Assembly: GCA_002714125.1 (NCBI GenBank)
Contig: PAWP01000070.1
Location: 27,181-45,030 of the forward strand
DNA: 17,850 nt
Source: Gammaproteobacteria bacterium
GTDB lineage: Bacteria; Pseudomonadota; Gammaproteobacteria; Pseudomonadales; Azotimanducaceae_A
Direction: 5' to 3'
The translations under genes and the position numbers were made by a program. This document shows positions 1 through 17,850 of the stretch, in pieces (the stretch's first letter is position 1; each line of letters begins with the position of its first letter). The notes below the pieces were generated by a model that did no database searches, was not told the DNA's origin, and saw nothing but the letters and a program-made list of their open reading frames with translations.

Positions 1-464
1 ATGGGCTAGCGACGATCTCCGTTCCGTGGGGCAGTGTAGGTGGGATCGCGATCTGCTCGCCCGTCTAAGCCATGTGTCGCGCATCGCCAAACATCAGGGG
101 AATGGCATCCTCTAACATGTGGAGTACGCTCCAGGAACCCGCCTTGATCGAGTGGTCACGTTGCAGTCCGGCGGGGACGTTTGCTCATCGAATTCGAGGG
201 TCGACCCTTAGGGCACGAGATGGCCCGGCACCACCTGCCGGTTGCAACGTACACAGTCGAGCGGTTTTCCGAGAAACCCAGCGCGACTAGCTTCGGTAAC
301 TACTACTGGGCGGTTCAAGAAGGATGGCTTGTGCCGCACGTGCTGGAGGTGCAGCCATTCGTGGGTTGAAACCAGTCACCGGCCTCGTCCTGACTGAAAC
401 CGGTGATGACACGCAGCACCGTTTTCGCCTCCGTGCTGTCAGGCTGAGAGTTCGAACCCTTCAT
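1..464 (-). pseudogene. Broken DUF3565-DUF1971 (tellurite-resistance-like) fusion gene, truncated at window edge
   Basis: The minus strand carries three consecutive coding blocks in three different frames. Block A (about 464-372) reads VITGFSQDEAGDW, typical of the DUF3565 N-terminus. Block B (372-178) continues with LQHVRHKPSFLNRP, then FLGKPLDCVRCNR, the DUF3565 core with its paired cysteines, and is cut by TAA at 208-210. Block C (178-1) reads VPAGLQRDHSIKAGSW, the start of a DUF1971 (TehB-like, tellurite-resistance-associated) domain. It is cut by TAG at 65-67 and then continues with IPPTLPHG. At both junctions one base would have to be used twice (c372 and c178), as expected from two one-base deletions. 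The domain order matches known DUF3565-DUF1971 fusions. ATG at 464 would overlap the monooxygenase 3' end by 26 bases, suggesting it once followed that gene in an operon. Family assignment is from memory of conserved motifs. The 3' end lies outside the window. Confidence 0.72.
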
Positions 465-2064
465 AGCCGTTCGCCACAATCTCATCGCACTTTTTGCGGT
501 AAGTGCCAACGCCGCCCACGTACGGCATGAAGATCCGCGGCTTGCCCGGGATGTTCGCGCCGAGATACCAGGAGTTGCATGAGGGAGACGTGAACATGGT
601 GCCCTTCGCCACCTCGTTCACGTGGTGGATCCAGCCCTCTTCCGCTTCGGGTATAGCCTCTATCGCCTGCAGTTGCCGGTCGTTCATGTGCGCGATGCAG
701 TCGTGAATCCAGTCCACATGCTGTTCGATCGACACGATCATGTTCGACAATACGGAAGGGCTACCTGGCCCTGTGATCATGAACATGTTCGGGAAGCCGG
801 ATACCTGGAGCCCAAGGTAGGTGCGCGGGCCCGCTTCCCAGGCGTCGCTCAATGGCTTGCCACCGCGGCCTTTGATATCGATGTTGAGCAGTGCCCCGGT
901 CATGGCATCGAAGCCCGTCGCATAGACCAGAGCGTCGAACTCGAAATGGCCTTGCTCTGTCTGGACGCCGGTTCTGGTGATGTGCTCGATGCCACCCTGG
1001 CGTAGGTCCACCAGGGTCACGTTGTCACGGTTGTAGGTCTCGTAGTAATTGGTGTCGATGACCGGACGTTTGCAGCCAATCGGATAGTTGCGTGGCTTAA
1101 GCCCTTCGGCGGTTGCATCATCGGTGATAATTCTGCCAAGTTGGGCCCGATACATCTCACACGCCATCTCATTGGCTTCCGGATTCAGGCCAATGTCAAT
1201 AAAGCGCCGGATGGCGCCGAAGCCTTCATCTTCCACTGCATTGGCACGTTCTTCCGCGCTCGTTTCCAGCAAATGGTCCATTGGCATGATGAGATCGGCG
1301 CCGCCGAACCCGAATCCGTATCCAACAATCCCTGCTTGGGACTCTCTCTGTTGCTGCCTGATGGCCGCGTAGTTTGCCTTTGCGTCGGCTCGGAAATCAT
1401 CGGTCATGTCCCGATTGTGGGCGGGCATAGTGTAGTTGGGGGTGCGCTGAAAGACAGTCAGGTGCCTGGCGTCTTCGGCAATAACCGGGATGGCCTGGAT
1501 GCCGGATGAACCTGTACCGATGATGCCAACGGATGTGGTGCTGAAGTCCACCCCGCCGTGGGGCCATTGTCCGGTGTGGTAGACGTCGCCTTCGAAGTCG
1601 TTTGCGCCCTTTATGTCCGGCGTGTTGGGCATCGAGAGACAGCCAGTTGCCATCACGCAGTAGTGTGCATCGTAAACGTCGCCGCCGTCGGTGGTGACAG
1701 TCCAGCGATGGGTCTCCTCTGAGTAGTGGGTGGAGGTCACCCGGGTATCAAACTCTATGCCGCTGCGCAGATCGAAACGGTCTGCGACATGGTTGGCGTA
1801 TTCGAGGATCTCTGGCTGTCCGGCCATCACTTCGGTCCAATCCCAGTCCTGCTGCAGTTCTTCGGAGAAGCTGTAGGAGTACTCCATGCTTGGCACGTCG
1901 CAGCGCGCCCCTGGGTAACGGTTCCAGTACCAGGTACCGCCGACTCCGCTGCCGGCTTCCAGCACCTTGGTGCTGACGCCTAACTCACGCAGCCTGTGCA
2001 GCATGTACATGCCGGCAAATCCCGCTCCCACAACGAGTACATCAACTTTGGTTGCTTCACTCAT
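439..2064 (-). CDS. Type I Baeyer-Villiger / flavin-containing monooxygenase
   Basis: A 541-residue FAD- and NADPH-dependent monooxygenase, predicted to insert oxygen next to a ketone carbonyl to give an ester or lactone in the cytoplasm. An N-terminal FAD-binding Rossmann motif GAGFAG lies at residues 13-18. The complete type I fingerprint FxGxxxHxxxWP is present as FEGDVYHTGQWP (157-168), and a second Rossmann motif GTGSSG for NADPH lies at 183-188. Length matches cyclohexanone-monooxygenase-like enzymes. The open frame runs further upstream, to 2352, but that part overlaps the divergent pdxA-like gene and has no family similarity, so ATG 2064 (MSEATKVDVLVVGAG) was chosen. No strong ribosome site precedes it. 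A broken DUF3565-DUF1971 gene follows on the same strand. The substrate (cyclic, aliphatic or steroid ketone) cannot be told from sequence. Confidence 0.93.
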   Translation of the reverse strand: MSEATKVDVLVVGAGFAGMYMLHRLRELGVSTKVLEAGSGVGGTWYWNRYPGARCDVPSMEYSYSFSEELQQDWDWTEVMAGQPEILEYANHVADRFDLRSGIEFDTRVTSTHYSEETHRWTVTTDGGDVYDAHYCVMATGCLSMPNTPDIKGANDFEGDVYHTGQWPHGGVDFSTTSVGIIGTGSSGIQAIPVIAEDARHLTVFQRTPNYTMPAHNRDMTDDFRADAKANYAAIRQQQRESQAGIVGYGFGFGGADLIMPMDHLLETSAEERANAVEDEGFGAIRRFIDIGLNPEANEMACEMYRAQLGRIITDDATAEGLKPRNYPIGCKRPVIDTNYYETYNRDNVTLVDLRQGGIEHITRTGVQTEQGHFEFDALVYATGFDAMTGALLNIDIKGRGGKPLSDAWEAGPRTYLGLQVSGFPNMFMITGPGSPSVLSNMIVSIEQHVDWIHDCIAHMNDRQLQAIEAIPEAEEGWIHHVNEVAKGTMFTSPSCNSWYLGANIPGKPRIFMPYVGGVGTYRKKCDEIVANGYEGFELSA

Positions 2065-2178
2065 GAATCTGTCTGCCCTATCGCGAGTGGGAAATTCTGC
2101 CAGAAACGCCACCTTAATTCGCGTGCCCGAGTGGCTGGAGCCTATGATACAACTGTGTTCAAGCGTTGGAGTATTGAT
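2065..2178. promoter_or_regulatory. Divergent promoter region between monooxygenase and pdxA-like gene
   Basis: This 114-base gap separates two divergent genes and must hold both promoters unless they lie inside the genes. On the plus strand a -10-like TATGAT lies at 2143-2148, but no good -35 sits 16-18 bases upstream. GGAG at 2168-2171 is a good ribosome site seven bases before TTG 2179. No clear operator palindrome was seen. Confidence 0.35.
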
Positions 2179-3168
2179 TTGGCTGAGGCCGTACCTATGG
2201 CCATTACGATGGGCGATGCGTCCGGCGTCGGGCCCGAGATTGTGCTGCGCTGCGCGGCCGCAGGGGAGCTCGATGAGTCCGTTGTCATCTATGGTGACGC
2301 GTCGATTCTGGAAGCAGGGCAAGCGCTGCTCAACCTCGAAGTGAACCTGCACAGGGTGTCACGCCCAGGTGAGGCTGCTCAGGGCGCGCTCAATGTGCTT
2401 GACCACAGGCTGCTCCTGGCGAGCGAATTGACCCCGGGCGTCCTCTCAGAAGCCGCGGGTCGCGCGGCGCACGCCTATGTGGTGAACGCAGCGCGGGCAG
2501 CGCTGGCAGGAGAGGTGGCCGGGGTCGTTACCATGCCGATGAACAAGGAAGGTACCAAGACGTCCCATCCAGAGTTTATTGGTCATACAGAGCTCATCTC
2601 AGGTCTCTGTGGGATAGACAATTACTCGATGATGCTTGCCAACCCGAACGTAGCAGTCAGCCACGTGAGCACTCATCTCAGCCTGCGAGAGGCAATCGAG
2701 CGGGTTACCACCGAACGCGTCCTGAACGTGATCGAACTTACCAGGAATGCTCTGCTTGGGGCATTTCCCGAGCCCAGGATTGCCGTATGTGGACTGAACC
2801 CACACGCCGGTGAGCATGGCCTGTTTGGCAGCGAAGACGCAGAGTTAATCCAGCCCGCGATCGACCAGGCGAACGCGCGGGGTTACGTTGTGACTGGGCC
2901 GCATCCCGCAGATACGGTGTTTTACCAGGCCATCAACAACGACGCTCATGACGCGATCATCTGCATGTATCACGACCAGGGTCACGCTCCGATGAAACTC
3001 ATCGGTTTCGAGAACAGCGTCAATGTGACGATCGGTCTGCCCATTATCCGTACCTCGGTTGATCATGGCACTGCGTTTGACATTGCCTGGCATGGTGTCG
3101 CGTTTACATCTTCGCTCGGTCACGCGCTTGGTTACGCTCGGAGGCTGGCGGGTGACGGGAGCGATTGA
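2179..3168 (+). CDS. PdxA-family dehydrogenase (4-hydroxythreonine-4-phosphate dehydrogenase or PdxA2-like)
   Basis: An NAD-dependent, metal-dependent oxidising decarboxylase of the PdxA family. True PdxA oxidises 4-hydroxythreonine 4-phosphate in pyridoxal phosphate synthesis; PdxA2-like relatives act on D-threonate or D-erythronate 4-phosphate. The N-terminal signature ITMGDASGVGPEI is present. The three metal ligands expected for the fold are visible as His166 (in SHVSTHLS), His209 (NPHAGE) and His265 (YHDQGHAP), followed by the conserved GLPIIRTSVDHGTAFD. From TTG 2179 the protein is 329 residues, the usual family length. TTG was preferred because GGAG lies seven bases upstream; ATG 2197 would give 323 residues. 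The TMGDxxGVGPEI form and the lack of pdxJ or ksgA nearby leave open that this is a catabolic PdxA2 enzyme, so no gene symbol is given. Confidence 0.9.
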   Translation: MAEAVPMAITMGDASGVGPEIVLRCAAAGELDESVVIYGDASILEAGQALLNLEVNLHRVSRPGEAAQGALNVLDHRLLLASELTPGVLSEAAGRAAHAYVVNAARAALAGEVAGVVTMPMNKEGTKTSHPEFIGHTELISGLCGIDNYSMMLANPNVAVSHVSTHLSLREAIERVTTERVLNVIELTRNALLGAFPEPRIAVCGLNPHAGEHGLFGSEDAELIQPAIDQANARGYVVTGPHPADTVFYQAINNDAHDAIICMYHDQGHAPMKLIGFENSVNVTIGLPIIRTSVDHGTAFDIAWHGVAFTSSLGHALGYARRLAGDGSD

Positions 3169-3181
3169 TCTCCACTGAGTG

Positions 3182-3206
3182 TCAGGTGCAGGATGCCTGC
3201 GCCTGA
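3182..3206 (+). terminator. Terminator-like hairpin after pdxA-like gene
   Basis: TCAGGTGCAGG pairs with CCTGCGCCTGA around an ATG loop: 11 base pairs, one of them G-U. It begins 13 bases after the stop codon. No T tract follows (AAGTAGTAATAAAG), so it is either a weak intrinsic terminator or a 3'-end stabilising hairpin. Confidence 0.45.
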
Positions 3207-3925
3207 AAGTAGTAATAAAGTTTAGGGGCTGCGGGTCCCCCAGGTGAGGCGCTGGGCGTACGACGCAGTGCCATCAAGTCATGAGCTTCAGCTTCGTGAG
3301 TCACTTAGAGAGCGCGTGATATGGCCCCGGAGTAGTCATTCATCATCGAGCGTAGTCCACTACCGCGGTGACCTTGCGTGTATTTTCTAAGTACAAACGG
3401 TTCTCTGGTCCAAAATCGCCTAGTGCGAGCGACGCGCGGCCGCCAGCTAGTGTTGGTGGTGGATCAACGCGCTGCAGCGCCGCACCGGTTGCGCCCATCA
3501 CACTGTCATGGAGAGGTGCTGCTGGCGAACCTGCCAGCAATCCGGCTCCGTTTACGCTGGACACTCGCCGGTCCTGCTGGTGTAGCTAAGTTTCTGCCAG
3601 TAAGGGTGGCACCTAAAGGCCAAGAACGTGGCGCAGGTGATAGAGGCACACTGTTTCAGTCCTGGCCTGTGTGGCTGCACCGGCGCTGACATGGAGCTTG
3701 GTCACGTCCTCTCTGTCCCTTCGAGTTGCGTTGATGAAGCCATGCGGTAAGTGGTTAATGGGTTGCATCCTTAAGCCCTAGTGTCGGTAGCTGGATGGAC
3801 GTTACGGACACGAACCCATGGTATGGGGCATGCCGGGGTCCTGATAGACCTTTAGGTCGACTGAAGCTGCTTGTGGAGAGTGCGATCGTCTGCAAACCCA
3901 GGTGAGGGGGGTTGTAGTGGGGAAG
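3207..3925. other. Gene-poor interval of about 0.7 kb
   Basis: No protein family was recognised on either strand. The longest open frames are 103 codons (3378-3689, plus) and 73 codons (3343-3564, minus). They lie opposite each other, lack convincing ribosome sites and show no family motif. Because other gaps in this window hold decayed genes, this could be an older, unreadable remnant. Confidence 0.4.
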
Positions 3926-3958
3926 TGATGCGTGGCCCCGGAATGGGGCCACGCATCA
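3926..3958 (-). terminator. Perfect 14-bp stem hairpin downstream of the LLM gene
   Basis: TGATGCGTGGCCCC pairs perfectly with GGGGCCACGCATCA around a five-base loop (GGAAT). The hairpin lies 12 bases beyond the stop codon of the minus-strand LLM gene. This is the expected place for its transcription terminator. No U tract follows in either direction, so termination may need other factors or the stem may protect the mRNA end. Confidence 0.6.
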
Positions 3959-3970
3959 GGTTGGTCGAGC

Positions 3971-4894
3971 CTAAACCTTGGAGACGATTTCTTCCTCGTA
4001 CATCTGTAGGCGGTCAACGTCGCCGGAGGCGATGCCACCAAACATGATCTCTGCGATGCCGGCCTCTTTGAACTCACCAATGCGGTCGACAATGTACTGG
4101 GCTGAACCCGCCACGGTGCCCTCGCCAAGCCCTTTAGTAACCCTTTCGATCAGACCTTTGTCCTCAGTCAGGTAACACGGCATCAGCAGAGTACGGCGAA
4201 TCTCGCTGGGGTCGCGCCCACAGTCTGCGCAGTGCCGGTCGAGAATGTCGGACTTGGATTTGTAGTAGTCCAGCGACATGCCTCCGCCAGCCCAGCCATC
4301 GAGGTTCATCACGTCGCCATAGCGCGCAAGTGTTCGCAGCGTGCGTTTGGGCCCTGTTCCGCCGACCATGATGGGGATCGGCTTGCTCGGGTTGTAGGAC
4401 CCAGGCGACAGCCGCGCGCTGTCGATATCGTAATAGTTGCCATTGTAGTCAACGGGTTCCGTAGCGTGGATCAGTTTGCGCAGGAGTTCACAGGCCTCTT
4501 CGAAGCGATCCTGGCGTTCCTTCATGGAAGGGAACTCCCAGCCGTAAGCCTCGTGCTCGCGCTTGTACCAACCGGCACCAATAGCGAGCGTAAATCTCCC
4601 TTCGGTCATGGTGTCGATGGTGCCCGCAATCTTGGCAACGAGCGCTGGGTTTCGATAAGTGTTGCCAAGCACAAGGTTGCCCAGCCGGAGTTTCTTAGTG
4701 AAACCCCCGGCAAATGCGATAGCGGTCAGCCCTTCGAACGCGGTGAGCGCTTCCTGCTCGTGATCGGCCCCGGGTGGGATGAAGTGGTCCGCAAACCAGA
4801 CGCTGTCCCAGCGTCCGGCTTCCATAGCTTCCACCGATGCGCGCACATCTTCCCAGTTGGTGCGGTAGACGTTGACTTGTACTCCGAAATCCAT
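3971..4894 (-). CDS. LLM-class (luciferase-like) F420-dependent oxidoreductase
   Basis: A 307-residue cytoplasmic TIM-barrel protein of the bacterial luciferase-like superfamily, likely a flavin- or F420-dependent oxidoreductase. Family signatures are an N-terminal strand (MDFGVQV), WDSVWFADHF around residues 29-38, LRLGNLVLGNTYRNPALVAK, then GRFTLAIGAGWYKREHEAYG, which forms the cofactor-phosphate region, and PIMVGGTGPKRTLR later on. Length is typical. ATG 4894 is preceded by AGGA about nine bases upstream. The gene is divergent from the TPR-like protein and is followed by a strong hairpin. F420 use is inferred from subgroup resemblance; an FMN-dependent monooxygenase is the alternative. The substrate is unknown. 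Confidence 0.88.
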   Translation of the reverse strand: MDFGVQVNVYRTNWEDVRASVEAMEAGRWDSVWFADHFIPPGADHEQEALTAFEGLTAIAFAGGFTKKLRLGNLVLGNTYRNPALVAKIAGTIDTMTEGRFTLAIGAGWYKREHEAYGWEFPSMKERQDRFEEACELLRKLIHATEPVDYNGNYYDIDSARLSPGSYNPSKPIPIMVGGTGPKRTLRTLARYGDVMNLDGWAGGGMSLDYYKSKSDILDRHCADCGRDPSEIRRTLLMPCYLTEDKGLIERVTKGLGEGTVAGSAQYIVDRIGEFKEAGIAEIMFGGIASGDVDRLQMYEEEIVSKV

Positions 4895-5022
4895 CGTTTA
4901 TTCCTGTTGTTGTGCCGAGCGTGGCGGTGAGTATACGCCCCGAAGATCGACGGGGCGCATGGCGTAGGCAGGGCGACCTAAAGGTGTTGCTTTACACGTT
5001 AGTGTGTCCGAACATCTCGCGC

Positions 5023-6471
5023 ATGTCTGACCCGGCCGCAGCTTCAAACTCCCACGAATCTCACGCGCAGGCGCCCCGCGTGCCCTGGCTTGCCATCATC
5101 GCAACCATGGGTGCTATCGCAGCAGGGTTCTGGGTAGCCGTGCAGGAAGGCGGCTCAACCGTGCCAGCTCCAGCGCAGGTGGGTCAAGGCCCAAGGTCCG
5201 CGGTGGTTCCGCTTGGCAGCGTGCGGATCGATCGCAGAGCAGCTGTACTCGATCTCGCCATGGCTCGCCAGGACGATCTGCAGATCGTACCGATCAATGC
5301 CCCTGCCGCCTACGTCGTGAGCCGGGGTGCGTCAGGTTATCAGGTGGTCTCCGAGGGTGCGGTGGTAATCCCTGGGATCCGGCCTTCGTCTGACGTTGGC
5401 AAAGACGCCCAACGGATCCGGAATGAAATCTATGTGGATGTGCGTCGGCGCAATCCGAGTGCGTTCCCTGATCTCAGTCAGTTGACCCCAACGGTGCGAG
5501 CACGGGTACTGGACGCGGAAGCGTTGTGGCTTGACTGGATGGCTGGTGCCGAAATGGACTGGCAGGCATATCGATTCGGCCTTGCGGAGGCGGCTGGTGA
5601 TCAGCGTGAAGCCTTGGTGGCGCATGAGCGACTGGCGGACTACTTCACTGAACTGGGCTCGCGCCACTATGGGCTCGAGCGAGCCCGTGCGGAGGCAAGT
5701 AAGCACCTTGAGCAAGTGATCGACCTCTCACCAAAGCGGTATGGCTACCTGATGCAGCGGGCTCGTTACTACCTGGTCCTTGAACTCGACTACAAGAGTG
5801 CGAACGATGTGCTGCAGCGCGGCCGCATGCGCAACCCTGATGCGGCGCCCAATCTTTTTGGACTACTGCAGATCGCGTTGCGTGAAGGGCGCCCTGCTGA
5901 AGCGAGAACGCTCATAGCGGGTGCTCATGCCTATCTGGCGCCCCGCCGGCCGGCCTGGTTGCTCAAGTTTGCCCGTCTCGCGCTTATTGCTGGTGAGTAT
6001 GACAAAGCCCTTGCGCTTGCTTCGACGGTGGTGACCCAAACGCCGGAGTTCCGAACCCGGGTTCGGGCTCTGATTCTTGCCGCGGAGGCCGAGCTGCTTG
6101 CGGGGGACAAAAGGGAAGGGCAGGGCTGGCTCGCCCGTTTGCCGCCAGGGCTTGAACCTTCACTCACTGCCGCTGCGGCGCCGTCGCGTGTGATGGTGGG
6201 CGCGCTGGAGGACCCCGACATTGTAGAGATTGAACAGCAGGCGGGGCCCTACATTGCGGCCCGTACCGCAGCAGCTGCGGGCGACCGGGCGTTAGCGCTC
6301 GAAGTGATGAAGCGCGGACTGCAGCAGAGAGACGAACGTCTGCTCGACAGTCTGCGTCTCGCGCGGTTTTGGGGCCCGCTACGAACAGAGCCGCAGTTTT
6401 CAGTTCTGCTTAATACGCTAACGGCAATGGAGACACGCTCGGCACCGCCAGGTATGGCGCGCCAACCATGA
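5023..6471 (+). CDS. Membrane-anchored TPR-like protein of unknown function
   Basis: A 482-residue protein with a short charged N-terminus, one membrane segment at about residues 20-40 (PWLAIIATMGAIAAGFWVAV), then a Pro/Ala-rich linker and a mainly helical, Ala/Leu/Arg-rich region. That region has TPR-like pairs such as HLEQVIDLSPKRYGYLMQRA and AGEYDKALALA. The C-terminus (ALEVMKRGLQQRDERLLDSL, then WGPLRTEPQF) resembles the repeat end seen in TPR regions of CadC-like and adenylate-cyclase-like proteins, but no DNA-binding or cyclase domain is present. The topology suggests an inner-membrane anchor with the repeats in the periplasm. ATG 5023 was chosen because the membrane segment then sits near the N-terminus; the frame is open back to 4912 but that part overlaps the divergent promoter region. 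No good ribosome site is visible. Specific function is unknown. Confidence 0.75.
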   Translation: MSDPAAASNSHESHAQAPRVPWLAIIATMGAIAAGFWVAVQEGGSTVPAPAQVGQGPRSAVVPLGSVRIDRRAAVLDLAMARQDDLQIVPINAPAAYVVSRGASGYQVVSEGAVVIPGIRPSSDVGKDAQRIRNEIYVDVRRRNPSAFPDLSQLTPTVRARVLDAEALWLDWMAGAEMDWQAYRFGLAEAAGDQREALVAHERLADYFTELGSRHYGLERARAEASKHLEQVIDLSPKRYGYLMQRARYYLVLELDYKSANDVLQRGRMRNPDAAPNLFGLLQIALREGRPAEARTLIAGAHAYLAPRRPAWLLKFARLALIAGEYDKALALASTVVTQTPEFRTRVRALILAAEAELLAGDKREGQGWLARLPPGLEPSLTAAAAPSRVMVGALEDPDIVEIEQQAGPYIAARTAAAAGDRALALEVMKRGLQQRDERLLDSLRLARFWGPLRTEPQFSVLLNTLTAMETRSAPPGMARQP

Positions 6472-6651
6472 TGGACGCAGTTTGCCAAAAAGCTGCGGGA
6501 CCGCGTGTGAGCTGGAGAGATCACCGCTAGCATTCGCATCTGGAAGAGCCCGGACTTCCAAGTCTCCGATGGTGCCTGATATGCGAGCCCCATAGGGCTG
6601 CCCACGATGGCACTTTCGGACTGTTGGGCTTTAACCCCAGAGGCAAGCACA
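6472..6651 (+). pseudogene. Remnant of an ASCH-like domain gene
   Basis: In the same frame as the upstream TPR gene and directly after its stop, the sequence reads TQFAKKLRDRV, stop (TGA 6508), AGEITASIRIWKSP, stop (TGA 6577), then a weaker LSDCWALTPEAS. This order resembles small ASCH-domain proteins with a KxLRxxVxxGEIT start, an RIW-x-x-P motif and a later LxDITPELA segment. The VKVG stretch expected after the proline is degraded. With two stops and no start codon it cannot make a full protein. ASCH domains are proposed RNA-binding folds. The identification is from motif memory and needs a profile search. Confidence 0.5.
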
Positions 6652-6702
6652 ACCTTGTGTGATAGCGTTGGGGGCAGTTACCAGGAGAGAGAGGACCACG
6701 CG

Positions 6703-7710
6703 ATGAAAGCAGCCATATTCAAGGGCCCACGTGACATTCGGGTCGAGGACGTCGAGCGCCCCGTCGCCGGACCTGGTGAGGCCATCCTGCGCGTTCGAGC
6801 CTGCGGTATTTGCGGGTCCGATCTGCACACTTACCGTCACGGTCTCTTCGAAGAAGGGCTGTCCGCTGAGATTGATGGCGGACGGGTAATGGGGCACGAG
6901 TTCAGCGGTGAGGTCGTGGAGGTCAATGGACTCACCGATCTGAAGCAGGGTGACCGCATCTGCACTGTGGGCATGGGTGCTAACGCTGAGTTTGTAAAGG
7001 TCAGTGAGCAGATGCTTGCATTGGCGCGGCCGGTTGCAAACCATGTCTCGTACGATGAAGCAGCCACCACTGAGCCACTCGCAACGTCGCTGCATGCGGC
7101 AAAACTGGCCAAACCTGTTGATGGTCAGACTTGTGTCGTCATGGGTGCAGGGATCATAGGGCTTGGTGTCATTCAATGCATTCGGGCCATGGCGCCGGGT
7201 GCCCACATCATCTCGGTGGACGTTTCATCGAAACGCCTCGAAATGGCCCGGCAGCTTGGTGCCGCTGACACGATCAACGCGGTCGATGGCGACACTGTTG
7301 AGGCTGTGAAGGCGCTTACGGGCAGCACTAGCCTAGGTGTGATCGACGCCGAAGATGCCAACGTCGACATTGTTTTCGATTGTGCTGGGGCAGGCAAGAA
7401 CACAAGCGGCCCGTCCGTGCTTTCCCAGGCCATGGACATGGTCTCCTTTGGTGGCCAGTTGGTGGTGGTGGCCGTGTTCGAGAAGCCGATCGAGCTGGAT
7501 ATGAACATTGCAGTGCGCAAAGACTTACGCATCCACGGCTCGTGGGCCTGGGTGCCGGAGGAGTTTGTGGAGGCAGCAGAGCTGATCGAGTCTGGCAAGA
7601 TTGACCGCAAACCTCTCATTTCGCATACGTTTGCGCTGGCCGACGCCTCTGAGGCCTACGAGACCCAACTGCAGGCCGACAGCGCCATCAAGGTGGTGCT
7701 GAACCCCTGA
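6703..7710 (+). CDS. Medium-chain zinc-type alcohol dehydrogenase without structural-zinc loop
   Basis: A 335-residue NAD(P)-dependent dehydrogenase of the MDR superfamily, oxidising an alcohol or reducing a ketone/aldehyde. Catalytic-zinc ligands are visible: Cys37 in CGICGSDLH, His65 in GHEFSGEV, and probably Glu124 in TTEPLATSLHA. The cofactor Rossmann motif GAGIIG lies at 148-153. The four-cysteine structural-zinc lobe that normally follows GDR is missing: GDRICTVGMGANAEFVKV runs straight on. ATG 6703 fits the family N-terminus (MKAAIFKGPRDIRVED) and has AGGAGAG upstream; the frame is open further up but that part is the ASCH remnant. The extended SDR gene follows 81 bases downstream after a hairpin. 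The substrate is unknown; polyol, butanediol and threonine dehydrogenase-like groups are all possible. Confidence 0.9.
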   Translation: MKAAIFKGPRDIRVEDVERPVAGPGEAILRVRACGICGSDLHTYRHGLFEEGLSAEIDGGRVMGHEFSGEVVEVNGLTDLKQGDRICTVGMGANAEFVKVSEQMLALARPVANHVSYDEAATTEPLATSLHAAKLAKPVDGQTCVVMGAGIIGLGVIQCIRAMAPGAHIISVDVSSKRLEMARQLGAADTINAVDGDTVEAVKALTGSTSLGVIDAEDANVDIVFDCAGAGKNTSGPSVLSQAMDMVSFGGQLVVVAVFEKPIELDMNIAVRKDLRIHGSWAWVPEEFVEAAELIESGKIDRKPLISHTFALADASEAYETQLQADSAIKVVLNP

Positions 7711-7723
7711 CTTGTTGGCGTCC

Positions 7724-7762
7724 CCCGCCACAAGCGGGCTTTGACTTTATACTCGCCCGCTT
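7724..7762 (+). terminator. Overlapping inverted repeats between dehydrogenase and SDR genes
   Basis: CCCGC (7724-7728) pairs with GCGGG (7734-7738), followed by CTTTGACTTT, a weak intrinsic-terminator shape after the dehydrogenase. The right arm also belongs to a second repeat: AAGCGGGC (7732-7739) pairs perfectly with GCCCGCTT (7755-7762). Between those arms lies a -10-like TATACT (7748-7753). The two mutually exclusive folds could be chance, a terminator/antiterminator pair, or an operator over the SDR promoter. Confidence 0.4.
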
Positions 7763-7791
7763 TGCCTAGTTCTAAGCCCTGGGAGGCCACC

Positions 7792-8967
7792 ATGTCGAAT
7801 GCACCTATCGGTCCAGGGGATGGCCCCGTTGCGGTGACTGGTAGCGCGGGTTACATCGGCTCGCACATCGTTCTAAATCTTTTGAAACATGGCTACGCTG
7901 TGCGGGCCTGCGTGCGCGATGCGGCCAATCTCGCCAACACGGCTCACCTCAAGGCCATGAATCAGATCGGCCCTGGTAGTGTCTCGCTGCACACCTGCGA
8001 TATGACGATACCGGGAGCGTATGACGAGGTCTTTAAAGGCTGCGTCGGTATTTTCCATGCCGCTGCGGAGATGGGGAACCTTGAAGGCTCGACGCCGATG
8101 AAGGTTTATGAAGGTGGCCTTGAGGCCACCAAGCTGGTAATGGACTCCATCAAGGCTGCTGGCTCCGTGCAGCGCCTGGTCTACACCAGCTCCATGGCTG
8201 CGGTGGGCCACCCATCGGATGAGGGTCACCGCTTTACGGAAGACTCCTGGGCGGACATGAATCAGGATCGTCGTCGCGAGGGCGCCACTTGGGACATGGA
8301 CACCGTTGCGAAGAATCGCGAGGTCGCCTACTCCATGACCAAGGTTGAGTCCGAGCGTTACGTATACGCGGAAGCTGAAGCCAATGGCTTCGCTGCATTT
8401 GGCGTGTGCCCCTGTCACGTGATTGGGCCGGTTCTTGCGGCGACGCATCAGCGCCCATGGGCCTGGCAGTCCCGCATCGGTGACATGTTGGAGGGATATG
8501 GCCACCCGCGTATGTACTGGAATATTGTCGACGTGCGGGACGTGGCAGAAGCGCAGCGCCTCATCGCCGAGTGCTCTGACAATGTGAGCGGCGAGCGCTA
8601 CAACCTCGTCGCCACCGATGACTCTGGAATAATGCTGCAGGAAGATGTGCAGGCCATTCTCAAGACGCTCTACCCGGGCATTGGCATCGCCGGCAACTAC
8701 CGCGAAGGCAATACGTTCCGTTCCCCGGTATGCACGCTCGAGAAAGTGATTACCCAGCTTGGGCTTGAACCTCATACCCCGCTCGAAGCGATCCGTGACA
8801 ACGCGGATTCGCTGCTGGCATGGGGTCTTGTCAAAACCCGACAGGGTGAGGACAACTGGCAGCGGGATGGTAACGACCTCGGGATTGCTTCTAAATGGTC
8901 ACCCCATCTGTATCCGGCACTCGACCCCGAACTGCGGGCCCGCCTGATTGCAGAGGGCCGGGCCTGA
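7792..8967 (+). CDS. Extended short-chain dehydrogenase (NAD-dependent epimerase/dehydratase, dihydroflavonol-reductase-like)
   Basis: A 391-residue NAD(P)-dependent extended SDR. The nucleotide-binding GxxGxxG is at 17-23 (GSAGYIG), the active-site serine region VYTSS at 130-134, and the catalytic YxxxK at Tyr180/Lys184 (YSMTK). LVYTSSMAAVG and NIVDVRDVAEA are typical of the dihydroflavonol/cinnamoyl-CoA/anthocyanidin reductase-like branch, which reduces a ketone or aldehyde rather than epimerising sugars. ATG 7792 has GGGAGG five bases upstream. The C-terminus is somewhat longer than in typical relatives. A GTG start for a small ORF abuts the stop (TGAGTG), suggesting translational coupling. 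The substrate is unknown. Confidence 0.9.
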   Translation: MSNAPIGPGDGPVAVTGSAGYIGSHIVLNLLKHGYAVRACVRDAANLANTAHLKAMNQIGPGSVSLHTCDMTIPGAYDEVFKGCVGIFHAAAEMGNLEGSTPMKVYEGGLEATKLVMDSIKAAGSVQRLVYTSSMAAVGHPSDEGHRFTEDSWADMNQDRRREGATWDMDTVAKNREVAYSMTKVESERYVYAEAEANGFAAFGVCPCHVIGPVLAATHQRPWAWQSRIGDMLEGYGHPRMYWNIVDVRDVAEAQRLIAECSDNVSGERYNLVATDDSGIMLQEDVQAILKTLYPGIGIAGNYREGNTFRSPVCTLEKVITQLGLEPHTPLEAIRDNADSLLAWGLVKTRQGEDNWQRDGNDLGIASKWSPHLYPALDPELRARLIAEGRA

Positions 8968-9097
8968 GTGGCTTCTCTGCTAGAACTGCAGGCGCGCATC
9001 GCGGCCAAACGCGATTGTCGTGCTGTCTACGCATGCAACGCGCTTCAATATTGACTTTGACCATGCAGTGGAAGCGAATTTCTTTGGTAAAGACTAA
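8968..9097 (+). pseudogene. Small coupled gene, apparently frameshifted
   Basis: Immediately after the SDR stop, GTG 8968 opens a 28-codon frame reading VASLLELQARIAAKRDCRAV and ending at TGA 9052-9054. The next frame then reads RFNIDFDHAVEANFFGKD and stops at TAA 9095-9097. Together the two blocks look like one small helical protein of about 43 residues with one extra base near 9040. No family was recognised. Alternatives are a real 28-residue peptide or chance. The SDR gene is directly upstream, and YtoQ starts 60 bases downstream. Confidence 0.35.
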
Positions 9098-9157
9098 CTA
9101 CTGCTGGCGTTCCTTCGAATTAAAATCAACTCCTGAACAAAACAAACAGGCCCCAGC

Positions 9158-9607
9158 ATGAGCATGATCTGGAACGTCTACCTCTCCGGTGAGATCCACA
9201 CTGACTGGCGCGAGCGAATTGAACAGGGTGCGGAGGCTGCAGAGTTGCCGGTGGAATTCTCGGCGCCCGTTACTAACCATGCGGCTAGTGATGACGCGGG
9301 TGATGTGCTTGGCGCTGAGGCCGAAGCCTTCTGGAAAGACCACAAGTCGTCGAAGGTCAACGGTATTCGCACCAAAACTCTGATCTCCAATGCCGACCTG
9401 GTCGTGGTGCGCTTTGGCGATCAGTATAAACAGTGGAATGCTGCGTTTGATGCTGGATTTGCTGCGGCCGTCGGCGTCCCCTACATCACTCTGCACGATG
9501 AGGCGCTCATCCACCCTTTGAAGGAAGTGGACGCCGCTGCTATGGCCTGGGCTCAAACTCCGGAGCAGGTGGTGGACCTGATGAAGTACGTGATGTTGCA
9601 GGGCTAA
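9158..9607 (+). CDS. YtoQ family protein
   Basis: A 149-residue cytoplasmic protein matching the YtoQ family named after Bacillus subtilis YtoQ. It starts with WNVYLSGEIHTDWRE and continues with ISNADLVVVRFGDQYKQWNA and YITLHDEALIHPLKEVDA, all strongly conserved in the family. The fold resembles nucleoside 2-deoxyribosyltransferase-like Rossmann proteins, but no reaction is established for YtoQ. Length is full. ATG 9158 was chosen; ATG 9164 is also possible, and only a weak AGG lies upstream. An AT-rich stretch at 9110-9150 could hold its promoter. The genes around it give no firm clue to function. Confidence 0.9.
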   Translation: MSMIWNVYLSGEIHTDWRERIEQGAEAAELPVEFSAPVTNHAASDDAGDVLGAEAEAFWKDHKSSKVNGIRTKTLISNADLVVVRFGDQYKQWNAAFDAGFAAAVGVPYITLHDEALIHPLKEVDAAAMAWAQTPEQVVDLMKYVMLQG

Positions 9608-9637
9608 AGCTCGTCCAACGCAACTTCTGCCGTTTAG

Positions 9638-9875
9638 CCGTCGCGACATCACGGCCATCTGCGTGTAGTTAGAGCCCTGCCGCTGCCAGCCGTAAGGTTG
9701 TTTGCCGCCCAGCATTTTGAGCATACGAGCATTGTTGGCGTGATGCGCAGGGAATTCTTCCGGCACGATGTCTCCGTGGCGTTCCTGGGTCTGGATGTGC
9801 TGGCGGTCAAACTAATGGCTGCTGGGCACAGTTGCCGGCGACCCCGAAGGGAATGTCTTTTAGAAGACCACCGAC
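9638..9875 (-). pseudogene. Decayed, unrecognised protein-coding fragment
   Basis: On the minus strand one frame reads KDIPFGVAGNCAQQPLV and ends at TGA (9807-9809). The adjacent frame takes over with FDRQHIQTQERHGDIVPEEF, then PAHHANNARMLKMLGGKQPY and QRQGSNYTQMAV. The second block has G/C-rich third codon positions and a protein-like composition, with no start codon at its beginning. After about 9638 it runs without a break into the antisense of YtoQ, so its natural end is lost. It looks like the remnant of a larger gene with at least one frameshift. I do not recognise the family. The rest of the gap (9608-9979) holds nothing else recognisable. Confidence 0.4.
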
Positions 9876-9979
9876 TTAACATAGCTCCGGCATGCACAGA
9901 CCACTGCCCACGCCCCTGCTACTATCGAGATCAGGCGCTGAAGCGCGCATGACAACAAGAGCCCCGAGAGGACCCCCGC

Positions 9980-10756
9980 ATGTCGGACTACGAGAACATC
10001 ATCTATGAGGTCAAAGGACCTCGAGCCAATATCATCATGAATCGGCCGGACAGCTTGAACGGCATTACCAACGCGATGATGCGCGAGCTGTATGACGCGC
10101 TAAACCGTGTTGCCCTGGACCAGGATGTGCGTGCCCTGCTGTTCACTGGAGCGGGTCGTGGCTTCTGCCCGGGTGTTGACCTGAAGGCGTCTACCAGTGG
10201 TGAGGCGCAGGAGCCGAACCGCAAAGAGTATTTCCATATCTCGACGCTCCTGCACGAGATGCCTAAAGTCACGATCGCAGGTGTCAACGGGGCTTGTGCG
10301 GGTGCAGGCTTTGGCTGGGCGTGTGCATGTGATCTGCGCTACGCAACAGAACGTGCATCGTTCAACACGGCATTCCTGGGTGTGGCGATCTCCGGCGATA
10401 TGGGAGGACCGTGGTCGCTTCCCCGCATCATTGGTGCACAGCGTGCCCGTGAGCTTTTCTTTATGTCGGAGAAGTTCAAGGCGGACTACGCCGAGGAGAT
10501 TGGCCTCGTGGCGCGTACCTTCTCCGATGCCACCTTTCACGCGGAAGTAGACGCGATCGTTGACAAGATTGCTGCCAAAGCGCCGTTGGCGATTGGCGAG
10601 ATGAAGAAAAATTTCATCAACGCAGAGAATATGCCGCTGCGTGACTACATCGAACTCGAAACCGAGCGTCACAGCCGTACCGGTGCGAGTGAAGACTCGC
10701 GCGAGGCCTTCCACGCTTTCGTTGAGAAGCGAGACCCGGTTTTCAAGGGCCGCTAA
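9980..10756 (+). CDS. Enoyl-CoA hydratase/isomerase (crotonase) family protein
   Basis: A 258-residue crotonase-fold protein acting on a CoA thioester. The two oxyanion-hole segments are present: GFCPGVDL (61-68) and GACAGAGF (104-111), followed by ACDLRYA. Both catalytic glutamates of true enoyl-CoA hydratase seem absent: Gly112 stands at the Glu144 site and Phe132 at the Glu164 site. Asp140 in AISGDMGG sits where PaaG- and dienoyl-CoA-isomerase-like members carry their catalytic aspartate, so an isomerase or other crotonase reaction is more likely than hydration. ATG 9980 has GAGAGG eight bases upstream. Nothing around it fixes the pathway. Confidence 0.9.
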   Translation: MSDYENIIYEVKGPRANIIMNRPDSLNGITNAMMRELYDALNRVALDQDVRALLFTGAGRGFCPGVDLKASTSGEAQEPNRKEYFHISTLLHEMPKVTIAGVNGACAGAGFGWACACDLRYATERASFNTAFLGVAISGDMGGPWSLPRIIGAQRARELFFMSEKFKADYAEEIGLVARTFSDATFHAEVDAIVDKIAAKAPLAIGEMKKNFINAENMPLRDYIELETERHSRTGASEDSREAFHAFVEKRDPVFKGR

Positions 10757-10798
10757 CCCGCGTCAAACCCAGGTAAGGACTGGCTCCGTGCGGCGCTT

Positions 10799-10815
10799 TC
10801 TGCCGTGACGGCAGA
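10799..10815 (+). terminator. Short hairpin after crotonase gene
   Basis: TCTGCCG pairs perfectly with CGGCAGA around a TGA loop, about 42 bases after the crotonase stop. The downstream sequence (CTAGATTCTCATCTT) is only mildly T-rich, so this is a weak terminator candidate. Confidence 0.4.
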
Positions 10816-10873
10816 CTAGATTCTCATCTTCGGTAGGCTGGCGGATTTGCTCGCTTTTGGGGGTGACATCGAT

Positions 10874-10987
10874 ATGACGTCGTATCCTTTGCCGGGCTGG
10901 TGGCGCCCTTGGCGCATGGGCCTTTTGCTCGAGATTGTGGTGTTTGTAGTGGGTGTGCTTGTCGTACTGTCTTTCTGGACGCTCTGA
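10874..10987 (+). CDS. Small single-pass membrane protein (37 residues)
   Basis: ATG 10874 opens a 37-codon frame ending at TGA 10985-10987. It begins MTSYPLPGWWRPWRMG, a Trp/Arg-rich, positively charged segment, followed by one strongly hydrophobic helix (LLLEIVVFVVGVLVVLSFW, about residues 17-35). This is the arrangement of a short inner-membrane protein with its N-terminus inside. A G-rich GGGGGTG lies about nine bases upstream as a possible ribosome site. It is convergent with the HAD gene, nine bases away. No family is recognised; chance is possible but the composition argues for a real protein. Confidence 0.5.
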   Translation: MTSYPLPGWWRPWRMGLLLEIVVFVVGVLVVLSFWTL

Positions 10988-10996
10988 GGCGTGTGC

Positions 10997-11689
10997 TCAG
11001 GTCAGTTGGCTAGCCAAGTCGACAAAGCTCGACGCAACTACCGTCCAGTCGCCAGTGACCTTCAATTCTTCACCCTGCCCACTGCCACCAAACTCATCTG
11101 GCCGCACGACAAATGCGGTCTGTAGCCCCTGCGCCTGTGCGGCTTTTAGGTCAGCCTGGTGGGAAGCCACCATCATGGCGTCGGCTGGAGCCACGCCCAC
11201 CTTCTCGGCAGATAGGAGGTATGTGGCTGGGCTTGGTTTGTACTGCCTGGAGACCTCTGAGCCGGCGAGCGTGGTCCAGTCGAGTCCCGCAAATGCCGAA
11301 AGCGCTTCCATGTCGACAAAGTTGCCGTTGGAGCAAGGCGCGATGGGTCCGATCTGCTTCAGAAGTGCGAGGCCTTCTGCAACATCTGGCCAGGCTGGCA
11401 GCCGGTGCCAGACACCATTGAGTTCAGTCAACTCTGCATCGGTTGCGGGGATGTTGCGATCGGCAAGCAGTTCTTTTAACACCTGATGGGTCATTACCGC
11501 GAGGGGTATGAATGGCAAATCGTGTTTGACCCGCATCCATGTGGCGCGGCCATAACCGTTGCGCCAGTCGCGAGCGAGTTGGTCAAAGTCGAGTTTGTCA
11601 CTCTCGGTGAAATCGGCCAGCACGTCGCGCATTGGTGTGAACCAGTCGCATACGGTGCCGTATACGTCAAACAAAAAAGCCTTCGGCAT
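10997..11689 (-). CDS. Haloacid dehalogenase type II-like HAD hydrolase
   Basis: A 230-residue cytoplasmic HAD-superfamily enzyme of the L-2-haloacid dehalogenase type, which replaces a 2-halogen on a carboxylic acid by hydroxyl through an Asp-ester intermediate. The nucleophile is Asp8 in FDVYGT; the Tyr two residues later is typical of dehalogenases rather than phosphatases. Other matching sites are Ser120-Asn121 (CSNGN), Lys151 (YKPSPATY), and Ser176 and Asp180 in MVASHQADLKAAQAQG. The Asn usually found two residues after the loop serine is replaced by a nearby His/Gln pair (SHQAD), so dehalogenase activity is uncertain. Length is normal. ATG 11689 is preceded by GGAG. It is divergent from the PhyH gene. 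Confidence 0.88.
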   Translation of the reverse strand: MPKAFLFDVYGTVCDWFTPMRDVLADFTESDKLDFDQLARDWRNGYGRATWMRVKHDLPFIPLAVMTHQVLKELLADRNIPATDAELTELNGVWHRLPAWPDVAEGLALLKQIGPIAPCSNGNFVDMEALSAFAGLDWTTLAGSEVSRQYKPSPATYLLSAEKVGVAPADAMMVASHQADLKAAQAQGLQTAFVVRPDEFGGSGQGEELKVTGDWTVVASSFVDLASQLT

Positions 11690-11760
11690 GGCGCATCTCC
11701 AGCTCTGGGTTGGGTAACAGATCGTTAGGCTATGATCGCCGAAGATGCTTGCGGTGTCAG
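11690..11760. promoter_or_regulatory. Divergent promoter region between HAD and PhyH genes
   Basis: A 71-base gap between divergent starts. A -10-like TATGAT lies at 11731-11736 on the plus strand, with TTGGGT (11710-11715) as a poor -35 at 15-base spacing. The HAD ribosome site (GGAG on the minus strand) is at the left end. No ribosome site is clear for the PhyH gene. Confidence 0.35.
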
Positions 11761-12537
11761 ATGATGGATGTTGATGAGCTGTGCGCCACTTTTGCGCAGC
11801 AGGGTTACTTGAATCTGGGCAAGGTGCTGTCAGAGTCCGACATCACCCGGTTTACGGATCTGTACGAACAGGATTGGCGTGATTTCCAATTCTTCTGGCA
11901 CCAGTACGGCTATCACCAGGCAGCCAACTACGAAGCCCTTGTGACCACGCCCGCGTTCGACGCACTCATTCGGCACCCTCAGCTCTACCCTTTGATTGAG
12001 GCCATCATGGGTGGCCCCCTTTGTTTTGGAGAGATTGGCCTGCGCCGCATGCGGGCCTATGCCGGCGATATCCATCAAGCGTGGCACCGGGATCGACCGC
12101 ATTGGGCGGAGCATCCATTGCGATGTGACTACTTGCAGCTGATTGTGTATCTGTCAGATGTGGACGCGACCACGCATTGCCTGTCGCTTTCGCCAGAGTC
12201 GGTGGGTGAGGCTGTACTTGAGAAGAGTGAGGATCAGCTGGCGCGCGGCGGCGTGGTGGACGTTACGGGACCTGCCGGGACCTGCGCGATATTCAATGCG
12301 TCCGTGCTCCATACCGCCACGACGCGCCCTACCGAATCCGTCAGGCGCAGCGTGCAGATCTACTATGGGCACAGGCACCGGGCGCCGCTCGCCAATGACT
12401 CGGGTATTCCTCCAGGTTTCTGGCGAGATCACCCTGATGTCGAAGCCCGCGCGTTTTATTCCGTGCTGAATAAGCGAACAGAAGTACTGATGCGTGCCTT
12501 TGGCACGCCCGCAAAAAAGGACCAGCGCGATGCCTGA
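11761..12537 (+). CDS. Phytanoyl-CoA dioxygenase (PhyH) family Fe(II)/2-oxoglutarate oxygenase
   Basis: A 258-residue protein of the PhyH family, predicted to hydroxylate an unactivated carbon using Fe(II), oxygen and 2-oxoglutarate. The facial triad is visible: His109-x-Asp111 in WHRDRPHW and the distal His184 in SVLHTATTRP. An arginine about 11 residues later (SVRRSVQIYYGHRH) would bind the 2-oxoglutarate carboxylate. The N-terminal AQQGYLNLGKVLSESDI is the usual PhyH opening. Tandem ATGs at 11761 and 11764 leave a one-residue ambiguity. Its stop overlaps the start of the next LLM gene by eight bases, so the two are translationally coupled and probably act together. The substrate is unknown. 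Confidence 0.88.
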   Translation: MMDVDELCATFAQQGYLNLGKVLSESDITRFTDLYEQDWRDFQFFWHQYGYHQAANYEALVTTPAFDALIRHPQLYPLIEAIMGGPLCFGEIGLRRMRAYAGDIHQAWHRDRPHWAEHPLRCDYLQLIVYLSDVDATTHCLSLSPESVGEAVLEKSEDQLARGGVVDVTGPAGTCAIFNASVLHTATTRPTESVRRSVQIYYGHRHRAPLANDSGIPPGFWRDHPDVEARAFYSVLNKRTEVLMRAFGTPAKKDQRDA

Positions 12538-13540
12538 TCTTCGAATTGGAGTCTGCTATGACTTCCGTAATCCGACTGACTCTGGGCGCACTCACGCCGA
12601 TCTCTACGCACAGGTTATGGAGCAGGTGCAGTGGCTGGACAGTATGGGCGCAGACCTGGTCTGGTTCACAGAGCATCACTTCATTGAAGACGGGTATCTG
12701 CCGAGCTGGATTCCGGTTGCAAGCGCAATGGCGGCGGTGACCTCGCACGTACGCTTTGGCACGGACATCTGTCTCGCGCCGTTCAACCATCCGGTGCGGC
12801 TGGCTGAAGACTTGGCGGTTCTCGATAACCTCTCGGGCGGGCGCGTTGAGTTGGGTCTGGGGATGGGCTACGCACCCCATGAGTTTCGTGGTTTTGGTCT
12901 GCCGGTGTCCCGCCGAGTGTCGTTGATGAATGAGGCGATCGAGATCCTGCAGGCATGTTTCAGGGGGGAGAAGTTCAGCTACGAAGGTAAGCGCTATCAA
13001 CTTGAAGATGTGCAGATCACTCCGGGTTACTTGCAAGCAGAGGGGCCACCGCTCTGGGTAGCTGCGATGTCGGAGGCCGGAGCCGCACGCGCCGCGAGGT
13101 ACAACACAAACTTCCTACCGCAAGGCCTCAAACACCGGTCATTCGACCCTTGGGTGGACGCATTGCGGGCGGATGGTAGAAACCCAGCAGACAAGCGTGT
13201 AGGGATTATCCGGAGCATTCTGGTGACCGATGACCGCGACGCCGATTGGCCGGTGATCCGCGCGGCTGAACGTTACCGCATGGACCTTTACAGACGGTTC
13301 TTCGAGGAGAGCGGGGAAGGGATTGGCGAGAAAGGTGAACCTGTGCCCCAGACCTGGGTCATTGGCGACGTTGAGCAGTGTGTTCAGGAGCTCAAGTCGT
13401 TTATTGAGCGGTTTGGCATGACTGACATCGTGACGATGGCAGTGCCGCCCGGGCTCTCGGCCGAGCAGATGGCACCGAGTCTCGAGCGACTCTTCCGGGA
13501 TGTAGTGCCGGCTTTACGCGCTGAGTTGAACATAACCTGA
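12530..13540 (+). CDS. LLM-class (luciferase-like) flavin/F420-dependent oxidoreductase
   Basis: A 336-residue luciferase-like monooxygenase/oxidoreductase. Motifs in order are LRIGVCYDFRNP, DLVWFTEHHFIEDGYLPS (typical of flavin monooxygenase LLMs), VRFGTDICLAPFNHPVRLAE, GRVELGLGMGYAPHEFRGFG, and PPLWVAAMSEAGAARAARY. The EHHF and NHPVRLAED segments match the alkanal-monooxygenase-like branch, which uses reduced FMN; F420 is an alternative. ATG 12530 lies inside the PhyH 3' end (eight-base overlap) and has AAGGA upstream, so the two genes form an operon. It is not closely similar to the other LLM gene at 3971-4894. The pair PhyH plus LLM suggests successive oxidations of one substrate, which is inference. 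Confidence 0.88.
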   Translation: MPDLRIGVCYDFRNPTDSGRTHADLYAQVMEQVQWLDSMGADLVWFTEHHFIEDGYLPSWIPVASAMAAVTSHVRFGTDICLAPFNHPVRLAEDLAVLDNLSGGRVELGLGMGYAPHEFRGFGLPVSRRVSLMNEAIEILQACFRGEKFSYEGKRYQLEDVQITPGYLQAEGPPLWVAAMSEAGAARAARYNTNFLPQGLKHRSFDPWVDALRADGRNPADKRVGIIRSILVTDDRDADWPVIRAAERYRMDLYRRFFEESGEGIGEKGEPVPQTWVIGDVEQCVQELKSFIERFGMTDIVTMAVPPGLSAEQMAPSLERLFRDVVPALRAELNIT

Positions 13541-13581
13541 GGAGCTCGCGAGAGGTCGCCTGTGTGCCGACGTAGAAGTGA

Positions 13582-13738
13582 TTACCTATCGATCAGCCAG
13601 CCGTCAACATAAACATCGCAGTTGCCGATCTCAATGTTCGTTGGTTCATCCCTCACAGGGTTTGTGGGCGCCGGACGTTGGCAGTATTTATTGTACGTCG
13701 GCCAGAGCAAGCGCTGAGTTGATCCAGCCCTTGAGAGC
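13582..13738 (-). other. Coding-like tail downstream of the outer-membrane-like gene
   Basis: After the TAG of the barrel gene the same minus-strand frame goes on as ALKGWINSALALADVQ and stops. An adjacent frame reads TYNKYCQRPAPTNPVRDEP and then NIEIGNCDVYVDGWLIDR, ending at TAA 13582-13584. The second block has a protein-like composition but no clear start (TTG near 13700 is possible). It may be the remnant of another gene or of a longer barrel gene. No family was recognised and chance is possible. Confidence 0.25.
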
Positions 13739-14962
13739 CTAGAGCGGCCAGTGAATCTGGATGTTGCCGCCCCCGAAGCGAAACTCGTGCAGGCGGATCG
13801 ATGCGTGTAGTGTGAGGATGCCGCCCGACTTGGCATCAAGCATGACACGCCATGGGAGAAGCAATTTTGCTTGCCACTCCTTCTGGTTTCGATTGCGCCA
13901 CGGGCCCTGCGTGAAGGCGTGATCCACGTCAACGCGTGTGACATGTAATGCTGGTTCCCACCAACTGGTCTCGGAGGTTTTCCAGTGCAGACCCGCGAAC
14001 GCAGTGGCTTCGACTCGGTCAGTCGCGCCCAGCGCTTCGGAAGCGGTTCCGAACCAGCCAGTCTCATCGACGACCATAAGGCGCAGCCCAGCGTTGGGCT
14101 GCAGCTCGTGGAACGTGTAGCGTGCCTCCGCTGAGACGGAGTTGTAGCGCCGCTCAAAGCGAGCGGCGCGTGGTGCCGTGCCGGCGTAATCCCGAGTCGT
14201 GCGCTCATACTCCACGCGATAGGTCGTCTGCCACCGTGAGTCGCTATTCGTCAACTGGCCAGCTGCACGCAGCTGGCTCGCGTTGACGTTGATCGCGGAG
14301 CTAGCGAATTTTGCCTCAGGCGACAGATTAAGCGACAGTTGGCTTGACCAGCCGCTGCCCTCCTGCTGGTAGTGCAGGAACAGTGTGCGGGCCTCCCGTT
14401 CGTAGCGGCCGCCTCCAGATTTTTTGTCGTTATATAGGAATTCAGGCAGGACCAGAGCTGCCCGCAGTCTGCGTCCTGCCGCAGGCTGCCAATGCGCTCC
14501 AAACTGAAGATCGCTTTGCGACTTGTCGCCCGTGGCATCACCTGCGAGCGTGAAGCCAAGCTGTTCGTTTACGTTGTAGCGATACCCAATCAACATCCGA
14601 TCGAAACGGCCATCAAGGTCTTCCGCCCGTCTCATCCTGAACAAGAGGCCGTGGATGCCGGAATCAGACTTTAGGGCAAGCTGGGCTGTGGTTTCGTGAT
14701 AGAGATCGTCTCCGGTGAGGCTGCCACCGGTACCCCTCAGGCCACCTTCCCCGGGTTTGGGCAGGGCGGAGAGATGTCGGTACGAAAAGCGCTGACTGAA
14801 CGCCTCCGCGTTCAGGTCGAAGTTGCGCCCCTCCGTGATGGCAGCTCTGCGCATCGGGTGCGGCTCAAACCACATGTCTGCGAGGGTTGACCCGGACCAC
14901 AGCATAGCGATTAATAGAGGGAGGTGTACGCGGCTGACTAATGGGGTTCCTGTGCTCTGCAT
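13739..14962 (-). CDS. Exported beta-barrel-like outer-membrane protein of unknown function
   Basis: A 407-residue protein with a Sec signal peptide: MQSTGTPLVSR, hydrophobic core LPLLIAMLWSG, likely cut after STLA at residue 28. The mature part lacks hydrophobic helices and is rich in alternating polar/aromatic strands with many Arg, Trp and Tyr, for example MLIGYRYNVNEQLGFTLAGD, TLFLHYQQEGSGWSSQLSLN and VEATAFAGLHWKTSETSW. This is typical of an outer-membrane barrel of about 14-18 strands. It ends in IHWPL instead of the usual terminal aromatic residue. ATG 14962 was chosen because the signal peptide starts there; the open frame continues 58 codons upstream but would overlap the divergent selenoprotein gene. 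No family name can be given. Confidence 0.75.
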   Translation of the reverse strand: MQSTGTPLVSRVHLPLLIAMLWSGSTLADMWFEPHPMRRAAITEGRNFDLNAEAFSQRFSYRHLSALPKPGEGGLRGTGGSLTGDDLYHETTAQLALKSDSGIHGLLFRMRRAEDLDGRFDRMLIGYRYNVNEQLGFTLAGDATGDKSQSDLQFGAHWQPAAGRRLRAALVLPEFLYNDKKSGGGRYEREARTLFLHYQQEGSGWSSQLSLNLSPEAKFASSAINVNASQLRAAGQLTNSDSRWQTTYRVEYERTTRDYAGTAPRAARFERRYNSVSAEARYTFHELQPNAGLRLMVVDETGWFGTASEALGATDRVEATAFAGLHWKTSETSWWEPALHVTRVDVDHAFTQGPWRNRNQKEWQAKLLLPWRVMLDAKSGGILTLHASIRLHEFRFGGGNIQIHWPL

Positions 14963-15051
14963 GGAAGTTGTGTGCGCACGGGTGCGGTTCGATGTGGGTG
15001 CTGTTGAGTCTACTAGAACTGCTTGCCTGGGCAGCATGCTAGTCTGCGCAC

Positions 15052-15915
15052 ATGGACACTCAACCGGTCGAATATATGGCTCGGACCCGCGCGTATTACA
15101 ACGCGCAGGGCTTCGAGAAGTCCTACGCCTGGGCAACCTTTGCGGACGTGCCGTTCACGGTGCCAGCTAAACCGCTTGCGGATTCGAAGCTGGCACTGAT
15201 CACTACTGCGGCTCTCTATGAGCGAGAGGCCACAGACGCCCGTTACGTTGCCTATGCCTCCACATCAACGCCGCCCGATCGCCTTTGGGCGAGTGATCTT
15301 TCCTGGGACAAGAACGCAACGCACATGCGGGATCGGGGCAGCTACCTGCCACTCGCGCCTTTGCACCAAGCGGTGGCCGAGGGGCGCCTCGGGCAACTCG
15401 GCCAACGCTTTCTCTGCGCGCCGACGGACTACTCGATCCGCCGCACAAGCGAAGTAGATGCGCCAGCGATACTGGATCTTTGCGTCGAGGATGAGATTGA
15501 CGTTGCTCTGTTCGTGCCGTTGTGACCGGTCTGTCACCAGACTATCAGTTTGATGGCACGACACCTTGAAGCACACGGGATTCCCACGGTTATTCTCGGT
15601 TCCGCGCTCGACATAGTGACGCACTGCGGCGTCCCCCGCTTCTATTTTACCGACTTCCCGCTGGGTAATCCTTGCGGCAAACCCTACGCGGCGGAACTTC
15701 AGCGCAAGAACGTCGAGGCGGCACTAGCGATGTTCGAGTATGCGCAGGAGCCGCGCACCCTCTTTCGGTCACCGCAGTCCTGGGGTGATGATGCGTGGCG
15801 GGCCAAATATCTTGAGGTGCGGCCGGAGGACCTACCCCGGCTGCGTGCACAGGGTGAGGCACGTCGGGCGGAACGTGCGGCTCTTCGTGCTGCAGGTCGG
15901 GTTCGCAAGGAGTAG
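15052..15915 (+). CDS. GrdB/PrdB-like reductase selenoprotein with in-frame TGA (Sec158)
   Basis: One continuous 288-codon gene with an in-frame TGA at 15523-15525, codon 158. The first part (MDTQPVEYMARTRAYYNAQG, ADSKLALITTAALYERE, RTSEVDAPAILDLC, VDVALFVPL-type end) and the second part (CHQTISLMARHLEAHGIPTV, HCGVPRFYFTDFPLGNPCGK) are the two halves of the glycine/sarcosine/betaine/proline reductase selenoprotein B-like family of proteobacteria. Cys relatives read CPVCHQT at the junction; here it is UPVCHQT, giving the UxxC redox motif of this superfamily. There is no frameshift and no missing residue across the TGA, and codon use is normal on both sides. A SECIS-like hairpin follows. The physiological substrate is unknown; a thiol/selenol-dependent reductase is inferred. 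The ATG fits the family N-terminus; no strong ribosome site is seen. The alternative is a single Cys-to-TGA mutation. Confidence 0.78.
15532..15563 (+). promoter_or_regulatory. Candidate bacterial SECIS element
   Basis: A hairpin directly downstream of the TGA and inside the coding frame. CTATCA (15542-15547) pairs with TGATGG (15551-15556, with one G-U pair) around the loop GTT. A lower stem of TGTC (15532-15535) with GACA (15560-15563) closes across an internal loop. The apical GU is about 23 bases after the TGA, within the 16-37 base range described for bacterial SECIS elements bound by SelB. A competing short stem, GGTCTG with CAGACT (15528-15543), is also possible. The fold was drawn by hand, without energy calculation. 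Confidence 0.55.
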
Positions 15916-15940
15916 TGGCAGAGCCAGGTTACTGACGCAT

Positions 15941-15965
15941 TCTGACTTTTTCTGAATTGGTCAGA
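15941..15965 (+). terminator. Weak hairpin after the selenoprotein gene
   Basis: TCTGAC pairs perfectly with GTCAGA around a 13-base, T-rich loop, 25 bases after the stop codon. No T tract follows the right arm, so a terminator role is only possible. From here to about 16133 nothing else was recognised. Confidence 0.3.
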
Positions 15966-16133
15966 CGCGGCTCAAGTGTCTACCCGAAGCTGGCGTCGGT
16001 CAGATCAAACGCGGGACATAGCTGTGCTGCCGGGTGAATTCATGTCGCGGTGGCCGGACTGGTGCCACGCTCATCGTCCACGTCGTTGTGTAGTGACGAG
16101 GAGGCGGCGTAAAAGATTATGGGGCAATGGTGC

Positions 16134-16500
16134 CTAAACGGACGTGAATGATCCCCAAAAGCGAAGGAAGCGTAACCCGCGCCTTGCGCTTGGTGTGTAG
16201 CCGTCGCCGTGATCGTGGCAATTGTGATCGCAGGCATATTGGCGGCCACCATCACTGCGGTTTGCATCGCAGTAATGGCTTTCCGCCGCATACGTAACAG
16301 CATTACTGCCTGCAATAGCATTCAGACGTTTTAGCGCGCCTTTCAACTCTTTCCTGTCGAAGATGGTCGTGCGCATCCCTCCGATCAGCGCCTGCTGAGG
16401 TCTGAGATCTAGCGGCGGATAAACCTTGGGGCGGAAAATCAGCAGAAGTTCTTCGAGAAAATTAAGGTTCGCCGTCAGGGTGATGCTCCAGTTACGTCGC
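16134..16500 (-). pseudogene. Unrecognised coding-like segment overlapping the serine hydrolase 3' end
   Basis: On the minus strand, in a frame different from the serine hydrolase, the sequence reads LTANLNFLEELLLIFRPKVY, then PPLDLRPQQALIGGMRTTIF and DRKELKGALKRLNAIAGSNA before turning into a His/Asp/Gly-rich, non-protein-like tail that stops at 16134. The good part (about 16480-16320) has a natural amphipathic composition. A neighbouring frame (16040-16321) could carry a continuation (KAITAMQTAVMVAANMPAI), suggesting a frameshift. ATG 16376 has GGAGGG directly against it, which is too close to work well. No family was recognised. It may be an eroded gene. Confidence 0.3.
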
Positions 16501-17434
16501 CAATGGCGCGTAGCATGGTGGCGAGATAGTTGCCGGACTGCTCCTGGGGTGTCTCACCCAGGCTCACCATGATCAGTTCGTCAGAGGGGCAAATGATCAT
16601 CACTTTGCCGCGCGCTCCGAGAGCCATGAATATGTCTTCACTGGCGAAAGGAAACCACCGCCCGCTACCGCTCCTGCCGCTTGTGGCCTGCCAGTTACCT
16701 GCCTCCGCGTTGAGCCACCACAGGAAGCCGTAGGCGCCGTTGACCTCTGGAACAAGCGGGGTAAGCGCGCTAGTTACGAACGCTTCGGAAAGAATCTGCT
16801 GCTCCCCCCATCGCCCTCGGTTCAGCCAAAGGTGCCCGAGCCGCGCGATGTCCCGGTGGGTTGAACGGATGACCGGCAAGGGGCCCTGGCTGCCAATCTG
16901 AATCCAACCTCTTTCGTTAGCAGGCCAATCGAAACTCAGCCCTAATGGAGTTTTCAGGTGTTCGTTGTAGAAGTCGACCGGAGCTTGCCCGCTCGCAAGC
17001 CAGACCAGCCCGGTCAGCGAGTTCAGAATGAAGTTACTGTTGTAGCGCCAGGCGGTGCCTGCGGGTTCGGTACCGGCGGTCATATTGAGTACATGGCCAA
17101 TCGTCGCATCTGGCGCAATTTCCGGGTGATGGACCGGCATCCATTCGCGGATCAGATCCGATGAGTGCAAAAGCCCTTTGGTTTCTGCGATGCCGAGCAA
17201 TGTGGCGCCAAGCCCCTTGGTGATAGAGAAGAGGTGAGTGGTGTCCTCGACGCTCCCCCGATAACGCTCGAACACCACCTGGCCGCGCTTTGCGAACAGA
17301 ACCCCGTGGCGCTCCTTGATGCTGAAGATCAAGTCCGCCGCCGACTCCAGTGCTTCGCTTGATAGTTCCAGTGCCTGTGGATCGGCAGTGGTCCATTGCT
17401 TGCCCGGGAATTGCATCGTAGTCGTCTGATCCAT
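16475..17434 (-). CDS. Serine hydrolase of the beta-lactamase / class C esterase family
   Basis: A 319-residue protein of the PF00144-type fold shared by class C beta-lactamases, D-Ala-D-Ala carboxypeptidases and EstB-like esterases. The nucleophile motif SxxK is present as Ser70-Ile-Thr-Lys73 (LFSITKGLGATLLG). The second motif is Tyr131-Asn-Ser (AWRYNSNFIL), the YNS form seen in esterase-like members. The later segment YGFLWWLNAEAG and the C-terminal SGRSGSGRW, in the place of the KTG/HTG box, fit the family. There is no signal peptide at ATG 17434, so it is probably a cytoplasmic esterase/hydrolase rather than a secreted lactamase. The frame is open 58 codons further upstream, but that part is not family-like. 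Only a weak AGAGA precedes the ATG. The substrate is unknown. Confidence 0.85.
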   Translation of the reverse strand: MDQTTTMQFPGKQWTTADPQALELSSEALESAADLIFSIKERHGVLFAKRGQVVFERYRGSVEDTTHLFSITKGLGATLLGIAETKGLLHSSDLIREWMPVHHPEIAPDATIGHVLNMTAGTEPAGTAWRYNSNFILNSLTGLVWLASGQAPVDFYNEHLKTPLGLSFDWPANERGWIQIGSQGPLPVIRSTHRDIARLGHLWLNRGRWGEQQILSEAFVTSALTPLVPEVNGAYGFLWWLNAEAGNWQATSGRSGSGRWFPFASEDIFMALGARGKVMIICPSDELIMVSLGETPQEQSGNYLATMLRAIGDVTGASP

Positions 17435-17719
17435 GGGGTTCTCTGCTAACGGTTTAGTAGCTGATTCTAGTCCGCCCTTACAGTCGCGAATCCCGGCCTC
17501 TACCGCAATACGAAAACGGGCATATTGCGTCGGATCGAGAGTCTTGCGAGCGACCATGGCGCTGGTGTGCAACCGTTGGTGTCGCTGAGCGCATCCGCCG
17601 GCTATCAAGCAGCCTACTTGTCGTTCTTCCTGGTACCGCCGGGCTTACGCGAGGTTTGCTATGGGCCTCGGTTATGGTCTGCGGTCGGAGTCTCTTTAAC
17701 CAACGGAAGAGCCACTTGA
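17435..17719. other. Interval without recognisable gene
   Basis: Upstream of the serine hydrolase this stretch must hold its promoter, but no convincing -35/-10 pair was seen. The 64-codon plus-strand frame at 17525-17719 has no family motif or clear ribosome site. The interval may include flanking sequence of the adjacent insertion-sequence remnant. Confidence 0.35.
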
Positions 17720-17850
17720 GGCCGCAGATTACGCTGGTGTGTACTGTATGCATCCAGGCCGGATTACTCTCCTGAGATCCTCAAGGAAAGGGATGCGCTC
17801 CTGATGAGGTTGGTTCGGAGAAATGCCCGGTTCGGCTAATGGCGCAGGAC
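17720..17850 (+). pseudogene. Fragment resembling IS3-family transposase OrfB
   Basis: From 17720 the plus strand reads RRLRWCVLYASRPDYSPE, then ILKERDALLMRLVRRNARFG, then TAA at 17837-17839 and W-R-R. This resembles the segment of IS3-type OrfB (DDE) transposases just before the catalytic core, where a short charged helix leads to a RFGYRR motif; here the stop falls where the tyrosine would be. There is no start codon and a stop lies just before 17720, so it is a remnant. The window ends before any terminal repeat or DDE residue could be seen. Confidence 0.42.

Follow-up and report, generated by a model that had tools for sequence, protein, structure and literature searches.

Does the segment 15052..15915 (+) of the 17,850-nucleotide stretch of gammaproteobacterial DNA analysed here (hereafter the window) hold two short genes or a single gene interrupted by a TGA that is read as an amino acid, and, in the latter case, what kind of enzyme would it encode? 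A first-pass annotation had proposed a GrdB/PrdB-like selenoprotein with selenocysteine (Sec) in a UxxC redox motif. We examined this proposal by comparison with homologues, with the Sec machinery of related genomes and with the RNA structure downstream of the TGA.

One reading frame across an in-frame TGA

In the ORF listing, one frame is common to ORF 15052-15525 (157 aa) and ORF 15550-15915 (121 aa), and the first-pass annotation was exact in both coordinates and reading when it placed only TGA 15523-15525 and eight codons between the two. These eight codons translate as PVCHQTIS, and the start of the second ORF is a mechanically called TTG. Reading through gives a protein of 287 residues with a single TGA (15523..15525, +), i.e. 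at residue 158 in the context ALFVPL-U-PVCHQTISLMAR, followed by the stop codon at 15913-15915. The TGT at 15532..15534 (+) encodes Cys161, the second residue of the U-P-V-C motif.

Scanning genome contigs returned one locus, L001, from the gammaproteobacterial MAG SB0665_bin_27, where a gene that is 64 % identical and just as long carries a TGA at the same codon. The two genes align over 287 codons without a gap. Identity amounts to 101/157 residues before the TGA and 83/129 after it, and the differences at codon positions 1, 2 and 3 (42, 33 and 98 before; 36, 27 and 82 after) are dominated by the third position in both parts, i.e. coding conservation is found on either side. Since dS after the TGA was saturated, dN/dS was not compared.

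Of 8000 candidates scored in the protein search, 1140 matched at E <= 0.001, and among the 120 listed, identity was 48-54 % except for P0002 (99 %). All 14 full-length homologues aligned, drawn from these 120, have Cys at residue 158, the site at which the first-pass annotation had proposed an alignment, and Cys161 is invariant among them. Such Cys PrdB-like proteins, e.g. from Bradyrhizobium, are 48-54 % identical among the full-length matches listed and have CPVC in place of UPVC; Cys is also found at the TGA site of loci L021-L024. A TGA occupies the site in all 26 loci aligned with the window, a set selected for carrying UP[VI]C[HN]Q.

Searching with the N-terminal half gave 22 short homologues, 20 of which end exactly at residue 157, the database being silent on the identity of the stop codon; of the remaining two, P0140 continues through CPVC and P0142 is out of frame. 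Likewise, of 2162 matches 120 were listed, and many of these are fragments of 120-131 aa that correspond to the C-terminal half. P0002, an N half 99 % identical to the window protein, breaks off at this position too, and P0143, a C half that also shows 99 % identity, differs from the window in one residue; a sequencing error is therefore unlikely. Viral contigs contained no relative.

Selenocysteine machinery and lineage

The genome of L001 harbours tRNA-Sec (anticodon tca), selA, selB and selD, with selB and selA adjoining on the tRNA-Sec contig. In a wider, order-level sample, 26 of 390 genomes held a match to the window protein, and 39 of the 41 matches carry one TGA, including L049 with an additional TAA at its C-terminal end. 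The position of the TGA in the motif was verified where the locus DNA was at hand, the other order-level matches being a stop count alone. The TGA form is present in 24 of these genomes, and 23 of the 24 have selA. The exception, G667, may be an incomplete genome, given that its TGA gene is almost identical to the one in G684, where selA is present. Of the two genomes with a match lacking TGA, G716 has selA and G532 does not, and selA was found in 2 of the 19 tested genomes without a match. The class-level sample gave matches in 9 of 369 genomes, with TGA forms in five of the nine; here selA was present in all five genomes with a TGA homologue, in none of the four with a match lacking TGA and in none of 20 without a match (29 tested), the completeness of the sampled order- and class-level genomes not being stated. 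As far as the relatives tell, sel genes accompany the TGA forms, and the window gene is not a lone, decaying TGA variant among Cys-only relatives.

On three contigs, PrdB-like TGA genes and selA are no more than about 3 kb apart, i.e. G362:C123 (PrdB-like 16694-17311, selA 20156-21493), G266:C42 (5328-5645 and 6887-8227) and G389:C2 (20467-21216 and 18896-20242). The L001 genome (G001) itself contains four PrdB-like genes, on contigs C277, C139, C92 and C49, with one in-frame TGA each; two distant copies, with UPLCTRT and UPACTRA at the site, keep a hairpin with a G-bearing loop.

The lineage of the window was approached through its PdxA, which is nearest to that of G001 (67 %), followed by G732, G441, G748, G470 and G522 (64-58 %), the next being at 47 %. 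Five of these six genomes, all but G732, hold five of the six closest PrdB-like TGA genes together with selA. In a tree of 50 proteins (29 Sec and 21 Cys, the latter including 17 of 117 eligible Cys proteins), the window protein joins that of L001 (support 97/87) within a ten-row, all-Sec group (95/80). Three changes between Sec and Cys are needed on this tree, two of them forced by well-supported branches. Judged by its PdxA relatives and by the tree, the window would belong to a Sec-using lineage.

The earlier proposal of Sec158 in a UxxC motif with CPVC in Cys relatives is supported: relatives carry a TGA at this very codon and possess Sec machinery, each of the 14 full-length homologues aligned has Cys there, and the hairpin described below covaries. 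We are highly confident that 15052..15915 (+) is one complete gene for a PrdB-like selenoprotein in which UGA 158 encodes Sec. The second ORF (15550..15915, +), which matches the C-half fragments among the homologues, represents the C-terminal part of the same protein, and the gene was very probably split by mechanical calling and is a selenoprotein gene of an already known kind.

Family assignment and the question of a partner subunit

Of the two names in the GrdB/PrdB-like label of the first-pass annotation, PrdB-like is the fitting one. The best curated model is NCBIfam TIGR04483 (PrdB; E 2.1e-16), with similarity spanning residues 35-230, while PF07355 (GrdB) reaches 10.6 bits with the whole protein and 12.7 with the N half against a gathering cut-off of 22. 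Other GrdB-type models, including TIGR01918, are likewise weaker than TIGR04483 and under their cut-offs, and no curated model tried scores the window protein above its cut-off. TIGR04483 matches 48 of the 56 rows of the family alignment at E <= 0.001, some rows being half proteins. What the window protein has in common with GrdB, the selenoprotein B of glycine, sarcosine and betaine reductases, is a weak similarity and Sec in UxxC; it differs in lying under all GrdB cut-offs and in the partner family PF09338, found in one of 26 relatives' genomes. The predicted structure (AlphaFold, mean pLDDT 86.2, pTM 0.88) had no Foldseek match in the PDB at E <= 0.001, and searching the PDB by sequence yielded nothing at E <= 1.

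D-proline reductase consists of PrdB paired with the pyruvoyl protein PrdA. On the pyruvoyl group, the title of a work cited by PMC1088965 is in agreement. Clostridial PrdB, as represented by TIGR04483, resembles the window protein in carrying Sec in UxxC, but the window protein scores 60.1 bits where the equivalog cut-off is 300, and the relatives differ in their PrdA content: the PrdA model TIGR04480 had no match in 32 of 33 relatives' genomes, seven of the 33 being class-level, and the partner-subunit family PF09338 had none in 25 of 26 order-level genomes, genome completeness being unstated in both cases. The sole genome with a match in both searches, G591, was hit in the same two genes, the TIGR04480 match being below cut-off; the two models are thus related, and the search is able to find such a gene. 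G591 is also the one genome of 26 with a match, below cut-off, to the PrdD model TIGR04482, and its match to the window query is very weak (E 6.4e-4), with the motif UGTC, as in glycine reductase. Fourteen control genomes had no match to either PF09338 or TIGR04480.

No constant neighbour was found either. Across the neighbourhoods of 19 loci (the window, L001 and L066-L082), no neighbour family occurs in more than four, and both genes flanking the PrdB-like gene in the window are on the other strand. At 7883-10188 of L001, a luciferase-like oxidoreductase and an amidohydrolase lie close to the PrdB-like gene, and likewise in L072 and L074; we considered them as partners and rejected them, three of 19 loci being too rare. 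The window itself contains oxidative and degradative genes on both strands between 439 and 13540, i.e. a flavin monooxygenase-like gene, PdxA, two luciferase-like oxidoreductases, a zinc dehydrogenase, an epimerase, YtoQ, an enoyl-CoA hydratase, a type II haloacid dehalogenase (over the NCBIfam cut-off) and PhyH. These are followed by a 465-residue ORF (13739-15136, -; TTG start as called), which shares 85 bases with the start of the PrdB-like gene and was matched by neither Pfam nor NCBIfam at E <= 0.001.

Could the protein nevertheless be a true PrdB, still a selenoprotein, with a PrdA that is too diverged to be recognized or lies in unsequenced parts? The best family match and the names given to relatives by their sources, which, where given, often refer to D-proline or glycine reductase and in several cases read 'D-proline reductase (dithiol) PrdB', point in this direction, as does the unstated completeness of the searched genomes. 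Against it stand the large shortfall from the equivalog cut-off, the near-absence of matches to two models that both detect the G591 genes, and the lack of a constant neighbour, and we consider it unlikely. Based on these comparisons, the window gene is probably not a D-proline reductase. The missing partner subunit in relatives and the missing constant neighbour lead to the reading as a stand-alone redox enzyme, to which we assign slightly less than an even chance.

By analogy with the known PrdB and GrdB proteins, the motif and homology suggest that the product would be a UxxC selenol/thiol redox protein, in which Sec158 may act as the nucleophile that attacks the substrate, Cys161 would resolve the resulting selenenyl-sulfide and a thioredoxin-type donor might recycle the protein. 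In contrast to the D-proline and glycine reductases, it seems, judging from the relatives, to have no pyruvoyl-type subunit beside it, and so would most likely work by itself or with an as yet unknown partner, on a substrate for which no pyruvoyl Schiff base is required.

The first-pass annotation had seen particular interest in an occurrence outside the clostridia, which is, however, not new. Marine forms have been on record since 2005, with 42 Sec-containing PrdB proteins with UXXC in the Sargasso Sea (PMC1088965) and 235 Sec and 110 Cys forms in the GOS data (PMC2398784). Proline reductase accounts for 6.4 % of marine selenoprotein genes (PMC9402790), a Sec-containing proline reductase is listed for Anaeromyxobacter and a Geobacter (PMC1794560), and PrdB is listed as UxxC in PMC13188914 and PMC9312934. 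As described in the cited passages, the oceanic 'proline reductase PrdB' (PMC1088965, PMC2398784) shares Sec in UxxC, the existence of Cys forms and SECIS-like hairpins with the family of the window, and, compared by description, the window gene probably belongs to the same family. Two differences are the SECIS loop of the window, which lacks a G, and the lack of a PrdA match in 32 of 33 relatives' genomes, the cited passages being silent on a missing PrdA; in the open-licence literature, we found no title or abstract opening on a PrdB without PrdA.

The downstream hairpin and its apical loop

A SECIS-like hairpin spans 15533..15557 (+), with a stem formed by 15537-15542 and 15548-15553 and lower pairs between 15533-15534 and 15556-15557. 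SelB and Sec-tRNA would read UGA 158 as Sec, directed by this hairpin 8 to 32 bases downstream. In an alignment of the window and 26 loci over 50 bases from the UGA (26 distinct rows), RNAalifold places a single hairpin in the consensus fold, in whose columns 95.7 % of cells are paired and three pairs have both partners changed. The covariation score of 0.309 was reached in none of 500 shuffles (mean 0.185), and sliding the partner by 1-3 columns lowers pairing to 25-37 %. Two of five covariation measures are within the shuffles, i.e. pairs changed on both sides (reached by 284/500) and further pair types (352/500). When codons were replaced by uniformly drawn synonymous ones, 0 of 2000 replicates reached the observed pairing; with synonymous codons from the same column, a severe null since it contains the constrained codons themselves, the observed 132/135 standard pairs were reached in 91 of 2000 and the observed number of Watson-Crick pairs in 17 of 2000. 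Judged by this last null, the evidence for pairing falls short of overwhelming.

Of the 27 aligned Sec loci, 24 retain the full set of five apical pairs and L051-L053 each break one; none of four Cys loci retains the full set, two of them keeping four pairs. Folded singly over 50 bases, 21 of 27 loci form the hairpin. Outside this alignment, L025 and L026 keep four and five of the five apical pairs, respectively, and these two as well as the distant L027, L030, L031, L032 and L058 all have a G in the loop. The window alone, over 48 bases from the UGA, forms the hairpin at -13.7 kcal/mol (z -1.93), while the best fold of a longer stretch (15510-15580) is another structure (z -1.45), both z-scores being modest; in the window, the pair 15537-15553 is non-standard (C-A) and 15534-15556 is U-G. 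Rfam found no SECIS family at the site at E <= 10 in either the window or L001, and since L001 gives none either, Rfam is uninformative here; the window contains no tRNA and no Rfam match at gathering threshold.

Bacterial SECIS elements commonly have a guanosine in a small apical loop (PMC1088965). The loop of the window, TATCA (15543..15547, +), has no G and is the only exception among the 27 aligned loci, all 26 Sec relatives having G as the second loop base. This G makes residue 165 a Val (GTN) in 26 of 26, where the window has Ile (ATC). The residue varies in Cys homologues (V 68, I 30, L 17, T 6, M 2 and A 2 of 125), and all four Cys loci also have the loop G, which is therefore not diagnostic by itself. 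The G is not counted as defining. What speaks most against efficient Sec insertion in the window gene is nevertheless its odd loop, which would mean either weak decoding or a shifted SelB/SECIS pair.

Weak decoding could mean that the gene is a dying selenoprotein gene, in which the loop G was lost, the UGA is mostly read as a stop and decay is under way. The uniqueness of TATCA among the aligned loci would fit, as would a tree branch longer than that of the L001 gene (0.51 vs 0.26). Yet the apical stem is intact with its five pairs, one of them as G-U, the frame shows no further stop and no gap against L001, the codon-position pattern after the TGA is still protein-like, and an intact C half differing in one residue is known from P0143, so that we regard such decay as quite improbable. 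A pair of distinct genes in the segment, or a Cys gene misread in sequencing, is hardly credible: mechanical calling does yield two ORFs, but the short homologues stop at the same position in 20 of 22 cases, relatives with selA carry the identical TGA, and the conserved PVCHQ right behind the TGA precedes the start of the second ORF.

Returning to a functional selenoprotein, the window gene is probably one of the marine 'PrdB' selenoproteins. Considering both the partner subunit and the loop, we tentatively propose, at somewhat less than an even chance, that these are stand-alone UxxC selenoenzymes without a pyruvoyl subunit, and that the SelB/SECIS pair of the window lineage has drifted such that a loop without G is recognized. 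The loop of the window offers a natural test of how strictly SelB requires the loop G. Should the partner subunit be absent as a rule, a considerable part of the selenium used in the sea would serve an unknown reaction.
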